The notes under the pieces were generated by a model, which was not told the origin of the DNA, did not search any database, and was given only the letters and a program-made list of their open reading frames with translations. DNA of 64,000 bases from Halanaerobium sp. MA284_MarDTE_T2 (GTDB taxonomy: Bacteria > Bacillota > Halanaerobiia > Halanaerobiales > Halanaerobiaceae), in assembly GCF_003337245.1 (NCBI RefSeq), contig NZ_QPJE01000005.1:1-64000 (forward strand), written 5' to 3'. The position numbers were made by a program, and so were the translations under genes. The stretch's first letter is position 1; every line of letters starts with the position of its first letter. This document shows, in pieces, positions 1-64,000 of the stretch.

Positions 1-90
1 CCAGTGCTGATAATGCCTGGGCTACCTAAGAGACCATCAGCAGAAGATATAGACATAGATGCAGATGGTAAGATATCAGGCCTGTTCTAA
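1..90 (+). CDS. fhs: formate--tetrahydrofolate ligase, C-terminal end (partial)
   Basis: The first 90 bases read in frame 1 as 29 residues and a TAA stop. The peptide contains MPGLPKRPSAEDIDIDADG and ends GLF, matching the conserved C-terminus of formyltetrahydrofolate synthetase, the ATP-dependent enzyme that joins formate to tetrahydrofolate in one-carbon metabolism. The rest of the gene lies before the window. A hairpin terminator follows, so it probably ends its transcript. The identification rests on a short but very characteristic tail. Confidence 0.85.
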   Translation, partial: PVLIMPGLPKRPSAEDIDIDADGKISGLF

Positions 91-125
91 AAATAAATAA
101 TGATAAAGATTTTGACATAACACCT

Positions 126-157
126 AAGCCATCATATATTATATATGGTGGCTTTTA
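126..157 (+). terminator. rho-independent terminator after fhs
   Basis: An imperfect hairpin (AAGCCATCATAT, loop, ATATATGGTGGC) is followed by CTTTTAA. It lies 36 bases after the fhs stop codon. The rest of the interval up to the next gene (about 158-349) shows no gene. It contains a TATAAT at 258-263 and an 8-bp inverted repeat AGATAAGT/ACTTATCT (243-250 and 275-282), but no convincing -35 box. Confidence 0.7.
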
Positions 158-349
158 ATAATTATCCAGCAGTATCAGTGATCTGTAATATACAAAATTA
201 GATGAAGGATAAATGAAGATAATATAGAAATAGATATATTAAAGATAAGTTTGCATATATAATAAAAAAAGCTGACTTATCTAAAAATATTTATCTTTAT
301 GGTGCTATATTTTGACAGCATCAAGTATATTATATGGGGAGGATTTAAA

Positions 350-952
350 ATGGATATTATTGGAGTGGCTGGTTCTACAAGTAAAGCAGGTAAAACTACT
401 TTGATAAGTTTAATGCTGGAAGACAGCAGATATAAAACTGCCGTTATTAAAACTTCAATAGATAACAGTCTAAATCAGTATAAAATTATTACAGATAGAA
501 AGATAATACATCAAAAAGGTACAGATACTGCAAGGTTTATAGAATCTGGTGCTGACAGAGTTGTACTGCTAAAAAGTCCTGCCAGTCAAATTCCGGAAGC
601 TTTTAATATTGTAGAAAATTTAATTGGAAAAGTGGAGCGGCTGCTTATTGAAGGGAACACTTTAAATAATTTTTTAAATCCTGATCTGATTTTTTATCTT
701 GATAATAGTGAAGAGGAAGAAAAAGAGTCTGCCAGGATAATAAAAAATAGAGCACATATTATTGTAAGCTCAAATATACTGCTGCAGCGCAGAAAGCTGA
801 CAGAACTACCGATTGAAATCAAAGCAGACAGTTTAACCTGCTATCAGACACACCTGCTGGCAGATTTGCTCAAAATCAATGTTGGACGGGTAGGAAAAAT
901 AATTCATGATCAAAATATAAAAGTTAAAAAATGTCAGCTGGGATTATTTTAA
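350..952 (+). CDS. MobB-like P-loop protein of molybdenum cofactor biosynthesis
   Basis: A 200-residue protein with an N-terminal P-loop (GSTSKAGKTT, residues 8-17). It resembles MobB, the GTP-binding adapter that assists guanylation of molybdopterin. A MobB-like order is visible: P-loop, a KGTDTARFIESGADRV segment like the conserved KDSxRxxxAGA region, then IEGNTLNNFLNPDLIFYLD, like the EG...L.PD.xI stretch. The start is taken at ATG 350, behind GGGGAGG, not at the ATG at 299, which lacks a ribosome site. moeA follows 36 bases later, which supports a molybdenum role. The C-terminal third is not diagnostic, so an unrelated P-loop function is possible. Confidence 0.6.
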   Translation: MDIIGVAGSTSKAGKTTLISLMLEDSRYKTAVIKTSIDNSLNQYKIITDRKIIHQKGTDTARFIESGADRVVLLKSPASQIPEAFNIVENLIGKVERLLIEGNTLNNFLNPDLIFYLDNSEEEEKESARIIKNRAHIIVSSNILLQRRKLTELPIEIKADSLTCYQTHLLADLLKINVGRVGKIIHDQNIKVKKCQLGLF

Positions 953-988
953 ACATAAAAATATAATATTTTATTAGGAGTGATATAG

Positions 989-2230
989 TTGGGAGAATTT
1001 TTTGATTTAATTACTGCAGATAAATTAAAAAATATTATCACAAATAGTTTAAAAGATCGAAAAGTAGAAATAGAAAATATTGATTATCTTTCTTCATTAA
1101 ATAGAATTACTGCAGCAGATATTAAGGCAGGAGAATTTCTCCCCCCTTTTAATCGTTCAGCAGTAGATGGTTATGCTGTAAAAGCTGCTGATACAAATGG
1201 AGCTTCATCTTCTCTTCCTGCATATCTGAATATAGCAGGAGAAGTGGAAATGGGTAAAAAAGCTGAGCCTATAATAAAAGAAGGAGAAACAGTTTATATA
1301 CCAACAGGAGCTATGCTGCCGGAGGGAACAGATAGTGTAGTAATGATTGAAGAAACAGAAAAAATCAGCGACAAGCTTGTGGAAATTTTCACATCAGTAT
1401 CACCTGGAGAAAATATTATCAAAAAAGGTGAAGATATGAAAGCAGATGATATTATTATAAAAAAAGGCAGAAAAATAACTCCAAGGCATATAGGTGCCTT
1501 TGCCGGACTTGGAATTACTGAAATCCCAGCAGTAAAAAAACCAAAAGCAGTAGTAATATCAACCGGGGATGAACTTGTATCTGCTGATAAAAGACCAGTT
1601 GCTGGAGAAATAAGAGATATCAATTCACCTGTCTTAAAATTATTATTAGAAAAATGGGGAGCAGAAGCAGAAATAGCTGGTATTGTAGAAGATAAACCAG
1701 AAAAATTGGAAGAAATGATCTTAAAAAATAAAGATAAGGATATAATATTGATTTCTGGAGGAAGTTCTATTGGGTTAAAAGATATGACAGTTAAAGTATT
1801 AAATAAGCTCGGCAGTCCAGGAGTTTTGGCTCATGGTGTAGCTGTAAAACCGGGTAAACCTACTATATTTGCTGTTCTGGGAAAACAGGCTGTTTTTGGA
1901 CTGCCAGGTCATCCAGGCTCAAGCTGGAATGTAAGCAGCATATTTGTAAAAAAAGCAGTAGAAGAATTGCTGACAGTAGATGACGAAAAAAATAAAATTA
2001 AAAAGAATATAAAAAAAGCTGTTTTAAGCAGAAATATTATGTCTGAAAAAGGTAGTGAACACTATTTTCCAGTAAAATTAGTAGAAGAATCTGGAAAGTT
2101 GAAAGCTCTTCCACTACTTGGTAAATCAGGGTTGATAAGTATTCTTGCAGAGGCAGATGGTGTAATTAAAGTTAAGATAAATACAGAAGGTTTTAATAAA
2201 GGTGATTTGGTCGATGTCGAATTATTTTAG
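989..2230 (+). CDS. moeA: molybdopterin molybdenumtransferase MoeA
   Basis: A 413-residue protein of normal MoeA length, which inserts molybdate into adenylylated molybdopterin to give Moco. The N-terminal part has the family signature PPFNRSAVDGYAV (about 53-65). A central MoCF/MogA-type domain contains VISTGDEL (about 190-197) and ISGGSSIG (about 255-262), and a C-terminal MoeA_C domain follows. The start is TTG at 989 behind TAGGAGTG. It follows the MobB-like gene closely, while moaA, moaC and moaB lie 8 kb downstream, so the pathway genes are split into two blocks. Confidence 0.9.
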   Translation: MGEFFDLITADKLKNIITNSLKDRKVEIENIDYLSSLNRITAADIKAGEFLPPFNRSAVDGYAVKAADTNGASSSLPAYLNIAGEVEMGKKAEPIIKEGETVYIPTGAMLPEGTDSVVMIEETEKISDKLVEIFTSVSPGENIIKKGEDMKADDIIIKKGRKITPRHIGAFAGLGITEIPAVKKPKAVVISTGDELVSADKRPVAGEIRDINSPVLKLLLEKWGAEAEIAGIVEDKPEKLEEMILKNKDKDIILISGGSSIGLKDMTVKVLNKLGSPGVLAHGVAVKPGKPTIFAVLGKQAVFGLPGHPGSSWNVSSIFVKKAVEELLTVDDEKNKIKKNIKKAVLSRNIMSEKGSEHYFPVKLVEESGKLKALPLLGKSGLISILAEADGVIKVKINTEGFNKGDLVDVELF

Positions 2231-2243
2231 ATTCATCTAAAAC

Positions 2244-2272
2244 TTGACTATCGGTCAGAAATCTGATATAAC
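2244..2272 (+). promoter_or_regulatory. predicted sigma-70 type promoter for the fab genes
   Basis: TTGACT (2244-2249) and TATAAC (2267-2272) are separated by 17 bases, directly after the moeA stop and ahead of fabH. No FapR-like palindrome is recognisable here. Confidence 0.6.
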
Positions 2273-2304
2273 TTTATTAGATTACCCTGAGGAAGGTGAT
2301 AATT

Positions 2305-3297
2305 TTGAGAAAAGCTACAATTGCTGGTATGGGAAAATACCTGCCAGAAAAAGTAATGACAAATAAAGATCTAGAAAAAATTGTGGATACGAATGATGAG
2401 TGGATAAAGTCAAGAACTGGAATAGAAAAAAGAAGAATAGCAGCAGATGATGTACCATCATCTGAACTTGGTTTAAAAGCTGCCAGAGCAGCTTTAAAAA
2501 ATGCAGAACTTGATGCAGAAGATCTGGATTTGATTTTGGTTGCCACAGTAACACCGAATATGCCTTTTCCTGCTACTGCCTGTATTATACAGGATGAACT
2601 TGGAGCAAATAAAGCTGCGGCTTTTGATCTGGAAGCAGGCTGTTCAGGATTTGTATATGGATTAAGTGTTGCTAGTCAGTTTATAGAAACAGGAATGTAC
2701 AACAATATACTGGTTATTGGTACAGAAACACTTTCTAAAATAGTAAACTGGGAAGATAGAACAACCTGTGTTCTTTTTGGAGATGGCGCAGGTGCTGCTG
2801 TTTTAAAGCCGACAGAAAGTGGTGGTATTCTTGCATCACATTTAGGATCTGATGGTTCGGGAAAAGATGCATTATATATTCCAGCAGGAGGATCACAAAA
2901 ACCTACTACAGAAGAAACAGTTAAAAATAATGAACACTACTTAGTTATGGAAGGTAATAGGGTATTTAAATTTGCTGTAAAGACAATGAGTAAAGCGTCA
3001 CTAAAAGTTTTAAAACAGGCCGGACTTAAAAAAGAAGATATTGATCTGCTGATACCACATCAGGCAAATACAAGGATCATAGATGCTTCTGCAAAAAGAT
3101 TAAAGCTGGAAAGTGATAAGGTTTATGTTAATCTGCCGGAATACGGAAATACATCTGGAGCATCTGTACCGATTGCACTGGCAGAAGCTGAAGAAAAAGG
3201 GTTAATTAAAAATGGAGATATAGTACTATTGGTTGCATTTGGTGCTGGTTTAACATGGGCATCAGCAGTTATGGAATGGAATGATCTTAAAGGATAA
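2305..3297 (+). CDS. fabH: beta-ketoacyl-ACP synthase III
   Basis: A 330-residue thiolase-fold enzyme that condenses acetyl-CoA with malonyl-ACP to start fatty-acid synthesis. The catalytic triad is intact: Cys113 in EAGCSGF, His252 in PHQANTR and Asn282 in YGNTSGAS. The start is set at TTG 2305 because GAGGAAGG (2289-2296) sits 8 bases before it; the in-frame GTG at 2296 overlaps that site. It is the first gene of a fabH-fabD-fabF run with its own promoter. Confidence 0.93.
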   Translation: MRKATIAGMGKYLPEKVMTNKDLEKIVDTNDEWIKSRTGIEKRRIAADDVPSSELGLKAARAALKNAELDAEDLDLILVATVTPNMPFPATACIIQDELGANKAAAFDLEAGCSGFVYGLSVASQFIETGMYNNILVIGTETLSKIVNWEDRTTCVLFGDGAGAAVLKPTESGGILASHLGSDGSGKDALYIPAGGSQKPTTEETVKNNEHYLVMEGNRVFKFAVKTMSKASLKVLKQAGLKKEDIDLLIPHQANTRIIDASAKRLKLESDKVYVNLPEYGNTSGASVPIALAEAEEKGLIKNGDIVLLVAFGAGLTWASAVMEWNDLKG

Positions 3298-3315
3298 AGT
3301 ATTGGAGGTTTTAAA

Positions 3316-4245
3316 ATGAGTGAAAAATTAGTTTTTTTATTTTCAGGACAGGGTTCACAATATGTAGGAATGGGAAAAGAATTATACAATAAATATCCAT
3401 CTGCTGCAGAAATAATGGATCAGGCTGTTGAAATTCTGGATTTTGATATTAAAGATTTGATCTTTAATGGTCCGGAAGAAGAATTAAATAATACTAAAAA
3501 TACCCAACCTGCTATATATATAGTTAGTGCCATGGTAAATAAAGTGCTTGCTGAAGAAGGAATATTCCCTTCTGCAGCGGCAGGACACAGTTTGGGCGAA
3601 TACAGTGCACTTTCAGCAGCGGGTGTAATTTCATTTATTGATGGGCTGAAACTGGTTCGCCGCAGAGGTGAACTGATGGATCAGGCAGACCCGGAAGGCA
3701 GAGGAACAATGGCTGCTGTTATTGGACTTGCTGATGAAGTCATAAAATCAGTACTGGCGGAGATAGATGGAATTTGTACTGTTGCCAATTATAATTCTCC
3801 CGGTCAAGTGGTTATTTCTGGAGAAAAAAAGGCGGTTAAATCAGCTGAAGAAATTTTAAAAGAAAAAGGAGCTAAAAAAGTAATTCCACTACAGGTAAGT
3901 GGTGCCTTCCATTCTCCTCTAATGGAGCCTGCCAAAAAAGAGCTGAAAAGAGAAATTGAAAATACAAATTTTACTGAAGCTGAGATTCCGTTTATTGCAA
4001 ATGTGACTGCTTCATATCTGCAGAGTGGTGCAGAAATTAAAGATGCACTTATAAAACAGCTTACTAATAGTGTTCGCTGGGTAGAAACTATAGAAAGATT
4101 TAAAGAAGATGGTTATGAAACATATATAGAAGTTGGACCTGGAAGAGTTTTAAAAGGTCTGATGCGCAGAATAGATAGGAAGTTAACAGCATATAATGTT
4201 GAAGATGAAAAAAGTTTGAAAAAAACATTAAAAAAACTTAAATAA
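3316..4245 (+). CDS. fabD: malonyl-CoA:ACP transacylase
   Basis: A 309-residue acyltransferase that loads malonyl groups from CoA onto acyl carrier protein. The nucleophile is Ser92 in AAGHSLGEYSAL. The catalytic His lies in SGAFHSPLM near residue 200, and the N-terminal FLFSGQGSQYVGMG signature is present. It follows fabH by 18 bases with an AGGAGG-type... ribosome site (TTGGAGG), and fabF follows after 28 bases, so the three genes are almost certainly co-transcribed. Confidence 0.95.
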   Translation: MSEKLVFLFSGQGSQYVGMGKELYNKYPSAAEIMDQAVEILDFDIKDLIFNGPEEELNNTKNTQPAIYIVSAMVNKVLAEEGIFPSAAAGHSLGEYSALSAAGVISFIDGLKLVRRRGELMDQADPEGRGTMAAVIGLADEVIKSVLAEIDGICTVANYNSPGQVVISGEKKAVKSAEEILKEKGAKKVIPLQVSGAFHSPLMEPAKKELKREIENTNFTEAEIPFIANVTASYLQSGAEIKDALIKQLTNSVRWVETIERFKEDGYETYIEVGPGRVLKGLMRRIDRKLTAYNVEDEKSLKKTLKKLK

Positions 4246-4273
4246 AATTTTATATCTGGAAGGAGATTTTATA

Positions 4274-5518
4274 ATGGGAAAGAGAGTTGTTATCACCGGT
4301 GCAGGAGTGCTGCACTCACTTGGAGATCAGGTAGATGAATTCTGGAAAAATGTAGTTTCTGGAAAATCTGGCATTAGTAAAATTGAATCATTTGATACTG
4401 AAGAATATGCCAGTCAGATTGGTGCAGAAATAAAAGACTTTTCCACCGGAAAATATATAGATAGAAAAGAAGCCAAAAGAATGGCTCTTTACAGCCAATA
4501 TGCCATTATCGCATCTATGAAGGCTTTAGAACATGCGAATCTAGAATTGGATGAAGAACTTGCTTTAGATACTGGTATTATCATAGGATCTGGTATTGGT
4601 GGGATAGAAGTTTTTGAAGAACAGGTAGTTAAGCTTAATGAAAGAGGTCCCAAAAGAGTAAGTCCATTTTTTATACCAATGATGATTTCCAATATGGCTG
4701 CTGGTAATGTAGCTATTTATACTGGGGCTAAAGGACCCAATATGAATACAGTAACAGCATGTGCTTCAGGTACAACAGCTGTTGGAGAAGCATTTGAAAT
4801 GATAAAAAGAGGTTCTGCCAGAGTAATGCTTGCAGGTGGAGCTGAAGCATCTATAACCCCTTCAGCACTGGCTGGTTTTTCTTCTATGAAAGCACTTTCC
4901 ACCAGAAATGATGAACCGGAAAAAGCAAGCCGTCCTTTTGATAAAGATAGAGATGGTTTTGTTATAGGTGAAGGAGCCGGTGTAGTTGTACTGGAAGAAC
5001 TGGAAACAGCACTTGCAAGAGGGGCAGATATTATTGCTGAAGTTATAGGATATGGTGCATCAGCAGATGCATATCATATAACACAGCCTGCTCCAGAAGG
5101 AGAAGGTGCAGGTAGAGCTATGAAAGCAGCAGTAAAGAGTTCCGGACTTGACCTGTCAGAAATTAATTATATAAATGCACACGGAACATCTACCCCACTT
5201 AATGATAAATACGAATCACATGCAGTAAAAGAACTATTTGGAAATTATGCAGAAAATCTAATGATCAGCTCTACAAAATCAGTTACAGGTCACCTGCTGG
5301 GAGCTGCTGGTGGTATTGAAACTATTTTAACAGCTTTAACACTTAAAAATGGAATTATACCGCCAACTATGAATCTGGATAACCCAGATGAAGAATGTGA
5401 TCTTAATTATGTTCCAAATAAAGCTGTAGAAAAAGAAGATTTAAAAGCAGCTATGTCAAATTCTTTTGGTTTTGGTGGTCAAAATGCCTGTCTTGTTTTG
5501 AAAAAGTACGAAAAATAA
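4274..5518 (+). CDS. fabF: beta-ketoacyl-ACP synthase II
   Basis: A 414-residue elongating ketosynthase that condenses acyl-ACP with malonyl-ACP. The Cys-His-His triad is present: Cys163 in VTACASGT, His303 in NAHGTSTPLND and His340 in VTGHLLGAAG. The start at ATG 4274 follows GGAAGGAG. In most Firmicutes fabG and acpP lie between fabD and fabF; here only 28 bases separate them, so the reductase and carrier protein must be encoded elsewhere. A strong terminator follows. Confidence 0.94.
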   Translation: MGKRVVITGAGVLHSLGDQVDEFWKNVVSGKSGISKIESFDTEEYASQIGAEIKDFSTGKYIDRKEAKRMALYSQYAIIASMKALEHANLELDEELALDTGIIIGSGIGGIEVFEEQVVKLNERGPKRVSPFFIPMMISNMAAGNVAIYTGAKGPNMNTVTACASGTTAVGEAFEMIKRGSARVMLAGGAEASITPSALAGFSSMKALSTRNDEPEKASRPFDKDRDGFVIGEGAGVVVLEELETALARGADIIAEVIGYGASADAYHITQPAPEGEGAGRAMKAAVKSSGLDLSEINYINAHGTSTPLNDKYESHAVKELFGNYAENLMISSTKSVTGHLLGAAGGIETILTALTLKNGIIPPTMNLDNPDEECDLNYVPNKAVEKEDLKAAMSNSFGFGGQNACLVLKKYEK

Positions 5519-5542
5519 AAATCTACTTAGAAATTTTAGATA

Positions 5543-5575
5543 AAGGCCGTCATTAAATGGCGGCCTAATATTTTT
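5543..5575 (+). terminator. rho-independent terminator after fabF
   Basis: AGGCCGTCAT, a TAA loop and ATGGCGGCCT form a 10-bp stem with one G-U pair, followed by AATATTTTT. It closes the fab transcript. Confidence 0.85.
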
Positions 5576-5580
5576 AAAAC

Positions 5581-5610
5581 TTGACTTACTTAATTTAGTT
5601 AAGGTATGAT
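5581..5610 (+). promoter_or_regulatory. predicted promoter with inverted repeat in the spacer, ahead of the carboxyltransferase
   Basis: TTGACT (5581-5586) and TATGAT (5605-5610) are 18 bases apart. The spacer holds a perfect inverted repeat CTTAA-TTTAG-TTAAG (5589-5603), a plausible operator. The remaining 180-base leader (5611-5791) shows no gene and no riboswitch that I recognise. Confidence 0.5.
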
Positions 5611-5791
5611 TAATATTGCAAATCTCTTTTAAAGAGGTACAATTTTTTAAAAAAACTAATCGGACTTAAAGTAAAAGATGTATTTAAGTTTGAAAGATTT
5701 GATCAAATTAAATTTAGTGTAGAACTATTTTTTTCGTCAGAAAAGTGTTAAAGAAAATTTTAGCCGTATGTGAAATTAAGGAGGCAATATC

Positions 5792-7336
5792 GTGAAAGAG
5801 AAAATAGATAAATTAAATAGAAAAAGAAAAAGATTGATGGCCGGTGGTGGAGAAAAAAGAGTTAAAAGGCAGCATGATAAAGGTAAATTTACAGCCCGCG
5901 AAAGAATAGATTTGCTGCTTGATGAAGATACATTTGAAGAAATCGGGATATTTGTAGAACACCACAGTACTCAGCTGGGTATGGAGGATAAAGATGTGCC
6001 AGCAGATGGGGTAATAACAGGTCAGGGAAGAATTAATGGCCGCAGAGTTTTTTTATATGCTCAGGATTTTACAGCAATGGGCGGCTCACTTGGAGAAATG
6101 CATGCAAAAAAAATATGGAAAATGATGGATATGGCTGGCAAAGCGGGTGTTCCAGTTATTGGCTTAAATGATTCAGGTGGTGCTAGAATCCAGGAGGGTG
6201 TAGGGTCACTAGCCGGTTATGGAGGTATTTTTTACAGAAATTCCCTTAATTCTGGAGTAATTCCCCAGCTTTCTGTTATACTGGGCCCCTGTGCTGGAGG
6301 AGCATCTTATTCTCCTGCTTTAAACGATTTTGTATTTATGGTTAATGATACAAGTAAAATGTTCATTACTGGTCCTCAGGTTATAAAATCTGTAACTGGT
6401 GAAGAAGTTTCTTCTGAAGAACTCGGCGGGGGTATGACACATAATGAAATAAGTGGTAATGCTCATTTTCTTGCACCGGATGAGCAAAAAACATTTGACC
6501 AGATCAAAACTCTTCTTTCTTTTCTTCCCTCTAATAATAAGGAAAAACCTCCTTTTAGAGAAACAGACGATTCTGCTGACAGGCTGGTTAAAGATCTGGA
6601 AGATATTGTGTCTGATAATCCTAACAAACCTTATGATGTAAGAGATGTAATAGAAAGGGTTGTTGATAATGATTTCTTTTTTGAAGTTCAGCCTTTTTAT
6701 GCCCGCAATATAGTTGTTGGATTTGCCAGAATAGCCGGAAATTCAGTAGGTATTGTTGCAAATCAGCCTAAATTTAAAGCCGGCTGTCTGGATATAGATT
6801 CTTCAGATAAGGCATCACGGTTTATAAGATTTTGTGATTCATTTAATATACCTATTATTACATTTACAGATGTACCTGGATATCTCCCCGGTGTGGATCA
6901 GGAATATGGTGGAGTAATAAGACATGGAGCAAAACTGCTTTATGCTTATTCTGAAGCAACTGTTCCCAAAATAAATGTAATTTTACGTAAGGCTTATGGA
7001 GGAGCTTATATAGCCATGAGCAGCAGGCATCTGGGGGCAGATTATGTATTCGCCTGGCCGTCAGCTGAGATAGCAGTAATGGGACCTCAGGGAGCGGCAA
7101 ATATTATTTTTAGAAGAGAAATCAATGCTGCAGATGATCCACAAAAAGTACGTACAGAAAAAATAGAAGAATATAGAGAAAATTTTGCTAATCCCTATCA
7201 GGCAGCTGCAGAAGGATATATTGATGATGTAATTCTGCCTTCAGAAAGCAGAAAAAAATTGGCTGCTGCATTAAATATTATGATTGATAAAAAAGAAGAA
7301 CGACCTGCCAAAAAACACAGTAATATGCCTCTGTAA
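5792..7336 (+). CDS. acyl-CoA carboxyltransferase (methylmalonyl-CoA decarboxylase alpha / propionyl-CoA carboxylase beta type)
   Basis: A 514-residue crotonase-fold carboxyltransferase of the PccB/MmdA family, which moves CO2 between biotin and an acyl-CoA. Family segments visible are RERIDLLLDEDTFEE near residue 35, DSGGARIQEGV near 128-138, GPCAGGASYSPAL near 167-179, and PGYLPGVDQEYGGVIRHGAK near 365-384. The start is GTG behind AAGGAGG. It is followed by a 40-residue accessory ORF and a biotin carrier, but by neither a biotin carboxylase nor a sodium-pump beta subunit. The sequence cannot decide between decarboxylase, transcarboxylase and carboxylase use. Confidence 0.88.
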   Translation: MKEKIDKLNRKRKRLMAGGGEKRVKRQHDKGKFTARERIDLLLDEDTFEEIGIFVEHHSTQLGMEDKDVPADGVITGQGRINGRRVFLYAQDFTAMGGSLGEMHAKKIWKMMDMAGKAGVPVIGLNDSGGARIQEGVGSLAGYGGIFYRNSLNSGVIPQLSVILGPCAGGASYSPALNDFVFMVNDTSKMFITGPQVIKSVTGEEVSSEELGGGMTHNEISGNAHFLAPDEQKTFDQIKTLLSFLPSNNKEKPPFRETDDSADRLVKDLEDIVSDNPNKPYDVRDVIERVVDNDFFFEVQPFYARNIVVGFARIAGNSVGIVANQPKFKAGCLDIDSSDKASRFIRFCDSFNIPIITFTDVPGYLPGVDQEYGGVIRHGAKLLYAYSEATVPKINVILRKAYGGAYIAMSSRHLGADYVFAWPSAEIAVMGPQGAANIIFRREINAADDPQKVRTEKIEEYRENFANPYQAAAEGYIDDVILPSESRKKLAAALNIMIDKKEERPAKKHSNMPL

Positions 7337-7369
7337 TAATTATATTTTTATATCAGGATGTGAATTTAT

Positions 7370-7492
7370 GTGAGAAACAAAAGAATTTCAGAAGAAGTAA
7401 AAGCTGTTATCAAAGCAGCTCTGCTGACAATTTATGATGGTAATGTTAATAATAAGTCATTTAAGATAAAGAACATTGAAAAAAGGAGTTAA
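7370..7492 (+). CDS. 40-residue accessory peptide of the carboxyltransferase locus
   Basis: GTG at 7370 opens a 40-residue frame that ends at TAA 7490-7492. It begins VRNKRISEEVKAVIKAALL and ends in a basic KSFKIKNIEKRS. This resembles the short C-terminal segment (ISEEV-AAI-AA... then a basic FxIxxIxR tail) of small accessory proteins in biotin-dependent decarboxylase loci such as OadG relatives, but no membrane helix remains. The gap between the flanking genes, the reading-frame length and the overlap with the next gene's AAGGAG site support real translation. It could instead be the remnant of a longer subunit. Confidence 0.5.
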   Translation: MRNKRISEEVKAVIKAALLTIYDGNVNNKSFKIKNIEKRS

Positions 7493-7497
7493 CTGAG

Positions 7498-7881
7498 ATG
7501 TTAAAAAAATTCAAAATAAAAGTCAATGGAAATCATTATGACGTTGAAGTTGAAGAGGTAGAACAGGCGTATAATTTCTGTAAAAATTCAGAAGGAAAAT
7601 CGGCTGATCAGGAATACACCAGTCTAAAAATGCCGAGGCCAGAAAAAATGTTTGATTCTATTATTAGAGGAAATGCGGTTGAAGCACCAATTAATGGTAC
7701 AGTAGTAGATATACTTGTTTCTGAGTCAGATAAAGTAAAACAGGGGGAGATCCTGCTTATTTTGGAAGCAATGAAAATGGAAAATGAAATAATTTCTCCC
7801 AAAGATGGGAAAATAGAAAAAATATCTGTAAAAAAGGGTGATAAAGTAGATATAGGTGATATTTTAATTGAAATATCTTAG
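7498..7881 (+). CDS. biotin carboxyl carrier protein subunit
   Basis: A 127-residue carrier. The N-terminal KFKIKVNGNHYDVEVEEV is typical of decarboxylase/transcarboxylase carriers. A linker follows, then a biotinyl domain from about residue 60, with the biotin-accepting Lys93 in EAMKMENE. It carries CO2 between the carboxyltransferase encoded just upstream and its partner subunit. The start at ATG 7498 is preceded by AAAAGGAG inside the end of the preceding small ORF. The linker is short and lacks the Ala/Pro-rich repeats often seen. Confidence 0.9.
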   Translation: MLKKFKIKVNGNHYDVEVEEVEQAYNFCKNSEGKSADQEYTSLKMPRPEKMFDSIIRGNAVEAPINGTVVDILVSESDKVKQGEILLILEAMKMENEIISPKDGKIEKISVKKGDKVDIGDILIEIS

Positions 7882-7898
7882 ATAAAATAATAAACTAT

Positions 7899-7949
7899 AA
7901 TTGTATACAGTTACTAATTGTTTACAGTTACTAATTGTTTACAGTTACT
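7899..7949 (+). repeat. three tandem 17-bp repeats upstream of carbamate kinase
   Basis: The unit AATTGTTTACAGTTACT occurs three times in a row (7899-7915, 7916-7932, 7933-7949); only the first differs, by one base. TATAAT follows at 7952-7957. The position between the biotin carrier gene and arcC suggests a binding site array or promoter region, but no -35 box at the right distance was found. Confidence 0.85.
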
Positions 7950-7993
7950 TTTATAATTTGATTAAATAAATATAACTATGGAGGTAATAACTT

Positions 7994-8929
7994 ATGAGAT
8001 TAACAATAGCTTTAGGTGGAAATGCTATTTTAAAGCCGGGAGAAAAAGGAAGCTACAGTGAGCAGTTTGCAAATGTTTATTCAACCTGCAGACAGATTGG
8101 ACAGCTGGCCCTTAAAGGGCACGAAATTATCATTACACATGGAAATGGTCCTCAAGTGGGCAATATTTTAATACAGCAGGAGGCTGGAAGCAGCAGAGTA
8201 CCAGCAATGCCTCTTGATGCATGTGGCTCCCAAACACAGGGGTTTATTGGCTATATGATTCAGAACAGCCTTTTTAATATACTAAGAGAACTTGGTTTAG
8301 AGAAAAATGCTGCAGCTGTTGTTACACAGGTTTTAGTAGATAAAAATGATCCAGCCTTTAAAGAACCCAGCAAACCGGTTGGTCCTTTTTTTGATAAAAA
8401 ACATGCAGAAAAAATGATAAATACCAGTGGAGAAACCTGGATTGAAGACAGCGGCCGCGGCTGGAGAAGGGTTGTTGCTTCACCAGAACCGATAAAAATT
8501 ATTGAATCAGAAATTATAAATAGTATAATCGAAAATGGAGAAATAGTAATTGCTTCTGGAGGGGGAGGAATTCCTGTTATTGAAGAAAATGGGCATTTGC
8601 GAGGAGTAGAAGCAGTTATTGATAAGGACAGAGCAGGCTGTATTCTGGCTGAAAACTCTTCCTCAGATCTTTTTTTGATTTTAACTGATGTAGAAAATGC
8701 TATGATAAATTATGGTACAGATAGAGAAAAAAAGATAAAAAAAGCTTCAGTTTCAGATATGGAAGAATATATTAAACAGGGCCAGTTTGGGAATGGTAGT
8801 ATGAAGCCCAAAGTAGAATCTGCGGTCAAATTTGTTAAAGATACCGGAAATAATTCTGTTATAACTTCAATAGAAAAAGTTGTTGAAGCAGCTGAGGGAA
8901 AAGCAGGAACAATTATAACTGAAGATTAA
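7994..8929 (+). CDS. arcC: carbamate kinase
   Basis: A 311-residue amino-acid-kinase-fold enzyme that makes ATP from carbamoyl phosphate and ADP in fermentative arginine, agmatine or purine breakdown. Visible are the N-terminal LGGNAILKPGEKGS, ITHGNGPQVGNIL (about 47-59), IASGGGGIPVI (about 187-197) and FGNGSMKPKVES near 265-276. No ornithine carbamoyltransferase or arginine deiminase is adjacent. The position inside a molybdenum-cofactor region would fit purine catabolism, but that is inference. The start has AUGGAGG-type spacing (TATGGAGG at 7977-7984). Confidence 0.93.
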   Translation: MRLTIALGGNAILKPGEKGSYSEQFANVYSTCRQIGQLALKGHEIIITHGNGPQVGNILIQQEAGSSRVPAMPLDACGSQTQGFIGYMIQNSLFNILRELGLEKNAAAVVTQVLVDKNDPAFKEPSKPVGPFFDKKHAEKMINTSGETWIEDSGRGWRRVVASPEPIKIIESEIINSIIENGEIVIASGGGGIPVIEENGHLRGVEAVIDKDRAGCILAENSSSDLFLILTDVENAMINYGTDREKKIKKASVSDMEEYIKQGQFGNGSMKPKVESAVKFVKDTGNNSVITSIEKVVEAAEGKAGTIITED

Positions 8930-9047
8930 ATTAATATACTAAACAGCAGAATTTAGGATTGAAATAATATATTTTATTTTTCAGATATTTTATTATATTT
9001 TTGTTAATTTAAATGCAAAAGATAAATTACAGAGGAAGGTTTTTATT

Positions 9048-9875
9048 ATGAAAGTATATGCTCTTGTTGGAGCAAGTGGGTCTGGTAAAAGTCACAGAGC
9101 TGGACTTATTGCAAATGAACTTAGAATACCTGTTATTTTAGATGATGGTCTGCTTATTTATGATGGAAAAATACTTGCTGGTAAATCGGCTAAACGAGAA
9201 GACAGTAAAATGGCAGCAATTAGGAGAGCACTTTTTTATGATGATGAGCAGGTCAAAGATGTAAAAAAAGCACTGGAAGATATAGATGCAGACAAAATAC
9301 TGCTTTTGGGAACATCGATAGGAATGGTTGAAAGGATAAACGAAAAATTAGAGCTCAATGGGATAGATGAATATCTGGATATCAAAGATTTTGCATCAGA
9401 AGAAGAAATTAAAAAAGCTATGTCCGTACGGAAAAATGAGGGTAAACATGTTATTCCGGTTCCAACTATTGAAGTTCAGCCAGAATTTCCCGGCTATCTG
9501 CTCCATTCTTTGGAGTTTTTTTTCAAAAAAGGAAATAAAACTATCAAACAGGAGAAAAGTATTGTCAGACCTAAATTTAGTTTTTATGGTAATCTAATTA
9601 TTTTCAATAAAGTGCTGGTAGAGATAGTAGAATATTTTTTAAAGAGAGAAGAATCTATCAGTGATTTCAAAAAATTGAAAATTGATGATAATGATAATGA
9701 TCTTACTATTAATATTTGTCTAGAATTACAGTACGGAGTTTTACTTTCTGAAGTAGTCAAAAATATACAGCATCAGTTAAAAAAAGAAGTAGAAAAATTG
9801 ACTGGTTTGACAGTAAAAAAAATAAATATAGAAGTTTATTCCTTATCTGTTGAGGAGAGATATAAAGATGATTAA
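9048..9875 (+). CDS. P-loop NTPase fused to an Asp23/Gls24-like domain
   Basis: A 275-residue protein in two parts. Residues 1 to about 150 form a nucleotide-binding domain with Walker A GASGSGKS (8-15), DDGLLIYDGKILAGKSAKRE and a LLLGTSIGM strand. Residues about 182-270 resemble Asp23/Gls24 envelope-stress domains: YGNLIIFNKVLVEIVEYFL, then NICLELQYGVLLSEVVKNIQ and VEKLTGLTVKKINIEV. The stop overlaps the start of moaA (ATGATTAA), so the two are translationally coupled. The function is unknown. Asp23 proteins are usually membrane- or envelope-associated, but there is no membrane helix here. Confidence 0.6.
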   Translation: MKVYALVGASGSGKSHRAGLIANELRIPVILDDGLLIYDGKILAGKSAKREDSKMAAIRRALFYDDEQVKDVKKALEDIDADKILLLGTSIGMVERINEKLELNGIDEYLDIKDFASEEEIKKAMSVRKNEGKHVIPVPTIEVQPEFPGYLLHSLEFFFKKGNKTIKQEKSIVRPKFSFYGNLIIFNKVLVEIVEYFLKREESISDFKKLKIDDNDNDLTINICLELQYGVLLSEVVKNIQHQLKKEVEKLTGLTVKKINIEVYSLSVEERYKDD

Positions 9876-10851
9876 AAATGATAGATTAAATGGAATAACA
9901 TATTTAAGAGTTTCTGTTACTGATAGGTGTAATCTGAGGTGTAAATATTGTATGCCGGAAGAAGGTGTTGCAGATAAACCTCACCAGAAAATTTTATCTT
10001 ATGAAGAACTTGAGAAAATAATTTCCGTCTCAGCAGAGCTTGGTGTTACACATATCAGGTTAACTGGTGGAGAACCTCTGGTAAGAAAAGATCTTGATTA
10101 TTTTATAAAAAAAATAGATGAGATTGAACAAATAAAAGATATTTCAATAACAACAAATGGGGTTCTACTTTCAAAGCTGGGAGAAAAATTAAAAAAAGCC
10201 GGTCTGGATAGAGTTAATATTAGTCTCGATACACTGGATCCAGATAAATTTAAATTTATAACCAGAAGGGAAAATTTTTCTGATGTAATAGCAGGAATTG
10301 ATACAGCACTTGCATTAGATTTAAAACCTGTTAAAGTAAATACAGTCTTGATGAAAGATTTTAACTTAGATGAAGTGGAAGAATTTATTAAATTTGTAAA
10401 AGAGAGAGATATTAATCTCAGATTTATTGAATTTATGCCTGTCAGTGGTGATAGTGATCATTCCAAACACTTTTATCCAGTAGAAAAAGTGAAAAAAGAA
10501 TTAGTAGATAAATATAGGCTGCACAAAGTTTCTATGCGGGGTGTCGGTCCGTCTGAAGACTATACTGCTGATGGTTTTAAGGGGAGTATAGGTTTTATTG
10601 CAGCACTTACCCATAAATTTTGCGGTTCCTGCAACAGGTTGCGCCTGACTGCTGATGGGAAGTTGAGGGTTTGTCTTGTTTCTGATAAAGAGCTTATTTT
10701 AAAAAAAGATGGTAAACTGCTTGAAAAGGATAAATTAAAAGAAGCTTTTTTTAAAGCTGTATCCTGTAAACCAAAAGGACATGATTTTCTCGGTGCAAAT
10801 TTAGACATTAATAATATAAAAGAGAGAAAAATGTTTCAAATAGGGGGATAA
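9868..10851 (+). CDS. moaA: GTP 3',8-cyclase MoaA
   Basis: A 327-residue radical SAM enzyme that catalyses the first step of molybdopterin synthesis with MoaC. The N-terminal cluster motif is CNLRCKYC (Cys21, Cys25, Cys28). The second 4Fe-4S motif, CGSCNRLRL with a following VCL, lies near residues 255-275. The protein ends in the conserved Gly-Gly needed for activity. ATG 9868 is chosen behind GAGGAGAG rather than the upstream TTG at 9850, and overlaps the preceding stop by 8 bases. Confidence 0.94.
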   Translation: MIKNDRLNGITYLRVSVTDRCNLRCKYCMPEEGVADKPHQKILSYEELEKIISVSAELGVTHIRLTGGEPLVRKDLDYFIKKIDEIEQIKDISITTNGVLLSKLGEKLKKAGLDRVNISLDTLDPDKFKFITRRENFSDVIAGIDTALALDLKPVKVNTVLMKDFNLDEVEEFIKFVKERDINLRFIEFMPVSGDSDHSKHFYPVEKVKKELVDKYRLHKVSMRGVGPSEDYTADGFKGSIGFIAALTHKFCGSCNRLRLTADGKLRVCLVSDKELILKKDGKLLEKDKLKEAFFKAVSCKPKGHDFLGANLDINNIKERKMFQIGG

Positions 10852-10852
10852 A

Positions 10853-11329
10853 ATGAATAATTTTAGCCATATTGACAAAGAAGGTAAGGCAAAGATGGTA
10901 GATGTATCTAGTAAAGAGGTTACTTTCCGCAGAGCTGTTGCTTCGACAAAAGTTATAATGAAAAAAGAAACACTGAAGAAGATAAAAAATGGGTCTATAG
11001 AAAAAGGAGCTGTTTTGAGTACAGCCAGAATTGCCGGTATTATGGGTGCTAAAAAAACACCATATTTAATTCCTATGTGTCATCAGTTAGAACTGACATC
11101 GATTGATATTGATTTTTCTTTTATCAGTGATAAAGAAATAGAAATAACATGTACTGCAAAAAGCAGCTATAAAACAGGTGTTGAAATGGAAGCATTAATT
11201 GGAGTTTCAACTGCAGCATTAACTATTTATGATATGTGTAAAGCAGTAGATAAAGGTATGGTTATTTCTGATCTTAAACTTATGTATAAATCTGGAGGGA
11301 AGAGTGGGACTTATGAGCGAAAAGAATAA
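10853..11329 (+). CDS. moaC: cyclic pyranopterin monophosphate synthase MoaC
   Basis: A 158-residue enzyme that completes conversion of the MoaA product to cyclic pyranopterin monophosphate. Typical segments are the N-terminal FSHIDKEGKAKMVDVSSKEVT, ARIAGIMGAKKTPYLIPMCH (His near 76) and GVEMEALIGVSTAALTIYDM, KAVDKGM. It begins one base after the moaA stop and overlaps moaB, so moaA-moaC-moaB form one operon. Confidence 0.95.
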   Translation: MNNFSHIDKEGKAKMVDVSSKEVTFRRAVASTKVIMKKETLKKIKNGSIEKGAVLSTARIAGIMGAKKTPYLIPMCHQLELTSIDIDFSFISDKEIEITCTAKSSYKTGVEMEALIGVSTAALTIYDMCKAVDKGMVISDLKLMYKSGGKSGTYERKE

Positions 11330-11819
11330 TAGTTTTATAATAAAAACCGCCGTTTTAACAATCAGTGATAAAGGATCAAAAGGCGAAAGAAAAGATTTGA
11401 GCGGACCAGTGATTAGGGAAATGATGGCAGAAATAGGTGCAGAAATTGTTTGTGCCGATATTATCGCTGATGAGAAAGAAGAAATTAAAGCAGCCATATG
11501 CAGTATTGCTGATGAAGAAAAAGCAGATCTCATTTTAACCACAGGTGGAACCGGATTTGCCAAAAGAGATGTTACACCAGAAGCTACTATGGAAGTTATC
11601 GAAAAAGAAGTGCCTGGACTTCCGGAAAAAATAAGAGCTGATAATATTTCTATTACCCCACAGGCTGCACTTTCAAGGGCCAGGGCAGGAATCAGAAAAA
11701 ATACTTTGATTATTAATTTTCCTGGCAGTCCTAAAGCTGTTAGAGAATGTCTGGAATCAGTTATCAATATTATTCCACATGGAGTAAAAATTTTAAAAGG
11801 AGAAATTACAGAACATTAA
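11304..11819 (+). CDS. MogA/MoaB family molybdopterin adenylyltransferase
   Basis: A protein of about 170 residues with a MoCF-biosynthesis fold that adenylylates molybdopterin before MoeA inserts molybdate. Visible are AVLTISDKGSKGERKDLSGP near the start, LILTTGGTGFAKRDVTPEAT (about 74-93) and NFPGSPKAVRECL. GTG 11304 sits 5 bases after GGAGG; ATG 11313 is the alternative. Both overlap the end of moaC. Whether it acts as MogA or as a MoaB paralogue cannot be told from sequence. Confidence 0.88.
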   Translation: MGLMSEKNNSFIIKTAVLTISDKGSKGERKDLSGPVIREMMAEIGAEIVCADIIADEKEEIKAAICSIADEEKADLILTTGGTGFAKRDVTPEATMEVIEKEVPGLPEKIRADNISITPQAALSRARAGIRKNTLIINFPGSPKAVRECLESVINIIPHGVKILKGEITEH

Positions 11820-11912
11820 ATTAATTGTGCGAAAAAAACATTTTTGATCTGATATCTATGGATGATAAGCAGATTGATCATGTTTATTAGTACATCTATA
11901 AGGAGTGTTACT

Positions 11913-12356
11913 ATGAATGCAAAAATTAAAGCTGTCTGCCGGAGCAAAGAAAAAGGAACCACAAAAAATGAAATAAACAAAGGAGAGCTTATAGAAGATT
12001 TTGGACTTAAAGGTGATGCTCACGCAGGAAATTGGCATCGACAGATAAGTCTTTTGGATAGTTCCAGTATTGATAAAATGAAAAACAGAGGCTGGGAAAT
12101 TAGACCTGGAGATTTTGCAGAAAATATTACAACAGAAGGAATGGAAAATCTCTATAAACTGTCGGTGGGGCAAAAAATTAGAATAAGGAAAGAAATCTTA
12201 CTTGAGATAACTCAAATTGGAAAAAAATGTCATCAAGACTGTGAAATCAGGCAGAAAATTGGTGACTGTGTAATGCCCAGAGAAGGTGTTTTTGCCAAAG
12301 TTATAAAAGGTGGAGAAATAAAACCGGGAGATAAAATAGAGATTTTAGAGAATTAA
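11913..12356 (+). CDS. MOSC domain protein
   Basis: A 147-residue stand-alone MOSC domain, the beta-strand sulfur-carrier domain also found at the C-terminus of Moco sulfurase. FGLKGDAHAGNWHRQISLL, GDFAENITTEG and the Cys in GKKCHQDCEIR are typical of small bacterial MOSC proteins found next to moaB/mogA. ATG 11913 follows AAGGAG at the right distance; the longer frame from 11862 lacks such a site. It probably helps mature or deliver Moco. Confidence 0.87.
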   Translation: MNAKIKAVCRSKEKGTTKNEINKGELIEDFGLKGDAHAGNWHRQISLLDSSSIDKMKNRGWEIRPGDFAENITTEGMENLYKLSVGQKIRIRKEILLEITQIGKKCHQDCEIRQKIGDCVMPREGVFAKVIKGGEIKPGDKIEILEN

Positions 12357-12480
12357 ATTGATTAAAAGTTGAGTTTTGATATATATTGTTACCAATAGAC
12401 ACGGCAGTCAAATTTTTATGCTTTATTTTAAAATTTATCCAAAGATTATTTCACTGCTAAATTTGAGGAGGAAAAATCTG

Positions 12481-14838
12481 GTGAGAAAATATCATGCAAA
12501 AAAAATGGATAAAAAAGCTATTTATCCCTATCAGCCCTGGAAAATAACTGAAGAGGAATTTTTGCTTCATAATAATCACCACAATGAATCTATTTTTTCT
12601 CTTGGAAATGGATATATGGGATTGAGAGGAACAGTTGAAGAAGATTATCCTGGCAGTGAAGAAACTACCACACCAGGATTTTATATTAATGGTGTATATG
12701 CTTCAGAAAAGATTATTTATGGGGAAGAAGCTCCTGATTTACCGGGCTGGGGTCAGACTCTTGTAAATCTTGCTGACTGGAGTGAAATCAATCTTTATAT
12801 AAATGAAGAAAAACTGGATCTTTTAAAAGGGCACGTACTGGATTATAAGAGAGAACTGGATATGAAACAGGCAATTTTGAAGAGAGAATTAGCCTGGGAA
12901 GATCGTCAGGGAAGGCAGATTAAAATTGAAATTCAACGTCTTATTTCGCTAAGCAGAGAACATATAGGTGCAGTTAGATATAAATTTAAACCACTTAATT
13001 TTTCTGGCAAGATAAATATTAACTCTGCTGTAAACGGAGATGTCAGAAACCATCACCATCTGCGAGATAAAGAAGCTCTTAATGTAACAGATAGTGAGAT
13101 CGACACATATAAAGGTTATTTACTGCATGAGGTAAAAAGCACAAAATTTAAAATAGCATATTTTGTAGAACATCTGCTGGATAGCTCTCTTAAAAAAAAT
13201 TGTGAAATAAAGAAAAGATCATCTGATAAAAGAGTTGACTGGATATTTGAAATTAATGCAAGAAAAGGTTCGGAATATATTATTGATAAAATTGCAGGTA
13301 TTAATCACAGCAGTATGAAAGAAGAAAGTCCTCTGAGTGCCGCTCGTGCTTCTGCAGCCAGAGCTTCAATCAGCGGTTTTGAAACTTTAAAACAGGAGCA
13401 GATGGAATTTATGTCAGGGTACTGGCAGGATGTTGATGTTAAAATTGATGGAGATGAAGCACTACAGCAGGCTTTTCGATTTAATGCATTCCATATCCTT
13501 CAGTCGGCTGGCAAAAATGGACGAACAAGTGTGGCTGCAAAAGGATTAAGTGGAGAATATTATGAAGGACATTACTTCTGGGATACAGAAAGTTATGTAC
13601 TTCCCTTTTATGCATTTCAGAGGCCTGAAGTAGCCAGGAATCTTCTTATATATCGCTATAATACTCTGGATAAAGCCCGGAAAAATGCTAAAAAAATGAA
13701 GCTTAAAGGTGCTCTTTTTCCCTGGCGTACAATTAATGGTGAAGAAGCTTCTGGATTTTTTATGGGGTCAACTGTACAGTATCATATTAATGCAGATATT
13801 GCATATGCAGTTAATTTATATTATCAGACAAGCAGAGACCAGGAATTTATGGAAAACTATGGACTGGAAATTTTAATTGAAACTGCCAGAATGTGGCTCA
13901 GTCTGGGGAATTATATCTCTTTCTGTGACAGCCGGTTCTGTTTTAATGTTGTGTGTGGACCTGATGAATATAAACCAGGCGTAAATAATAATGCTTATAC
14001 TAATTTTATGGCTAAATTTAATATAGAAAAGGCAGCAGAAATGGCTGAGAAGATAAAAAAACAGTCACCGGAAAAATTTCAAAAAATAGCTGAAAAGATT
14101 AATTTTAAAATCGATGAAATTGATGAAATGAAAAAAACTGCTGCAGATATTTATCTTCCCTATAATGAAAAAACGAAAATCACTCCACAGGATGATTCTT
14201 TTCTTTATAAAAATCATGTTGAAATTGATGATATTCCGGAAGAAGAATTACCTCTGGTCAAAAACTGGCATCCCCTTATTATCTGGCGATATCAGGTAAT
14301 AAAACAGGCTGATGTTATTTTGTTAATGCTGCAGCTTGGGAATAAATTCAGCCGGGATTTAAAAATAAGAAATTATGATTACTATGAGCCAAAAACAACA
14401 CATGATTCTTCCCTTTCTCCAGCAATTTATAGTATCATAGCCTCTGAAATAGGATATAAAAAACAGGCTTATAAATATTTTATGCAGACAGCAAGGCTGG
14501 ATCTGGATGATTATAATGAAAATGCATATCAGGGCCTTCATATAGCCTGTATGGGAGGAACCTGGCTTGCACTTGTACAGGGATTTGCCGGTATGAGGAT
14601 GTTTAATGATAAATTATATTTTTATCCTTATTTACCAGATGAGTGGGAAAAATATAAGTTCAGGCTGCGTTTTAAAGGAAGTCAGATTGAGGTTACAGTT
14701 AAAAAAGAAAAAGTTAATTATTTTTTAATATCAGGAAACAAGGTAGAGTTTAAACATTTTGATGAAAATATTTATCTGGATAAAAATAATTTAAGCAGAG
14801 AAGTTAAGATAAAAAAATTATTAGATGCTAATACTTAA
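12481..14838 (+). CDS. GH65 family alpha-glucosyl disaccharide phosphorylase
   Basis: A 785-residue cytoplasmic phosphorylase (no signal peptide), the usual GH65 length. It splits an alpha-glucosyl disaccharide with phosphate to beta-glucose 1-phosphate. The N-terminal domain has SLGNGYMGLRGTVEE. The (alpha/alpha)6 barrel has FWDTESYVLPFYAF (about 375-388) and the general-acid region CGPDEYKPGVNNNAYTNF, and the family signature KTTHDSSLSPAIYS lies near 637. GTG 12481 is chosen behind GAGGAGG. The members (maltose, trehalose, kojibiose, nigerose and glucosylglycerol phosphorylases) cannot be told apart here, and no phosphoglucomutase gene is adjacent. Confidence 0.85.
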   Translation: MRKYHAKKMDKKAIYPYQPWKITEEEFLLHNNHHNESIFSLGNGYMGLRGTVEEDYPGSEETTTPGFYINGVYASEKIIYGEEAPDLPGWGQTLVNLADWSEINLYINEEKLDLLKGHVLDYKRELDMKQAILKRELAWEDRQGRQIKIEIQRLISLSREHIGAVRYKFKPLNFSGKININSAVNGDVRNHHHLRDKEALNVTDSEIDTYKGYLLHEVKSTKFKIAYFVEHLLDSSLKKNCEIKKRSSDKRVDWIFEINARKGSEYIIDKIAGINHSSMKEESPLSAARASAARASISGFETLKQEQMEFMSGYWQDVDVKIDGDEALQQAFRFNAFHILQSAGKNGRTSVAAKGLSGEYYEGHYFWDTESYVLPFYAFQRPEVARNLLIYRYNTLDKARKNAKKMKLKGALFPWRTINGEEASGFFMGSTVQYHINADIAYAVNLYYQTSRDQEFMENYGLEILIETARMWLSLGNYISFCDSRFCFNVVCGPDEYKPGVNNNAYTNFMAKFNIEKAAEMAEKIKKQSPEKFQKIAEKINFKIDEIDEMKKTAADIYLPYNEKTKITPQDDSFLYKNHVEIDDIPEEELPLVKNWHPLIIWRYQVIKQADVILLMLQLGNKFSRDLKIRNYDYYEPKTTHDSSLSPAIYSIIASEIGYKKQAYKYFMQTARLDLDDYNENAYQGLHIACMGGTWLALVQGFAGMRMFNDKLYFYPYLPDEWEKYKFRLRFKGSQIEVTVKKEKVNYFLISGNKVEFKHFDENIYLDKNNLSREVKIKKLLDANT

Positions 14839-14852
14839 AGTTGGTGTAATTA

Positions 14853-15731
14853 ATGGATTCTAAAAAGAAAATATATATATTATTATCAGTTGGGATTTTT
14901 TTTCTCTCACTTTCTGGTATCTTAATTAAAGTTGCTGATGCACCACCACTTATTATAGCTTTTTACCGCATGTTTTTTGCGGTACTGCTGTTGACACCGT
15001 ATTTTTTAATAAAACACAGCGATAAACTGTACTATTTTTTGGATTATCGGCCGGCACTGGTTGGTTTTCTGCTGGCTCTTCATTTTATATTCTGGATAAC
15101 ATCAATTGAGTATACGGATATTTCTAATTCAGTAATATTTGTTGCTTTACAGCCCCTTTTTACTATAATTTTAGAATATTTATTTGCCAGAGATGATCTG
15201 AGACAGGGTGTAGTTGCAGGGATAATATTTTCTATTATTGGTAGTATTATAATTAGTATTGGAGATCTGCATATGCTTCAGAGCAAAGTGTTTGGAGATC
15301 TTTTGGCATTAACTGCTGCACTTTTTGCAGCTTCATATCTATTTATCGGCCGAGGAGTTAGAAAAGAGCTTGACTATTTTCCATATTTATATATTCTTTA
15401 TACATATTCAGCTCTTTTTTTAGCTGCCGGTGTTTTTCTGCTGGATATTCCTTTTGGAGGCTATGGAACTATTAATTATCTGATATTCTTTTCTCTTGCA
15501 GCAGGACCAACACTAATTGGACATTCGATTCTCAATTATTCAGTTAGATTTATTCCTACCTCAATAGTATCTTTATCTATTTTAGGAGAACCCATTTTGA
15601 CCACGTTTTTTGCCTGGATCCTGCTGGGAGAAAAAGTTATGATTACAACACTTGCAGGTGGGAGTTTTATACTTTTAGGAATATATATGGCAGTTTCTTA
15701 TGAAAGCAGAAAAAATAAAGAAATAATTTAA
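14853..15731 (+). CDS. EamA/DMT family transporter
   Basis: A 292-residue integral membrane protein with about ten hydrophobic helices arranged as two EamA repeats. The second repeat contains the usual ...SILGEPILTTFFAWILLGE motif near 245-263. Such drug/metabolite superfamily permeases export small metabolites; the substrate is unknown. It lies 14 bases after the GH65 gene. Its ribosome site is weak (GGTG). Confidence 0.85.
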   Translation: MDSKKKIYILLSVGIFFLSLSGILIKVADAPPLIIAFYRMFFAVLLLTPYFLIKHSDKLYYFLDYRPALVGFLLALHFIFWITSIEYTDISNSVIFVALQPLFTIILEYLFARDDLRQGVVAGIIFSIIGSIIISIGDLHMLQSKVFGDLLALTAALFAASYLFIGRGVRKELDYFPYLYILYTYSALFLAAGVFLLDIPFGGYGTINYLIFFSLAAGPTLIGHSILNYSVRFIPTSIVSLSILGEPILTTFFAWILLGEKVMITTLAGGSFILLGIYMAVSYESRKNKEII

Positions 15732-15833
15732 TTATTTTTACGGCTGGACATTGTTCTTATAAAGATATAAAATAATGATTGAAGAGAAAAGTTGCTTAAA
15801 ATTATAATTATATTAATACAGGGAGGTATTATT

Positions 15834-17798
15834 TTGATAAAAGAAATAGCTAATACAGTGAGAGGTTTATCAGCAGATATAGTAGAAAAAGCAAATTCCG
15901 GACACCCGGGAATGCCAATAGGATGTGCTGATATAGGTGCACTTTTATTTGGAGAAATTATGGAGCTGGATGGAAGTTCACCTGAGTGGCCTGACAGAGA
16001 CCGTTTTGTACTTTCGGCCGGTCATGGGTCCGCTCTTTTGTATTCTTTTCTGCATTTGAGTGGTTTTGATCTTTCTATGGATGATTTAAAATCTTTTAGA
16101 CAGCTCAATTCCTGTACACCTGGACATCCCGAATATGGTTATACTGATGGTGTAGAAACAACTACAGGTCCTCTTGGACAGGGGTTTGCAAATGCTGTTG
16201 GTATGGCGGCAGCAGAAAAAATGATGTCTTCTAAATATAATAAAGGTCGGTATAATATTGTAGACCATTATACATATACCTTACTTGGTGATGGATGTAT
16301 GATGGAAGGTATTTCATCCGAGGCTGCTTCATTTGCAGGTCATCTTGGTCTTAATAAATTAATTGCCGTTTATGATGATAATAATATTTCTATAGAAGGC
16401 AGTACAGATATTACATTTACTGAAGATGTTGCAGATCGTTTTAAAGCATATGGCTGGCATGTTGTAGAAAATGTGGATGGTCATAATATTTCTGAATTGA
16501 GAAACGCTTTTAAAAAAGCAAAAGAAGATAAAGAAAGACCGTCCTTAATAATTGCAAAGACACATATTGCTTATGGTGCTCCAAATAAACAGGATTCCAG
16601 TTCTGCTCATGGTGCTCCACTGGGAGAAGATGAGATTAGGCTGTTAAAAGAACATTTTGATCTGCCAGCTGATAAAAAATTCTATATTCCAGATAATGTT
16701 AAAGATTTTTTTAAAAAAAGAGCTGCTGAAATGAAGAAAAAACGCTCTAAATGGCAGGAAAAGTTCAAATCCTGGGCCAGGGAAAATCCAGAATTAAAAG
16801 AAGAATGGGATAATGCTTTTAATCTGGATATTCCATCAAATTTAAAAGAAACAATTATGAAGATGGATATAAAAGCTCCGGTAGCAACTCGTAAAGCTTC
16901 TGGTGCTGTTCTAAAAGAAATAGCAGAATCACTTACCTATCTGGTAGGTGGATCCGCTGACCTTGCACCTTCAAATAAAACTTATTTGGACAAATACGGA
17001 GAAATTCAAAATGGTGACTACAGTGGCAGAAACTTCAGATTCGGAGTCAGAGAACATGCCATGGGAGCAGTAGTAAATGGAATTTCTCTGCACAAGGGAC
17101 TGCGCCCATTTGCAGCAACATTTCTGGTTTTTTCAGATTATATGAGGCCGGCAATTCGACTTGCAGCTTTGATGAAACAGCCAGTTATATATGTATTTAC
17201 ACATGATTCTATTTATATAGGAGAAGATGGGCCTACACATCAGCCGGTTGAACATGTAGAATCCCTGCGCTTAATACCCGGACTTAAAGTGCTCCGCCCG
17301 GCAGATGAAGAAGAAACAAAAGCTGCCTGGATGGAAGCAGTGGAAAATACAGCTGGTCCAACAGCTCTTGTGCTGACAAGGCAGAGTTTGCCTCATCTGG
17401 AAAAATATCAGGGACTTGATAATTTTGATAGAGGAGCATATTTTATCAACAATCCACAGGATGCAGATATTATAATTTATGCAAGTGGTAGTGAAGTATC
17501 TCTTGCTGCGGAAACAGCAGAGAAGTTAAAGGAAGAAAATATTAAAGCTGCTGTAATGTCAGTTCCAGAAAAAACTAAATTTATGAATTTAGAAGATAAA
17601 ATTGATCTTCCTGATCTAAAATTAAAGGTTGCTGTTGAAGCTGGAGTTGGCAGTGGATGGTGGAAGCTGGTTGGTGAAGATGGATTAATTATCAGTGTAG
17701 AAGATTTTGGTATAAGTGGACCCGGCAGTGAGGTTGGAGCAGCTTTCGGCTTTGATTCTGATCAAATTGTTGAAAAGATAAAAAAAAGATTAAAGTAG
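15834..17798 (+). CDS. tkt: transketolase
   Basis: A 654-residue full-length TPP enzyme of the pentose phosphate pathway. Visible are the N-terminal NSGHPGMPIGCADIG, LSAGHGSALLYS, GPLGQGFANAVG, the TPP-Mg motif GDGCMMEG...NN (about 142-173), and the C-terminal catalytic region NFRFGVREHAMGAV (about 400-413) and YIGEDGPTHQPVEH. TTG 15834 is chosen because GGGAGG lies 7 bases upstream; the longer in-frame extension adds an unrelated hydrophobic stretch. A perfect terminator follows. Confidence 0.95.
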   Translation: MIKEIANTVRGLSADIVEKANSGHPGMPIGCADIGALLFGEIMELDGSSPEWPDRDRFVLSAGHGSALLYSFLHLSGFDLSMDDLKSFRQLNSCTPGHPEYGYTDGVETTTGPLGQGFANAVGMAAAEKMMSSKYNKGRYNIVDHYTYTLLGDGCMMEGISSEAASFAGHLGLNKLIAVYDDNNISIEGSTDITFTEDVADRFKAYGWHVVENVDGHNISELRNAFKKAKEDKERPSLIIAKTHIAYGAPNKQDSSSAHGAPLGEDEIRLLKEHFDLPADKKFYIPDNVKDFFKKRAAEMKKKRSKWQEKFKSWARENPELKEEWDNAFNLDIPSNLKETIMKMDIKAPVATRKASGAVLKEIAESLTYLVGGSADLAPSNKTYLDKYGEIQNGDYSGRNFRFGVREHAMGAVVNGISLHKGLRPFAATFLVFSDYMRPAIRLAALMKQPVIYVFTHDSIYIGEDGPTHQPVEHVESLRLIPGLKVLRPADEEETKAAWMEAVENTAGPTALVLTRQSLPHLEKYQGLDNFDRGAYFINNPQDADIIIYASGSEVSLAAETAEKLKEENIKAAVMSVPEKTKFMNLEDKIDLPDLKLKVAVEAGVGSGWWKLVGEDGLIISVEDFGISGPGSEVGAAFGFDSDQIVEKIKKRLK

Positions 17799-17846
17799 AT
17801 TTAAAAAATTGAGACTGCAGATAAAGTTCTACAAATAAATAATACA

Positions 17847-17876
17847 GCAGAGCGGAAAAGTCCGCTCTGCTTTTTT
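17847..17876 (+). terminator. rho-independent terminator after tkt
   Basis: GCAGAGCGGA, an AAAG loop and TCCGCTCTGC give a perfect 10-bp stem followed by six T residues. It is the strongest terminator in the window. Confidence 0.93.
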
Positions 17877-17922
17877 GCAGGGAAATTGGTTTTGTTCTAG
17901 AATATTAATATCAGGTTGAAAA

Positions 17923-18354
17923 TTAAAGCAAATAAAACCAGTTTATAAATGCCAGGATAATTCCAAGTACAATACCGGAAACAACTTCAATTGGAGTATG
18001 ACCTATTAATTCTTTTAAATCTTTTTTTATTATCTGTTTATCTTCTTCATAACTTCTGATCTCAAGATGTTTAATCATATTATTTATTACATTTGCCTGT
18101 TCCCCAACAGCTCTTCTTACACCACTTGCATCATAAGTTACAATTAGAGAAAATACTGTTACTATGGCAAAAAGATCAGAGTTGATTCCATATTTGAGGC
18201 CGACAGTTGTGGTGAGAGAGGCCACAAAGGCAGAATGAGAGCTGGGCATTCCCCCGGCAGTAAAGAAAGTGGAAATATTTAATGGTTTTATAAAAAATAT
18301 TTTTAAAAATTGAGCTGTAAAAAGGGAAAAAAGTGAAATCCAAAGTAGAGACAT
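17923..18354 (-). CDS. divergent PAP2 family membrane protein
   Basis: A 143-residue protein with several hydrophobic helices. It matches the divergent PAP2 (DUF212) family, with GGMPSSHSAFVASL near 32-45, YDASGVRRAVGEQA near 75-88 and LGHTP-like LIGHTPIEVVSGI near 112-124. The SxxH and RR..G elements suggest a lipid or phosphate-ester phosphatase, but the activity is unproven. It is a lone minus-strand gene between tkt and folC, and the 171 bases separating it from folC hold no other gene. Confidence 0.85.
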   Translation of the reverse strand: MSLLWISLFSLFTAQFLKIFFIKPLNISTFFTAGGMPSSHSAFVASLTTTVGLKYGINSDLFAIVTVFSLIVTYDASGVRRAVGEQANVINNMIKHLEIRSYEEDKQIIKKDLKELIGHTPIEVVSGIVLGIILAFINWFYLL

Positions 18355-18525
18355 ATTTATACCTCCAGATAAAGACCTTGTAAAATAAATTCATTACTTT
18401 GTTTTTTTTATTTTAACTTATATCATCCCTTTTTTGCAAATAGAATTGATCAATATTTTAAAAATGCAATATTTTTGCTGCTGAAATAAGGATAAAGAAA
18501 TTTATGGAATTGAGGTGTTTAAATA

Positions 18526-19863
18526 TTGAATCCTTATTTGTATTTAAATAATTTAAACAAATTTGGTAAAGAAGGTGGTTATAAACCAGGATTAAAGAGA
18601 ATAGATCGACTTTTATATTATCTGGGCCGGCCGGAAGAAAATCTAAAATTTATTCATGTTGCTGGGACAAATGGTAAGGGATCTACTGCTTCTTTTATAG
18701 AGAAAATTTATAGAGAAGCAGGCTATAAAACAGGATTATATATATCACCTCATCTTTATCATTTTAATGAACGGATTTCTGTTAATGGCCGGACAATAAG
18801 TAGTGTTGAACTTGAGGAACTGGTTGCTGAAGTTAAAAAGGCATCAGATAAGGTTGTAGAGGAAAGTGATTATGGAGAACCCAGTTTTTTTGAAATAGCA
18901 ACTGCACTGGCTTTTTTGTTTTTTGACAGACATAGACCTGATATTGTTATTCTTGAAGTAGGACTGGGAGGGCGATTTGATGCAACAAATATTATTAAGG
19001 ATTCTCTTGCTTCAGTAATAACCAGTATAGATCTGGAACATACAGAACTTCTGGGAGATACAAGAGCTAAAATTGCTTATGAGAAGGCAGGTATAATAAA
19101 AAATAATGGACTTGTTTTTTCAGCTGTTTTAGATAGTTCTGCCAGGAATGTTATTCAAAAGAGAGCAGAAGAATTAAATGCAGAATTTATAAATATTGAT
19201 GATATCTATGCAAAAATCGGTAATGAAAGCAGCTTTTACAAAAATTATTTAATTATATCAAAAAACAGCAGAATACATAGATTCAAAATTGGACTTAATG
19301 GCAGATATCAGGCTCGTAATGCCGCTCTTGCCCTTGCTGTGGTAGAAGGATTGAAAAAAATACTTCCTTTAGAAAATCCAGCTGTAGAAAAAGGACTGGC
19401 CTGTACATACTGGCCGGGAAGGTTAGAAATAGTCTGCCAGAATCCTCCTGTATTGATTGATGGTGCACATAATCCTGCCGGCATGAAATCCTTTATAGAT
19501 TTTGTGGAAGAGCATCAGTATAGATTTGATGGAGTTGATTTTATTTTCTCTGTGCTTTCAGATAAGGATGTAGATCTTATGCTGGATCAAATTAAAAGAA
19601 TAAAAAATAATCTACACATACACCTGGCTGAAAACAGGTCAGAAAGAACTATGAAGATTGATAAATTGATAGATCGATGTAAATTTTATGATTTAAAATA
19701 TACAGCATATAAAAGTCTTTCTTCTGCAGTAGAAAAAATATTTTCAATTTATGATGAGAAAAAAAGGCTGATAACAGCTTCTGGTTCTTTTAATACAGTT
19801 GTAGAAGCCGGCATAACAGCAAAATTGAGCTGTCGAGAAAAAATTACAAATAGTAGAAGGTGA
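18526..19863 (+). CDS. folC: bifunctional folylpolyglutamate / dihydrofolate synthase
   Basis: A 445-residue Mur-ligase-type enzyme that adds glutamate to folates. Visible are the P-loop VAGTNGKGSTASF (about 46-58), HLYHFNERISVNG, EVGLGGRFDATN near 147-158, DLEHTELLGDT and LIDGAHNPAGM near 315-325. The start is TTG 18526 behind GAGGTG. The SPOR protein gene follows 4 bases after the stop, as in many Firmicutes. Confidence 0.92.
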   Translation: MNPYLYLNNLNKFGKEGGYKPGLKRIDRLLYYLGRPEENLKFIHVAGTNGKGSTASFIEKIYREAGYKTGLYISPHLYHFNERISVNGRTISSVELEELVAEVKKASDKVVEESDYGEPSFFEIATALAFLFFDRHRPDIVILEVGLGGRFDATNIIKDSLASVITSIDLEHTELLGDTRAKIAYEKAGIIKNNGLVFSAVLDSSARNVIQKRAEELNAEFINIDDIYAKIGNESSFYKNYLIISKNSRIHRFKIGLNGRYQARNAALALAVVEGLKKILPLENPAVEKGLACTYWPGRLEIVCQNPPVLIDGAHNPAGMKSFIDFVEEHQYRFDGVDFIFSVLSDKDVDLMLDQIKRIKNNLHIHLAENRSERTMKIDKLIDRCKFYDLKYTAYKSLSSAVEKIFSIYDEKKRLITASGSFNTVVEAGITAKLSCREKITNSRR

Positions 19864-19867
19864 AAAT

Positions 19868-20434
19868 ATGTCTGAAAAGAAGAAAAAAAGTGGATTTTCT
19901 TTAACAGTGATAGTTATTTTTATGGCTGCAGCTGCTATTTTTGTTGGATATCTGCTGGGAAGCTGGTTAATACAGCTTCTTAATGAAGATAATACTCCTC
20001 AGATGGCACAGGAGCAGTCGGAAGAAATTACCTCAACTGAAAGTAGTATATCCACAACCGGTGAAGCAGAAACGGATACAGAATTTAAAAAACCCAAAAC
20101 AGAGTCAGTAAAAGAGGAAACTTCTGCTGTAGATACTTCTGAGTCCCAGAATATCTCTGAACCTGCGGCCAATGTTTCTGAAAACCAGAATAATGTGGAA
20201 TCTGAAACAATTGTTGAAAGTGGTGATTTTGGTATTCAAGTTGGTGCATTTGCTAACTATGAAAATGCCAAGCAGTATAAAAAAGAAATAGAAGCTAGAG
20301 GTTATAAAGTTATAATTACTGATACAGACCCCCACAAAGTACAGATAGTTGGCTATACAAGCAGAGAGGAAGCTGAAAAAGCAGAGAAAGAAATAGAATC
20401 AGCTGGGTATAATGGATTTATTGTAAGTTTTTAG
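19868..20434 (+). CDS. membrane-anchored SPOR domain protein
   Basis: A 188-residue protein: a short basic N-terminus, one transmembrane helix (about 10-32), a low-complexity acidic Ser/Thr/Glu-rich linker (about 38-115) and a C-terminal SPOR domain (about 117-188; GDFGIQVGAFANYENAKQYK ... NGFIVSF). SPOR domains bind denuded glycan strands at the septum, so it is probably a cell-division or peptidoglycan-associated protein. It is co-transcribed with folC. Confidence 0.85.
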   Translation: MSEKKKKSGFSLTVIVIFMAAAAIFVGYLLGSWLIQLLNEDNTPQMAQEQSEEITSTESSISTTGEAETDTEFKKPKTESVKEETSAVDTSESQNISEPAANVSENQNNVESETIVESGDFGIQVGAFANYENAKQYKKEIEARGYKVIITDTDPHKVQIVGYTSREEAEKAEKEIESAGYNGFIVSF

Positions 20435-20454
20435 GCTATAATTTGATTTTAATG

Positions 20455-20483
20455 TTGTTCTTATTTAAATATTAGTATATAAT
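20455..20483 (+). promoter_or_regulatory. predicted promoter of the rnf operon
   Basis: TTGTTC (20455-20460) and TATAAT (20478-20483) are separated by 17 bases, 75 bases before rnfC. Confidence 0.65.
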
Positions 20484-20557
20484 AGGAATGGTCATTATTT
20501 ATATTTAATATTTTATTATTTTATATACTTTAATCATTTAAGGGGTGAAATTATAAA

Positions 20558-21883
20558 GTGAGTATTTTGTCTTTTAAACAGGGGATACATCCTGAATATA
20601 ATAAAGAATTAACAAAGGATAAACCCCTAAAAAATGCTGCACGACCAGAAGTTGTTACTATTCCTCTCCAGCAGCATATAGGAGCTCCATTAAAAACTCT
20701 TGTAAAAAAAGGGGATCATGTAGATATGGGGCAGAAACTGGCAGATAGCGATAGTTTTGTTTGTGCACCTGTACATGCTTCTATAACAGGAACAGTAAAG
20801 GAGATTAAAAAAGTAGTAACACCTGGCGGCAGCCGATCTGATGCTGTAGTAATTGAAGCAGATGATGAGGATAACTTCTCCAGCGATTTAGAAAAATTTG
20901 CTGATCTGGATGAACTCAGTGGAGAAAAAATTCGTAAAATTATTCGTGAAGCTGGGATTGTAGGTATGGGGGGAGCAATGTTCCCAACCCATGTAAAAGT
21001 CTCCATTCCAGATGACAAAAATGTTGAATATGTTATTTTAAATGGGGCAGAGTGTGAGCCGTATTTAACTGTTGACCACAGAGTCATGGTAGAAAGACCG
21101 GAAACTGTGGTCTTTGGCTTAAAAGCTTTAATGAAAGCAGCTGGCGCAGAAAAGGCTTTTATTGGAATTGAGGTAAATAAGCCTGAAGCAATAGCCAGTA
21201 TGAAGGACGCTGCTGCAGATGACGAGAAAATCGAAGTCAAAGAACTAGAAACAAAATATCCACAGGGTGGTGAGAAAATGCTTATAGAATCCATCCTTGG
21301 TAGAGAAGTACCTGCCGGTGGCCTTCCGCTGGATGTTGGGGTTGTTGTTAATAATACTTCCACTTCAGCTGCAGTAGCAGATGCAATTAGAAAGGGAAAA
21401 CCACTGATAGAGAGGGCTATAACTATTACAGGCAGAGGAGTGGAAAAACCTCAAAATCTTGTTTATAGGATTGGTACATCTATTGCAGACTTAATTGATC
21501 AGGCCGGTGGATTTAAGGGTGAACCAGGGAAAGTCATTTTGGGAGGACCGATGATGGGATTTGCCCAAAAAGATCTTGATATCCCTACAGTTAAAGGTAC
21601 TTCCGGGATTTTAATTTTGCCGAGAGAAGAAGTAGATGCTTATGAGCCCTCTCCATGTATAAATTGTGCAAAATGCGTGGATGCATGCCCTATGTTTTTA
21701 ATGCCTACTCAACTTGTTAATTATACGAAAAATGATATGGTGGATGAGCTGGAAGAATATCAGGTATTAAGCTGTATTGAATGTGGGTCATGTTCTTATG
21801 TGTGTCCAGCTAAAATACCACTGGTACATTATCTTAGAATTGGGAAAGGCCAGGTTATGGCCCGGAGAAGGAAAGAGCAATAA
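20558..21883 (+). CDS. rnfC: Rnf complex subunit C
   Basis: A 441-residue peripheral subunit with NADH- and FMN-binding domains, part of the ferredoxin:NAD+ oxidoreductase that pumps Na+ or H+. Visible are the N-terminal biotinyl-like IPLQQHIGAPLKTLVKKGD, GIVGMGGAMFPTHVK (about 129-143), GAECEPYLTVDHRVM and PQGGEKMLI. Two 4Fe-4S motifs near the C-terminus read CINCAKCVDACP and CIECGSCSYVCP. GTG start. It is first of six rnf genes in the order CDGEAB. Confidence 0.95.
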   Translation: MSILSFKQGIHPEYNKELTKDKPLKNAARPEVVTIPLQQHIGAPLKTLVKKGDHVDMGQKLADSDSFVCAPVHASITGTVKEIKKVVTPGGSRSDAVVIEADDEDNFSSDLEKFADLDELSGEKIRKIIREAGIVGMGGAMFPTHVKVSIPDDKNVEYVILNGAECEPYLTVDHRVMVERPETVVFGLKALMKAAGAEKAFIGIEVNKPEAIASMKDAAADDEKIEVKELETKYPQGGEKMLIESILGREVPAGGLPLDVGVVVNNTSTSAAVADAIRKGKPLIERAITITGRGVEKPQNLVYRIGTSIADLIDQAGGFKGEPGKVILGGPMMGFAQKDLDIPTVKGTSGILILPREEVDAYEPSPCINCAKCVDACPMFLMPTQLVNYTKNDMVDELEEYQVLSCIECGSCSYVCPAKIPLVHYLRIGKGQVMARRRKEQ

Positions 21884-21894
21884 GGAGGATGAAA

Positions 21895-22806
21895 ATGAAT
21901 AACGAGCAACTGATTGTAACATCTTCACCACACATCAGAGCTGCAGATTCTGTTAGCAAAATTATGTGGTCGGTTGTAATATCACTGATACCGGCTGTGT
22001 TTGCTGCAATATACTTTTTCCAGGCTCGGGCCCTTTCTATAGTAGTGGTAAGTGTTCTTGGAGCAGTTCTGACAGAGTATGTTTTTCAGAAAGTAAGAGG
22101 CAAAAAAATAACCATCAAAGATGGAAGTGCAGTTGTAACAGGTGTTTTACTGGCTTTAACATTACCACCATCTATACCACTGTGGACAGTTCTGCTAGGA
22201 GCGGTAGTTTCGATAGGACTTGGGAAACAGGTATTTGGTGGAATCGGATATAATCCATTTAATCCTGCACTTGTAGGAAGAGCTTTTTTAATGGCAGCTT
22301 ATCCGGTGATTATGACAACCTGGACTGTGGATGGAGTAAGTTCTGCAACTCCCCTAAATAATATGAAGATGCAGGGAATTGCAGCTGATACATGGAATTT
22401 ATTTGTTGGTCATGTAGGTGGATCTCTGGGAGAAACATCTGCCCTTGCACTATTACTTGGTTTCGCATTTCTGCTTTATAAAGGATATGTAAATTGGAGG
22501 ATTCCAGTAGGAATGGTAGGAACAGTGTTTATTTTTACACTGGTTTTTGGGGCAAATCCTATTTTTCATCTTTTTGCAGGTGGATTAATGCTGGGGTCAT
22601 TGTTTATGGCAACAGATATGGTTTCTTCACCGGTGACTAAAAATGGCCGCTGGATTTTCGGAATAGGTGCAGGTTTAATTGTTGTAATCATCAGGCTCTG
22701 GGGTGGATATCCAGAAGGAGTAATGTATGCTATACTGCTGATGAATACCACAGTTCCACTCATTAATAGATATACAAGGCCTCGTTCCTTAGGAGAGGTG
22801 AGATAA
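21895..22806 (+). CDS. rnfD: Rnf complex subunit D
   Basis: A 303-residue membrane subunit with about nine helices and a covalent FMN site. The acceptor Thr152 lies in VSSATPLNN. GIGYNPFNPALVGRAFLM near 108-125 and the MATDMVSSPVT motif near 238-248 are family hallmarks. ATG 21895 is preferred over ATG 21889, which overlaps AAGGAGG. The FMN transferase ApbE needed to load FMN is not encoded in this window. Confidence 0.94.
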   Translation: MNNEQLIVTSSPHIRAADSVSKIMWSVVISLIPAVFAAIYFFQARALSIVVVSVLGAVLTEYVFQKVRGKKITIKDGSAVVTGVLLALTLPPSIPLWTVLLGAVVSIGLGKQVFGGIGYNPFNPALVGRAFLMAAYPVIMTTWTVDGVSSATPLNNMKMQGIAADTWNLFVGHVGGSLGETSALALLLGFAFLLYKGYVNWRIPVGMVGTVFIFTLVFGANPIFHLFAGGLMLGSLFMATDMVSSPVTKNGRWIFGIGAGLIVVIIRLWGGYPEGVMYAILLMNTTVPLINRYTRPRSLGEVR

Positions 22807-23367
22807 ATGGAAAAAGAGAGTATTGGAAGATTAGTTCTTACTTTAACAATAATTGGAATAATCTCTGCCCTTACACTGGCTTTTGTATACCAGTGGACAA
22901 CACCTTACATAAAGGAACATCAGGCAGTCGCTCAGGAAAAAGCAGTATTTAATGTGCTGCCCGGTGCAGAAAAATTTGAAGAAGTAACTAAAAATGGACA
23001 TACTTTTTATGAAGGTTACAATAATGCAGGTTCACGTGTGGGTGTTGCATATATCGCAACTGGTGGAGGTTTTCAGGGACAGATTGAATTGATGATTGGG
23101 GTAAATTTAAATGAAGAAAAAATTTATGGAATCAGCATTTTAACTCATTCAGAAACACCGGGTTTAGGAGCTAGAATTACAGAAGATGCATATAAAAGCA
23201 ATTTTGTAAATAAACCTTTTGGTGATTATACAGTAGTAAAAAGAGAAGCTGCTGAGCAGACAGAAGTAGAAGCAATTTCGGGTGCTACTATTTCTTCTGA
23301 AAAGGTTACTACCATAATAGAAAATGCAGTAAGTACAATACAGAGTGCATATGGAGGTGGAATGTAA
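22807..23367 (+). CDS. rnfG: Rnf complex subunit G
   Basis: A 186-residue protein with one N-terminal transmembrane helix (about 8-28) and an FMN-binding domain outside the membrane. The covalent FMN acceptor is Thr161 in ISGATISS, and HSETPGLGARI near 117-127 is the second family signature. The start overlaps the rnfD stop region (GAGGTGAGATAAATG) and its stop overlaps rnfE. Confidence 0.94.
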   Translation: MEKESIGRLVLTLTIIGIISALTLAFVYQWTTPYIKEHQAVAQEKAVFNVLPGAEKFEEVTKNGHTFYEGYNNAGSRVGVAYIATGGGFQGQIELMIGVNLNEEKIYGISILTHSETPGLGARITEDAYKSNFVNKPFGDYTVVKREAAEQTEVEAISGATISSEKVTTIIENAVSTIQSAYGGGM

Positions 23368-23963
23368 TGGCCAGTCAACTGCTTGATGATTTTAAAAATG
23401 GTCTCTGGAACGAAAACCCTATTTTTAGATTAGTTATTGGAATGTGTCCAACTTTAGCTGTTACTAATACTACAGAAAATGGACTGGCTATGGGGATAGC
23501 GACTTCTTTTGTATTGATTTCTTCAGAAATTGTAATATCTTTAATTAAAAAATTGATACCCAAAAATGTTCGTATTCCAAGTTATATTCTTATAATAGCT
23601 ACCTTTGTAACATTTACTGATTATTTCCTTAAAGCTTTTTATCCAGGTATTGCGGCATCTTTGAGCCTGTTTATACCACTTATAGTTGTTAACTGTCTGA
23701 TTCTGGGAAGACAGGAAGCTTTTGCATCCAGAAATCCTGTACATAGAGCTATTGCTGATGGGCTAGGCATGGGTATAGGTTTTACCTGGGCACTGACTCT
23801 TTTAGGTGCAGTTAGAGAGCTATTTGGTATGGGTTCAATCTTTGGTTTTCAGATTTTAGGTGCATGGTATAAACCGATGATTATTATGGTTCTGCCAGCC
23901 GGAGCTTTTATAACGCTTGGTATTTTAGTTGGTATTATGAACTTGATCAGCAGGGAGGGTTAA
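23367..23963 (+). CDS. rnfE: Rnf complex subunit E
   Basis: A 198-residue integral membrane subunit with six helices, paired with RnfA around a membrane 2Fe-2S cluster. It has the MCPTLAVTNTTENGLAMG segment with its Cys near residue 27, and VVNCLILGRQEAFASRN near 104-120. TAATG coupling joins it to rnfG. Confidence 0.94.
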   Translation: MASQLLDDFKNGLWNENPIFRLVIGMCPTLAVTNTTENGLAMGIATSFVLISSEIVISLIKKLIPKNVRIPSYILIIATFVTFTDYFLKAFYPGIAASLSLFIPLIVVNCLILGRQEAFASRNPVHRAIADGLGMGIGFTWALTLLGAVRELFGMGSIFGFQILGAWYKPMIIMVLPAGAFITLGILVGIMNLISREG

Positions 23964-23966
23964 ATA

Positions 23967-24557
23967 ATGGAACAGTTCACACAGGTAATACTGTTATTTA
24001 TCAGTACAGTTTTAATAAATAACTTTATACTGGTTAGATTCCTGGGAATATGTCCATTCCTTGGTGTTTCTAAACATGTAGAAACAGCTTTTAGTATGGG
24101 ATTAGCAACAACATTTGTTATGACCCTTACTGCAGCAGCAACCTGGCTGATAAATACTTTTATTTTGGAAGCTTTAAATCTTCCTTTTTTACAGTATGTA
24201 TCCTTTATAATTGTAATAGCATCTCTGGTTCAGTTTGTGGAAATGTTTATCAAAAAAACGAGTCCTGTTTTATATAAAGCACTGGGTATCTTTTTACCTT
24301 TAATTACAACTAACTGTGCGATACTCGGACTGGCTCTGCTGATTCCTTTAAATGGATACAGCTTTATTGCCAGTGTTGTATTTGGATTTGGTGCCGGTGT
24401 AGGTTTTACTCTGGCTATAGTATTAATGGCCGGTTTAAGGGAAGGACTGGAATTTGGTGATGTCCCCGGTACTTTAAGGGGTGTACCGATTACTTTAATT
24501 ATAGCTGGAATTATGGCAATGGCATTTATGGGCTTTTCTGGCCTTATTTCGATGTAG
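23967..24557 (+). CDS. rnfA: Rnf complex subunit A
   Basis: A 196-residue six-helix membrane subunit homologous to RnfE, of inverted topology. It has [19 protein letters not shown] near 24-42 and [12 protein letters not shown] near 112-123, whose cysteines bind the shared iron-sulfur centre. Its start follows AGGGAGG, 3 bases after rnfE. Confidence 0.95.
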
Positions 24558-24578
24558 TTGGAGGTGGAATACAGATAA

Positions 24579-25571
24579 ATGGATTCAGTATATATATATT
24601 CGATTTTAAGCATGGGTGGTATAAGTGCTCTATTAGCAGCTGGTTTAGGTTTTGCTTCAAAGAAATTTGTAATTGACCAGGACCCACGTATAGATAAAGT
24701 AGAAGATGTTTTACCGGGAGCTAATTGTGGTGCATGTGGTTATGCAGGATGTGCCAGTTTTGCTGAAGCTGTTGTAGAAGGTGATGCACCGGTAAATGGA
24801 TGCCCGGTTGGTGGTGACAAGGTTGCCAGTAATATAGGAGATATTTTAGGAAAAGATGCAGGCAGTTCTACCAAAATAGTAGCAGAACTTCTCTGTGGTG
24901 GTGGTAAAAAAGAAGCCAGACGCAGAGGAGAATATAAGGGGATTGAAACCTGTCAGGCAGCAGATGCAATAAATGGTGGAGAAAAAATATGTTCATTCAG
25001 CTGTCTTGGATTTGGTGACTGTGAGGCTGTTTGTCCTTTTGATGCAATTGTAATGGGGGAAAATGGTCTTCCAGAAATTGACCCGGAAAAATGTACAGCG
25101 TGTGGTAAATGTGTTGAAGCATGTCCGCACAATATACTGCTTCTGGCACCAAATTCTGCTAAAACACATATTAGATGTTCTTCTCATGACTCCGGAAAAT
25201 TAGTTAGAAAAATATGTGAAGTAGGCTGTATAGGATGCGGTATTTGTGCAAGAGTTTGTCCGGTTGATGCAATAGAAATGCAGGATAATCTGGCAGTAAT
25301 TGATTATGATAAATGTGTTAACTGTGGTCTCTGTGCAGAAAAATGTCCAACTGGAACAATAAAATTTCAGGCTGAAAGAATTCAGCAAGTAGAAATTAAT
25401 GATAAATGTGTTGGCTGTACATTATGTGCAAAGGCATGCCCTGTTGATGCTATTTCGGGTGAAGTTAAAGAAAGGCATGTAATAGATCAGGACAAGTGTA
25501 TTCAGTGTGGTTTGTGTTTTGAAGCATGTAATGTTGATGCAGTTGACCTCTTTTATGAAAAAGACTTATAA
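24579..25571 (+). CDS. rnfB: Rnf complex subunit B, polyferredoxin form
   Basis: A 330-residue subunit that accepts electrons from ferredoxin. An N-terminal membrane helix is followed by the Fe-S domain CGACGYAGCASFAEAV (about 48-63). Then come ferredoxin-type motifs CLGFGDCEAVCP, CTACGKCVEACP, CIGCGICARVCP, CVNCGLCAEKCP, CVGCTLCAKACP and an incomplete last one (CIQCGLCFEACNVDAV). It is longer than the proteobacterial form and matches the extended clostridial type. A terminator follows. Confidence 0.95.
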   Translation: MDSVYIYSILSMGGISALLAAGLGFASKKFVIDQDPRIDKVEDVLPGANCGACGYAGCASFAEAVVEGDAPVNGCPVGGDKVASNIGDILGKDAGSSTKIVAELLCGGGKKEARRRGEYKGIETCQAADAINGGEKICSFSCLGFGDCEAVCPFDAIVMGENGLPEIDPEKCTACGKCVEACPHNILLLAPNSAKTHIRCSSHDSGKLVRKICEVGCIGCGICARVCPVDAIEMQDNLAVIDYDKCVNCGLCAEKCPTGTIKFQAERIQQVEINDKCVGCTLCAKACPVDAISGEVKERHVIDQDKCIQCGLCFEACNVDAVDLFYEKDL

Positions 25572-25628
25572 GAAGTTGAGAAGTGAATGATTAAAAATGT
25601 AATTTCAATTTAATCTTTACACTTATAT

Positions 25629-25654
25629 ACCCGGCTTAAGCCGGGTTTTCTTTT
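25629..25654 (+). terminator. rho-independent terminator after rnfB
   Basis: ACCCGGC, a TTAA loop and GCCGGGT form a perfect 7-bp stem followed by TTTCTTTT. It ends the rnf transcript. Confidence 0.9.
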
Positions 25655-25749
25655 GTTTATGATATTTACAGATATGTGGACATAACAGCTAAAAGATGTT
25701 AAAATATTAATTAATGATAGTACAAATTAATAAATTGTGGTGAATTTAT

Positions 25750-26157
25750 TTGAAGATAAATGATATTATTACGTTTTATGATAAAATTTTGATTATAATG
25801 ATAATTATTGCCAGTTTATTAATGCTTTTTGCGCCTTTTTATTATTTTCAGCAGGGTGATTCAGAAAATCTTTATCTCATTATTGAATCAAATGGAAAAG
25901 AGGTTAAAAGATTTCCACTGGAAAATACCTTTTCTAAACCTGTTGTATTTGAGGTGGCTGGACCAATAGGTATACATAAAATTGAAGCATATCAGGGAAA
26001 AGTTAGGGTTAAAGAAGCACCGGATGATGATCCCCTAAAAATATGCGAAAAAACCGGCTGGATAGAGCAGCAGGGTCCTATTATTATCTGTGTCCCAAAC
26101 AAGATTGGTATTTGGATTGAATCTTCAGATGCAGAAGTTGATGGTATGAGCTGGTAA
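25750..26157 (+). CDS. NusG domain II-containing protein
   Basis: A 135-residue protein with one N-terminal transmembrane helix (about 13-35) and a C-terminal NusG-II-like beta domain (about 40-130; LENTFSKPVVFEVAGPIG and CEKTGWIEQQGPIIICVPN). Such proteins commonly sit beside Rnf operons and the Gx transporter in Firmicutes; their role is unknown. The start is TTG 25750. Confidence 0.8.
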   Translation: MKINDIITFYDKILIIMIIIASLLMLFAPFYYFQQGDSENLYLIIESNGKEVKRFPLENTFSKPVVFEVAGPIGIHKIEAYQGKVRVKEAPDDDPLKICEKTGWIEQQGPIIICVPNKIGIWIESSDAEVDGMSW

Positions 26158-26185
26158 TGATGATATTGAAAAGAAGGGTAGATCA

Positions 26186-26701
26186 GTGATTAGAACTAGG
26201 AAAATAGTTATTATAGGTTTATTAGTTGGATTAGGTCTTATTATGCATTTTGTGGAAACTATGCTTCCATTAACTGCTGTAGTGCCGGGCGCCAAATTGG
26301 GGCTGGCTAATATCGTAAGTTTAATTGGAATTGTTCTGTTTGGATTTAGTGGTGGGCTGCAGATTGTGCTGTTGAGAATTATTATAGGTTCACTTCTTGC
26401 GGGTACTTTTATGACTATAAATTTTTATTTAAGTTTAAGTGGTGGATTGTTGAGTTTTTTTATGATGTATTTTGTTTATGAGTTTTTTCAAGATAAATTC
26501 AGCCTGATAGGTGTCAGTGTAATTGGGGCAGTTACACATAATATAGGACAAATAGTTATAGCATATCTAATAATCGAAAATGCTGCTGTCTTTTATTATC
26601 TGCCATTTTTAACATTACTTGCAGTACCTACGGGAATAAGTGTTGGCCTGGTTAGTTTTTTTACAGTTTCATATTTGCCCACTTCTCTTACCGGGAGGTG
26701 A
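26186..26701 (+). CDS. Gx transporter family / heptaprenyl diphosphate synthase component I-like protein
   Basis: A 171-residue hydrophobic protein with five to six helices. The motif LPLTAVVPGAKLGLANIVSL near 27-46 identifies the Gx transporter family (annotated in some genomes as heptaprenyl diphosphate synthase component I). GTG start, 28 bases after the NusG-II gene. A transport or prenyl-related role is inferred from the family only. Confidence 0.78.
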   Translation: MIRTRKIVIIGLLVGLGLIMHFVETMLPLTAVVPGAKLGLANIVSLIGIVLFGFSGGLQIVLLRIIIGSLLAGTFMTINFYLSLSGGLLSFFMMYFVYEFFQDKFSLIGVSVIGAVTHNIGQIVIAYLIIENAAVFYYLPFLTLLAVPTGISVGLVSFFTVSYLPTSLTGR

Positions 26702-26705
26702 AATA

Positions 26706-27281
26706 ATGGGAAAACTCGTGTTAGCTTCAGCTTCCCCGAGAAGGGAAGAACTTTTAAAACAGCTGAAACTTCAATTCACAATAGTTCCGAGCAGAATAGA
26801 TGAAAGTCAGTTTAATGGTTTAAAACCTGTTGATATGGTGGAAAAATTGGCATTTGCAAAGGCTGAATCTGTTTCAGAGCTGGTTGAAGAAGCTATTATA
26901 ATTGCTGCAGATACTGTTATTGTAGCTCAGGATAGAGTTCTGAACAAACCGGAAGATGCAGAAGATGCTAAAAATATGCTTTCAGCTTTAAGTGGTAAAG
27001 AGCATCAGGTTATAACAGGTGTGGCTGTAATGAATTCTGAAACAGATGAATATCTGGTAGAACATAATATTACCAGTGTATTTATGGAAGAAATTTCAGA
27101 AGAAGAGATAGATAAATATCTTGAAACAGGGGAACCGATGGATAAAGCTGGAGCATATGCTATACAGGGATTTGGATCATTATTTGTTAGAGAAATTAAA
27201 GGTTCTTATTATTCTGTAGTTGGACTGCCTTTAAATCAATTATCAAAAATGTTGAAGAAATTTAATTATGGAATCTTATAA
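26706..27281 (+). CDS. maf: Maf family nucleotide pyrophosphatase
   Basis: A 191-residue house-cleaning enzyme that hydrolyses dTTP/UTP or modified nucleotides. It has the N-terminal LASASPRREELL (about 5-16), AADTVIVAQDRVLNKPEDAE near 68-87, and EISEEEIDKYLETGEPMDKAGAYAIQG split over 125-153. ATG 26706 follows GGGAGGTG. It begins the maf-radC-mreBCD-mrdA-minCDE-rodA block that is conserved in Clostridia. Confidence 0.93.
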   Translation: MGKLVLASASPRREELLKQLKLQFTIVPSRIDESQFNGLKPVDMVEKLAFAKAESVSELVEEAIIIAADTVIVAQDRVLNKPEDAEDAKNMLSALSGKEHQVITGVAVMNSETDEYLVEHNITSVFMEEISEEEIDKYLETGEPMDKAGAYAIQGFGSLFVREIKGSYYSVVGLPLNQLSKMLKKFNYGIL

Positions 27282-27300
27282 GAGAAAGGAGTTTATTTTG

Positions 27301-27996
27301 ATGGAGGCCGAAAAAGGCAGGTTTACCATCAAAGAATTGCCAAAAGAAGAAAGACCCAGAGAAAAACTGCTTTCTAAAGGAGCAGAGTTTTTAAGTAATG
27401 CAGAACTACTGGCACTAATTATTAGGACTGGAAGTAGAGAAAAAACTGCTGTGGAGCTTGCTCAGTATATTATTAATTATTTTGGAGGACTAAAAAATTT
27501 AATTAATTTAAGCTGTGAAGAACTGACGGCTGTTAAAGGTGTTGGTAAAGCAAAAGCAGCACAGATATCTTCTTTAGTAGAACTATCAAAAAGAATTTCT
27601 AAAACAAAGGCAAAAAAAGGGAAAACGATTTTTACTCCATCTAAAGCAGCTGAACTGCTAATGGAAGATATGAGGCATTTAGAGCAGGAAGTTGTAAAAA
27701 CAGTGCTGCTTGATGTTAAAAATAAAGTTATTAAAATTGCTGAAATTACAAAAGGTGGATTATCAAGTTCAATTGTACATCCCAGAGATGTTTTTAAAGA
27801 AGCGATACGCAAAAATAGTGCTGCAATCATTATGGCACATAATCATCCAAGTGGTGAACCTACACCGAGCCCTGATGATATCAGAATCAGCAAAAAAATT
27901 GCTAAATCTGGAACAATACTGGGTATTGAACTGATTGACCATATAATAATTGGTGATGGAAAATATGTAAGTTTAAAAGAAAAAGATTTGATTTGA
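27301..27996 (+). CDS. radC: RadC family JAB-type protein
   Basis: A 231-residue protein. The N-terminal helix-hairpin-helix region (LPKEERPREKLLSKG, VKGVGKAKAAQ) is followed by an MPN/JAB metallopeptidase-like domain with HNHPSGEPTPSPDD near 180-193. ATG 27301 follows AAAGGAG. Despite the name, a DNA repair role is not established for the family. It sits just before mreB, as in many bacteria. Confidence 0.92.
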   Translation: MEAEKGRFTIKELPKEERPREKLLSKGAEFLSNAELLALIIRTGSREKTAVELAQYIINYFGGLKNLINLSCEELTAVKGVGKAKAAQISSLVELSKRISKTKAKKGKTIFTPSKAAELLMEDMRHLEQEVVKTVLLDVKNKVIKIAEITKGGLSSSIVHPRDVFKEAIRKNSAAIIMAHNHPSGEPTPSPDDIRISKKIAKSGTILGIELIDHIIIGDGKYVSLKEKDLI

Positions 27997-28012
27997 AAGG
28001 GGTATTTCATAG

Positions 28013-29053
28013 ATGATATTTGAATTTCTGAGTGCACCGTTTTCCAGGGATATGGGAGTTGACCTGGGAACTGCCAATACACTCGTATATATTAAAGGGA
28101 AAGGAATATTGATTCGGGAACCATCTGTTGTGGCTCTGCGAAAAAATAAGCAGGAAGTTCTGGCTGTTGGAGATGATGCAAAAAGGATGATTGGAAGAAC
28201 TCCTGGAAATATAATTGCAGTTAGACCAATGAAAGATGGGGTTATCGCAGATTTTGATGTAACCGAAACAATGCTCAGATACTTTATTACAAAGGCACAC
28301 AAGAGGAGCCGTATGGTTAGGCCGAGGATAATTATCTGTGTTCCTTCTGGTGTTACTGAAGTAGAAAAAAGAGCAGTAATAGATGCCGCAGTACATGCAG
28401 GGGCGAGGGAGGCATATTTAATTGAAGAACCGATGGCCGCTGCAATTGGTTCAGGACTGCCGGTACATGAACCGACTGGGAATATGATTGTGGATATCGG
28501 TGGTGGAACTACAGAAGTTGCAGTTATATCACTTGGCGGTATAGTTACCAGCAGATCTATCCGAATTGGTGGAGATGAAATGGATGATGCTATAGTTCAG
28601 TATGTTAAAAGAAAGTATAATTTAATGATAGGAGAAAGAACAGCTGAAGAAATAAAAATAGACATTGGTGCAGCTTTTAGTGAAGAATTACAGGGAAGCA
28701 AAGAAATAAGAGGAAGGGATATGGTTACCGGTCTTCCAAAGACTATAGAAATAACAGGAGAAGAAATTCAAAAAGCTTTAGAAGAACCTGTTATCAGCAT
28801 TATTGATGCTGTTAAAATGACACTGGAAAAAACACCACCAGAACTTGCTTCTGATGTGATGGATAGAGGTATTATACTTACAGGTGGTGGTGCACTGCTT
28901 CAGGGGTTAGATCAGCTTTTAATAAGAGAAACACAGATGCCTGTTCACATTGCTGATGATCCTCTTGATTGTGTTGTAAAAGGAACTGGAATAGCTTTAG
29001 AAGAAATCGATTCACTTAAAAAAATACTTATAACTCCCAAAAAACTATCATAG
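28013..29053 (+). CDS. mreB: rod shape-determining actin homologue MreB
   Basis: A 346-residue actin-fold ATPase that guides the elongasome. Family features are [16 protein letters not shown] (about 17-32), [14 protein letters not shown] near 139-152, [18 protein letters not shown] near 160-177 and [15 protein letters not shown] near 286-300. The start ATG 28013 follows AAAGGGG. mreC, mreD and the PBP2 gene follow directly. Confidence 0.96.
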
Positions 29054-29065
29054 GAGGTGTACCTG

Positions 29066-29896
29066 TTGTTTGATTTTAACAGGACCTCTATTATTACATT
29101 GATTTTTATTGTTCTAATTTTATCTATACTAGGATTTTTATTTTTAAATGATATAGAAATTTCTTTTTTGAACTGGATTTCCAGTCGGATATTTAATCTT
29201 TTTACACCTGTACTTAATTTGATAAACAAAGTATATGATCAAGTTACAGGATATTTTTCTGCCCTGTTTTCTATTAATGATCTCATTGAGGAAAATAGGA
29301 GATTAAAAAAGGAAATTGCTTCAATAGACCGGCAGAAAATGATAATACAGAGTGTGATTAGAGAAAACAATAGATTGAGAAGCATGCTGTCATTTAAAGA
29401 AGCCAATGATTTTGAAGTTTTAGGTGCTGAAGTTATAGGAAATTCTTCTACTAATTGGGAAAAAAAGATTATAATTAATAGAGGAGCTGAAGACGGTATA
29501 AGAAATAGAATGCCAGTTATCACATATAATGGTTTTCTTGTGGGTAAGATTGATTATGTCGGCAGTAATTCATCACATGTAATGCTGGTTAATGACAGTG
29601 AGTTTGTGGTTGGAGGAATAATTTCCAGGGAAGATTCAAGAGCTATTGGACTTATAAGAGGATCTGTAGGTGGTAAGAAAATGAATATAATGGATAATAT
29701 TGCCTGGAATGAAGATATAGCAGTTGGTGATACCGTAGTAACTTCCGGCCTATCAAATAATTACCCACCGGGATTAAAGATTGCAGAAATTACAGAAGTG
29801 ACAGCTGATAATTATGGTGTTTCCCAGAAAGCAGAGCTGCAGCTTTTTGCTGATACAGTTACAATAGAAGAAGTACTGGTCATAACCGAATTTTAA
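29066..29896 (+). CDS. mreC: rod shape-determining protein MreC
   Basis: A 276-residue protein with an N-terminal transmembrane helix (about 7-30), a coiled-coil segment (about 70-110) and a two-lobed beta domain (VIGNSSTNWEKKIIINRGAE ... GLIRGSVGGKKMN). It links MreB and MreD to PBP2. TTG 29066 lies 8 bases after AGGAGG; the in-frame GTG at 29057 overlaps that site. Confidence 0.93.
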   Translation: MFDFNRTSIITLIFIVLILSILGFLFLNDIEISFLNWISSRIFNLFTPVLNLINKVYDQVTGYFSALFSINDLIEENRRLKKEIASIDRQKMIIQSVIRENNRLRSMLSFKEANDFEVLGAEVIGNSSTNWEKKIIINRGAEDGIRNRMPVITYNGFLVGKIDYVGSNSSHVMLVNDSEFVVGGIISREDSRAIGLIRGSVGGKKMNIMDNIAWNEDIAVGDTVVTSGLSNNYPPGLKIAEITEVTADNYGVSQKAELQLFADTVTIEEVLVITEF

Positions 29897-29910
29897 CTGG
29901 AGAGATTAAA

Positions 29911-30411
29911 TTGAGAGATTATGCTTACAGTTTTTTGATATTAATAGTTTTGCTGCTCTGCCAGTTATCTGTCAGAACGTTTTTCCCATCGTTAATATAT
30001 ATACCGGATTTTTTGCTCGTTTTTGTTGTTCTCAAATCTTTAATTAAGGGATATAAATCTTCGGCTGTTTCAGCCCTTACTGCCGGAATACTTCAGGATA
30101 TTTTACTTGGGGAATTTATAGGTGCTTTTACCATAGTCAAACCAATAGTTACTTTTTTTTCTTCTGCTCTTTCTGGAAGGTTTTTTGCGGAAAATTTTGT
30201 TATTCCTCCTGCAGTAGTCTTTATGGCTACCATTTTACACGAAACTTTGTTCATACTTTTAAAAGAAAATTTTAATTATAATTTTGATTTTATATCATTG
30301 TTTATTAATATTATATTGCCGCTTGCATTTATAAATGCTTCTATTGCATTTGTATTTTATCTCTTTTATTATTTTTTGTTAAGTGAGGGGGCAGTTGATT
30401 GGATAGAGTAA
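29911..30411 (+). CDS. mreD: rod shape-determining protein MreD
   Basis: A 166-residue protein made almost entirely of hydrophobic helices (about five), matching MreD in length and position between mreC and mrdA. The GILQDILLGEFIGAFTIVK segment near 59-77 is the most recognisable. The start is TTG 29911. Its end overlaps the PBP2 gene by 13 bases. Confidence 0.9.
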   Translation: MRDYAYSFLILIVLLLCQLSVRTFFPSLIYIPDFLLVFVVLKSLIKGYKSSAVSALTAGILQDILLGEFIGAFTIVKPIVTFFSSALSGRFFAENFVIPPAVVFMATILHETLFILLKENFNYNFDFISLFINIILPLAFINASIAFVFYLFYYFLLSEGAVDWIE

Positions 30412-32288
30412 AATTTTTGCGCATTATAATTATTATTATTTTTGCAGTAATGCTTGTTAGAGCGGGTTATCTGCAGATTGTCAGAGGAAATTATTATTAT
30501 GAATTATCGGAAGGTAACAGGATTTCAATTAGACCAATTAATGCACCCCGAGGAAAGATAATTGATCGAAAAAATAGGGTAATTGTATCAAATAAATTAA
30601 CCTACAGCTTATATCTGCTTCCAAATGAAATTCCTCCTGCTGAAAACCCAAAAAATATATTAAAAAAACTTTCAGAAATAGCCTCAATTGATTATAAAAT
30701 ATTACTGGATAATTATAACCGCAGTTTTCATGAAGACAGCTTAGAGCCAATTATTTTAAAAAGAAATTTAGCAAAAGAAACAATGGTTGTTGTTGCAGAA
30801 AATAATGATGTACTGCCCGGTATTTTTGTTAAAGAATCTTCACTTAGGGATTATGTTTATCCAGAAACAATGGTTCATGCAACTGGCTATATTGGTGAGA
30901 TAAATAAAAATGAATTAATTAAACTTAATAAAGCAGGATATAATTATTCGGGTGGAGATTTAATTGGTAAAGCAGGTCTTGAAAGAGAGTATGAACTTTA
31001 TCTTAGAGGTCAAACAGGTGCTGAGCAGATAGAGGTAAACAGTAGAGGTAGAAAAGTTAAAACTATTGGTATAAAAAGTCCTGAACCCGGAAATAATTTA
31101 ATATTAAATATTGATTTTGATCTGCAGCAGGCAGCTGAAAAATTGCTGGAAGAAAATTTCGAAAAACTGCGCAGAGAAGCAGAAGATGACCCGAAAAGAA
31201 ATAAACCAACTGGAGCTGCAGCTATTGTAATGGATGTTAGAGATGGGTCAATTTTATCAATCACAAGTGTTCCGGATTACAATTTAAACTTATTTGCCAG
31301 GGGTATTTCCGAAAATGAGTATAGTTCTCTGTTAAATAATAAATTAAAACCGATGATCGACAGAACTATTATGTCAGCTGTACCACCTGGCTCTATCTTT
31401 AAACTGGTAACAGGTACTGCAGCAGTGGAGGAATTAGGAGTAAGGGCTGACACAAATTTTTATGACTCATCAGGTGTTTTTTATTTACCTAACTGGTCCA
31501 GACCTTTTAGAAACTGGCATTATGGTGGAGAAGGCAAGCTGGATTTTACAAAAGCTATTGCCAGGTCAAATAATATAATATTTTATCAGCTGGGATTTGA
31601 TTTATACAAAGAGTATAAAGGAAAAATGCTGGCCAGATATGCTCATAAATATGGACTAGGGAAAAAAACAGGGATAGATCTTCCAGGAGAAAAATCGGGT
31701 TTGGTTCCAGATGATGAATGGAAGCAGAAAACTTTTTCTGAAAACTGGTATCCAGGTGATTCAGTTAATCTTTCTATTGGTCAGGGAGGACTTTTAACTA
31801 CACCAATACAGATCACAGAGCTGATAGCGGCTATTGCCAGTGATGGTGCTATGTATAAACCTCAGATTGCAGATAAAATAGTTGATCCTGATGGTAAGAT
31901 TTTGGTTGATTTTAAACCTGTGTTAAAAGAAAATCTTGCTTCAGTAGCTCCAGAAACATTTGCTGTTCTTAAAGAAGGTATGTATGAAGTTACAAATAAA
32001 ACATATGGAACTGCAAACAGATATTTTAAAAATTTTCCGATAGAAGTGGCAGGTAAAACTGGTACTGCTCAGACATCAACTGAAAATAATCATGGCTGGT
32101 TTGGCGGATTTGCACCATATGAAAAACCAGAAATTGCTGTCCTGGTTTTTCTGGAAAACGGTGGCTCCAGTTCTTTTACAGTACCAATAGCCAGAGATAT
32201 AATGGGTTATTATTTTGGATTAAAAAATTTCAGCAATGGAAGAAAAAAAATATATTATCACAGTAAAAGAAATATTTTAGATGAGTAG
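30399..32288 (+). CDS. mrdA: penicillin-binding protein 2 (elongasome transpeptidase)
   Basis: A 629-residue class B PBP with one N-terminal membrane anchor (about 5-24), a dimerisation domain (LYLRGQTGAEQIEVNSRGR) and a transpeptidase domain. The active-site Ser332 lies in PPGSIFKLVTG; SNN follows near 389 and KTGTAQTS near 553. It cross-links peptidoglycan during elongation with RodA, encoded downstream of minE. TTG start overlapping mreD. Confidence 0.94.
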   Translation: MDRVKFLRIIIIIIFAVMLVRAGYLQIVRGNYYYELSEGNRISIRPINAPRGKIIDRKNRVIVSNKLTYSLYLLPNEIPPAENPKNILKKLSEIASIDYKILLDNYNRSFHEDSLEPIILKRNLAKETMVVVAENNDVLPGIFVKESSLRDYVYPETMVHATGYIGEINKNELIKLNKAGYNYSGGDLIGKAGLEREYELYLRGQTGAEQIEVNSRGRKVKTIGIKSPEPGNNLILNIDFDLQQAAEKLLEENFEKLRREAEDDPKRNKPTGAAAIVMDVRDGSILSITSVPDYNLNLFARGISENEYSSLLNNKLKPMIDRTIMSAVPPGSIFKLVTGTAAVEELGVRADTNFYDSSGVFYLPNWSRPFRNWHYGGEGKLDFTKAIARSNNIIFYQLGFDLYKEYKGKMLARYAHKYGLGKKTGIDLPGEKSGLVPDDEWKQKTFSENWYPGDSVNLSIGQGGLLTTPIQITELIAAIASDGAMYKPQIADKIVDPDGKILVDFKPVLKENLASVAPETFAVLKEGMYEVTNKTYGTANRYFKNFPIEVAGKTGTAQTSTENNHGWFGGFAPYEKPEIAVLVFLENGGSSSFTVPIARDIMGYYFGLKNFSNGRKKIYYHSKRNILDE

Positions 32289-32350
32289 AAGGAATTTATA
32301 TTTGATTAAAGAATATTATATAATAATTAGCATATTTGAGGAGAGATTGC

Positions 32351-32950
32351 ATGAGTTCAGTTTTTTCATTTCAGGCAGTTACAGATGGGGTTTTAATGAA
32401 TTTTAGGGCAGGAGTAAATTTTGAACAGATCAAAAGTTCTGTAAAACTTCATGCCAAAGAAGCTGGAGATTTTTTTAAAGGTATCTGTCTTTATATTAAC
32501 TTAAATGGAGTAAAATTAACTTTTTCAGAAATGCAGCAGCTGATGGATATTGTCCAGAATTATAATAAAGTGAGGGAAATATATTTTACTGCTCAGCAGT
32601 CTACCCAAAAAGCTGATAGTGAAGGAGATAAAGCTTTAATTATTAATAGAACACTGCGATCCGGACAGATGATTAAGCATTTTAAAAGTATAGTTATTAT
32701 AGGAGATGTAAACCCGGGAGCTGAAGTGATAGCAGGAGAGGATATAATAGTATTTGGAAGACTTAAAGGTGTTGTACATGCTGGAGCAGGTGGAAGCAGA
32801 GAAGCGAAGGTTGCTGCTTTAAAGCTTAATCCTACACAACTTCGTATAGCTTCTTTAATTGCTCGTTCACCTGATGATGCTTATACAGCTGAATTGGAAC
32901 CAGAAAAGGCTTATATTAAAGATGGAGTAATTATAGTTGAAAAATTATAA
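32351..32950 (+). CDS. minC: septum site-determining protein MinC
   Basis: A 199-residue inhibitor of FtsZ assembly. Its N-terminal domain is variable; the C-terminal beta-helix has RSGQMIKHFKSIVIIGDVNPGAE split over about 102-124, then GRLKGVVHAGAGG near 136-148 and ARSPDD. ATG 32351 follows GAGGAGAG. minD and minE follow. Confidence 0.93.
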   Translation: MSSVFSFQAVTDGVLMNFRAGVNFEQIKSSVKLHAKEAGDFFKGICLYINLNGVKLTFSEMQQLMDIVQNYNKVREIYFTAQQSTQKADSEGDKALIINRTLRSGQMIKHFKSIVIIGDVNPGAEVIAGEDIIVFGRLKGVVHAGAGGSREAKVAALKLNPTQLRIASLIARSPDDAYTAELEPEKAYIKDGVIIVEKL

Positions 32951-32974
32951 ATAATATTTTAGGGGGGATGAAAT

Positions 32975-33769
32975 TTGGCAGGAACAACTATTGTTGTTAC
33001 ATCAGGAAAAGGTGGAGTGGGGAAAACTACTTCTACTGCTAATATTGGAACAGCACTTGCAATGCATGATAAAAAAGTATGTTTAATAGATGCAGATATT
33101 GGGCTGCGTAATCTTGATGTTGTAATGGGATTAGAAAATAGAATAGTATATGATATTGTTGATGTTGTTGAAAATAACTGTAGAATGGAACAGGCTATGA
33201 TTCGCGATAAGAGGTATGATGGATTATTTCTTCTTCCGGCCGCACAGACACGAGATAAAACTTCAGTAACACCATATCAGATGAAAGAGTTAATAGAAAA
33301 GTTAAAAGAAGATATGGATTATGTTATAGTTGATTCTCCAGCTGGAATTGAGCAGGGTTTTAAAAATGCAATTTCTGGAGCTGATAGGGCTGTTATAATT
33401 ACTACACCAGAGGTTTCAGCTGTTAGGGATGCTGATAGAATAATTGGGCTTTTAGAGGCTGAGGGTATATATAAACCGGAAGTTATTATTAATCGGATTA
33501 GAGTGGATATGGTCGAAAAAGGTGATATGATGGGTATAGAAGATATGATAGAGATACTTGCAATTGAACTTCTTGGTATTGTACCTGAAGATGAGGGGAT
33601 AGTAGTTTCTACAAATAGAGGAGAGCCCATTGCTTTAAATGATAAATCAAAAGCAGGACAGGCATATAGAAATATTGCTAGAAGAATAATGGGAGAAGAT
33701 CTTCCGATTATGAAACTTGAAAAGGAAAGCTTTTTAAGCAGATTTAAAAAATTAGTTGGTTTATCCTAG
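32975..33769 (+). CDS. minD: septum site-determining ATPase MinD
   Basis: A 264-residue ParA-type ATPase that recruits MinC to the membrane. The deviant Walker A SGKGGVGKTT lies at residues 10-19, and DADIGLRNLDVVMG and DSPAGIE are present. The C-terminal amphipathic membrane-targeting helix (FLSRFKKLVGL) is intact. The start is TTG 32975 behind AGGGGGG. Confidence 0.96.
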   Translation: MAGTTIVVTSGKGGVGKTTSTANIGTALAMHDKKVCLIDADIGLRNLDVVMGLENRIVYDIVDVVENNCRMEQAMIRDKRYDGLFLLPAAQTRDKTSVTPYQMKELIEKLKEDMDYVIVDSPAGIEQGFKNAISGADRAVIITTPEVSAVRDADRIIGLLEAEGIYKPEVIINRIRVDMVEKGDMMGIEDMIEILAIELLGIVPEDEGIVVSTNRGEPIALNDKSKAGQAYRNIARRIMGEDLPIMKLEKESFLSRFKKLVGLS

Positions 33770-33785
33770 ATGAGGGGGGATTAAT

Positions 33786-34046
33786 ATCGATATTTTAAAA
33801 TGGCTTGGATTTAAAAATAAAGAAGATAAATCCAGTAAAAATGTGGCTAAAGAGCGTCTTCAGTTTGTATTGGTTCAGGATAGAATCAAATTAACTTCAG
33901 ATGAAATGGAATCTATGAAGGAAGAATTAATTGAAGTACTGACAAAATATATTGACGTTGATTCGAGCAAAATTGAAATGGATGTAAAAAGAGAAGAGGA
34001 TATGACAGCACTTGTAGCAAATTTTCCCCTTAAAGGATCAAGATAA
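33786..34046 (+). CDS. minE: MinE, apparently starting at a non-canonical ATC codon
   Basis: The topological specificity factor that drives MinD oscillation. The core AKERLQFVLVQDRIKLTSDE is classic MinE. The first ordinary in-frame start, GTG 33843, would give only 67 residues and has no ribosome site. Upstream in the same frame the codons read D-I-L-K-W-L-G-F-K-N-K-E-D, like the N-terminal membrane-binding segment of MinE. A strong GAGGGGGG (33772-33779) sits 6 bases before ATC 33786, which gives the usual length of 86 residues. ATT 33780 or ATT 33792 are alternatives. No ATG, GTG or TTG exists in frame between the minD stop and 33843. Confidence 0.72.
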   Translation: MDILKWLGFKNKEDKSSKNVAKERLQFVLVQDRIKLTSDEMESMKEELIEVLTKYIDVDSSKIEMDVKREEDMTALVANFPLKGSR

Positions 34047-34058
34047 AGGTGTTATTTT

Positions 34059-35198
34059 ATGGGATGGAATAAAAAATTACTGCGCTATTTGAATTTTAAT
34101 ATTCCCTTAACTGTACTATTATTAATATTTATAGGTCTGATGGTAATAAGCAGTGCTACTGAAGTTAACAAAGTTGATTCTACCGGGTTTTTTTATCTGC
34201 AAAAACAAATTATTTCAGTTGTGCTGGGAATTATTGCAGTTATTGTTTTGCAATTTTTTGATTACAAAATTTTCAAAGAATATGCTCCTTTTATATACAG
34301 TTTTATGATTTTTCTTTTAACTGTAATTTTGTTTTTTGGTCGAACAATTGCCGGTGGAAAACGCTGGTTAAGTATTGGACCTTTTAATATTCAGCTGGCT
34401 GAGCTTGCTAAAATTATGCTCATTCTAGTACTGGCAGCCATACTAGATAATAATTCTGATGATTTAGGTTATTTAAAAGGGATGTTTCTTCCCTCTGTTG
34501 CTGCTTTTATTCCATTTTCGTTAATAATTCTGCAGAATGATTTGGGGACAGCACTTGTGCTGTTTTTTATATATTTAGTTATGATGTTTGCAGGTGGAGG
34601 AAATCTAAAAATAATGGCAGCTATTTTTGGTGGAGGATTTTTAATAGTAGTGCTGATTATTACTGCTCATGTGATGATTGATACCCCTTTACCTTTTCTT
34701 CAGGAATATCAGCTGAATAGATTGATTGTTTTTATAAATCCTGATGTAGATCCATACGGCAGTGGTTATAACATTATCCAGTCTAAAATTGCTCTTGGCT
34801 CCGGCAGAATAACCGGCAAAGGCTTATTTGCAGGGACACAAAATCAGCTTAATTTTTTACCAGAAAAACACACAGACTTTATTTTTTCAGTAATTGGAGA
34901 AGAGTTTGGATTTATTGGTTCAGCAGCTGTGATTTTGTTATATTTATTTTTGCTCTGGCAGTTTATGAATGTTGCAGAAAATGCGAGAGATAGATATGGG
35001 TATTTGGTAGCTGTCGGTATAATGGCTATGTTTTTATTCCATATTTTGGAGAATATAGGAATGACAATGGGAATTATGCCTATAACAGGTATTCCACTTC
35101 CTTTTATTAGTTATGGTGGTACTTTTATGACCACTTCACTTCTGGCAGTTGGAATAGTGATTAATGTCAATTTAAGAAAAAATAAAATTATATTTTAA
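34059..35198 (+). CDS. rodA: rod shape-determining protein RodA (SEDS glycosyltransferase)
   Basis: A 379-residue membrane protein with about ten helices of the SEDS family, which polymerises peptidoglycan with PBP2. Signatures are GGKRWLSIGPFNIQLAELAK near 104-123, LIILQNDLGTAL near 152-163, PEKHTDFIFSVIGEEFGFIG near 268-287 and GIPLPFISYGGTFM near 343-356. Its place after mrdA-minCDE supports RodA rather than FtsW. Confidence 0.92.
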   Translation: MGWNKKLLRYLNFNIPLTVLLLIFIGLMVISSATEVNKVDSTGFFYLQKQIISVVLGIIAVIVLQFFDYKIFKEYAPFIYSFMIFLLTVILFFGRTIAGGKRWLSIGPFNIQLAELAKIMLILVLAAILDNNSDDLGYLKGMFLPSVAAFIPFSLIILQNDLGTALVLFFIYLVMMFAGGGNLKIMAAIFGGGFLIVVLIITAHVMIDTPLPFLQEYQLNRLIVFINPDVDPYGSGYNIIQSKIALGSGRITGKGLFAGTQNQLNFLPEKHTDFIFSVIGEEFGFIGSAAVILLYLFLLWQFMNVAENARDRYGYLVAVGIMAMFLFHILENIGMTMGIMPITGIPLPFISYGGTFMTTSLLAVGIVINVNLRKNKIIF

Positions 35199-35229
35199 AA
35201 GTGTTTTGAAAATTTAATGAGGTGGTTTT

Positions 35230-37098
35230 TTGCAGTATAAAGAAAAAATTAATAAAAATTTACATAGAATTTCAAATCCAGAAAGATATATTGGTAATGA
35301 ATGGAATTCTGTTAGAAAAGAATGGTCACCAGATAAACTAAAAATTGCACTTGCGTTTCCTGATGTTTATGAACTTGCTATGTCACATTTAGGTTTAAAA
35401 ATACTTTATCATCTGATAAATTCTGAAGAAGAATTTATTGCAGAAAGAGTTTATGCTCCCTGGACTGATATGGAGAAATTAATGAGAGATATTGACATTC
35501 CTTTATTTACACTGGAGAGCTATCATGAAATTAAAGATTTTGACTTAATTGGATTTACACTTCAGTATGAGATGAGTTATACAAATATATTAAATATGCT
35601 TGATTTGAGTGGTATTTCTATTTACAGCTGTGAAAGGAAAGAAGAAGCTCCTCTTGTTATTGCTGGTGGGGCAAATGTTTTTAATCCGGAACCGATAGCT
35701 GATTTCATTGATTTATTTTTTGTAGGAGAAGCAGAAGATTTAATTATACCATTTCTTAAAAAATATCAGCAGCTTAAAGATAGTTTTTTGAATAAAAAAG
35801 AAATTTTAGTTGAATTAAATAAATTATCAGGTATTTATGTACCTTCACTGTATGATGTTAAATATGAAGACAGAAAAGTTTTGTCATATAGCAGCTCCAA
35901 AACAGATAAAGAAAAAGTGAAAAAACAGCTGGTGAAAAATCTCGATCAAGCATTTTATCCGGTTAATTTTATTGTACCTTATAAAGATACAGTTCATGAT
36001 AGAATTGTTCTAGAAATTTCAAGAGGGTGTACAAGAAGCTGTAGATTTTGTGAAGCCGGAATGACCTACCGGCCTGTCAGAGAAAGAAGTATAGAAAGGC
36101 TTGTTGATCTGGCTGAAAGAGCTGTTGACAGTACCGGTTTTGAAGAAATATCTCTTACTTCTTTAAGCACAGTAGATTATATAGAAATAAAAAAACTTGT
36201 AAAAGAAATGAACCGCCGTTTTAGTGATAGAAAGATAAGCATTTCTCTTTCTTCATTAAGAGTGGATAAATTTTCTGTGGAACTGGCAGAAGAAGTTCAG
36301 AAAGTCCGCAAAACTGGTCTAACTTTTGCACCTGAGGCTGGTACACAGCGTTTGAGAGATGTTATTAATAAAAATGTGGATGAACAAGAACTCTACAGTG
36401 CAGCTCGAGCTGCTTTTGAAAGCGGCTGGTCAAAAATAAAGCTTTATTTTATGATTGGTCTGCCAATAGAAACTATGGAAGATATAGAAGGTATAGTTAG
36501 AATGGCCAGAAAGGTTCTGGAAATTGGTCGTCAAATAAGAAGAAATACCAAAAAAAAGATGAGGCAGATAGAAATTTCAGTCAGTGTATCAACATTCATT
36601 CCCAAACCTTTCACTCCGTTTCAGTGGGTAAAGATGGATGAGGTTGAAGAAATTATAGAAAAACAGAATTATTTGCGTGATAATCTAAGGGGAAGGGGAT
36701 TAAACTTCAGCTGGAATGATCCAGAATTAAGCAGGCTTGAGGGAGTTATAGCTCGTGGAGACAGGAGACTTGCACCTGTTATTGCAGATGCCTGGAAAAA
36801 AGGAAGTAGATTTGAAGGATGGAACGAATTATTCAATCCACGACTCTGGGGAGAAGCTTTTAGAGAAAATGATATTAATCCCAAAGATTATCTGTGCATG
36901 AGGGAGGACGAAGAAGTATTCCCCTGGGAAATACTGGATATTGGTGTCAGCAGGGATTTTTTATTTAAAGAATATCAAAAATCTTTTAGTGGTGAGAGAA
37001 CGGCTGACTGCAGATTTGAAAGCTGTACAGGCTGTGCAGTCTGTGACAGCTTTTCTGCTGGTTTGGAACTGATGAGTGGTGATGGAAATGCTTTATAG
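35230..37098 (+). CDS. B12-binding-like radical SAM protein (TIGR03960 family)
   Basis: A 622-residue protein. The N-terminal region resembles a cobalamin-binding fold (ALAFPDVYELAMSHLGLKIL; APLVIAGGANVFNPEPIADF split near 135-155). A radical SAM domain with CTRSCRFCEAGM near 267-278 follows, and the protein ends in a Cys-rich tail (CRFESCTGCAVCDS). The substrate is unknown. It is almost always followed by a DUF2344 protein, as here, and sometimes fused to it. TTG start after GAGGTGG. Linkage to RNase G and rplU is conserved. Confidence 0.85.
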   Translation: MQYKEKINKNLHRISNPERYIGNEWNSVRKEWSPDKLKIALAFPDVYELAMSHLGLKILYHLINSEEEFIAERVYAPWTDMEKLMRDIDIPLFTLESYHEIKDFDLIGFTLQYEMSYTNILNMLDLSGISIYSCERKEEAPLVIAGGANVFNPEPIADFIDLFFVGEAEDLIIPFLKKYQQLKDSFLNKKEILVELNKLSGIYVPSLYDVKYEDRKVLSYSSSKTDKEKVKKQLVKNLDQAFYPVNFIVPYKDTVHDRIVLEISRGCTRSCRFCEAGMTYRPVRERSIERLVDLAERAVDSTGFEEISLTSLSTVDYIEIKKLVKEMNRRFSDRKISISLSSLRVDKFSVELAEEVQKVRKTGLTFAPEAGTQRLRDVINKNVDEQELYSAARAAFESGWSKIKLYFMIGLPIETMEDIEGIVRMARKVLEIGRQIRRNTKKKMRQIEISVSVSTFIPKPFTPFQWVKMDEVEEIIEKQNYLRDNLRGRGLNFSWNDPELSRLEGVIARGDRRLAPVIADAWKKGSRFEGWNELFNPRLWGEAFRENDINPKDYLCMREDEEVFPWEILDIGVSRDFLFKEYQKSFSGERTADCRFESCTGCAVCDSFSAGLELMSGDGNAL

Positions 37099-37789
37099 AA
37101 TAAAATTTTCCAAACTTGAGGATGTTATGTATATATCTCACCTTCAGCTTATAAAAACACTGAGGAGAATTGTTAGACGGTCCAAACTTCCTGCTGTTTT
37201 TAGTGGTGGATTTAATCCACAGATAAAATTATCAGTAGGACCTCCACTTGCAGTGGGAATTATCAGCAGAGGAGAATATTTTGATTTAGAATTAGCGGAA
37301 AAGTTGGAAACAGAAGTGATTATTAACAGATTAAATAATGTTTCTCCATCAGGAGTAAGATTTATTCAAGCAGTTAAAATAGATAAAAGCACAAAATCTT
37401 TATCTTCTATTTTAAATACTGCTGTATATACAATAAATTTTAATTTTAATGAAAATTTGAATTTAAAAAAGCAGAAAAAAATGCTGGATGAATTTATGAA
37501 AGAAGATAAAATTATCGTTGTCCGAAAAAGGCGAAATAAAGCAGATAGAGAAGTGGACTTAAAACCGAGAATATTTTCTGCTGAAATTGTGGAAAAAGAT
37601 TTATGGAAGTTTGCTGTTGTCACAGGCAGCAGAGGAAATGTGAGGCCTGAAGAATTAAATAAAGCACTGATGAAAAAATATTCATCAGTGAACAAAATTA
37701 CTCCACTTGATGTAATAAGAGAGGGAGTTTTTGTTAATAAAAACAACAAATTTTATAGTCCATATTCAGACAGCATTGTCAGGAGTTGA
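37088..37789 (+). CDS. DUF2344 / TIGR03936 family protein
   Basis: A protein of about 233 residues, partner of the preceding radical SAM protein. The N-terminus LYRIKFSKLEDVMYISHLQL and SGGFNPQIKLSVGPPLAVGI near 44-63 are family hallmarks. The start is ATG 37088 (ATG 37082 and GTGs just upstream are alternatives), overlapping the previous gene. The function is unknown; an RNA-modification role has been suggested only by gene linkage. Confidence 0.82.
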   Translation: MLYRIKFSKLEDVMYISHLQLIKTLRRIVRRSKLPAVFSGGFNPQIKLSVGPPLAVGIISRGEYFDLELAEKLETEVIINRLNNVSPSGVRFIQAVKIDKSTKSLSSILNTAVYTINFNFNENLNLKKQKKMLDEFMKEDKIIVVRKRRNKADREVDLKPRIFSAEIVEKDLWKFAVVTGSRGNVRPEELNKALMKKYSSVNKITPLDVIREGVFVNKNNKFYSPYSDSIVRS

Positions 37790-37794
37790 GAACG

Positions 37795-39477
37795 ATGAGC
37801 AGACAGATAATTATTAATTCAGAATATAGAGAAAGAAGGGCAGCACTGGTAAATAATAATTCTTTAGAAGATTTATTTTTTGAAAGAGATACTTATCACA
37901 AAATTGCAGGCAATATTTACCGGGGAAGAGTCCAGGATGTTCTTCCGGGTATGCAGGCTGCTTTTGTTGATATAGGTATTTCTAAAAACGCATTTATTCA
38001 TTTAAATGATCTTTATCCACTTCTGGATAATAATCAAAAAAATATGTTGAAAGAAAAGAAATTAAATATTAAACATGTACTTCAGCCAGGACAGTGGCTG
38101 TTGGTACAGGTAGTTAAAGAGCCGATGGGCAGTAAAGGTGCAAAAGTAACCTGTAAAATTTCCATACCGGGTAGATATTTTGTATATATTCCTTTTGACA
38201 GTAAAATTGGTGTCTCCAGGCGTATTACTGATAATGACGAAAGGGACAGATTGCGTGATATTGCGGCAGAGCTTAAATCTGATAAAGAAGGTTTAATTAT
38301 TAGAACAAATGCTTATAAAAAAGATTTTAATAGTTTTAAAAATGACTATAATTTCCTTTCTGGTACCTGGAAAAGAATTAGGAATCAGTTTTTAAAAAGT
38401 TCCAGTATAGAAAGACTTTATCAGGAAGAAGACCTCTTAAAAAATTTAATAAGGGATTATTTAGATCATAATATTGATAGAGTAGTGGTAGATGACAAAA
38501 AAGATTATCAGAGATTAATGGACTTAACATCAACTTTTGCGCCAGAGTTAAAAAGCAGAATCGCACTTTATCAGAGGAATATACCTATTCTGGCAGCATA
38601 TAATATAGAAAAAGAAATTGAAAGTCTTTTAAAAAGGAGAGTCTGGTTAAAATCAGGTGGTTATATTGTTATAGATAATACTGAAGCCCTTGTCTCTATT
38701 GATGTAAATACAGGTAAATTTGTGGGCAAAAAAAACCTGCAGGACACTATAGTTAAAACCAATAAAGAAGCTGCAGAAGAGATTGCCCGTCAGTTAAAAT
38801 TGAGAGATATAGGTGGTATAATTATTATTGATTTTATTGATATGAAAAAATATGAAGATCAGCAGGAAGTAATAAATCTGCTGGAAGGTGAATTAAAAAA
38901 AGACAGGACAAAAACATCTATTTTAGGTTTAACCCAGCTTGGTCTTCTTGAGATGACTAGAAAAAAGGTTAGAGAAGGTTTTGGAACATTGATGCAGAAA
39001 GATTGTCCCTGCTGTGGAGGAACAGGACAGGTTTTATCTGAATCAACTGTTGCAATGAAAGTTATAAGAAAAATTGATGAAATAACTTCTAGAGAAAATT
39101 ATCAGGCAATAGCACTTGAACTGCATCCGGAAGTTGCAGCTGTGCTGATTGGTTCAGGTGGAGATAAGCTTAAAGAACTGGAAGATGAGTTTGGTATAAA
39201 TATTTATATTTCTGGTAATGCAGAATTAAGATATGAAGATATTGTGCTAGAAAAAGGAAGCAAAGAGGAAATGAAGCCCGATAGTTTGGATATCAATCCT
39301 GGAGACAGGATGAGGGTTGTAATAGAAGAAGAACATGCAAGTAATTCCAGTTCTGGTATAGCTAGAATTGATGGCTTTATAATTATAGTTAATGGAGCAG
39401 GTAATATGGTAGGAACTGATGTAGAAATAGAAATTGATGATCTGCATCGGACTTATGCCAGAGCACATTTAACTTGA
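37795..39477 (+). CDS. rng: ribonuclease G/E family endoribonuclease
   Basis: A 560-residue enzyme. An S1-like domain (NIYRGRVQDVLPGMQAAFVD split over about 40-60) is followed by the catalytic DNase I-like domain, with metal-binding Asp residues in VSIDVNTGKF near 301-310 and IIIIDFIDMKKY near 343-354. The zinc-link CPCCGGTGQV lies near 404-413. It processes rRNA and mRNA. ATG 37795 follows AGGAG. The rplU promoter overlaps its stop codon. Confidence 0.92.
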   Translation: MSRQIIINSEYRERRAALVNNNSLEDLFFERDTYHKIAGNIYRGRVQDVLPGMQAAFVDIGISKNAFIHLNDLYPLLDNNQKNMLKEKKLNIKHVLQPGQWLLVQVVKEPMGSKGAKVTCKISIPGRYFVYIPFDSKIGVSRRITDNDERDRLRDIAAELKSDKEGLIIRTNAYKKDFNSFKNDYNFLSGTWKRIRNQFLKSSSIERLYQEEDLLKNLIRDYLDHNIDRVVVDDKKDYQRLMDLTSTFAPELKSRIALYQRNIPILAAYNIEKEIESLLKRRVWLKSGGYIVIDNTEALVSIDVNTGKFVGKKNLQDTIVKTNKEAAEEIARQLKLRDIGGIIIIDFIDMKKYEDQQEVINLLEGELKKDRTKTSILGLTQLGLLEMTRKKVREGFGTLMQKDCPCCGGTGQVLSESTVAMKVIRKIDEITSRENYQAIALELHPEVAAVLIGSGGDKLKELEDEFGINIYISGNAELRYEDIVLEKGSKEEMKPDSLDINPGDRMRVVIEEEHASNSSSGIARIDGFIIIVNGAGNMVGTDVEIEIDDLHRTYARAHLT

Positions 39478-39502
39478 CTATAATTAAATAATATGCTAAA
39501 AT
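39474..39502 (+). promoter_or_regulatory. predicted promoter of rplU-rpmA
   Basis: TTGACT (39474-39479), which includes the rng stop codon, and TAAAAT (39497-39502) are separated by 17 bases. Transcription would start at about 39509, just ahead of the L21 leader. Confidence 0.7.
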
Positions 39503-39515
39503 AAATATCTGGAAT

Positions 39516-39625
39516 TAATTTTTCAGATCCTCACTTAGGTGAGAATGCCAAAACCGCACGGGAAAGGTCTGAAATCTCATTTGTAATATGAGTACCTTTA
39601 TCCGGCGAGTCTGAGGTAGGGGAGG
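39516..39625 (+). promoter_or_regulatory. L21 ribosomal protein leader RNA
   Basis: This 5' untranslated region has the layout of the Firmicutes L21 leader. TCAGATCC (about 39523-39530) can pair with GGTCTGA (about 39566-39572), enclosing a CTCACTTAGGTGAG hairpin and the segment AATGCCAAAACCGCACGGG. A second hairpin follows (ATCTCATTTGTAATATGAGT). In this class L21 protein is thought to bind its own leader and repress. The boundaries are approximate, and the call rests on position and pairings rather than a covariance search. Confidence 0.75.
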
Positions 39626-39636
39626 TGTATGTAGAA

Positions 39637-39948
39637 ATGTATGCAATTATTAAAACTGGCGGGAAACAATACCGTGTAAAAGAAGACCAGATCATTAAAG
39701 TAGAAAAACTCCCTGTAGAAGAAGGAGAAATAGTAGAATTTGATAAAGTTTTAGCTTTTTCTGATGATGATGGTTTTAAAGCTGGAACTCCTTTTGTTGA
39801 TGGAGCATCAGTAAAGGCTAAAGTTATCGAGCAGGGTAAAAATAAGAAGATTGTGGTTTTCAAATATAAACCTAAAATTAGATATCGTAAAAAAACCGGG
39901 CACAGACAGCCGTATACTAAAGTTTTGATTGAAAGTATTGAAGCATAA
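39637..39948 (+). CDS. rplU: 50S ribosomal protein L21
   Basis: A 103-residue L21 with the standard N-terminus [14 protein letters not shown] and the C-terminal [22 protein letters not shown] 39637 gives the family length; the in-frame GTG 39625 lies inside the Shine-Dalgarno sequence. rpmA follows after 38 bases with no Prp protease gene between. Confidence 0.96.
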
Positions 39949-39986
39949 ATATTATTTTAATTTTTTGTTTAAGGGGGGTGGAGAGA

Positions 39987-40265
39987 TTGTCCCAGAAAAA
40001 GGGTGTTGGTAGTTCCAAAAATGGTCGTGATAGTGAATCGAAACGACTGGGAGTAAAAGAGTTTGACGGTGAATTTGTGTCTGCCGGCAGTATTTTAGTG
40101 CGTCAAAGAGGTACTAAATTTAAGCCAGGTTTAAATGTAGGCAGAGGTAGTGATGATACATTATTCTCCAAAGTAGATGGATTTGTTAAATTTGAGAGAA
40201 AAGGCAGAAAAAACCGCCAGATTAGTGTATATACTGAAAGTCAGGTTGCTGCTATTTCAAGCTAA
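39987..40265 (+). CDS. rpmA: 50S ribosomal protein L27, without N-terminal extension
   Basis: A 92-residue L27 ([35 protein letters not shown]). TTG 39987 lies 8 bases after AAGGGGGG and gives [10 protein letters not shown], so the N-terminus is already mature-like. The upstream GTG 39978 would add only MERL and also lacks the FASKKG cleavage site seen in most Firmicutes. This agrees with the absence of prp. Confidence 0.95.
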
Positions 40266-40280
40266 TATATGAAATATTAT

Positions 40281-40315
40281 CCCTCAGTGCTGTTTAGTAC
40301 TGGGGGTTTTTCTTG
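40281..40315 (+). terminator. rho-independent terminator after rpmA
   Basis: CCCTCAGTGC, a short loop and GTACTGGGGG form a 10-bp stem with two G-U pairs, followed by TTTTTCTT. Confidence 0.88.
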
Positions 40316-40393
40316 TATTATTAGTGTTATATAATATCTGATGTTTAGAAAAGTATCTGTAAATTGTTATTATATTAGATGTAACGGTTCTAA

Positions 40394-41683
<1,290 letters not shown>

Positions 41684-41694
41684 AGGTGAAAAAT

Positions 41695-41991
41695 ATGTCA
41701 AAATTAACTGGAAAGCAGAGAAGTTTTCTGCGTGCACAAGCAAATAATCTTGACCCTGTTGTTCATGTAGGTAAAGATGGGATAAATGAATCAGTAATAA
41801 ATCAGGTTGATAAAGCATTAGAAGATCATGAATTATTAAAGGTTCGTATTTTAGAATCTACAGGTAGATCAACAAAATCTTGTGCTGATGAGCTGGCTGC
41901 AGCTGCAGCTGCATCAGTAGTACAGGTTATTGGAGGAATTGCAGTTCTTTTTAGACCGAATGATAAAGAAAGCAGCTACCAGCTTCCTTAG
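41695..41991 (+). CDS. yhbY: CRM-domain RNA-binding protein YhbY
   Basis: A 98-residue CRS1-YhbY domain protein (KLTGKQRSFLRAQANNLDPV, VGKDGINESV) that associates with pre-50S ribosomes. ATG 41695 follows AGAGGTG, 11 bases after obgE. The final GGIAVLFRPN is characteristic of the family. Confidence 0.92.
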   Translation: MSKLTGKQRSFLRAQANNLDPVVHVGKDGINESVINQVDKALEDHELLKVRILESTGRSTKSCADELAAAAAASVVQVIGGIAVLFRPNDKESSYQLP

Positions 41992-42022
41992 TCCAGGAAA
42001 AAACATAAAAGCGGTGTTTTTA

Positions 42023-43960
42023 ATGTCAATACTAAATATAAATAATATCAAAAAATCATATGGAATAACAGATGTTTTAAAGAGTTTTTCTCTTAACTTA
42101 AATAAAGGCGAAAGAGTGGGATTAATAGGAGCAAATGGTTCCGGGAAAACAACAGTTTTTAAAATAATTGCAGGTTTAGAGAGCTGTGAGGGTAATATTT
42201 CCATCCGCAGTGATAAAACGATTGGATACTTAAAACAACTGTCGGATTTTGCAGATGATAAGACGATTTATGATGAACTTTTATCTGTTTTTGCTGATGT
42301 AATTGAAATGATAGATAATTTAAATAAGATGGAAAAAAAGATTGCTCAGCTTGGTGAAAAAGCTGATGAATCTCAGGAAGTAAAATTAAAATTGGAAAAA
42401 TTGATGCAAGAATACAGTGATTTACAGCAGGAATTTAATGCTGGAGTTGGATATGAATACGAAAGCAGAATTAAGCAAGTTGCTGTTGGACTTGGTTTTA
42501 GTGAAAAAGAAATATTTAATAAAAAGCTGGTCCAGTTAAGTGGAGGAGAAAAAACACGGCTTGGTTTGATAAAACTTCTTCTGTTAAAACCTGATATTTT
42601 GCTACTTGATGAGCCGACAAATCATCTTGATTTAAAATCTGTGGAATGGCTGGAAAATTACTTAAAAGATTATGAAGGAACTTTACTTGTTATTTCACAT
42701 GATAGATATTTTTTGGATAATGTGGTTGAAAGAATAGTAGAAATCAAAAATGGTAAAAATGAAGATTATGCAGGAAATTATTCTTACTATCAGAAAGAAA
42801 GAAAACGCCGATATAAACAGAGATTAAAAGAATATAAGAACCAGCAAAAAAAGATTAAACAGCTGGAAGAAGCAATAGAACGGCTTTATGTCTGGGGCAG
42901 ATCTCGTGATAGTGAAAAAATGTTTAAAAGAGCTAAAGCCATGCAGAAGAGACTGGATAAAATTGATCGTATCGAAAAACCAAGATTAAAAGCTCCTAAG
43001 ATTAAACTTTCGCTGGATAAGGGTATTCGAGGTGGAGATGAAGTTTTAAAAGTCAGTAATCTTTCCAAAAGCTTTTCCAATTTAGAGCTTCTGGATGATG
43101 TTAATATATCACTTTTTAGAGGAGATAAAGCGGCTGTTATTGGAGATAACGGTTCAGGAAAATCAACATTATTGAAAATTATAATGAGTGAGTTGGAAGC
43201 AGATTCTGGTAAGGTAAAAATTGGTGCTAATGTCTATCCAGCTTTTTATAGGCAGGAATTTAGTGGTTTTAACGAAAATGATGATCTTATAACTGCTCTG
43301 CAGAGGGAGACATATGTAACAAAATCGGAAGCGAGAAATTTACTTGCTGCCTTTTTATTTACAGGAGATGATGTTTTCAAAAAAGTTTCTCAGCTGAGTG
43401 GGGGAGAAAAAAGCCGTCTGCGGCTGCTTCAGCTTATGACTGGTAATTATAATTTTTTAATCCTTGATGAACCTACTAATCATCTTGATCTTGCTTCCAG
43501 AGAAGTATTAGAGGAAGCACTGGAAAATTATGAGGGTACAGTTTTAGCTGTATCTCATGATAGATATTTTCTTGATAAAGTAGTTGATTATATATATGAG
43601 CTGGAAAATAAATCTTTAAAAAAATATTATGGCAGTTATAGTTACTATAAAAACAAGAAAAAGGATAATCAGTCAAAGGAAAGTGATAGTGATGACAAAG
43701 TAAATAAAGGCAAATTAGATTATGAAAAGCAGAAGCAGAAACGAGCTAAAGAAAACAGAAAACAGCAGCGATTTATGGAAATAGAAGAAGAAATCACAGC
43801 TGCAGAACGGGAATTGGAAATTCTCGAAACTAAAATGACAGAACCAGAAAATATTGATAATTTTGAGCTGCTGCAGGATTTAAAAGAAAAATATGATAGA
43901 AAAAGCCGCCTGCTTGAAAAACTTTATGAAGAGTGGGAAGAACTATTAGAATTAGAATAA
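42023..43960 (+). CDS. ABC-F family ATPase (Uup/YdiF type)
   Basis: A 645-residue soluble protein with two ABC domains and no membrane segments. Walker A GANGSGKTT (about 35-43) and GDNGSGKST, signatures LSGGEKTRL and LSGGEKSRL, and two LLLDEPTNHLD-type Walker B motifs are present. A long charged interdomain linker (about 235-310) and a C-terminal coiled coil (about 560-645) place it near Uup/YdiF. ABC-F proteins act on ribosomes; this subtype is not clearly an antibiotic-resistance type. Confidence 0.9.
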   Translation: MSILNINNIKKSYGITDVLKSFSLNLNKGERVGLIGANGSGKTTVFKIIAGLESCEGNISIRSDKTIGYLKQLSDFADDKTIYDELLSVFADVIEMIDNLNKMEKKIAQLGEKADESQEVKLKLEKLMQEYSDLQQEFNAGVGYEYESRIKQVAVGLGFSEKEIFNKKLVQLSGGEKTRLGLIKLLLLKPDILLLDEPTNHLDLKSVEWLENYLKDYEGTLLVISHDRYFLDNVVERIVEIKNGKNEDYAGNYSYYQKERKRRYKQRLKEYKNQQKKIKQLEEAIERLYVWGRSRDSEKMFKRAKAMQKRLDKIDRIEKPRLKAPKIKLSLDKGIRGGDEVLKVSNLSKSFSNLELLDDVNISLFRGDKAAVIGDNGSGKSTLLKIIMSELEADSGKVKIGANVYPAFYRQEFSGFNENDDLITALQRETYVTKSEARNLLAAFLFTGDDVFKKVSQLSGGEKSRLRLLQLMTGNYNFLILDEPTNHLDLASREVLEEALENYEGTVLAVSHDRYFLDKVVDYIYELENKSLKKYYGSYSYYKNKKKDNQSKESDSDDKVNKGKLDYEKQKQKRAKENRKQQRFMEIEEEITAAERELEILETKMTEPENIDNFELLQDLKEKYDRKSRLLEKLYEEWEELLELE

Positions 43961-43979
43961 AAAATTCATCTCAAATATG

Positions 43980-44010
43980 CCAGATATCTTAATATCTGGT
44001 TGTTTTTTGT
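43980..44010 (+). terminator. rho-independent terminator after the ABC-F gene
   Basis: CCAGATAT, a CTTA loop and ATATCTGG give a perfect 8-bp stem followed by TTGTTTTTTG. Confidence 0.85.
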
Positions 44011-44101
44011 TAATATACCCTTACTTCTTTCCATAAACAAAAACTTTCGATAATAACCACTTCCAGGGTCAATCTAAAAACGATAAATTCTTGTTATATT
44101 C

Positions 44102-44290
44102 TAAATTTGCTGCATAATTATCTGAACTAAAAAAAGAATTAAATTGGTTGAGAGAAGTTACAAGCAAAATCCAAAATGAAACGCCTAAGAAAAGAAAGCT
44201 CAAACAATTGGTACAAAGCAAAGAATAAATTAGATTAGAGTACACGAAAAAGTAGCTAATGTTTTGTCTAATTTTATTTTATCAGTAGAA
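44102..44290 (+). pseudogene. decayed TnpB (OrfB, IS605/IS607 family) fragment
   Basis: No open frame survives, but pieces in shifting frames read like TnpB: LSELKKELNWLREVTSKIQ (from about 44119), KRKLKQLVQSKE (from about 44190) and VHEKVANVLSNFILSV (from about 44240). These match the central TnpB region in order, with stops and frameshifts between and a large internal deletion. It marks a dead insertion sequence. The rest of 44011-44405 shows no gene. Confidence 0.6.
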
Positions 44291-44405
44291 AAACTTTCTC
44301 CCCATTTTTGGGAAGAACAGCTTTTATTAATTCCACAACTTGGACTTCCTTCTACTCCAATTATCGCAGAAATTTTATTATAAACTTATATTTTTGAGTT
44401 TGCGC

Positions 44406-44434
44406 TTGTAAATTCATTATCAATGTACTATAAT
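44406..44434 (+). promoter_or_regulatory. predicted promoter of the truncated flavodoxin-like gene
   Basis: TTGTAA (44406-44411) and TATAAT (44429-44434) have a 17-base spacing, 54 bases before the start codon. Confidence 0.5.
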
Positions 44435-44487
44435 TAGTTTAACATAAACGCGGATATTTAACATCTAAGTTAAAAGGAGGCAGGAAA

Positions 44488-44811
44488 ATGGAATTAAATG
44501 AAAAGCAGCTTAAATTGTGTGAAGAAAATACCGAAGATTTTTCTAATTTAAAGGCTTTATTTATTAACTGTACTCTTAAAAAATCACCCAAGATCTCAAA
44601 TACAAGGGGATTAATGGATGTAGCAAAGGCAATTATGGAAAAAAATTTGGAAAATGATTTTACCCAGAGAAATACAACTTTTATGACCTGGAATTTAATG
44701 CACCTGGCCAAGATGCTTAAGGGAAATGATGGAATTACTGCCCACGGCAATCAGCGCAGTGCCTGGGATGCAGGCTGCAGCTTCGATCATCCAAATCCAG
44801 AATATAGATAG
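44488..44811 (+). pseudogene. NAD(P)H-dependent FMN reductase/flavodoxin-like protein with in-frame internal deletion
   Basis: A 107-residue open frame with a good AAAGGAGG site. Residues about 20-52 (LKALFINCTLKKSPKISNTR, AKAIMEKN) look like the first beta-alpha unit of flavodoxin-fold oxidoreductases. Residues about 62-107 (TFMTWNLMHLAKMLKGN, HGNQRSAWDAGC, ending NPEYR) look like the C-terminal end of the same family, where the full protein is roughly twice as long. The centre with the FMN loops appears to be deleted in frame. It may still be translated but should not bind flavin normally. Confidence 0.65.
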
Positions 44812-44888
44812 GAAATGAGATAAGAAAATATTTAAATTTAAAATTAGTTTTTGTATTGTGGAGGAAGAGTGAATCGAAGGAGGTCAAA

Positions 44889-46427
44889 ATGTTAAAAAAT
44901 AAATATATATATTTATTCATAATTACTGTTTTATGTTTAGGACTTTTAACTAATCCGGCAGCTGCTCAGGATGACAGTTTAAATATTGCTATACCTGGTA
45001 GGGCTCAGACACTTGATCCAGCCTACCTGCAGCGGGTTTTATCTGACTGGCCGGTTATGAATTCAATTTTTAATGGACTTGTTAAATATAAGCCGGGAAC
45101 ATTTGAGGTAGTGCCTGATTTGGCAAAAGAGTGGGAGATTTCGGAAGATAACACAGAAATCACTTTTCAGCTGAAAGAAGGAATAGAGTTTCATAAAGAT
45201 TACGGGGAATTTACTGCTGAAGATGTTAAATTTTCTTTTGAAAGAATAATCGCAGAAGATGCAAATTCACCAGAAGCACAGTCATTTATTAATCTGGAAC
45301 GAGTTGAAGTTATCAATCAGTATACAGTTAAATTGATTTTGACACAGCCAATGGGAAGACTTTTCACTTCTACCTTACCTTTTAATGCCGGTTTGATTGT
45401 CAGCAAAAAGGCAGTTGAAGAGATGGGAAGAGAAAAATTTGCCAGCAACCCAATTGGTACTGGACCTTATGTTTTTGAAGAATGGGATGTCAACAATAAT
45501 ATAACACTAAAGAGAAATGATGATTATTTTGAGGTAGGGGCTGAATATGGTGAAATAGTATTTATGCCGATGTCTGATCCTACATCTCAGGAACTGGCTT
45601 TACAGTCTGGAGAGATCGATATTGGCCAGCTTACTCTTGACAACTTTGATCAGATAAGTCAAATGGAGAAGTTTGAAGCTGAAATTTATCCAGACCTGGC
45701 AATTCAATATGTTGCTTTCAATACCAGTAAGAAACCACTGAATAATAAGAAACTAAGAGAAGCCTTAAGGTATATAATTAATCCAGAAGAAATTTTGATT
45801 GGAGCCTTTGCCGGTAAGGCAGAAAGAGCCAACTCAATTTTGCTTGAAGATATGACCGGTTACTGGCAGGCTCCTGATTTTAAGCTGGAAGACGTGGGAG
45901 AAGATTATGTCTGGAATCTGCTGGCAGAAGCGGGTTATCCCGAAGGAGAAGGTTTTGAGCTGGAGTATGTAACTGACGCCAATGAAGAAAGAAGATTAAT
46001 TGGAGCTCTAATTCAGGATCAGTTATCACGCTTTAATATTGATTTAAATATCGAAGCCCTGGAGGTTGGACCAAAAATTGACCGCTGGCAGGACGGCAGT
46101 TATGATATTACCTATGCCAGATTTACCAACACTGTTGATCCAGGCTATAATTTTCAGTGGAATTTGAGTGAACAGCTTGGAAAGTGGAACTTGTTCCACT
46201 GGTCAAATAAGGAATATGATAATCTCTGGCAGGAAGCTGAAACTACCCTGGACAGTAATCTGCGGGCTGAAAATTACAAGAAAATGCAGCAGCTGATGAA
46301 TGACGACTCGATTGGAATCTGGGTTACCCATGGAGTTAAAACACCTGCCTGGACTACTGAAATTACGCCGGTTTTTTCACCTGATGGAGTAGTTCTGCCC
46401 TGGTTAATAACCAGCAGCGAAGAATAA
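44889..46427 (+). CDS. ABC transporter substrate-binding protein, family 5 (peptide/nickel type)
   Basis: A 512-residue extracytoplasmic binding protein. A signal peptide (about 1-26) ends in NPAAAQ, a signal peptidase I site, with no lipobox Cys; this suits a periplasmic protein in a diderm. The mature part has the SBP_bac_5 pattern, VVPDLAKEWEISEDNTEITF near 78-97 and NPIGTGPYVFEEWD near 187-200. ATG 44889 follows GGAGGTC. Two permeases and two ATPases follow, so this is a complete oligopeptide-type importer; the ligand is unknown. Confidence 0.9.
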   Translation: MLKNKYIYLFIITVLCLGLLTNPAAAQDDSLNIAIPGRAQTLDPAYLQRVLSDWPVMNSIFNGLVKYKPGTFEVVPDLAKEWEISEDNTEITFQLKEGIEFHKDYGEFTAEDVKFSFERIIAEDANSPEAQSFINLERVEVINQYTVKLILTQPMGRLFTSTLPFNAGLIVSKKAVEEMGREKFASNPIGTGPYVFEEWDVNNNITLKRNDDYFEVGAEYGEIVFMPMSDPTSQELALQSGEIDIGQLTLDNFDQISQMEKFEAEIYPDLAIQYVAFNTSKKPLNNKKLREALRYIINPEEILIGAFAGKAERANSILLEDMTGYWQAPDFKLEDVGEDYVWNLLAEAGYPEGEGFELEYVTDANEERRLIGALIQDQLSRFNIDLNIEALEVGPKIDRWQDGSYDITYARFTNTVDPGYNFQWNLSEQLGKWNLFHWSNKEYDNLWQEAETTLDSNLRAENYKKMQQLMNDDSIGIWVTHGVKTPAWTTEITPVFSPDGVVLPWLITSSEE

Positions 46428-46574
46428 AAAAACATTATAACACTGCAAACCTGAATTTGGATTTAAATATTTAGATTCAGGTTTTATCCAAACAATTTAT
46501 TGGGGATTCCAAATGATTCTAATTAAACCAAAAAGCTTTATTCTTTTAAATTTAAAAGCTGGAGGATTAGCTAT

Positions 46575-47513
46575 ATGTTTATCTATATCACAAAACGCTT
46601 TTTATGGGTGATTCCAACTATTCTTACAGTCTTATTATTGTTATTCAGCCTCAGTTATTTACTGCCGGGAGATCCAGCAGATATTATACTTGGTCCCAGA
46701 GCCACTCCAGAAATGGCAGAGGAACTTGAGAGCCGACTTGGACTTGACAAACCATGGTATCAGAGTTATTTAATCTACTTACAGAATATTATTAAAGGAG
46801 ACCTTGGGACTTCAATTTTTAGAGATCGCTCAGTATTAAAAGTCATTTTAGATGTTCTGCCTTACACAGTTATTTTAACCCTGGCCGGGATGGGCCTGGC
46901 TGTTTTTAACGGAATTTCTATTGGCCTCCTGGCAGCAAATTATAATAACAGTTATTTTGAAAAGTTTTTAACTATGCTTTCATTTATTACTGCTTCAACT
47001 CCAACCTATATTGCCGGGGTATTATTAATAGTTGTTTTTTCAGTTAATTTTAATCTGCTGCCCTCAATTGGAATTGGTGATGGCGGCTTATTAGACAGCA
47101 TTCATCACTTAATTGGACCTGCTCTGGCTCTTTCGGTTGGCTGGACCGGTTATATTGCTCGCTTAACCAGAAGTTCAATGCTCGAAACCCTGGATCAGGA
47201 GTTCATTCAGACTGAAAAATCATTTGGGATTCCCCGTTATTATATTCTTTATAAATATGCTTTAAAAAAAGCAATTAAACCTATCATTGCAGTAATTGGG
47301 CTTGGTATAGGCAGGTTGCTTGGTGGAGCAGTTTTTGTAGAAGTAATTTTTAACCGTCCCGGGCTGGGTAGATTGATTGTTGATTCGGTTAATGAACGTG
47401 ATCTTCCCCTGGTTAGAGGCGGAGTTTTAGTAGCTGCCCTTTTATTTGTAATTGCAAATCTAGTTGCTGATATCTCATATGCCTATTTTGATCCCAGAAT
47501 CAAACAAAAATAA
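46575..47513 (+). CDS. DppB-type ABC transporter permease
   Basis: A 312-residue permease with about six membrane helices. The N-terminal YLLPGDPADIILGP segment, the GDLGTSIFRDRSV region near 75-87 and the binding-protein-dependent EAA loop (about 200-230) mark the DppB family. A 147-base gap after the binding protein contains a short palindromic stretch around ATTTGGATTTAAATATTTAGATTCAG split there, possibly an attenuating hairpin that keeps permease levels below the binding protein. Confidence 0.9.
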   Translation: MFIYITKRFLWVIPTILTVLLLLFSLSYLLPGDPADIILGPRATPEMAEELESRLGLDKPWYQSYLIYLQNIIKGDLGTSIFRDRSVLKVILDVLPYTVILTLAGMGLAVFNGISIGLLAANYNNSYFEKFLTMLSFITASTPTYIAGVLLIVVFSVNFNLLPSIGIGDGGLLDSIHHLIGPALALSVGWTGYIARLTRSSMLETLDQEFIQTEKSFGIPRYYILYKYALKKAIKPIIAVIGLGIGRLLGGAVFVEVIFNRPGLGRLIVDSVNERDLPLVRGGVLVAALLFVIANLVADISYAYFDPRIKQK

Positions 47514-47530
47514 ACTGCTGGAGGTTAGAC

Positions 47531-48406
47531 ATGTTTAAGAGTCAGAAATTTTTTCGCTTTCAAAAAAAGAGTGCTAGAGTAATTAAAATAATGAAAAAAG
47601 ATTACAAAGCATATCTCGGCGGCTCAGTAATCATGCTGATTTTGATTTCAGCTATTTTTGCACCCCTGATTGCTCCTGCTGACCCCTATAAAACCAATGT
47701 GACTAAAAGGTTGGAAGGACCAAGTCTGCAAAATTTGCTTGGTACTGACAGCCTGGGCAGAGATATTTTAAGCCGTCTAATATATGCAGCTCGTCCGGCA
47801 GTTTTGGTTTCTTTTGGTGGGATTATTATCTCAGTAATTATTGGAATAATTCTGGGACTATTGGCAGCCTATGTTGGGGGAATACTGGAGAGTATAATTT
47901 TATTTATCTTTGATGTGATCAGGGCTTTTCCACCAATAATTTTAATTTTAGTTCTGCTTTCTATAATTGGGCCTTCATTATTAAGTGTAATAGTTATTCT
48001 TGGAGTGACAATTATGCCCCGCTATGGCAGAGTGGTCAGAGCAGAAACTCTCTCTGAAAAAGAAGAGGATTTTGTTGAGGCAGCCAGATCACTGGGAGCA
48101 GATAACTCCCGCATAATTTTTAAACATATTTTGCCCAATATTTTTGCTTCAGTTCTTGTCTTAAGTGGAATGGATATGGCCTCAATGATCATGTGGGAAG
48201 CAGGACTTTCTTTTCTTGGTCTGGGCTTACAGCCTCCTTTAAGCAGCTGGGGAGTAATGCTGCAGGAGTCATATCAGTATATTCAGACTGCTCCCTTAAT
48301 GATTCTCTGGCCGGCTCTGGCAATAATGCTGACTATGCTAGGGTTTTCGACTTTTGCTGAGAGTCTGAGGGTGGCTTTAAATCCAAAATTAAACCAGGAG
48401 GTATAA
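47531..48406 (+). CDS. DppC-type ABC transporter permease
   Basis: A 291-residue permease, the heterodimer partner of the preceding one. It has the N-terminal cytoplasmic segment and first helix typical of DppC, the motif NLLGTDSLGRDILSRLIYAA near 72-91, and the EAA loop (EAARSLGADNSRIIFKHILP) near 184-203. It lies 17 bases after the DppB-type gene with a CTGGAGG site. Confidence 0.92.
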   Translation: MFKSQKFFRFQKKSARVIKIMKKDYKAYLGGSVIMLILISAIFAPLIAPADPYKTNVTKRLEGPSLQNLLGTDSLGRDILSRLIYAARPAVLVSFGGIIISVIIGIILGLLAAYVGGILESIILFIFDVIRAFPPIILILVLLSIIGPSLLSVIVILGVTIMPRYGRVVRAETLSEKEEDFVEAARSLGADNSRIIFKHILPNIFASVLVLSGMDMASMIMWEAGLSFLGLGLQPPLSSWGVMLQESYQYIQTAPLMILWPALAIMLTMLGFSTFAESLRVALNPKLNQEV

Positions 48407-48412
48407 GTTCTT

Positions 48413-49387
48413 ATGCCCGATAAAATCTTAAAGATTAATAATTTAGCAGTTGAATATAGAAATAAAGGGAAATATTTAAGGGTACTGCAGGACATAAATC
48501 TGGAACTTGACAGTGGTGAAATCCTGGCTCTTGTTGGAGAAAGCGGCTCTGGTAAATCTACTCTTGGAAAAACAATTTTAAGATTGCTGCCAGATTCAGC
48601 CAGAATAGCAGAGGGAAGTATATTTTTTAAAGGTAAAGATATCTGCAATTTATCCGAAAAAGATTTTAATGATCAGATTCGAGGTCAGGAAATGGCAATG
48701 GTGATTCAGAATCCTCAGAATGCTTTAAATCCAGTCTTTAAAGTGGGAACTCAAATTCTTGACGTACTGTATTTTAAGTCTAAAAAACAAAAAAGTAGAA
48801 AAGAACTAAAAAAAGAAGCGGTTGAAATTTTAAAAAAAGTTGGCATTTCAGATCCAGAATACAGATTTGGAGAATATCCCCATCAGTTTAGTGGTGGGAT
48901 GAAGCAGCGGGTGATGCTGGCCATGGCCTTTATTTCCAACCCCTCTCTTTTGATTGCAGATGAGCCGACAACAGCTCTTGATCTGACAGTGGAGGCCCAA
49001 ATTTTAAACTTACTATCCAATCTAGTAGATGAGTACAAAACATCTATTCTATATATCAGTCACGATTTAGGAGTTGTTGTCGGTTTAAGTGATAGGATTG
49101 CAGTGATGTATGCAGGGCGGATAGTTGAGGTTGCTCAGACCAGAGAGTTATTTGATCACCCCAACCATCCTTATACTGAGGCACTTTTAAAATGTCTGCC
49201 GGATTATAAAAAAACAGAAGAACTGCAGACAATTCCCGGACAGGTTCCTGATCCTGGTAATTATCCAGTCGGATGTAATTTCCATCCCCGCTGCAGCTAT
49301 AGTTTTGAACGCTGTCGGCAGGAAGATCCCCGGCTTGAAAAAATAGCTTCAGAGCATTTTTCAGCCTGTTTTTTAAATGACCGTTAA
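48413..49387 (+). CDS. DppD-type ABC transporter ATPase
   Basis: A 324-residue ATPase with Walker A GESGSGKST (about 42-50), signature FSGGMKQRV (about 160-168) and Walker B LLIADEPTTALD. A C-terminal oligopeptide-transporter tail has a Cys cluster (CNFHPRCSYSFERCRQ), which in this family binds a 4Fe-4S cluster. It drives peptide import with the next gene product. Confidence 0.93.
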   Translation: MPDKILKINNLAVEYRNKGKYLRVLQDINLELDSGEILALVGESGSGKSTLGKTILRLLPDSARIAEGSIFFKGKDICNLSEKDFNDQIRGQEMAMVIQNPQNALNPVFKVGTQILDVLYFKSKKQKSRKELKKEAVEILKKVGISDPEYRFGEYPHQFSGGMKQRVMLAMAFISNPSLLIADEPTTALDLTVEAQILNLLSNLVDEYKTSILYISHDLGVVVGLSDRIAVMYAGRIVEVAQTRELFDHPNHPYTEALLKCLPDYKKTEELQTIPGQVPDPGNYPVGCNFHPRCSYSFERCRQEDPRLEKIASEHFSACFLNDR

Positions 49388-49399
49388 GGAGATATAAAA

Positions 49400-50380
49400 A
49401 TGGCTTTAGTTGAGGTTAAAAATTTAAAAAAATATTTTGTCAATAATGACGGCCTGCTTTACAAACTGGCCAATAAAGGTCCAATTAAGGTTAAGGCAGT
49501 TGATGATGTAAGTTTTAAGATAGAGAAGGAGGATACCCTGGCTGTAGTCGGGGAAAGCGGCTGTGGTAAGACAACAGTGGCTCGTTCTGTTTTGCGATTG
49601 ATTGAACCGACAGCTGGAGAAATTTTGTATAAAGGCAGGTCAATAAATAATTTTAATAAACAGGAGCTGAAAGCCTTTAGAGAAGATGCCCAGATGATTC
49701 TGCAGGATCCCCGCTCTTCTTTAAATCCTCGCTTTATTGTAGAAGAGATAGTTTCCGAACCTCTATACATCCATGACCAGATTAAGGATGATTTAAATCT
49801 GCTGGATCGAGTCTGGGAACTGCTGGATCTAGTGGGACTTTCTAAAAGGTATTCTGAGCTTTTCCCCCACGAATTAAGTGGTGGTCAGGCCCGAAGAGTT
49901 GGAATTGCCAGAGCTCTTGCTCTGCAGCCTGAATTTATAGTCTGTGATGAACCAACTTCCGGTCTTGATATTTCGATAATGTCGGCAGTTTTGAATTTAA
50001 TGAAAAAGCTGCAGCAGGAATATCAGCTGACCTATCTCTGGATTTCTCATAATTTACATGAGGTAAGATATATCAGCAATAAGGTGGCAGTAATGTACCT
50101 GGGTAAAATAGTTGAAATCACAGATACTGATACTATTTTCAACAATTCTGTTCATCCTTATACAGAAGCATTATTTTCTTCATTAAGAGGAATAAATGAT
50201 AACTGGAATTATCAGGAGCATGAAATTATAGAAGGAGAAGTTCCGAGCCCAATTAATCCACCAGCCGGCTGCAGTTTTCATCCCCGCTGTAAATATAGTT
50301 TTGATAAATGTAAAAAGGTAGAACCGGAACTAAAAGAGGTAGAGATAGGTCATTTAGCTGCCTGTCATTTATATAATTAG
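49400..50380 (+). CDS. DppF-type ABC transporter ATPase
   Basis: A 326-residue second ATPase of the importer with GESGCGKTT (about 53-61), signature LSGGQARRV (about 158-166) and FIVCDEPTSGLD. The C-terminal Cys tail CSFHPRCKYSFDKCKK repeats that of the partner. The start follows AAGGAG, 12 bases after the previous gene. An Rrf2 regulator gene follows after 33 bases. Confidence 0.93.
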   Translation: MALVEVKNLKKYFVNNDGLLYKLANKGPIKVKAVDDVSFKIEKEDTLAVVGESGCGKTTVARSVLRLIEPTAGEILYKGRSINNFNKQELKAFREDAQMILQDPRSSLNPRFIVEEIVSEPLYIHDQIKDDLNLLDRVWELLDLVGLSKRYSELFPHELSGGQARRVGIARALALQPEFIVCDEPTSGLDISIMSAVLNLMKKLQQEYQLTYLWISHNLHEVRYISNKVAVMYLGKIVEITDTDTIFNNSVHPYTEALFSSLRGINDNWNYQEHEIIEGEVPSPINPPAGCSFHPRCKYSFDKCKKVEPELKEVEIGHLAACHLYN

Positions 50381-50413
50381 AATTAAAGTTAAAAAAGGAG
50401 ATATTTTAAGTAT

Positions 50414-50821
50414 ATGAAAACTTCACGAAAAACGGATTATGCAGTCCATGCCTTAATGATCTTAGCCCGAAATAAAGGCCAGGAACTTTCAGTAAAAGAA
50501 TTAGCAGATTTAGAAAATGTATCTTCATCTTATCTGGCAAAGGTAATGCAGAAATTATCAGCAGCTGGAATTGTAAGCTCTGCTGAGGGAAAAAGGGGGG
50601 GATATACTTTAGCTAATAATGCTGATAATATAAATTTGGCTCAAATAATGGAACTTTTTGAAGCTAAAGACAATGTATTTGAATGTGTTGATGATATTCA
50701 CGGCTGTTCAATTAAAGATAGGTGTAAAATCCATCGTGTATTTGGAAGGGCCTATCAAAAAATGCTGGCTGAACTTGAACAGACAACCATTAAAGATATT
50801 ATTGATCCTGAAATCAAATAA
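50414..50821 (+). CDS. Rrf2 family transcriptional regulator
   Basis: A 135-residue winged-helix regulator. The N-terminus KTSRKTDYAVHALMILARNK and EGKRGGYTLA near 57-66 are family signatures. Three cysteines (CVDDIHGCSIKDRC, near 94-107) occupy the place where IscR/NsrR-type members bind an iron-sulfur cluster. It may sense redox state, NO or iron-sulfur status. Downstream lie a broken peroxiredoxin-like gene and a DsrE protein, which fits a redox or sulfur regulon. Confidence 0.9.
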   Translation: MKTSRKTDYAVHALMILARNKGQELSVKELADLENVSSSYLAKVMQKLSAAGIVSSAEGKRGGYTLANNADNINLAQIMELFEAKDNVFECVDDIHGCSIKDRCKIHRVFGRAYQKMLAELEQTTIKDIIDPEIK

Positions 50822-50839
50822 AAGAAAGGGATTGATCTG

Positions 50840-51301
50840 ATGAATAAGCTAACAGGGGTTTCCCCAAAATTTATTTTCAAGCTGCAAAAAGGGGGCTTTA
50901 GTCATCAACGAAATTTTTAGATTTATCTAAAACTCAATTCGGGTGTGAAATAGGGCACACTAATCAATGAGTCCTCCTGACTCATGATTAGCTCACTCCA
51001 TCCTGCAGTTCAACCCTATTTCTTCCTTCATTTCGTTAAGATTCATTGACTAAAAATTTCAATATTCCTGCATCTCCCCTTTTTGCAGCAGTATATAAAA
51101 AATGGGGAAAGTCCAGATAAGCTAAAGATTGAAATTTGTAGCAAAATCTGGTATCATTACTGTAATCTCCAGTTAAACACCTATCAACAGGCACTGCCTG
51201 CAGCCTATATTATAAATCAGGAAAGGGAAATAGAATTTGTCGATCTGAATTTAGATTATACTGTTCGCACAGAACCCCAGACAATAATTAATAATTTGTA
51301 A
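50840..51301 (+). pseudogene. degenerate peroxiredoxin-like (AhpC/TSA) gene interrupted by a palindromic element
   Basis: ATG 50840 after AAAGGG opens MNKLTGVSPKFIFKLQ, possibly the start of a peroxiredoxin-like protein, and runs into a palindromic insertion at 50881. After the insertion, an open stretch to 51301 contains YHYCNLQLNTYQQALP fused directly to AAYIINQEREIEFVDLNLDY. In intact family members these are the active-site region (WCPYCNLQLRAYQQ) and the C-terminal region, separated by roughly 80-100 residues. So the gene has an insertion, an internal deletion and a lost active-site motif. The C-terminal assignment is the firmer part. Confidence 0.55.
50881..51089. mobile_element. 209-bp palindromic MITE-like insertion
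   Basis: The ends are perfect 14-bp inverted repeats, GCTGCAAAAAGGGG (50881-50894) and CCCCTTTTTGCAGC (51076-51089). Nested inverted pairs continue inward: TTTAGTCA/TGACTAAA-like, AACGAAAT/ATTTCGTT, GAAATAGGG/CCCTATTTC, and a central hairpin ACTAATCAATGAGTC/GACTCATGATTAG around 50970-50990. The whole element can fold into one long hairpin. It carries no coding sequence, and no clear target duplication is visible. Confidence 0.7.
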
Positions 51302-51329
51302 ATTAAACAAAAAAGAGGAGTTGAATAAA

Positions 51330-51674
51330 ATGGCAGATGAAAATAGTTTAGTTGTTTTATGGACAAGTGGAGATAAAGAAGTAGCTAAAAAAATGGTTTT
51401 TATGTACACGCTTAATGCTAAAACAAGAGGATGGTGGCAGGATATTAAATTTATAGTTTGGGGACCATCCTCAAAACTGTTAAGTGAGGATCAGGAACTG
51501 CAGGAGCAGATTAAAGAATTTATCGAAGAAGGAATTGAAGTTGAAGCCTGTCAGGCATGTGCTGATCAGTATGGTGTTGCCGATGATTTAGCAGAACTGG
51601 GTATTGATGTTAAATATATGGGAGAACCTTTAACTGATTATCTAAAAAGTAATAGTAAGGTTATAACATTTTAA
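51330..51674 (+). CDS. DsrE family protein
   Basis: A 114-residue protein. The N-terminal LVVLWTSGDKEVAKKMVFMY, IKFIVWGPSSKLL and the conserved Cys pair region EACQACADQYGVADDLAELG (near 73-92) match small DsrE/DsrF-like sulfur-relay proteins. ATG 51330 follows AGAGGAG. It follows the Rrf2 regulator and the ruined peroxiredoxin gene; its partner, if any, is not here. Confidence 0.82.
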   Translation: MADENSLVVLWTSGDKEVAKKMVFMYTLNAKTRGWWQDIKFIVWGPSSKLLSEDQELQEQIKEFIEEGIEVEACQACADQYGVADDLAELGIDVKYMGEPLTDYLKSNSKVITF

Positions 51675-51792
51675 ATATCTAATGATTATTCCTATATCCC
51701 CCTTTTTTTGTAATATAATTTAAAAAATGGTAAAGATCTTTATTATTTAAGACAAAAATCCAGCCAGCTAAACAAACTATCTCTTATATGTT

Positions 51793-53727
51793 TTATAATC
51801 CCCAAAATATTGAAATAGCAATTGGTACTATAACAGCCATTATTATTTCTAAAGGTGCTCCTACTAACACATAATCCCTAAATTTATAACCTCCTGGTCC
51901 ATAAACCATTAGATTTGTTTGGTAACCTATCGGAGTCGCAAATGAAGCACTAGCAGCAAATGTTACTGCTAAAATGAAAGCAAAAGGATTTGCTCCAATT
52001 TGGTCTGCAGCATTAACTGCTACCGGAATCATAAGTACTACAGTAGCATTATTACTTATTATATCAGTGAGTAATGTAGTCATATAATAGAATATCCCCA
52101 GAACAATAATATCCGGTAAAAATCCGGCAATATTTAGAATCTGATTAGCTATAAATTTAGCAGTTCCAGTTTGCTCAATTGCAACTCCTAGTGGTATTAA
52201 ACCCGCTAAAAGAAAAATAACTTCCCAATTAATTGAATCATATATTTCCTGTGGATTTATTAATTTTAAGATAACCATTGCTGCAACACCTGCTAAAGTA
52301 GCAATCGGAATCGGCAATATTTTAAGTGATGCCAAAATAATTATCGAAAAAGCAATTCCTACTGATAAAATAATATCTGAAGGCTTATAATCAATAGTTT
52401 CTGTTTCATCTCTTTCTCTTATTATAAAATTTTGATTTTCTTTTAACCTTTCTATAGTATTTTCAGCAGCCAGTAATAGAAGAACATCCCCTTCCCTCAA
52501 ACGAAAATTTTTAATATCAGTGTGGGCAATTTTTTCTCCATGTCTAATTGCAAGTAAACTTGCATCATAACGATTAAGGAAATTAACATTATTTATAGTC
52601 CTGCCTTTCAAAAACGAGTTATCAGGAATAACTAATTCAATTACTTTTTGGCCGGTTATCTTGTTTTCTAATTGTGCCTGAGAAATTTTAATTTCTGGTA
52701 GAATAATTACCCCATTAATCTTTGCAAATTCTAAAACAGTTTCATAATCTGCTCTAATAACCAAATGATCATTTGGCCTAATTGTTTTTAATTCTAGAGG
52801 TTCCATATATTTTTCATTATTGCGATTTAATTGTATAATATCTAAATTCTTACCCTTATTTGACAATAATTCTCCTATATCCTGTCCAATTAAAGGAGAA
52901 TTTTCAGCTATTTTTATTTCAGTTAAATATTTTTCTATCTCATATTCTTCTATATAATCTTTTAGATCATGTCTAATTCTTTCGGGTATTAAGCGGTGTC
53001 CAATTGTTATTAAATATAAAATTCCCACCACAAATACTACTATCCCTAATTTTGTGAATTCAAACATGGAAAAAGGATGGTTTATCAAGCGAGCAGATAC
53101 CTGACTTCCTAAAAGATTAGTGGATGTCCCTAATAAAGTTAATGTACCACCCAGCATAGCAGCATAAGAAAGTGGAATTAACAATTTAGAGGGAGATACT
53201 TTTGTTTTTCTAGCTAAATCAGTCACCATAGGTATAAAAGTAGCAACTGTAGGAGTGTTATTAATAAAACCAGCAATAATACCTGTCAGTCCACTTATTG
53301 CAATCACTTGTTTTTTCTCATTATCACCAGTATATTTAATAATTTTATTTCCTAGAAATTGCATTGCTCCACTATTTTGAATTCCCCTACTAATTACAAA
53401 CATTGCCATAACTGTAATTGTCGCTGAATTACTAAATCCTGATAAAGCATCCTCAACTGAGACCTTCGTCCAGAAATTGAATATAATTAAAACAACTGGG
53501 ATACATAAAGATATAACACCTATTGGAAGAGGTTCCCATATAAACAGAACTAAAAGCAGAAATATTAATACAATAATAATAAGTATTTCTTGATTAAAAG
53601 TTGGTGCGTTTTTAATATTTATATTACTTTGGTTTTTTTGTGCCTGTGCACAATATGGTTGAGAAAAAACAAATAATAGAATAAGCAAAATGAATACTGC
53701 AGTTAAATAATTATTTTTTATCAACAT
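51793..53727 (-). CDS. SLC13/CitT-type anion transporter with two RCK-C domains
   Basis: A 644-residue membrane protein. After an N-terminal hydrophobic segment come DASS-family helices with GTLTLLGTSTNLLGSQVSAR near 192-211. A cytoplasmic pair of TrkA-C (RCK-C) domains lies at about 260-410 (GQDIGELLSNKG; FLKGRTINNVNF), and the second helical half ends with FATPIGYQTNLMVYGPGGYK. It probably takes up sulfate, a dicarboxylate or another divalent anion with Na+. ATG 53727 is preferred because GGAGGAG directly abuts the ATG at 53733. It is alone on the minus strand. Confidence 0.88.
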   Translation of the reverse strand: MLIKNNYLTAVFILLILLFVFSQPYCAQAQKNQSNINIKNAPTFNQEILIIIVLIFLLLVLFIWEPLPIGVISLCIPVVLIIFNFWTKVSVEDALSGFSNSATITVMAMFVISRGIQNSGAMQFLGNKIIKYTGDNEKKQVIAISGLTGIIAGFINNTPTVATFIPMVTDLARKTKVSPSKLLIPLSYAAMLGGTLTLLGTSTNLLGSQVSARLINHPFSMFEFTKLGIVVFVVGILYLITIGHRLIPERIRHDLKDYIEEYEIEKYLTEIKIAENSPLIGQDIGELLSNKGKNLDIIQLNRNNEKYMEPLELKTIRPNDHLVIRADYETVLEFAKINGVIILPEIKISQAQLENKITGQKVIELVIPDNSFLKGRTINNVNFLNRYDASLLAIRHGEKIAHTDIKNFRLREGDVLLLLAAENTIERLKENQNFIIRERDETETIDYKPSDIILSVGIAFSIIILASLKILPIPIATLAGVAAMVILKLINPQEIYDSINWEVIFLLAGLIPLGVAIEQTGTAKFIANQILNIAGFLPDIIVLGIFYYMTTLLTDIISNNATVVLMIPVAVNAADQIGANPFAFILAVTFAASASFATPIGYQTNLMVYGPGGYKFRDYVLVGAPLEIIMAVIVPIAISIFWGL

Positions 53728-53862
53728 ATTCATCTCCTCCTATTAAATTCAATATTGTATTGTTACTGAAAAATCAAGTAAATTTCAATATTACTAAATC
53801 GCCTTTTTTGCAGCATAAATTGAAAATTAGGGAAACTTCTTATCTGATATGTTTATTGAGTA

Positions 53863-53893
53863 TATAATAGCATATACAATATAATAGCATATA
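53863..53893. repeat. two direct 14-bp repeats upstream of the LexA-fold regulator
   Basis: TATAATAGCATATA occurs at 53863-53876 and 53880-53893, three bases apart (17-bp period). A third copy with one mismatch, TATTATAGCATATA, lies at 58564-58577 next to the DUF1670 cassette. They are candidate operators. Otherwise the 254-base interval 53734-53987 shows no gene. Confidence 0.7.
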
Positions 53894-53940
53894 TAGAAGC
53901 TTAAGTAAAGTCTAAATTACAAAATATATTAAATAATGTT

Positions 53941-53969
53941 TTGAACTTAATACAAAATTGAATTATAAT
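53941..53969 (+). promoter_or_regulatory. predicted promoter of the LexA-fold regulator
   Basis: TTGAAC (53941-53946) and TATAAT (53964-53969) are 17 bases apart. Transcription would begin at about 53976, at the Shine-Dalgarno site, giving a very short leader. This rules out the upstream TTG at 53958 as start. Confidence 0.7.
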
Positions 53970-53987
53970 GAATGTGAGGTGAGAGAA

Positions 53988-54704
53988 ATGTATGTGTATA
54001 ATAAGGATAAACTAATTAACTTAATCAAAAAAGCAAAGGGTGAGGATAAAACAGTTTCAAAATTTGCAAAAGAAATGGGGGTAAGCAGACCATACCTTAA
54101 TAATTTACTTAATAAAAAGCAAAAAAATCCACCAAATCCAGACATACTGCAGAAAGTAGCTGAAAATAATAATCAAGTCCGCTATGTAGAATTAATGGTG
54201 GCTGCAGGATATCTTGATGAAAAGTATATTTTAGGTGATAAGAATGATAAGAAAGTAAGGTCTATTAATAAAATGCTTTCTGAGTATATAGAGAAAGTAG
54301 AAGATATAAATCCTAGAGAAGTGGTTCCCAGTTACAATTATGATAATGAATCTTTTTGGGATGATAAGAAAGAATGTGTTGCGGAAGACTACTTTATTTT
54401 TCCAGAAAGTTATGTTACAGATTCATCTTATGCTTTAAAGATAACAAACAATAATTTCAAGTATTGGAGGATTATTAAAGGTGATTACATTTTAATAAGA
54501 CCAGCAAATAATGAGCCTGCAAATGGGTCTACAATACTAGTGATAATTAGAAAAGGTGGTGATTACAACAGAACAATAAAAAGATACTATATTATTAATG
54601 ATAGCAAGGTAAGATTAGAACCAGATATTGAGAACTATGGAGAAATAGATAAATCAGAAGTTAAAATTATAGGATTTGTAGATTACATGGGTAGACAATA
54701 TTAA
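53988..54704 (+). CDS. XRE-type regulator with degenerate LexA/S24 C-terminal domain
   Basis: A 238-residue protein. The N-terminal helix-turn-helix (about 8-50; KFAKEMGVSRPYLNNLLNKK) is joined to a C-terminal domain (about 125-236) that follows the S24/LexA pattern: FPESYVTDSSYALKITNNN, IKGDYILIRPANNEPANG, then TIKRYYI with the expected lysine and VKIIGFVDYMGR at the end. The segment that normally carries the catalytic GDSM serine reads TNNNFKYWR, so self-cleavage looks impossible. It may act as a CI-like or phage/island repressor that no longer responds by autoproteolysis. ATG 53988 follows GAGGTGAG. Confidence 0.75.
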   Translation: MYVYNKDKLINLIKKAKGEDKTVSKFAKEMGVSRPYLNNLLNKKQKNPPNPDILQKVAENNNQVRYVELMVAAGYLDEKYILGDKNDKKVRSINKMLSEYIEKVEDINPREVVPSYNYDNESFWDDKKECVAEDYFIFPESYVTDSSYALKITNNNFKYWRIIKGDYILIRPANNEPANGSTILVIIRKGGDYNRTIKRYYIINDSKVRLEPDIENYGEIDKSEVKIIGFVDYMGRQY

Positions 54705-54802
54705 TACTGCCCAGAAGAAAGATGTGATTTTACAAATTAATTCATAAAAGAGCAGTATAGCGGCCGAGATAGAGATTTTTTATAGGGTTATTCAACTCCG
54801 TA

Positions 54803-54822
54803 ATTGATATAATGATATCAAT
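54803..54822. promoter_or_regulatory. operator-like inverted repeat ahead of mntA-hepT
   Basis: ATTGATAT, an AATG spacer and ATATCAAT form a perfect 8-bp inverted repeat that covers the TATAAT (54808-54813) of the predicted promoter. This suits autoregulation by the toxin-antitoxin pair, although no good -35 box is visible. Confidence 0.55.
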
Positions 54823-54856
54823 AGTTAATAACGCTACCGAAAGAAGGAGTGAAATT

Positions 54857-55144
54857 ATGGATAAAAAAGCCCTCAAGGAAAAAATTAGGGATTTAAAACC
54901 TATTTTAGAGAAAAAATACAAAGTAAAACGTATTGGTCTTTTTGGTTCATTTGCAAGAGATGAAGCAAATGAGGATAGTGACATAGATATTTTAGTAGAG
55001 TTTTCTGGAAATATAGGATGGGAATTTATAGATTTAAAACAATTTTTAGAAGAAAATTTAGAGCGAGAAGTTGATTTGGTAACTATAGAAGCTTTAAAAC
55101 CAGAATTAAAAGAAGACATATTAAGAGATGTGATATACCAATGA
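54857..55144 (+). CDS. mntA: MNT-domain nucleotidyltransferase antitoxin
   Basis: A 95-residue minimal nucleotidyltransferase. The motif GS-x10-DxD is intact (Gly30, Ser31, Asp42, Asp44), in FGSFARDEANEDSDIDILVE. In MntA-HepT systems this enzyme adds AMP groups to the HEPN toxin and silences it. ATG 54857 follows AGAAGGAG. The stop overlaps the start of the adjacent hepT (ATGA), the normal gene arrangement. Because hepT is broken, it is now an antitoxin without its cognate partner here. Confidence 0.85.
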   Translation: MDKKALKEKIRDLKPILEKKYKVKRIGLFGSFARDEANEDSDIDILVEFSGNIGWEFIDLKQFLEENLEREVDLVTIEALKPELKEDILRDVIYQ

Positions 55145-55492
55145 GGAGAGATCTTTTGTTTCTAAAGGATAGAATTAATGCAATGAATAAAATATTTAAT
55201 TATAATATTTAATTATACAGAGAAAATGACAAAAGAAGACTTTTAAAAAGATGAGCGAACTATTGATGCAGTTTTGAGAAATATTGAAATTATAGGTGAA
55301 GCAGCTAATAAATTATCTAAAAAAATATATGAAGAAAATGAAAATGTTTCCTGGGGAAGAATGATTGGTTTAAGAAATATAGTAATTCATGAAAATTTTG
55401 GAGTAGATTTAAATATTATTTGGCAGGTTATCACAGTCAACTTACCAGAAACTAAACCTAAAATAGAAGAAATATTAAAGGAAATATCTTAA
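55141..55492 (+). pseudogene. hepT: HEPN toxin HepT, inactivated by a 13-bp duplication and a nonsense codon
   Basis: The frame from ATG 55141 reads MRRDLLFLKDRINAMNKIFNYNI and stops at 55210-55212. A 13-bp unit, ATATTTAATTATA, is tandemly duplicated (55192-55204, 55205-55217). Removing one copy restores YTEKMTKEDF, then a TAA at 55244-55246 where HepT has Leu (TTA expected), then an open KDERTIDAVLRNIEIIGEAA and the HEPN RNase motif RNIVIHENFG to the stop at 55492. Both lesions are needed to explain the present sequence. The C-terminal part could only be made from an internal start. Confidence 0.85.
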
Positions 55493-55563
55493 CTTTCATG
55501 AAATATAATTGATAATAAAATTGAGTCTTGAAATTTTACTGTTTTTTATCAAGAAATAATATA

Positions 55564-55607
55564 TGGTGCCCCCGGTAGGAGTCGAACCTACGCTCAAGGC
55601 TTCGGAG
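55564..55607 (-). other. tRNA-Arg(CCG) 3' half, probable attachment-site scar
   Basis: On the minus strand these 44 bases begin with anticodon loop CTCCGAA (anticodon CCG), continue through the 3' anticodon stem GCCTT, T-arm GTAGG-TTCGACT-CCTAC, acceptor strand CGGGGGC and discriminator A, and end in an encoded CCA. No 5' half is next to it: the bases before the loop cannot pair with GCCTT. Tyrosine recombinases of integrative elements often use exactly anticodon-loop-to-CCA as core site. No integrase gene or second copy is in the window. Confidence 0.75.
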
Positions 55608-55803
55608 AGTTTTGTCGAAGTTCCTTATATTAGCATCTTTTCTTATAATCCCTGTCATAACAACAATCTATTGATGGAAATATCCCATATAGTTGTAAAT
55701 AACTGTATATTTTACTGCGGTATTTAACGGTGGCTGAGGCTCACTGCGGTGAAATCACGGTGGAAAATCGAATAAAATTTGCATCTCAATTGGAGATGAT
55801 TTA

Positions 55804-55860
55804 CCCTCAGAGAAGCTTCATTTTTTCGATTAATGATGGAGCTTTTCTGGGGGTTTTGTT
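55804..55860. repeat. terminator-like palindrome, copy 1 of a dispersed repeat
   Basis: CCCTCAGAGAAGCTTCATT and AATGATGGAGC...TTCTGGGGG form a long hairpin followed by TTTTG. A closely similar copy, including flanking bases, lies at 63609-63665. The interval 55493-56032 otherwise contains only the tRNA scar; no gene is supported. Confidence 0.7.
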
Positions 55861-56032
55861 AATAATATCTGTTATTGGACAATTATCACTGTCTTTTGCT
55901 TTAATACAATCAAAGACAAATGGAAGAAATATTAAGTCCACAATGCAGAACAAAGGGGAAAAAGTTAGTGTAGTAACAATAAAAACTGATTGAAAAAGAA
56001 GTTGAAAGGAATAACTCTTGTCAAATCTGATA

Positions 56033-56800
56033 TTATAAAGAAAATATTAATATTAATCCAAGTGGAATACAATAATAGGCAAAATAATGAAGTTTTTGTT
56101 CCTTTATCATTTTTAAGAAAAAGTTAATAGCAAGATAACCTGTGATCATTGATGATATAGTAGCTAAAAATAGATAGAAATAATTTAGGTCAGTTGTACC
56201 ATTTAAAGTTAATTCTTTTAGTTTGAGAAGAGTTGCTCCTCCTATGACAGGTATAGAAAGAATAAACGAAAATTTGGTAGCAAGTTCTCTGTTTAAATTT
56301 TTATATAAGCCGGCAGCTATAGTAGATCCAGAGCGAGATAAACCGGGGAAAATTGCAAGTGCCTGAGCTAGTCCTATAAAAATCGAATCTAAAATCGACA
56401 TATCTTTTATCTGCCGTTTATTGATTGTTATTTTATTAGTTAGCCAGAGTATTATACCGGTAATTATTAAAAAAAACCCGACAACAGTTAAAGAAGAATT
56501 CATTTTTTCAAAAAAATCTTCAAAAAATATCCCTACAACTGCAGCAGGGATTGAGCCGATTATGATATATAGATTAAAAGTCTTATATTCATCCTTAAAA
56601 TAAATCATATTTAGTATATCCTGGTAATACACAAAAAATATTGCCAGTAAAGTTCCAAAATGCAAAAAGATGTCAATTGTCAGTCCAGCTTTAATATCTA
56701 AAAAATATTTAAAAAGCACAATATGCCCTGAACTGCTGATTGGTAAGAACTCAGTTATTCCCTGGATTACGCCTAAAACTAAGTACTTGATAATTTCCAT
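56033..56800 (-). CDS. uppP: undecaprenyl-diphosphate phosphatase
   Basis: A 255-residue membrane enzyme with about eight helices that recycles undecaprenyl pyrophosphate for cell-wall synthesis and confers basal bacitracin tolerance. Signatures are QGITEFLPISSSGH (about 14-27) and FPGLSRSGSTIAAGLYKN near 155-172. An AGGACATTTGTCCG sequence 37 bases upstream of its start also occurs, inverted, beyond the two upstream minus-strand genes. Confidence 0.94.
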   Translation of the reverse strand: MEIIKYLVLGVIQGITEFLPISSSGHIVLFKYFLDIKAGLTIDIFLHFGTLLAIFFVYYQDILNMIYFKDEYKTFNLYIIIGSIPAAVVGIFFEDFFEKMNSSLTVVGFFLIITGIILWLTNKITINKRQIKDMSILDSIFIGLAQALAIFPGLSRSGSTIAAGLYKNLNRELATKFSFILSIPVIGGATLLKLKELTLNGTTDLNYFYLFLATISSMITGYLAINFFLKMIKEQKLHYFAYYCIPLGLILIFSL

Positions 56801-56836
56801 AAATAACCTCCAATATATTTTTATTAAATTACATTT

Positions 56837-56860
56837 AGGACATTTGTCCGGTCCTATTCT
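56837..56860. repeat. left terminal-inverted-repeat-like sequence of the DUF1670 cassette
   Basis: AGGACATTTGTCCGGTCCTA at 56837-56856 is the inverse of the sequence at 58540-58559 with two to three mismatches over about 23 bases. The similarity runs inward from both ends. The core GGACA-TT-TGTCC is itself palindromic. TTA precedes GGACA here and follows TGTCC at the right end, a possible 3-bp target duplication. Confidence 0.65.
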
Positions 56861-56887
56861 TTCTAATTCTTAGTATTTCAAATTAAT

Positions 56888-57664
56888 CTATTTTTTATCA
56901 TTATCAGAATCAAAATATTCAGGATGGTATTTTTCTATTAGCTTCCTGTATTGTTTGATAACAGAAGCTCCTCGGCCTGTCATATGTTTGATCTGGATTG
57001 TGCTTATACCGCGTCTAATCAGGAATTTAACGCGCTCATAGTCCTTGATATATCTATCAACAGCATTTAATGAATGATCTGTTTTTCTGGCTATATCAGG
57101 TGGCTGAACTTTTTGCTCATAAAGCTCAATTATTGCTTTTTTATGAGTAGTTCCACGACCCATATCCAGTATATAACCTTTAAGAGGTAACACATCATCA
57201 TGAGTATCATGATATTCGCCAATACGCTTTGAAATGGTTACTGTAGAACGATTCATTATTGCTGCCAGTTCCTCAACAGTTAGCATAGCACCCTGCTTTT
57301 TAGCAGCTTTGGTTAGCCTGGCAATACGGATCATATCATGTTCTGTTTTGGATACATTATTTCTTTTTAGTTCTATATCTTTCTCAGTAACATAGGGAAG
57401 TTCAATGACTTCCTGTTTGTATTCTTCACGCTTTTGACCCAGTTTTGGCTTGTTATTCTGCTCGGAAGTAGCAATCCAGCTTAGACTGCCAAACTGATTG
57501 GTCTTTTTGCGGGGATGATATTTATACTCTAATTCAACAATATCTTCAGCTATTAGTTCTAGTATTTTATGACTGCCAAGTAGTTTGTATTCACTCTCTA
57601 AAAGCTCGATGATAGCCTGCCTGAATGTCTTTTTATCCAGGTTAGCAAAAGGGTCCTGTCTCAT
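56888..57664 (-). CDS. DUF1670-like helix-turn-helix protein (second gene of pair)
   Basis: A 258-residue soluble protein. A central helix-turn-helix (about 126-150; MLTVEELAAIMNRSTVTISK) is followed by LKGYILDMGRGTTHKKAIIE near 158-177 and a second HTH-like region (PPDIARKTDHSLNAVDRYIK ... IRRGISTIQIKHMTGRGASV). The same order appears in the neighbouring gene, so the two are paralogues, probably of the DUF1670 family. Its start overlaps the stop of that gene by 4 bases. The function is unknown; DNA binding is likely from the HTH motifs. Confidence 0.7.
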   Translation of the reverse strand: MRQDPFANLDKKTFRQAIIELLESEYKLLGSHKILELIAEDIVELEYKYHPRKKTNQFGSLSWIATSEQNNKPKLGQKREEYKQEVIELPYVTEKDIELKRNNVSKTEHDMIRIARLTKAAKKQGAMLTVEELAAIMNRSTVTISKRIGEYHDTHDDVLPLKGYILDMGRGTTHKKAIIELYEQKVQPPDIARKTDHSLNAVDRYIKDYERVKFLIRRGISTIQIKHMTGRGASVIKQYRKLIEKYHPEYFDSDNDKK

Positions 57665-58482
57665 TTGATGACCCCCTTTTTTGCCTCAGTTTTTACTGAA
57701 GCTTTTTCTTCGGCTATGTTAACTATGTCAGCAATACGCTCTTTATACTCAGAGCTGTTGTATTTAAAATACAGTTCGGTATATTCTTTAACTAATCTTT
57801 CTGAGATACCAACTATATGAGCTGTTTCTTTGATTGAAAGCTTATTCTTTATTGACAGCAATACACGACCAAAATCATTGATATATCGCTTAATTGCTCC
57901 AGGAGAATGTCTGGTTTTCCTCTGTATTTCAGAGTAGGTATTATATTCAAGATACAGTTTGATTATCTTAGTTTTATGAGATACTCCAGGTCCTATATCC
58001 TGATATGTACCTCGGGTTTGAACATTAAACCCCTGAGCTTTAAGCTTTTTGATATCCCGTCTGATAGTTCTTGTGGAAACCTGTAGAATATCAGCCAGAT
58101 CTTCCTGGGTTAGAAGACCACCCTGATCGAGTGATTCTTCTGTCATTCTCAGTACTTTAACTTTTCTTAGGGCAGATTTATTTTCTATTCTAAAGAGTGT
58201 TTTATCCTCTTTAGTTATTGATTTAGTCAGGGTTACCTGAACCTTTGGTAAATCTTCTAGAACTGGACCGTGTTTTGCTTTCTTAGAGATTACAGTCTTA
58301 ACTATTTTATCTTTACTTTCATGATATGATGGATCATAATGTTTTAGTTGGTAGACTTCATTAGCAGCTTCTACAATTGCTTTTGCTTCACGTGGTGAAT
58401 ATTCAAATAGTTCTTTAAGAATATATTCAAATTGACTATCTAAAGTTTTAACTTTTACACGATCAAGTTCAGTTTTAGGCAT
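57661..58482 (-). CDS. DUF1670-like helix-turn-helix protein (first gene of pair)
   Basis: A 273-residue paralogue of the following gene. A DeoR-like winged HTH lies at about 118-150 (LLTQEDLADILQVSTRTIRR, DIKKLKAQGF). After it come TRGTYQDIGPGVSHKTKIIK near 152-171, IQRKTRHSPGAIKRYINDFG near 182-201 and a C-terminal HTH-like SIKETAHIVGISERLVKEY. The start ATG 58482 follows AAGGGGGGA. The pair forms a two-gene operon flanked by inverted repeats. No transposase or nuclease motif is seen in either protein. Confidence 0.7.
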   Translation of the reverse strand: MPKTELDRVKVKTLDSQFEYILKELFEYSPREAKAIVEAANEVYQLKHYDPSYHESKDKIVKTVISKKAKHGPVLEDLPKVQVTLTKSITKEDKTLFRIENKSALRKVKVLRMTEESLDQGGLLTQEDLADILQVSTRTIRRDIKKLKAQGFNVQTRGTYQDIGPGVSHKTKIIKLYLEYNTYSEIQRKTRHSPGAIKRYINDFGRVLLSIKNKLSIKETAHIVGISERLVKEYTELYFKYNSSEYKERIADIVNIAEEKASVKTEAKKGVIK

Positions 58483-58536
58483 TGGTTGTCCCCCCTTAAC
58501 TATATATTATATCAAATTCTTTTGTTAGTCGAACTT

Positions 58537-58559
58537 GATTAGGGGCGGACAAATGTCCT
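58537..58559. repeat. right terminal-inverted-repeat-like sequence of the DUF1670 cassette
   Basis: TAGGGGCGGACAAATGTCCT (58540-58559) is the inverted partner of 56837-56856. It also lies upstream of the DUF1670 operon's TATAAT (minus strand, 58506-58511), so it could be an operator rather than a transposon end. Confidence 0.65.
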
Positions 58560-58659
58560 TATTTATTATAGCATATAGTTTTCATTTTAACAAATTGAGT
58601 TTTTACTCCTGTTTCAATAATTTAATTAAGTCCGGTGAATAGTAGGGTGAAAGATTTTT

Positions 58660-58688
58660 TTGACGCTAGGGAAGAAATATAGTATAAT
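58660..58688 (+). promoter_or_regulatory. predicted promoter of the LysM/M23 gene
   Basis: TTGACG (58660-58665) and TATAAT (58683-58688) with 17-base spacing, 90 bases before the start codon. Confidence 0.75.
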
Positions 58689-58778
58689 ATATTTGAACAT
58701 CTACTCATACATTAAAAGTTTATTCTATTCTTTACTATTTTTATACAATACTAATGAAAACAGGGAGCAATCTGAAAT

Positions 58779-59909
58779 ATGAAAAAAAGATTTATAGCTA
58801 TTCTTTTATTAATTGCATTTACAATAATTTACAAAAACTTTGTTCTGGGAGAGCAGCATTTGGAAAGCACAAGAGTTCCCAGAGGATCTATTTCTGTAAA
58901 AAAAGAACTTGATCTTAAGCAAAACTCAAAAGAAAATTCAGATTTTAGTTTGATTATAACGGAAAAGCGAAAAAATGTACTGGAGAGAAAGACCGATTTT
59001 GTTAAAATCAAAGAAGAATTTAACCTCTCAGAGAATTCAGAACTTAATTTTGCAGAAAATCAGTTAGAATTTAATAATAAGTTAGAATACATAGAAAAAT
59101 TATATAAAGATAAAGACACAAAGTATAATATTGAAAGCTCCAGTCAGGGTTTTACTGAAGAATTAGTTAAAGAAAATAGTCGAAAGCCGGGCAGTAGAAT
59201 TGGTTTAATTAATCAAATAAAAAAGCACAGAGTAGAAAACGGTGAAACTCTTTGGGATATTGCTCAAAAGCACAATGTGGATTTAGATACTTTAATTGGG
59301 GCAAACGATATTAATAATATTAATAAAATAAAACCCGGTCAAACGATAAAGGTTCTTCCAGTAAAAGGGATCTTATATAAAATAAGTCCGGGGGAGAATC
59401 TTTCATCTATTACTGATAAGTTTAATATAAGTTTAAACAAAATTATTGCCAGTAATTTAATTAATAATCCAAATAGGGTTCAACCTGGTGATACATTAAT
59501 CTTACCTGGAGCAAAACCTGAATTTGGTTATCGTGATCGCCTTGAAAAAGTATTTACTAAACCAGTATATGCAAGAATCTCGTCTTATTTTGGTAGGAGA
59601 TGGGGTAGAATGCATGAAGGTATTGATTATGCAGCTCCTTCAGGTTCGAAAGTGAAAGCATCAGGTGAAGGTAGAGTTGTATATAGTGGTTGGGCTAGAG
59701 GTTATGGTAAAACTATTATTATTGAACACCAAAAAGGAATGAGAACACTTTATGCACACAATTCTAAGTTGATAGTCAATACTGGAGATAGAGTTTCAAA
59801 AGGTGATTTAATAGCAAAATCCGGTAATACCGGTAATACAACAGGACCAAATGTGCATTTTGAGGTTCAGGTTAATGGAAGACCAGTTGATCCTTTATCA
59901 TATATTTAA
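58779..59909 (+). CDS. LysM-LysM-M23 peptidoglycan endopeptidase
   Basis: A 376-residue envelope protein. An N-terminal signal anchor (about 4-22) is followed by a charged spacer (about 30-140), LysM domain 1 (about 147-192; VENGETLWDIAQKHNVDLDT), LysM domain 2 (about 197-242; SPGENLSSITDKFNISLNK) and a C-terminal M23 domain (about 275-375). The M23 metal ligands are visible in MHEGIDYAAPSGS and NVHFEVQVNGRPVDP. It probably cleaves or remodels peptide cross-links in the wall. A single gene with its own promoter and terminator. Confidence 0.92.
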   Translation: MKKRFIAILLLIAFTIIYKNFVLGEQHLESTRVPRGSISVKKELDLKQNSKENSDFSLIITEKRKNVLERKTDFVKIKEEFNLSENSELNFAENQLEFNNKLEYIEKLYKDKDTKYNIESSSQGFTEELVKENSRKPGSRIGLINQIKKHRVENGETLWDIAQKHNVDLDTLIGANDINNINKIKPGQTIKVLPVKGILYKISPGENLSSITDKFNISLNKIIASNLINNPNRVQPGDTLILPGAKPEFGYRDRLEKVFTKPVYARISSYFGRRWGRMHEGIDYAAPSGSKVKASGEGRVVYSGWARGYGKTIIIEHQKGMRTLYAHNSKLIVNTGDRVSKGDLIAKSGNTGNTTGPNVHFEVQVNGRPVDPLSYI

Positions 59910-59910
59910 A

Positions 59911-59940
59911 AGATTTACCTAAGGGTAAATCTTTTTATTT
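59911..59940 (+). terminator. rho-independent terminator after the M23 gene
   Basis: AGATTTACC, a TAAG loop and GGTAAATCT form a perfect 9-bp stem followed by TTTTATTT. Confidence 0.9.
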
Positions 59941-59971
59941 AAACAATATATAAATAATTGCTCAATCATTG

Positions 59972-60019
59972 TTGACAAAAATCGAATTTAATTGTATACT
60001 ATATATGAACAATTATTCA
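59972..60019 (+). promoter_or_regulatory. promoter and ArsR/SmtB-type operator of the metal ATPase gene
   Basis: TTGACA (59972-59977) and TATACT (59995-60000) are 17 bases apart. TGAACAATTATTCA at 60006-60019 is the inverted repeat recognised by ArsR/SmtB/CadC-type metal sensors and overlaps the start of transcription, as needed for repression. A weaker related sequence (ATAATTGCTCAATCATT) lies just before the -35 box. A matching ArsR gene is 3 kb downstream. Confidence 0.75.
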
Positions 60020-60057
60020 ATTAATCATATATTAAATTATAACTAGGGAGGATTATT

Positions 60058-62298
60058 ATGCCAGAAAAAGCAGAAAATAAGAAAAAGAAATTTGAACTAG
60101 AAGGTTTGACCTGTACTAATTGTGCAGGTAAGATTGAGAAAGAAGTTAATAATTTAGAGGATATAGAAAAGGTGAGTTTGAATTTTGCTACCAGCACGAT
60201 TACTGTTGAAGGAGAGGGTGCTGATAATTCATTTGAAAATGAATTGCAAGAAATTGCAGATAGAATAGAACCTGGCTTAACTGTTAAGGAGTCTAGAAAT
60301 AGACGAAAAAGAGCTAATCAAAAGTCTGATCACAACCAGGTCCATGAACATAATCACGAGGACGGTCGTGTAAATGATCACGAAGAGAGTCACGGACATG
60401 ATCGCGATCATGGGGTTGACGATGAAAATTCTTATCTTAAAAAACGATTCTGGCCGGGAACAATAATTTTTGCTCTGGCAATAATTCTATTCGAACTACC
60501 ATTTTTGGAAGTAGAATTGGGAAGTTTATCAATATATCTGGAATGGCTACTTTTTGGTTCCAGTTACCTGCTTATCGGTGGACCAGTATTAATGGCAGCT
60601 TTCAAAAATATAAAGCGAGGCCAGGTCTTTGATGAGAACTTCTTAATGAGTATAGCAACAATTGGAGCTTTTTCTATTCAGGAGTTTCCTGAAGGTGTAG
60701 CAGTAATGCTTTTCTACATGGTTGGTGAGATTTTCCAGGAAAGAGCAGTTGACCGTTCCAGACGCTCAATTAAAAAATTAATGGATATAAGACCTGATTA
60801 TGCTAATTTAAAACTTGAAGATACAACAAAAGAGGTTGACCCTGAAGATGTTCAAATAGGTGATATAATAATTATAAAACCTGGTGAAAAAGTACCACTT
60901 GATGGAGAAGTGCTTGAAGGAAGTTCTATGGTGGATACTTCAGCACTTACCGGGGAATCTGTTCCGCGTAAAGTTGAAACTGGTGATGAAATTTTGAGTG
61001 GAACGATTAACAAAGATGGTTTATTAACAGTAGAAGTGACAAAAGAATATGGTCAGTCAACAGTATCTAAGATTTTGGAACTTGTGGAAAATGCCAGTGC
61101 AAAAAAAGCACCAACTGAGAAGTTTATTACTAAATTTGCCCGTTATTATACACCGGTTGTAGTCTATTCGGCTCTGGCTATTGCGGTCTTACCGCCACTA
61201 TTTTTACAGGGAGCAGCCTTTGCAGAGTGGTTTTATCGAGCTCTTATCTTTTTAGTTATTTCCTGTCCCTGTGCACTTGTAGTATCCATTCCGTTAGGAT
61301 TTTTTGGAGGAATAGGTCGAGCATCGCGACAGGGCGTTCTGGTTAAAGGTGGTAATTATCTGGAAGCACTGAACAATGTTAGTCAAATAGTATTTGATAA
61401 AACTGGAACTTTAACTAAAGGAGAATTTGCTGTTAGTAAGGTGGAATCATATAATGGCTTTAATAATGAGCAGATTTTAACTATGGCTGCTTATGCTGAA
61501 AGTCATTCCACCCACCCGATAGCAAAGTCCATTGTCGAAGCGTTTGACCAGAAAATTGATAATCAAAGAATAAAAGATTATCAGGAAATTTCTGGACACG
61601 GGATTAAAGCTGTGGTTGATGACAAAGAAATTCTGGCAGGTAATATCAAATTAATGAATAAAAATAACATTGAATATCAGGAAGTTGATGCAGATGGAAC
61701 AATTGTTTATCTAGCGATTGAAAATAAATACGCAGGTTATATAACAATTACGGATGAATTAAAAGAGGATTCGATAAAGGCAATTAAGGGTTTAAAAGAA
61801 TTAGGTATTAAACAGTTAACTATGTTAACTGGTGATCGGGAGGCAGTTGCCGGGAGAGTAGCCCAGCGGCTTGGCTTAGATAATTATTATTCTGAACTTC
61901 TACCGGATCAGAAGGTAGATGAAATTGAAGAATTACTTGGCAGACAGAAAGAAAATGATAAACTTATCTTTGTAGGAGATGGAATCAATGATGCACCTGT
62001 TCTGGCTCGCTCTGATATAGGTGTTGCTATGGGAGGACTTGGTTCAGATGCAGCTATTGAGGCAGCAGATGTTGTCTTAATGACAGATGAACCTTCAAAA
62101 TTAATTACTGCTATTAATACTGCCCGGAGAACAAGAAAAATTGTCTGGCAGAACATTATTCTGGCCTTAGGTGTAAAAGGAATAGTACTTATAATGGGTG
62201 CTATGGGTATGGCAACCATGTGGGAAGCCGTCTTTGCTGATGTTGGTGTAGCATTAATTGCTGTCTTTAATGCTATGAGAATTAGCCGTAATGTTTAA
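60058..62298 (+). CDS. P1B-type heavy-metal exporting ATPase (Zn/Cd/Pb class)
   Basis: A 746-residue membrane pump. An HMA domain has Cys19 and Cys22 (LTCTNCAGK). A His/Asp/Glu-rich linker (about 94-122) looks like an extra metal-binding buffer. Helices follow, with the Cys-Pro-Cys motif at 403-405, phosphorylation Asp447 in DKTGTLTKG and GDGINDAPVLARSDIG near 640-655. The CPC motif, HMA and DVGVALIAVFNAMR in the last helix suggest the ZntA/CadA group that expels Zn2+, Cd2+ or Pb2+. The ArsR operator upstream supports metal induction. Confidence 0.9.
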   Translation: MPEKAENKKKKFELEGLTCTNCAGKIEKEVNNLEDIEKVSLNFATSTITVEGEGADNSFENELQEIADRIEPGLTVKESRNRRKRANQKSDHNQVHEHNHEDGRVNDHEESHGHDRDHGVDDENSYLKKRFWPGTIIFALAIILFELPFLEVELGSLSIYLEWLLFGSSYLLIGGPVLMAAFKNIKRGQVFDENFLMSIATIGAFSIQEFPEGVAVMLFYMVGEIFQERAVDRSRRSIKKLMDIRPDYANLKLEDTTKEVDPEDVQIGDIIIIKPGEKVPLDGEVLEGSSMVDTSALTGESVPRKVETGDEILSGTINKDGLLTVEVTKEYGQSTVSKILELVENASAKKAPTEKFITKFARYYTPVVVYSALAIAVLPPLFLQGAAFAEWFYRALIFLVISCPCALVVSIPLGFFGGIGRASRQGVLVKGGNYLEALNNVSQIVFDKTGTLTKGEFAVSKVESYNGFNNEQILTMAAYAESHSTHPIAKSIVEAFDQKIDNQRIKDYQEISGHGIKAVVDDKEILAGNIKLMNKNNIEYQEVDADGTIVYLAIENKYAGYITITDELKEDSIKAIKGLKELGIKQLTMLTGDREAVAGRVAQRLGLDNYYSELLPDQKVDEIEELLGRQKENDKLIFVGDGINDAPVLARSDIGVAMGGLGSDAAIEAADVVLMTDEPSKLITAINTARRTRKIVWQNIILALGVKGIVLIMGAMGMATMWEAVFADVGVALIAVFNAMRISRNV

Positions 62299-62315
62299 TT
62301 AAGCAAGTAAAAAAT

Positions 62316-62375
62316 CCCTCTGAAGCTTAAAAATAATTTCATCAGAAAATATGTTCAGATAAAATCTTCAGGGGG
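62316..62375. repeat. terminator-like palindrome in inverted orientation
   Basis: CCCTCTGAAG (62316-62325) and CTTCAGGGGG (62366-62375) pair around a 40-base loop. On the plus strand no T-run follows; on the minus strand the stem is followed by ATTTTTTAC. It resembles the palindromes at 55804 and 63609 in reverse orientation. Confidence 0.5.
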
Positions 62376-62405
62376 AAATCATTTATAAGGCTGTGGGGGA
62401 TTATA

Positions 62406-63026
62406 ATGAAATATTATGATATCTTTTCTTATCTATATGATCTACTAGCACCTGACTGGTATTATCACAAGCCGCGAAAATTTGCTATTGAAAAACTGGA
62501 TTTAAAAAAGAACAGTAATATAATAGTTTTACCCTGTGGAACTGGACAAAGTTTTAAATATCTTAAAAATCAGTTGAAAAGTAATGGTTTAATAATTGGT
62601 ATTGATTATTCTGAAGGAATGTTGACAAAAGCCAGGAAAAAAATTAGAAAAAAAGGTTGGAATAATATAATAACTTTACATGAAGATGCTGCTAGATTTA
62701 ATAAATCTGATATTGCATCTATTTCAGAAGAAGAATTAAATATTGATGCTATCTATCTCGAATTGGGTTTATCAGCTATGCCTGAATGGCAAAAAGTTAT
62801 TGATAAAAGTCTTTCGCTTGTAAGGGATGGCGGGAAAATTGTTATTATGGATTGGTATATGGAAGAACCCAATTTATGGGGCCGTTTTATAGACTTAATT
62901 GGTAATGCTGATGTTACTAGACCAACCTGGGAGTATTTAAAAAGCAGAAAAGAAGTGAAAGATTTTAATTTAAATCACAGTTTTAAAAATGGCGGTGTCT
63001 TTGTTGCTTCAGGATATAAAGTTTAA
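62406..63026 (+). CDS. class I SAM-dependent methyltransferase
   Basis: A 206-residue Rossmann-fold methyltransferase of the UbiE/Methyltransf_11-25 kind. Motif I reads IIVLPCGTGQSFKYL (about 38-52), then IIGIDYSEGMLTKARKK near 62-78, LHEDAARF and VRDGGKIVIMDWY near 138-150. The usual acidic residue and glycines of motif I are partly replaced (PCGTG for DxGxG), but this is common in this subgroup. The substrate is unknown. It sits between the metal pump and the ArsR gene. Confidence 0.82.
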   Translation: MKYYDIFSYLYDLLAPDWYYHKPRKFAIEKLDLKKNSNIIVLPCGTGQSFKYLKNQLKSNGLIIGIDYSEGMLTKARKKIRKKGWNNIITLHEDAARFNKSDIASISEEELNIDAIYLELGLSAMPEWQKVIDKSLSLVRDGGKIVIMDWYMEEPNLWGRFIDLIGNADVTRPTWEYLKSRKEVKDFNLNHSFKNGGVFVASGYKV

Positions 63027-63138
63027 CCCCAATAATTGCTGCTGTATAATTTAGATTAAAGTAAATGCCTTCTATTAGAAATTAATCTATGTTAAAATAA
63101 ATATAAGGTGCTAGTTTTGATTTGGGGGAGATGATTTA

Positions 63139-63507
63139 ATGGCAAAAGACAAAAATTTTTGTGATATGTGTGAAGTGTTTGACCCGGATGAGCAGGTTGT
63201 AAATTTAATGAAAGACCGTAAACTTCAAGAAAATATTGTTTATCAGCTTTCAGAACTATTTAAGACCATAGGAGATCCAACACGGATAAATATTTTATAT
63301 GCTTTAAAAGATAGGGAGTTATGTGTTTGTGATTTGTCTGAAATACTGGAAATGAGTTCTTCTGCAATATCTCATCAATTAAGAGTTCTTAGGAACAATA
63401 ACCTAGTTAAATATCGAAAGGAAGGTAGGTCTGTTTATTACTCTCTGGATGATAATCATGTTTTATGTTTGTTTGGACAGGGTTTGAATCACGTTTTAGA
63501 GGATTAA
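63139..63507 (+). CDS. ArsR/SmtB family metal-responsive repressor (CadC-like)
   Basis: A 122-residue winged-helix repressor. The recognition helix lies in SSSAISHQLRVLRNNNLV near 73-90. The metal-site motif ELCVCDL (near 58-64) is the ArsR/CadC alpha-3 site, and an N-terminal CDMC (near 8-11) supplies further thiols as in CadC. The likely target is the TGAACA-type operator in front of the metal ATPase gene. The start follows GGGGGAG. Confidence 0.9.
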   Translation: MAKDKNFCDMCEVFDPDEQVVNLMKDRKLQENIVYQLSELFKTIGDPTRINILYALKDRELCVCDLSEILEMSSSAISHQLRVLRNNNLVKYRKEGRSVYYSLDDNHVLCLFGQGLNHVLED

Positions 63508-63608
63508 TATTTTTATCTTTAGATGTAGTTTATAAAAATTAAACTTACTGGATTTTTCAGAAACAATGCATTTTATTATTGAACTATAAATTTGGGTGCG
63601 ATTATTCA

Positions 63609-63665
63609 CCCTCAGAGAAACCTTCATTTTGTTCAGTTATTGATGGAGCGTTTCTGGGGGTTTTT
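63609..63665 (+). terminator. terminator-like palindrome after arsR, copy 2 of the dispersed repeat
   Basis: CCCTCAGAGAAACCTTCATT and its inverted partner ending TTTCTGGGGG form a long stem followed by TTTTTG. It lies 102 bases after the arsR stop and is about 80 percent like the copy at 55804. Confidence 0.75.
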
Positions 63666-63776
63666 GTATAATATTTTTTTCAGGAGTATCTAATAATTAG
63701 ATATTATTTCGAGTTTTATGTAATATAATAAATTTAGGCTCAATTAGTAAGTTGTAATATCAGGGAGGTGCTGAAA

Positions 63777-63848
63777 ATGAAAGATAAGAAAAAAGTAGCT
63801 AAGAAAAAACCTGAGAAGAAAGAAGAAAAAAAGGAAATAAAGAAGTAA
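63777..63848 (+). CDS. 23-residue lysine-rich peptide
   Basis: ATG 63777 follows a strong GGGAGGTG and opens a 23-residue frame (MKDKKKVAKKKPEKKEEKKE, then IKK and TAA). Fourteen of 23 residues are Lys and the rest are largely Glu. A terminator hairpin follows 39 bases later, so the gene has all the parts of a small independent unit. The function is unknown; a nucleic-acid-binding or ribosome-associated peptide is possible, and chance cannot be excluded for so short a frame. Confidence 0.5.
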   Translation: MKDKKKVAKKKPEKKEEKKEIKK

Positions 63849-63887
63849 TTCCTTTAATAAGTCAAAACTAAACAATGTATATTTTTC

Positions 63888-63918
63888 CCTGTAGACTAAT
63901 AGTTACAGGGTATTTTTT
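63888..63918 (+). terminator. rho-independent terminator after the lysine-rich peptide gene
   Basis: CCCTGTA (63888-63894) and TACAGGG (63904-63910) with an inner ACT/AGT pairing, followed by TATTTTTTG. A further hairpin, CCGCAC/GTGCGG, lies near 63962-63983 at the window edge without a visible T-run. Confidence 0.75.
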
Positions 63919-64000
63919 GTTGAACTATTTGATTGGTGAAGTTGATGAGTGTTAAAAACCTCCGCACATATCTATAAGTGCGGATAACTTTAACGGATTG

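What the first reader, a model, noticed from the sequence alone, without database searches (positions are those of the whole stretch)
56837..58559. Two tandem DUF1670-like HTH genes form a cassette bounded by inverted repeats
Two paralogous, overlapping minus-strand genes are flanked by AGGACATTTGTCCG and its inverse. Similarity between the ends runs inward from both sides for about 23 bases with two to three mismatches, as terminal inverted repeats do. TTA adjoins both outer ends as a possible target duplication. Neither protein shows a transposase, recombinase or nuclease motif. This could be an undescribed mobile element, possibly moved in trans, or a regulon in which the HTH proteins bind palindromes ahead of their own operon and of uppP.
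Basis: partly seen in the sequence, partly recalled or inferred. Interest (0 to 1): 0.75.

Follow-up and report, generated by a model that had tools for sequence, protein, structure and literature searches.

The report
Insertion sequence with paired DUF1670 genes
This 1.7 kb stretch is a real jumping element found in distantly related bacteria and archaea; the only two proteins it carries belong to a family of unknown function and resemble no known jumping enzyme, so it may move by a kind of enzyme not yet described.

Summary
The element is 56831-58562 (1732 bp), a few bases longer at each end than reported. It is flanked by TT (56829-30, 58563-64). Four close relatives have the same flanks at about 97-99% identity with a single TT and no element. 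Near-identical copies interrupt genes in Halanaerobium congolense and another Halanaerobium, again with TT on both sides, and relatives without them have one TT.

Related elements occur in Spirochaetes, Bacillota, Poribacteria, Neomarinimicrobiota, Chloroflexi, ANME/Methanosarcinales and other archaea. Most have two ~270-aa DUF1670 genes (often overlapping as ATGA, once fused) between two 12-bp palindromes. The 7-nt long end, 3-4-nt short end and matching 2-bp flanks recur in those I could read. The dinucleotide is usually TT, but TA or CT on both sides in three lineages.

Both genes are under strong purifying selection. AlphaFold shows helices, a two-strand hairpin and three HTHs. No catalytic domain was found by Pfam, NCBIfam, PDB sequence or Foldseek.

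Best explanation: an insertion sequence whose DUF1670 pair is its own recombinase/transposase. Mobility and the core are shown; catalysis is inferred. No held open-access paper mentions DUF1670; ISfinder could not be checked.

The parts
56829..56830 (.). TT, left copy of the 2-bp duplication/core
   Evidence: present once in empty sites of G009, G007, G010 and G005 (TATTAAA-TT-ATTATAGC), twice here; TT at 16/16 long ends
56831..58562 (-). whole element, 1732 bp
   Evidence: homology limits with the G011 and G013 copies and empty-site alignments
56831..56837 (.). 7-nt outer part of the long end, ACATTTA
   Evidence: conserved as ACAYTTA in Halanaerobiales copies; a 7-nt outer part is also seen in Neomarinimicrobiota, Spirochaetaceae and others
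56838..56849 (.). palindrome GGACATTTGTCC of the long end (gene 3' end)
   Evidence: likely protein binding site (inferred)
56888..57664 (-). g1, 258-aa DUF1670 protein
   Evidence: PF07900 7.2e-53; dN 0.017-0.021 against dS 0.22-0.33 with Halanaerobium copies; AlphaFold model
57661..58482 (-). g2, 273-aa DUF1670 protein, upstream gene, 4-nt ATGA overlap with g1
   Evidence: PF07900 2.2e-52; dN 0.006-0.018 against dS 0.18-0.19; AlphaFold model
58547..58558 (.). palindrome GGACAAATGTCC of the short end (gene 5' end)
58559..58562 (.). 4-nt outer part of the short end, TTAT
   Evidence: constant as TTAT, or GCAT in the G029 subfamily
58563..58564 (.). TT, right copy of the 2-bp duplication/core
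   Evidence: 12/12 short ends

Best explanation
This is a complete insertion sequence. Its two translationally coupled DUF1670 proteins are its own transposition machinery. They bind the 12-bp palindromes near both ends through their HTH domains, bring the ends together, cut next to a 2-bp core (TT here), and join the element to a matching dinucleotide in the target, leaving one copy of the core on each side.

Shown: mobility, ends, the 2-bp core, gene content and selection on both genes. Inferred: binding of the palindromes by DUF1670, catalysis by DUF1670, and a conservative 2-bp exchange, perhaps through a circular intermediate. Candidate active-site residues are those kept in most or all copies of both paralogues: in g2 R112, D162, H169, K170, H192, R199, Y200 (in g1 R116, D167, H174, K175, H197, R204, Y205). 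Estimated likelihood: mobile element 0.97; DUF1670 does the catalysis 0.65; conservative 2-bp exchange rather than a 2-bp DDE-type duplication about 0.45.
For: Four empty sites with near-identical flanks and a single TT. Three copies in G011 (Halanaerobium congolense) and one in G013 lie inside reading frames, with empty counterparts or in-frame rejoining at one TT. TT occurs at 16/16 long and 12/12 short ends in Halanaerobiales, always in the same orientation. Poribacteria carry five to seven copies per genome, mostly at the same stop-codon site of a repeated gene family; unoccupied paralogues read CTA[CT]-TT-CCGTATC. Two Neomarinimicrobiota elements sit exactly in the TT core beside the long end of another such element (L124, L160). 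The dinucleotide agrees at both ends when it is not TT: TA/TA in L175 and L154, CT/CT in L182 (read by eye). Paired genes in 52 parsed element loci (some near-identical copies), 28 with an ATGA overlap, one natural fusion. Purifying selection on both genes. Invariant polar residues, with R, D, H, H and Y also kept in the long subtype's second modules.
Against: No catalytic fold or motif is recognisable: both AlphaFold models are helices, a two-strand hairpin and three HTHs, and no PDB or viral fold match reaches E 0.001. The invariant residues could be structural parts of the HTHs. No activity was tested and no circular intermediate was seen. The 2-bp pattern alone does not separate a conservative exchange from a 2-bp target duplication.
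Confidence: 0.65

Rival explanations
1. Element moved in trans: the DUF1670 pair only binds the ends (targeting and regulation), and a host or co-resident recombinase makes the cuts.
For: Only DNA-binding domains are recognised; no catalytic fold in the models.
Against: Elements with DUF1670 gene pairs, and no catalytic partner recognised within them, occur in very different bacteria and archaea, so the host enzyme would have to be universal. Both genes are strongly conserved.
Confidence: 0.22
2. The DUF1670 pair is a highly diverged member of a known enzyme class (DDE, tyrosine, serine, HUH or DEDD) that profile, fold and AlphaFold searches miss.
For: A 2-bp core with a fixed dinucleotide resembles serine recombinases and IS607 (general knowledge). 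The conserved R...K...H...R...Y order loosely recalls tyrosine recombinases, and D/H/H/Y recalls HUH enzymes.
Against: Secondary structure in the models has no RNase H, resolvase, HUH or integrase-like sheet. The conserved H..RY lies in a stretch that matches HTH_28. No Foldseek match below E 0.04 in the PDB.
Confidence: 0.12
3. Not mobile: a regulatory operon with HTH proteins that bind operators ahead of their own operon and of uppP.
For: HTH domains; a palindrome about 37-49 bp upstream of the uppP start. Solo GGACAWWTGTCC sites, mostly intergenic where I looked, in this family.
Against: Empty sites in four relatives, also ahead of uppP. Copies inside genes in G011 and G013. At one solo site (L247/L274) the palindrome plus both outer ends is absent in relatives, as expected of a deletion scar.
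Confidence: 0.01

Closest known systems
PF07900 (DUF1670), protein of unknown function
   Same: Both genes match over nearly the full profile, far above the cut-off; all 70 sequences scanned in the two alignments match it too.
   Different: The family has no described function or link to mobile DNA in the sources searched; no open-access paper in the library mentions it.
Insertion sequences in general, e.g. IS630/Tc1-mariner (2-bp TA duplication, DDE transposase)
   Same: Size, inverted ends, only mobility-type genes, several copies per genome, 2-bp duplication, empty sites.
   Different: No DDE/RNase H domain; the dinucleotide is mostly TT in fixed orientation (also TA or CT in single lineages); two paralogous HTH proteins.
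IS607 and other serine-recombinase elements (2-bp core)
   Same: 2-bp core retained on both sides; directional dinucleotide; little further target preference in Halanaerobiales.
   Different: No serine recombinase domain in sequence or model.
IS110/IS1111 (DEDD transposase with bridge RNA, short core)
   Same: Short core shared by element and target (general knowledge).
   Different: No DEDD/RuvC domain; about 60-80 bp of non-coding DNA at either end of the element, so little room for a bridge RNA outside the genes.
IS200/IS605 (HUH Y1 transposase, palindromic ends, insertion after a short target)
   Same: Palindrome near each end; fixed target bases on one strand.
   Different: Palindromes have a 2-nt centre, so they look like double-stranded binding sites; a 2-bp duplication can be read; no HUH domain.
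ISfinder ISNCY groups with two ORFs (e.g. ISA1214), from memory
   Same: Two small ORFs, in archaea, not assigned to a main family.
   Different: As I recall the ISA1214 direct repeats are 8-12 bp, which would not fit 2 bp; the actual sequences could not be compared here.

Membership tests
Insertion sequence (general) | discrete element with empty sites in relatives | tested here: met
   four empty sites for the window copy, others for G011 and G013 copies
Insertion sequence (general) | several copies in one genome at unrelated sites | tested here: met
   three full copies plus a fragment in G011; at least five copies or ends in G029; five to seven copies per Poribacteria genome. Own genome has one copy
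Insertion sequence (general) | inverted terminal or subterminal repeats | tested here: met
   20/23 in the window; similar inverted palindromes in distant relatives
Insertion sequence (general) | encodes a recognised transposase | tested here: not met
   no transposase domain by Pfam, NCBIfam, PDB sequence or Foldseek
PF07900 DUF1670 | score above the curated cut-off | tested here: met
   179.6 and 178.1 bits against 25
IS630/Tc1-mariner | DDE RNase H-fold transposase | tested here: not met
   models and searches
IS630/Tc1-mariner | TA duplication | tested here: not met
   TT in all 28 Halanaerobiales ends
IS607 / serine-recombinase elements | serine recombinase catalytic domain | tested here: not met
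   no resolvase catalytic domain by Pfam; only weak HTH_7 matches in 4 of 35 g1 proteins
IS607 / serine-recombinase elements | 2-bp core on both sides | tested here: met
IS200/IS605 | HUH Y1 transposase | tested here: not met
IS110 | DEDD domain and bridge RNA | tested here: not met
   no such domain; RNA not tested directly
ISNCY / ISA1214 group | sequence similarity to group members | not testable with these tools
   ISfinder not available; the one paper that names ISA1214 (PMC5473848) mentions it only in passing

The most novel reading that the evidence does not exclude
DUF1670 heteromers are a new class of DNA recombinase/transposase, built from HTH modules without any known catalytic fold, that moves insertion sequences in bacteria and archaea by a directional 2-bp exchange.
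Probability: 0.45. Interest if true: 0.9.

Novelty: new variant of a known kind. Interest (0 to 1): 0.78.

Why it matters
Prokaryotic transposable elements are normally sorted by five catalytic types (DDE, DEDD, HUH, tyrosine, serine; general knowledge). Here is an element family spread over both domains, with proven insertions, whose only two proteins fit none of them by sequence or predicted fold. If DUF1670 is catalytic, it is a sixth way to move DNA and a possible compact tool with a 2-bp core. If not, it is a non-catalytic pair that directs another enzyme, which would also be unusual. Either way it gives a function class to a Pfam family of unknown function and a direct test: two genes, two ends, one plasmid.

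Tried and rejected
Operator/regulon reading: rejected by empty sites ahead of uppP.

TTA as target duplication: rejected; it is part of the element.

Phage or plasmid origin: no match of g1 in phages, of g2 in plasmids, or of the family in viral contigs.

Fused-protein alignment for a heterodimer model: g1 rows aligned to the wrong half, so I folded the two proteins separately.

First alignment of scar sites returned no matches, probably because of the BLAST scoring settings, and was repeated with defaults.

A PDB hit for the g1 profile (8vd6, "CAP REPEAT", E 2.9e-8) covers 28 residues, none of its stretches passes on its own, and the molecule name suggests a repeat protein; treated as spurious.

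Automatic end detection failed for several distant loci with short or diverged ends; these were not used, apart from those whose ends I could read by eye (such as Poribacteria, L154, L170, L175, L189).

Literature searches on DUF1670, PF07900 and unclassified ISs gave nothing useful.

Full report
OBSERVATION. The two minus-strand genes, their DUF1670 assignment, the 12-bp palindromes and the inward similarity of the ends are all present. In detail, g2 is 57661-58482 and g1 is 56888-57664, with a 4-nt ATGA overlap.

MOBILITY IS SHOWN. Similarity to the window copy is 92-95% over about 1740 bp and stops sharply at both ends. I joined the flanks of five copies and searched the family. G009, G007, G010 and G005 carry the window site empty: TATTAAA-TT-ATTATAGC against TATTAAA-TT-[ACATTTAGGACA...GTCCTTAT]-TT-ATTATAGC. 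The same holds for the G013 copy (empty in G009, G010, G005), the G011 C6 copy (empty in G010) and the G011 C2 copy (empty in G008). The C10 copy was compared only with diverged relatives, but rejoins in frame at one TT. These copies interrupt a DNA-metabolism-type gene, a CbiQ-like gene, a DUF871-like gene and a TetR-like gene (names by eye).

END GRAMMAR. In Halanaerobiales all 16 long ends read TT-ACAYTTA-GGACA and all 12 short ends read GTCC-TTAT-TT or GTCC-GCAT-TT. Flanking bases beyond TT vary. The same plan (2-bp flank, 7 nt, palindrome, genes, palindrome, 3-4 nt, 2-bp flank) can be read in Spirochaetaceae L118, Neomarinimicrobiota L121/L122/L124/L160, Methanophagales L129, Poribacteria and others, each with its own palindrome: GGAAGTACTTCC, GGCCATATGACC, TATCAWATGATA. 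Which gene end carries the long end differs between lineages. The flanking pair is TA/TA in KSB1 L175 and Atribacteria L154, and CT/CT in Thermoplasmatota L182 (by eye). So the two sides agree with each other even when they are not TT, which suggests the dinucleotide is copied or matched and is not a fixed part of one end.

TARGETS. In Halanaerobiales TT is the only visible requirement. In Poribacteria most copies sit at the stop codon of a repeated gene family with 30-40 matches per genome; several unoccupied members keep TA[CT]-TT-CCGTATC or a close variant there. In two Neomarinimicrobiota contigs an element sits exactly in the core beside the long end of a different DUF1670 element (L124, L160). 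Insertion into a neighbour's core is expected if the target must resemble the element's own joint.

SCARS. Single copies of GGACAWWTGTCC are common in this family. Two (L249, L244), and in reverse orientation L247/L274, carry the outer part of both ends around one palindrome. Where G007 and G009 could be aligned (L247) this 20-odd bp is missing. Since a palindrome repeats itself in direct as well as inverted sense, deletion between the two ends explains these scars; enzymatic excision is not excluded. L005, 118 bp at 89% to the long end, is a decayed end. L243, whose site is empty in G003 (L265), keeps only part of the 3' end.

SPREAD. 30 of 399 genomes sampled from the window's phylum have DUF1670 at E 1e-10; many hits lie at contig ends, as repeats do. 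Named hits span Halanaerobium, Tenuibacillus, Spirochaetaceae, Neomarinimicrobiota, Poribacteria, KSB1, Chloroflexi, Acidobacteria, Methanophagales, Methanosarcinales, Undinarchaeales and Thermoplasmatota. Two forms exist: the short form (two genes of about 270 aa, once fused to 541 aa in Tenuibacillus L120) and a long form (520-590 aa with two modules, plus 430-490 aa).

PROTEINS. The Pfam matches of the 70 scanned sequences are DUF1670 and, almost without exception, HTH-type domains; none is a transposase, recombinase or nuclease catalytic domain. NCBIfam has no model above cut-off. AlphaFold models (mean pLDDT 84.1 and 83.5) show N-terminal helices, one two-strand hairpin and three HTHs (the HTH count rests on the helix pattern and the Pfam matches). 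Foldseek found nothing at E 0.001 in the PDB (both proteins) or in viral models (g2 only). dN is far below dS for both genes. Over 30 non-redundant g2 proteins R112, L124, D128, R157, D162, G164, H169, H192, Y200, F204 and S227 never vary; over 30 g1 proteins W63, R116, H174, K175, Y205 and Y239 never vary. The palindromes differ between lineages, so such invariant polar residues are unlikely to be base readers; they are candidates for catalysis or for fixed structure.

MECHANISM. I favour a DUF1670 heteromer as the recombinase. Steps shown: insertion, ends, 2-bp core, gene pair, selection. Steps inferred: binding to palindromes, cutting, exchange over 2 bp. A fixed orientation of TT in one lineage and matched TA or CT in others is easier to explain by an exchange that needs identity of the 2-bp core than by random staggered cuts, but the numbers outside TT are small.

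NOVELTY. The library of 5.39 million open papers holds none naming DUF1670 or PF07900. I could not check ISfinder, so the element may be listed there as unclassified. I therefore call it a new variant of a known kind (an insertion sequence without a recognised transposase) and give the new-enzyme reading 0.45.

Noticed in passing
window 55790-64000: Without the element, this block is 98.3-98.8% identical to Halanaerobium G009 C21, while most other tested loci of this genome are much less alike (about 65-85%). It looks like DNA recently acquired from Halanaerobium (uppP, M23-type peptidase, heavy-metal ATPase, ArsR-type regulator) or a misjoined contig; the edge lies at a repeat (55563-55863) with several copies in G009.
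   Followed up: partly
window 56801-58564: The element sits about 30 bp upstream of the uppP start codon and its genes point towards uppP, so uppP may have lost its own promoter and depend on read-through.
   Followed up: no
L071 and L083 (G005 C5:46824-49013): A different insertion of about 1.5 kb with an apparent 8-bp duplication in the same uppP/peptidase intergenic region of G005.
   Followed up: no
L132-L151, L183 (Poribacteria): DUF1670 elements repeatedly occupy the stop-codon end of a gene family with 30-40 matches per genome, supplying a new stop codon; possibly a safe-site preference.
   Followed up: partly
L004, L250, L251, L252: Solo GGACAWWTGTCC sites with another conserved surround (TATAATACCA...AAATATAA); may be scars of a further subfamily.
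   Followed up: no
L245 and L246 (G010 C10, C11): Two related repeats of unknown kind, each with GGACAATTGTCC or GGACAAATGTCC in a conserved surround, in a genome without DUF1670 genes.
   Followed up: no
L043 (G029), short end: Inside the short end is a second inverted repeat, AGCTGCT-GGACATCGT-AGCAGCT, with a half-palindrome in its loop; not present in Halanaerobium copies.
   Followed up: no
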